Shown in pieces: positions 1 through 5,591 of a stretch of DNA of 5,591 nucleotides. A program made the translations under genes and the position numbers. The notes under the pieces were generated by a model. That model searched no databases. It worked only from the letters and a program-made list of their open reading frames with translations, and was not told the origin of the DNA. Every line of letters begins with the position of its first letter. The stretch's first letter is position 1. The DNA lies in contig JAUVPN010000192.1 in the NCBI GenBank assembly GCA_030598645.1, forward strand, positions 1-5,591, read 5' to 3'. Source of the stretch: Hyphomicrobium sp. Its GTDB lineage: Bacteria; Pseudomonadota; Alphaproteobacteria; Rhizobiales; Hyphomicrobiaceae.

Positions 1-1
1 A

Positions 2-250
2 ACTATCGTCAATCCACATTCGCTGCTCAATGAAATCCATGTCGGGCCCGACGGCAGCCACGCTTACTTCGTACATTCCTACCACTTGGTAACAGACGAT
101 GCCGCGTCCGTTGTTGCAGTGACGGACTATGGCGGGAACGTTACAGCGATGGTTGCCAAGGATAACGTCGCCGGCACTCAATTCCACCCAGAGAAAAGCC
201 AGACTTTGGGCCTCAAGCTAATTGCAAATTTTCTAGCGTGGAACCCCTAG
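2..250 (+). CDS. hisH: Imidazole glycerol phosphate synthase, glutamine amidotransferase subunit HisH (C-terminal part, 5' end outside window)
   Basis: The open frame from base 2 ends at a TAG at 248-250 and gives the last 82 residues of a protein whose family is usually about 200-215 residues long. HisH hydrolyses glutamine and passes ammonia to HisF for histidine synthesis in the cytoplasm. The visible part contains the family's YFVHSYH segment and the TQFHPEKSQ segment, whose His and Glu complete the Cys-His-Glu triad of class I glutamine amidotransferases. The nucleophilic Cys would lie upstream of the window. The frame finishes with the usual helix ([13 protein letters not shown]). Its partner hisF is on the same strand but about 1.8 kb away, separated by an antisense block and hisA. 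No T-rich terminator for the + strand is seen just after the stop. Family assignment is firm; completeness of the gene cannot be judged. Confidence 0.95.
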
Positions 251-272
251 TAGGGCCGAAGACAATCTTCAG

Positions 273-307
273 GCACAAACGAAATGGCCGCCCGTTAGGG
301 CGGCCAT
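273..307 (-). terminator. Rho-independent terminator of the Cas2-like gene
   Basis: Bases 284-293 and 298-307 form a perfect 10-bp stem (ATGGCCGCCC with GGGCGGCCAT) around a 4-base loop. Read on the minus strand, the stem is followed by TTCGTTTGT, a T-rich tail. On the plus strand it is followed by CGCGCAGC, with no T run. It lies 31 bases past the stop of the minus-strand gene at 339-698, so it most likely ends that transcript. The stem sits between two convergent genes and could also slow transcripts leaving hisH. Confidence 0.75.
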
Positions 308-338
308 CGCGCAGCTTCGAGAGAGAGAAGTTCCTGCA

Positions 339-698
339 TCAGCACGCGGTGGCCAGTGGCAGTTCGGGCTGTGTATTGGGTTCCGCGGGCGCCGGGAAGG
401 CAACGACATTGGAGTCGTCGGTTATTTCGAAGGCAGCTCGCCGCTGGCGAAACCAACGCAGCGCCGTATTAGTAAGCACCGCGTCGTCCTGAACTTCTTG
501 AATCAGCAGGCCGTCATCAGCCGTAAGCAGCGCTGAAAGCCGTGCCACAATCGCCTCTTCGCGGTCGCCTGTCTTCATGTACCAAGTCTGATCGAGCGGC
601 CGCGCCCAGGAATGGCCCGCCGCCATAATTTCTTGCGCCAGCGCGTGTTTGTTGCTGTGAGGATTTGCGAGGTCATAGGAGATGATGAGGGTGCGCAT
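339..698 (-). CDS. Stand-alone Cas2-like ('SinR-like') small protein, putative SOS-controlled
   Basis: 119 residues with an ATG start at 698 and an AAAGAG stretch about 7 bases upstream as a plausible ribosome site. The N-terminal 70 residues fit the Cas2-type ferredoxin fold: a first strand ending in ISYDL (Asp9, at the place of the conserved Asp in Cas2), a helix (NKHALAQEIMAAG), a strand pair around RPLDQTWYMKT, a second helix and a last strand (DGLLIQEV). A basic segment (TALRWFRQRR) and a Pro-rich tail follow. From memory, similar alphaproteobacterial proteins are labelled 'SinR family', which should not be read as Bacillus SinR. No cas1, other cas gene or CRISPR repeats are present, so a role in spacer acquisition is unlikely. 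Related Cas2-fold proteins include VapD-type RNases, but nuclease activity here is unproven. Two LexA-like boxes upstream suggest DNA-damage induction. The gene is real with good confidence; its function is unknown. Confidence 0.8.
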   Translation of the reverse strand: MRTLIISYDLANPHSNKHALAQEIMAAGHSWARPLDQTWYMKTGDREEAIVARLSALLTADDGLLIQEVQDDAVLTNTALRWFRQRRAAFEITDDSNVVAFPAPAEPNTQPELPLATAC

Positions 699-775
699 AG
701 CGGTCTCTTTCTAGGTTTAGCCTTCACGGGAAAACGCTTTTACAAACACCCGATCATGTGACGTCTGCGGGATCA

Positions 776-790
776 GAACATAATAGGAAC
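776..790 (-). promoter_or_regulatory. Putative LexA (SOS) box 1, upstream of the Cas2-like gene
   Basis: The minus strand reads GTTCCTATTATGTTC, an exact GTTC-N7-GTTC, which is the known LexA site of many alphaproteobacteria. The spacer holds TATTAT (780-785), a -10-like hexamer, so a bound repressor would block a promoter firing toward the ATG at 698, about 78 bases away. No good -35 hexamer is seen at the right distance. Site match is direct; LexA binding is inferred. Confidence 0.65.
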
Positions 791-822
791 ATGGCACGAG
801 TCGTCGGTCCTGTCTAGCTTTT

Positions 823-837
823 GTTCTATAATTGTTC
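823..837 (+). promoter_or_regulatory. Putative LexA (SOS) box 2, opposite orientation
   Basis: The plus strand reads GTTCTATAATTGTTC, again an exact GTTC-N7-GTTC. Its spacer contains a perfect TATAAT (827-832). The site is 32 bases from box 1 and points the other way. On the plus strand no coding region follows it before the antisense gene that ends at 888, so its target in that direction is missing or not recognised. It could also act together with box 1 on the Cas2-like gene. Confidence 0.65.
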
Positions 838-887
838 TCTCCTAGGCCAGCTGGTGGAACAGGAAGGCCGCTTTGGCACCGGCAAAG

Positions 888-1196
888 TTACTTGAAGAGG
901 ACCAGCTGATCGGGATGCGACCCGCGTGAGAGGCGCCGGTGCGGACCATAGTCCACTCGCTCAATGAGCGAGGGGTATCGTTCTGCAAATATCTGCAACG
1001 CTATGTCGCGTGTGCCTGTAAAGCGCACTTCCTCCCATATCTCGTAGAGGCGGCGCGGGTCGCAACCATATCGGCGCACAAGGTCACTGCGGCGGATCCG
1101 TAGCCAGCGCGCAATCCAAATATCGATGGCATCCGCTTCGGTTAAAGCCCGGCGAGGCGGCAAGGGCAGAGATGATTCCAGAAATGCTAAAGCCAT
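888..1196 (-). CDS. Hypothetical protein with HTH-like segment and C-terminal QLVLF tail
   Basis: 102 residues from the ATG at 1196. An in-frame TTG at 1205 would add three residues. Neither start has a clear Shine-Dalgarno sequence. A Pro-rich leader of about 16 residues is followed by an acidic-to-basic helix (TEADAIDIWIARWLRIRR). Next comes a segment spaced like a helix-turn-helix (SDLVRRYGCDPRRLYEIW, about 37-54), then a helix ending in FAERYPSLIERVDYGPHRR. The last residues, DQLVLFK (QLVLF at 97-101), match the QL[S/D]LF pentapeptide by which polymerases and repair proteins bind the beta sliding clamp, except at the third residue. The DPRRLYEIW and YP-LI-R-GPHR segments feel like a conserved alphaproteobacterial hypothetical family, but I cannot name it. 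It lies 189 bp upstream of the Cas2-like gene on the same strand. Being real is likely but not certain; function is unknown. Confidence 0.65.
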   Translation of the reverse strand: MALAFLESSLPLPPRRALTEADAIDIWIARWLRIRRSDLVRRYGCDPRRLYEIWEEVRFTGTRDIALQIFAERYPSLIERVDYGPHRRLSRGSHPDQLVLFK

Positions 1197-1225
1197 GACA
1201 TACAATAACCGCGACCGATGCCGGC

Positions 1226-1256
1226 CTTGACTTCGCGAGCCGGGACCTCTCTATCG
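1226..1256 (+). promoter_or_regulatory. Weak candidate promoter for hisA-hisF
   Basis: CTTGACTT (1226-1233) resembles the rhizobial -35 CTTGAC, and CTATCG (1251-1256) resembles the -10 CTATAT. The spacing is two bases longer than the usual 17. hisA needs a promoter here because the block between it and hisH is transcribed the other way. The predicted leader before the TTG start would be about 65 bases. The match is modest and may be chance. Confidence 0.3.
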
Positions 1257-1329
1257 GTGTCAATGAAAGCAAACTGATGACTAAAGTTGCAGGCGCCACG
1301 CGAGCGCGCCGTTTACCTAAGAGAGCCCG

Positions 1330-2058
1330 TTGATCCTCTTTCCCGCTATAGACCTAAAAGACGGCCAATGCGTGCGGCTCAAGCTCGGCGAGTTGAGCGA
1401 GGCGACCGTCTTCAACGACGATCCGGCAGCGCAAGCACGTTTATTCGAGAGCCAGGGTTTTCAATATTTGCACATTGTCGACTTGAACGGCGCTTTCGAG
1501 GGCAAGCCGGTCAATGCTGACGCGATCGAAACAATACTGGCTACGATCGAAATTCCCGTGCAGCTCGGTGGTGGCATCCGCGAGCTAGAGACGATTGAGA
1601 TGTGGCTCTCTAAGGGTGTTTCCCGAGTAATTCTTGGCACTGCAGCCGTACGCAACCCCGACGTAGTGGTACGGGCCTGCAAGGCCTACCCTGGACGCAT
1701 CGCTGTTGGCATCGACGCGAAGGACGGCAAGGTAGCGGTTGAAGGGTGGGCGCAGACAAGCGCGCTCACTGCTGGAGAGCTTGCGAACCGTTTCGAAGAT
1801 GTAGGGGTTGCCGCCATCATCTATACCGACATCGAACGCGACGGCGTTATGAAGGGACTTAACCTTGAGGCAACAGCGGCACTGGCTGGCGCGACCAAGA
1901 TCCCGATTATTGCGTCAGGCGGGCTCGCATCGATCGACGACGTCAGAGCCTTGACGCGGCCGGAATACGCTATGCTGGAAGGCGCGATTATGGGCCGCGC
2001 GCTTTATGATGGCCGCATCGATCCGCGTGAGGCACTAGCAGTCACGAATGCAGCCTAA
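1330..2058 (+). CDS. hisA: ProFAR isomerase HisA
   Basis: 242 residues, the usual length for the (beta/alpha)8 isomerase that opens the ribose ring of ProFAR to give PRFAR, the substrate of HisF-HisH. The start is a TTG. It is forced, because an in-frame TAA lies at 1318-1320 and no ATG or GTG lies between. The TTG also gives the family N-terminus [23 protein letters not shown] stretch at 1321-1325 leaves only 4 bases before the start. Expected catalytic residues are present: Asp8 (PAID), Asp129 (VGIDAKDG) and the Thr of YTDIERDG (Thr166). The phosphate-binding loops GGGIR (about 80-84) and SGG (196-198) are intact. hisF follows after 17 bp, so the two are almost certainly cotranscribed. No damage is seen. 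Confidence 0.98.
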
Positions 2059-2075
2059 AAGGCAGTACAACTGGC

Positions 2076-2852
2076 GTGCTCAAGACCCGCATCATCCCTT
2101 GCCTTGACGTCGCAGACGGTCGTGTCGTCAAAGGCGTCAACTTTGTCGATCTTGTTGACGCAGGCGATCCCGTAGAGGCCGCTGCCGCCTATGATGCAGC
2201 CGGCGCCGACGAACTTTGCTTTCTCGATATTACGGCGAGCCACGAGGAGCGCGACACAATCTTTCACATTGTCGAGCAGACGGCAGAGCGCTGCTTCATG
2301 CCGCTTACCGTCGGCGGCGGCGTGCGCAGCATCGTCGATATTGGCCGACTGCTCAACGCCGGTGCGGACAAAGTATCGATCAACACTGCGGCGGTCAAAA
2401 ATCGCCAATTCGTGAAGGAAGCTTCCGAAAAATTTGGCAACCAGTGCATCGTGGTCGCCATTGATGCCAAGAAAGTGTCAAAACCGAACGAGCCTAATAA
2501 GTGGGACATCTTTACCCATGGCGGACGTACGCCGACCGGCATCAACGCTGTCGAATACGCGAAAGAAGTGGTTGCTTTGGGCGCCGGCGAGATTCTGCTC
2601 ACCTCGATGGATCGCGATGGAACCAAAGCTGGCTTCGATCTCGATCTGACGCGCGCTATCTCTCATGCCGTAAGTGTGCCGGTCATCGCTTCAGGCGGCG
2701 TCGGAACGCTTGATCATCTTGTCGAGGGGGTCACGAAGGGTGGCGCCAGTGCGGTGCTGGCCGCTTCGATATTTCACTTTGGTACGCATACGATCGCGCA
2801 GGCGAAGGAGCATATGGCATCCGCAGGCATTGCGGTCCGGCCACCCGGCTAG
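2076..2852 (+). CDS. hisF: Imidazole glycerol phosphate synthase, cyclase subunit HisF
   Basis: 258 residues, normal for HisF, which with HisH turns PRFAR plus ammonia into imidazole glycerol phosphate and AICAR. It is a (beta/alpha)8 barrel like HisA. The GTG start gives the family N-terminus [20 protein letters not shown]. An AAGG at 2059-2062 is a rather distant ribosome site, 13 bases before the start. Catalytic Asp11 (PCLD) and Asp130 (VVAID) are in the expected places. The GGGVRS loop (about 80-85), [10 protein letters not shown] and IASGGVG are intact. The TAG stop (2850-2852) overlaps the stop of the antisense EAL remnant by two bases. The gene often found next, hisE, is absent; the sequence after the stop belongs to the antisense c-di-GMP gene. 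Confidence 0.98.
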
Positions 2853-3170
2853 GAAACAACCCGAAGTCTGTGTTCGCACACCGCAAGCGTTGCCTTGAGT
2901 TCGCTGTTCGGAATAGCGCTGCTGAAGTGATAGCCCTGCACCTCGTCGCAACCTGTATTTGTCACGCAATTGAGCTCGGCCAGCGCGCCGACAAGCTTGG
3001 TTCAAGACCCAGCGGCCGATTTGAAGCATTTGGTCATTTTGCTCGGCAAGCGGCAGAAACTCATTGGGTATGATCAGGCCACGCTGAGGATGCCGCCAGC
3101 GTAGAAGCGCTTCGCAGCTCGTCACATGTCGCGATTTGAGTTTGATGATCGATTGATAGTACAGCTTAAG
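2849..3170 (-). pseudogene. EAL-domain (c-di-GMP phosphodiesterase) remnant, cut off by an amber codon and internally deleted
   Basis: Immediately after the TAG at 3171-3173, the same frame continues with LKLYYQSIIKLKS and then CEALLRWRHPQRGL. This is the start of an EAL domain with its EAL signature at 3105-3113. Homology runs on through FLPLAEQND and GRWVLNQAC to about 2991. About 40 bases later, in a different frame, the end of an EAL domain appears: GCDEVQGYHFS then PNSELKATLAVCEHR, ending at a TAG at 2849-2851. About 130-160 residues between these points are gone. They include the metal- and substrate-binding motifs of the family (the Asn and Glu strands, DDFGTG, the catalytic Lys and EGVE). 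Phosphodiesterase activity is therefore not expected. An ORF can be read through the first part into frame-shifted sequence (2691-3125), but it has no start of its own and overlaps hisF, so it is not a gene. Confidence 0.88.
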
Positions 3171-4241
3171 CTACCTGCGGTGAGCTGCTGAGAGCAGATC
3201 TCTCTCAAGTTGACGCTTTTTCTCGGGTTTGTGCAGCGTCCCCGATTGAAAAAGTTTGAAGTTATTCCGCCCTGAAGATTTCACCTCATAAAGCGCGACA
3301 TCGGCACTCTTCATCAGTTCATCCGCGGTGGCGCCGTGCTCTGGCGCTTGAACAATCCCAATGCTCGCGCTGAGAGTGACCGAATGGCCAAGAATGAGAA
3401 ACGGTTTATTGACTGCATCCATAACACGTTGCGCCAAGCGCTCGCATTGCTCACGCCGCACCGCACCCATCTGGATTATGGCGAATTCGTCTCCGCCAAG
3501 TCGCGCTATGAAATCTGTTTTGCGAACGCTGGAACGCAGTCGCTCTGCAACTGCTTTTAATAGTGCGTCACCGACCGGGTGCCCCAACGTGTCGTTGACC
3601 TCTTTGAACTTGTCGAGATCAATCCAGTGCAAGGTAACGGCGGGGCCCCGATCGACCACTTCTAGGGCTTTTTCAAATGACTCTCGGAAGTAGAAGCGAT
3701 TGGGAATGCCGGTTAGCGGATCGTGACGCGCGAGCCATTCTATCTTCTCATCCGCCCTACGCTTTTCGGTGATGTCTTCCTGAACGTCCACCCAACCTCC
3801 GTCAGAAAGCGGCTGATATGTGACGAGCAACGTACGGCCGCCACTCAAGTTCTGGGTGCGTGTGAAAGATTTTCCGGTGGCAAGTTGCTCCTCATGCAGC
3901 TTGAGCCATTGGGCCTGCCTTTCTCGTTCCTCCTCGCCATCACGGCCAGACTCGCTCTTGACGTGGTAGCGAAGAATTTCGGCTAACGGCGTACCAGGTC
4001 GCGTTAGCTTTTTCGGCAGTGAGTACATCTCCCGATAGCTCTCGTTGCAAACGATCAGACGCTGATCGGCATCGAACATAGACAAGCCGCGAACCATATT
4101 GTTGAGGGCGATCTCGAACCACGCGTTCAGGCGCTCGAGCTTCTTTTTCTGCTTAAGCAAAACGTCAATCGGACCACCTTGAGCGTCTTGGCTCACAAGC
4201 GGAGATCGCGTTTCTTTTCCGCGGTTCAATTCATTTGACAC
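3171..4241 (-). CDS. PAS-GGDEF protein, probable diguanylate cyclase, 3'-truncated former PAS-GGDEF-EAL protein
   Basis: 356 residues from a GTG start at 4241. No transmembrane segment is seen, so it is likely cytosolic. A short coiled region (KQKKKLERLNAW, about 30-41) leads into a PAS fold (about 42-160) that contains GLSMFDADQRLIVCN and WVDVQEDITEKRRA. A GGDEF domain (about 168-332) begins HDPLTGIPNR. It has IDLDKFK (metal Asp208), NDTLGH, and RLGGDEF with an intact GGDEF at 249-253. An inhibitory RxxD site (RKTD, 240-243) sits five residues before it. The protein ends at RQLERDLLSAAHRR, the linker that normally enters an EAL domain. An in-frame TAG then stops translation, at a place where the family often has Glu, so a single GAG-to-TAG change would explain it. 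Cyclase activity from GTP is plausible; the PAS ligand is unknown. Could be listed as one pseudogene with the EAL remnant. Confidence 0.85.
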   Translation of the reverse strand: MSNELNRGKETRSPLVSQDAQGGPIDVLLKQKKKLERLNAWFEIALNNMVRGLSMFDADQRLIVCNESYREMYSLPKKLTRPGTPLAEILRYHVKSESGRDGEEERERQAQWLKLHEEQLATGKSFTRTQNLSGGRTLLVTYQPLSDGGWVDVQEDITEKRRADEKIEWLARHDPLTGIPNRFYFRESFEKALEVVDRGPAVTLHWIDLDKFKEVNDTLGHPVGDALLKAVAERLRSSVRKTDFIARLGGDEFAIIQMGAVRREQCERLAQRVMDAVNKPFLILGHSVTLSASIGIVQAPEHGATADELMKSADVALYEVKSSGRNNFKLFQSGTLHKPEKKRQLERDLLSAAHRR

Positions 4242-4248
4242 AGTGCAG

Positions 4249-4252
4249 CTCC
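4249..4252 (-). promoter_or_regulatory. Ribosome binding site that decides the GTG start of the PAS-GGDEF gene
   Basis: On the minus strand GGAG lies 7 bases before the GTG at 4241. The nearby ATG at 4234 is in another frame, so the GTG is the best start. Confidence 0.6.
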
Positions 4253-4304
4253 ACGCACGACATAGGCCGGCAAGTTGCCTATCTCCTCGAGCGTAGAAGG
4301 ATAC

Positions 4305-4357
4305 GCTTTTGCAGTATTCCTCGACTTAAGCTGTTCATCGACGTTTCATGCAAAAGC
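4305..4357. repeat. Inverted repeat in the non-coding region upstream of the PAS-GGDEF gene
   Basis: GCTTTTGCA at 4305-4313 is matched exactly in inverse by TGCAAAAGC at 4349-4357, with 35 bases between. The repeat lies 64-116 bases upstream of the PAS-GGDEF start. It could be a paired operator (centres 44 bases apart, about four helical turns), a weak RNA stem, or chance. The rest of 4242-4516 shows no open frame with a convincing start, no tRNA-like fold, and no clear promoter. It also holds a perfect palindrome CGATTAATCG at 4501-4510 just past the nth stop. Confidence 0.4.
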
Positions 4358-4516
4358 AACCTGCGAATGTAATAAATGGGGCGTCTGCATGGCTCGAGAC
4401 GTCAGGAGAATTGGGGCCTAACGATAAGCCTCGCCCTCCTCAAGGTTAACGACGACCCTCTCAGCCGAGCCGGCCCCCCGAATTTTTTTGTGATGAGGGC
4501 CGATTAATCGCGCCGC

Positions 4517-5245
4517 TCACACGGTCTTTCCCTTGAATAGGCAGAGATCGTTGATGATGCATCGCTCGCATTCCGGACGCCTCGCCTTACACACGTAGCG
4601 CCCATGCAAGATGAGCCAGTGATGGGCATGGACCCCCATCTCAGGTGGAACGATCCGAAGCAGATCTTCTTCAACAGCAAGCGGCGTCTTACCGTTGGAA
4701 AGCCCAATACGATTGGCAACGCGGAACACGTGCGTGTCGACCGCCATAGTCGGTTCGCCGAAGGCTACGTTAAGTACGACGTTCGCGGTTTTGCGACCAA
4801 CGCCCGGAAGGGCTTCGAGTGCTTCACGGTCGCGCGGAACTTTCCCACCGTGCTCTTCGATGAGTTTGTGAGAAAGCAGGATCACGTTGCGCGCTTTATT
4901 CCGATAAAGGCCAATTGTTTTGATCATTTCGCGCAACTTCTCCTCGCCCAGAGTGATCATTTTCTCCGGCGCATCCGCCTTCTGAAATAGTAAGCGCGTT
5001 GCCTTGTTGACGCCTGCGTCAGTGGCCTGTGCAGAAAGAACTACGGCCACGAGCAGCGTGAAGGGATTGACCGACTCGAGCTCGCCTTTGGGCTCGGGAT
5101 TCTCAGCAGCAAAGCGGTGGAAAATATCGGCTATGGCATCCGACTTCAGCTTCGGAGGGCGCCCGCCGCCGCCCGTCGGCGCGCTAGCCCGCGGTTTCTT
5201 CGCGACACTACGGGGTCGTACACTGGATCGATTTGGGCTCTTCAT
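4517..5245 (-). CDS. nth: Endonuclease III (DNA glycosylase/AP lyase)
   Basis: 242 residues from the ATG at 5245, with AGGG a few bases upstream. A longer reading from 5302 would overlap the divergent DUF2244 gene and adds no family sequence. Nth removes oxidised pyrimidines from DNA and nicks the abasic site in base excision repair. The first 33 residues are a basic, Gly/Pro-rich extension, followed by the core from about 37. LLVAVVLSAQATD (64-76) is conserved. The helix-hairpin-helix is LPGVGRKTANVV with catalytic Lys152, and the catalytic Asp170 sits in AVDTHVFRVANR. The four cluster cysteines C219-x6-C226-x2-C229-x5-C235 give the exact [4Fe-4S] spacing. The gene is intact. It is divergent from DUF2244, with 30 bp between starts, so its promoter probably lies in or beside that gene. 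No clear LexA site or intrinsic terminator is seen for it. Confidence 0.97.
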   Translation of the reverse strand: MKSPNRSSVRPRSVAKKPRASAPTGGGGRPPKLKSDAIADIFHRFAAENPEPKGELESVNPFTLLVAVVLSAQATDAGVNKATRLLFQKADAPEKMITLGEEKLREMIKTIGLYRNKARNVILLSHKLIEEHGGKVPRDREALEALPGVGRKTANVVLNVAFGEPTMAVDTHVFRVANRIGLSNGKTPLAVEEDLLRIVPPEMGVHAHHWLILHGRYVCKARRPECERCIINDLCLFKGKTV

Positions 5246-5275
5246 ATTCCCTACGTCAGCGGATAAGCTTGGCAC

Positions 5276-5591
5276 ATGAACAAAAACAATAGAGTGAAGC
5301 AAGAGGACGGCGCCTTCAGCGCAGTCTTACACCAGCACCGGTCGCTGAGCCCCACAGGCTTCCTAATCTTGATGACGGCAATCGGCGGCGTAAGCTTCGT
5401 GGCGGGGGTAATCTTTCTCATTATGGGTGCTTGGCCAGTTTTTGGCTTTTTCGGACTCGACGTGGCGCTCATTTATCTCGCCTTCAAACTCAATTACCGA
5501 TCCGGGCGCCTGTACGAAACTGTGGAGCTAACCCCAGAGATGCTGACGGTCACGCGCGTCCAGCCGTCTGGCAAGCGAGAAAGTTTCGACT
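5276..5591 (+). CDS. DUF2244 integral membrane protein (N-terminal part, 3' end outside window)
   Basis: The open frame starts at ATG 5276 and runs off the window after 105 codons. A charged N-terminal stretch leads into HRSLSPTGFLIL, typical of DUF2244. Two hydrophobic segments follow, roughly residues 29-52 (FLILMTAIGGVSFVAGVIFL) and 54-72 (AWPVFGFFGLDVALIYLAF). Next comes a basic NYRSGRLYE turn and the start of a beta-rich soluble part (VELTPEMLTVTRV). DUF2244 proteins are inner-membrane proteins of unknown function in alphaproteobacteria. The ribosome site before the ATG is weak. It is divergent from nth, and from memory this pairing is common in related genomes, though no functional link is established. 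Family assignment is firm on the GFFGLDV and LSP motifs. Confidence 0.9.
   Translation, partial: MNKNNRVKQEDGAFSAVLHQHRSLSPTGFLILMTAIGGVSFVAGVIFLIMGAWPVFGFFGLDVALIYLAFKLNYRSGRLYETVELTPEMLTVTRVQPSGKRESFD

Follow-up and report, generated by a model that had tools for sequence, protein, structure and literature searches.

The window, that is the whole 5,591-bp stretch of Hyphomicrobium DNA analysed here, contains, in this order, the end of hisH, an ORF for a 119-aa protein, a gap (699–887), orf105, hisA, hisF, a gene for a GGDEF protein, nth, and a gene for a DUF2244 protein; the his gene names are putative assignments made from the sequences. The 119-aa ORF is called the Cas2-fold gene below, after the predicted fold of its product. 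The following features lie in and around it.

283–308, minus strand: terminator-like hairpin 3′ of the Cas2-fold gene, before the convergent hisH (−26.5 kcal/mol, z −4.91)
339–698, minus strand: Cas2-fold gene, 119-aa ORF with an ATG start
776–790, minus strand: LexA-type box 2, GTTC-N7-GTTC, GTTCCTATTATGTTC
823–837, plus strand: LexA-type box 1, GTTCTATAATTGTTC, reading GAAC-N7-GAAC on the gene strand
888–1205, minus strand: orf105, a 105-aa ORF, upstream neighbour of the Cas2-fold gene

The orf105 product did not match any Pfam or NCBIfam model. Weak matches to MMtag (Pfam) and to a type III secretion model (NCBIfam) lay far below the cut-off and were disregarded. A search of the window for RNA elements gave no Rfam match. 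The hairpin at 283–308 stands between convergent genes and is probably a terminator common to the Cas2-fold gene and hisH; a repeat resembling it was visible in two loci from Hyphomicrobium MAGs (L001 and L002), whose proteins are 91–92% identical to the window protein. The open-access part of the literature was searched, and no paper on the Cas2-fold gene was found there.

Distribution of the Cas2-fold gene and its LexA-type boxes

Homologues of the 119-aa protein numbered 742 at E ≤ 0.001. In a genome search using an alignment of 27 relatives as the query, the gene was found in 89 of 103 genomes of the family of the nearest relative, the L001 genome, and in 13 of 199 genomes from the order of that genome, seven of these being close and six distant relatives. 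Locus L069 was considered as a broken relative, and this was rejected because the stop in its match is the end of a 113-aa ORF. All 89 family loci were retrieved, their gene starts were aligned by tblastn, and the window was added (n = 90). Within the retrieved flanks of 1.5–3 kb, in which neighbour counts are limited by contigs that end early, orf105 was present in 77/90 loci, hisA in 76/90, and hisH in 55/90, window included. As most loci have the hisA–orf105–gene context, the gene looks vertically kept on the chromosome rather than carried as a cassette, and it appears to be a chromosomal gene maintained by most members of a single Hyphomicrobiales family, that of Hyphomicrobium and its relatives. 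A horizontal or mobile origin was not favoured, given this shared context and the lack of a phage record match for the window protein; the plasmid search was run with a distant relative, not the window protein, as its query.

The original prediction described two exact GTTC-N7-GTTC sites within 62 bases, held them to be unlikely by chance, and proposed LexA-type control. Both sites were confirmed at the positions listed above, where they face each other on opposite strands and span 62 bases end to end. The exact motif was observed twice on the two strands of the 5,591-bp window against an expectation of 0.17, and three of 200 dinucleotide shuffles of the window reached two boxes. At least one exact box was present within 300 bp upstream of the gene in 90/90 regions, so that none of the 89 family loci lacked one, and both box orientations were present in 77/90. 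The GTTC-oriented box occurred in 89/90, G235 being the sole region without it. When spacers of 0–15 were scanned in the 90 upstream regions, spacer 7 yielded 178 boxes and each other spacer 0–9, and in counts by 300-bp bins 178 of 189 boxes fell in the bin directly upstream of the gene. The commonest start-to-start distance within a box pair was 47 bp (59 pairings), as in the window, with minor classes at 35, 46, 48, and 58–59 bp. All 19 representatives with less than 60% protein identity carried a box, and among them mean pairwise identity reached 0.83 for box 2 and 0.60 for box 1, against near-random values of 0.28 in upstream DNA and 0.30 in the leader. A chance origin was rejected on the grounds of the box in every upstream region, the spacer-7 excess, and the near-random flanks. 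The boxes were also rejected as elements of orf105 or the his genes, since they persist beside the Cas2-fold gene in loci whose retrieved flanks yielded no orf105 or no hisA. The original observation thus holds, and on stronger evidence than had been claimed for it.

The spacer of box 1 tends to AAAATTG. In nine promoters (L008, L009, L038, L039, L055, L063, L065, L066, and L074), three GAAC half-sites in 11-bp steps, forming two overlapping boxes, precede box 2, an arrangement that suggests binding of more than two LexA dimers. The distant relatives mostly lacked boxes, with one box-bearing locus among the six in the order set and one among 21 distant alphaproteobacterial relatives (within 400 bp). 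SOS control would therefore be a trait of the subfamily, and it is silent on the wider fold family.

LexA_DNA_bind was found in all 20 carriers sampled from the 89, and an exact box was present upstream of lexA in 19 of them; the lexA locus without a box had 19 bases of upstream sequence in all. At recA, the exact box was found in just 4/19 loci, a count that weighs against LexA control, and the one-mismatch form GAAC-N7-GTAC in 18/19, the remaining locus being truncated; this variant (L126–L143) lies about 110–145 bp upstream of the RecA match. It is very improbable that a regulator other than LexA binds the boxes, given their presence before lexA, the one-mismatch form before recA, and the identity of GTTC-N7-GTTC with the known C. 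crescentus LexA consensus, as given in the available part of PMC12907096. The proposed LexA-type control is thus supported by footprinting across the upstream regions, representatives included, and by the fact that lexA carries this box too, and we strongly infer that LexA represses the Cas2-fold gene and releases it on damage.

Promoter layout and the GANTC between the boxes

The promoters of 89 loci were aligned on box 2, with G235 left out. The −10-like hexamers TATTAT and TATAAT, which the original prediction had placed in the box spacers, were not conserved across these 89 promoters, and no −35/−10 pair passed a 9-of-12 consensus scan. The alignment instead pointed to the following elements, with the offsets in brackets counted from box 2.

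781, minus strand: putative transcription start, the A of a conserved TA (TA at +8/+9 in 87/89)
788–793, minus strand: putative −10 element CATGTT, overlapping box 2 (CAT at −3 in 70/89)
798–802: GANTC, a CcrM-type methylation site between the boxes (GAGTC on the plus strand; at a fixed offset of −12 in 73/89)
811–816, minus strand: putative −35 element TAGACA (TNGAC at −26 in 73/89)

An A at −2, just ahead of box 2, was present in 89/89 promoters. Read in this way, the promoter would consist of TAGACA as −35, 17 bp containing GANTC, and CATGTT as −10, with transcription beginning at the conserved A. In that layout, box 2 would span the −10/start region, and box 1 would lie upstream of the −35 element.

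The background frequency of GANTC in these loci was 0.00157 per base. Its middle base at −12 was unconstrained (T31, C21, G19, A18), and the site was found at −12 in 13/19 diverse representatives. Seven of the 16 promoters without GANTC at −12 have one displaced by 1–2 bp, and the GcrA-preferred extended form YGAKTCK occurred in 27/89. In Alphaproteobacteria, GANTC is the CcrM site read by GcrA, as described in the accessible text of PMC3667746 and PMC7987155, and 19 of the 20 carriers sampled encode GcrA, one of these as a partial match. A probable CcrM/GcrA methylation input through the conserved GANTC is predicted. The GANTC at this offset is new here and had been missed by the original prediction; with the boxes, it makes up an apparent composite LexA/CcrM promoter.

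A plain SOS promoter, in which GANTC is part of a LexA or RNA-polymerase contact and not a methylation input, is a competing reading that deserves serious weight, although we hold it to be the less probable one. By our reading of the sequence logo, degenerate half-site-like bases recur in the GANTC stretch, as such a contact would have it; the GANTC of the window, however, overlaps neither exact box, and lexA promoters carry no fixed GANTC, the seven of 19 that have one within −45 to +60 of the box having it at scattered positions. The free middle base also argues against it, because this freedom fits a protein that reads GANTC rather than a fixed contact.

The pattern GANTC-N7-GTTC-N4-TAN-GTTC was then scanned for in whole genomes. 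Among the 103 family genomes it gave 75 matches in 71 genomes, of which 70 were at the Cas2-fold gene, two at the same hisA–orf105 locus on contigs that end before the gene, and three elsewhere; the reversed control pattern gave two matches. A longer pattern including TNGAC gave 51 matches in 50 of the 103 genomes, and a slightly stricter pattern matched once in 385 genomes of the class. In L221 and L222, two further copies of the promoter stand beside hisA and orf105, and in each case the contig stops before the gene is reached. Assembly G270 carries the gene at another place as well and so contains two such loci.

Among the 199 genomes of the order, the pattern matched 13 times: five matches were at the Cas2-fold gene, four before one other gene, and four scattered. 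This second gene, for a product of about 150 aa, was seen outside the family, in four genomes of Hyphomicrobiales (L209, L210, L211, and L212). Its two GTTC-N7-GTTC boxes flank GAATC in the same orientation, 36 bp start to start, and its product ends in KLAS or KMAS (Ala-Ser) in 4/4. One of the four products was searched against Pfam without a match; its sequence appears to resemble VOC/glyoxalase-type proteins, and the gene is unrelated to the Cas2-fold gene.

Predicted fold, candidate active site, and C-terminal tail

The structure model of the 119-aa protein has a βαβ-βαβ fold, with block pLDDT values of 88–94 over residues 1–70, low confidence over residues 71–119, and a pTM of 0.59. Among the fold-search matches listed, Cas2 was the closest ferredoxin fold, other ferredoxin folds following close behind, so that the Cas2-like fold expected by the original prediction was supported by the model and by the fold searches. 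Two outcomes that would have told against the original prediction, homologues without the boxes among the 89 family loci and a predicted structure lacking the Cas2-type fold, were thus not observed. At E ≤ 0.001, neither Foldseek against the PDB (best 1.1e-3) nor the viral fold library gave a match, and sequence searches of the PDB returned nothing significant. No VapD chain was among the fold-search matches listed, which is not evidence against VapD likeness. The core (residues 1–76) matches phrog_1090 (E 3.1e-9), a sequence family that it shares with small 'SinR'-named proteins of phages, plasmids, and bacteria; those proteins are about 90 aa long and lack the tail of the 119-aa protein. L013, a distant alphaproteobacterial member, matches phage proteins annotated as SinR or as CRISPR-associated endoribonuclease.

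By the model, the Cas2-type ferredoxin fold is common to the 119-aa protein and Cas2 (e.g., B. halodurans Cas2, 4es2). In contrast to Cas2, the window contains no recognised cas gene and no CRISPR-like repeats, the window protein did not match the Cas2 profiles of Pfam, NCBIfam, or PADLOC, and the gene has a LexA-type promoter and a conserved C-terminal extension. Of the 103 family genomes, 22 had Cas1, and 18 of these 22 carry the Cas2-fold gene; Cas1 was undetected in 71/89 carriers, many of the assemblies being drafts. Since Cas1 occurs in just 18/89 carriers, the gene seems independent of CRISPR adaptation, in agreement with its original description as lacking CRISPR genes alongside. The BPSL1038 Cas2/VapD-like nuclease sub-family (7vxr), which was among the fold-search matches, is also a stand-alone Cas2 fold, and DNase activity of BPSL1038 is reported in the available part of PMC10491678; its D(X20)SST signature is absent from the 119-aa protein, which has D9-X20-S30-W31-A32. 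The protein was accordingly counted neither as Cas2 proper nor as a member of the BPSL1038 sub-family. Three sites in the protein are considered below.

672–674, minus strand: D9 codon, end of strand 1 (D in 89/90, E in 1)
585–587, minus strand: T38 codon, start of strand 3, which covers residues 38–43 in the model (T in 77/90)
342–347, minus strand: codons for the terminal residue pair (Ala-Cys), a degron-like C-terminus (penultimate Ala in 90/90)

D9 stands at what we take to be the position of the catalytic Asp of Cas2. Among candidates for the Ser/Thr of related nucleases, T38 lies nearest, and catalysis may not be universal because T38 is absent in 13/90. The protein is predicted with moderate confidence to bind nucleic acid as a dimer, and it would probably cleave nucleic acid through D9, judging from the fold and the conservation of this residue.

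Beyond residue 86, the length and letters of the tail vary, except for an N-V-I-A-F-P-type stretch (N97 in 83/90, F101 in 85/90, P102 in 82/90) and the C-terminus itself. The motif [QE]xEL[PA][LF] was present in the tail of 55/90 proteins and resembles what we presume to be a sliding-clamp motif. The final residue was C in 30, A in 22, S in 18, G in 16, and V in 4 of the 90 proteins, which are related sequences whose counts are not independent; in all 19 diverse representatives, the sequence closes with Ala followed by a small residue. Among 257 other ORFs of the same loci, 56 have a penultimate Ala and 28 have Ala followed by C, A, S, G, or V. Two C-terminal alanines are a common ClpXP signal in Caulobacter according to the accessible part of PMC11034885. 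The conservation is tied to the carboxyl end itself, as a degron of this kind predicts, and removal of the protein by ClpXP via its C-terminus is therefore put forward as a prediction of moderate strength. Like the GANTC, the conserved C-terminus is new here and had escaped the original prediction.

Candidate roles of the protein

The reading that we favour, and regard as fairly probable, is that the gene is repressed by LexA, possibly with gating by methylation, and encodes a short-lived SOS effector whose target is nucleic acid. Without damage, LexA would occupy the two face-to-face boxes bracketing the promoter, and DNA damage would remove LexA and turn the gene on, as the boxes imply. The GANTC between the boxes may add a CcrM/GcrA input, in which case output would track the replication state of the locus. 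The Cas2-like dimer would then bind and probably cut nucleic acid via D9, the protein would briefly alter growth or nucleic-acid metabolism, and ClpXP would clear it via the invariant Ala-plus-small-residue C-terminus.

By analogy, the outcome is most likely a transient SOS effector on nucleic acid comparable with VapD- or SymE-like RNases or BapE-type DNases. SymE of E. coli is LexA-regulated and acts on nucleic acid, and BapE of Caulobacter shares with the proposed role of the 119-aa protein that it acts on nucleic acid under LexA; the folds of both are, we assume, unrelated to that of the 119-aa protein. The bapE gene is described as a damage-induced endonuclease gene in the available text of PMC12907096.

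The main alternative to such a nucleic-acid-acting effector, which we consider unlikely, is a LexA-controlled, non-catalytic scaffold or replisome-binding factor whose core binds nucleic acid and whose tail docks on, for example, the sliding clamp. Cas2 itself serves as a scaffold in CRISPR adaptation (available part of PMC10491678), and both the clamp-like tail of 55/90 proteins and the loss of T38 in 13/90 would suit such a role. The clamp-like tail is missing in 35/90, however, and the retention of D9 in 89/90, which points to a requirement for an acidic residue there, argues against a scaffold.

A VapD-like toxin released by SOS induction, with a neighbouring gene as its antitoxin, has a small chance of being correct. 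The fold of VapD is related to that of Cas2, and overproduction of recently described VapD toxins induces SOS (accessible part of PMC11980593), so that the 119-aa protein shares with them a fold relationship and an SOS link; the direction of the link differs, as VapD toxins provoke SOS, whereas the gene studied here is apparently controlled by it. Most loci have orf105, the candidate antitoxin gene, in their flank, but it was not found in the retrieved flank of 13/90, and it would not be under the same promoter, because it lies beyond the boxes on their upstream side, separated in the window from the Cas2-fold gene by 189 bp. On its other side, the Cas2-fold gene is followed in the window by the terminator-like hairpin and the convergent hisH. 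No VapX-, VapY-, or VapW-type neighbour was recognised, judged without a profile search, and the NCBIfam matches of the window protein included no VapD model. A specific partner is lacking for roughly half of VapD homologues, according to the same part of PMC11980593.

Returning to the SOS effector, a wider statement can be offered tentatively, at a strength below that of the effector reading itself: a composite promoter class, with two LexA boxes and GANTC fixed at −12, may join the damage response to CcrM/GcrA methylation and drive a short-lived, degron-tagged Cas2-fold nuclease as a core SOS effector of one family. Such a logic of damage AND methylation state, followed by rapid proteolysis, may recur, as the gene for the product of about 150 aa has a similar promoter and an Ala-Ser end. 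If the GANTC is functional, the promoter would be a clear example of SOS control coupled with cell-cycle methylation. There are many stand-alone relatives of Cas2, most of which have no known role, and the firm LexA context, together with an active site, a tail, and a promoter that can be tested, makes this gene a direct route to a role of the Cas2 fold outside CRISPR.
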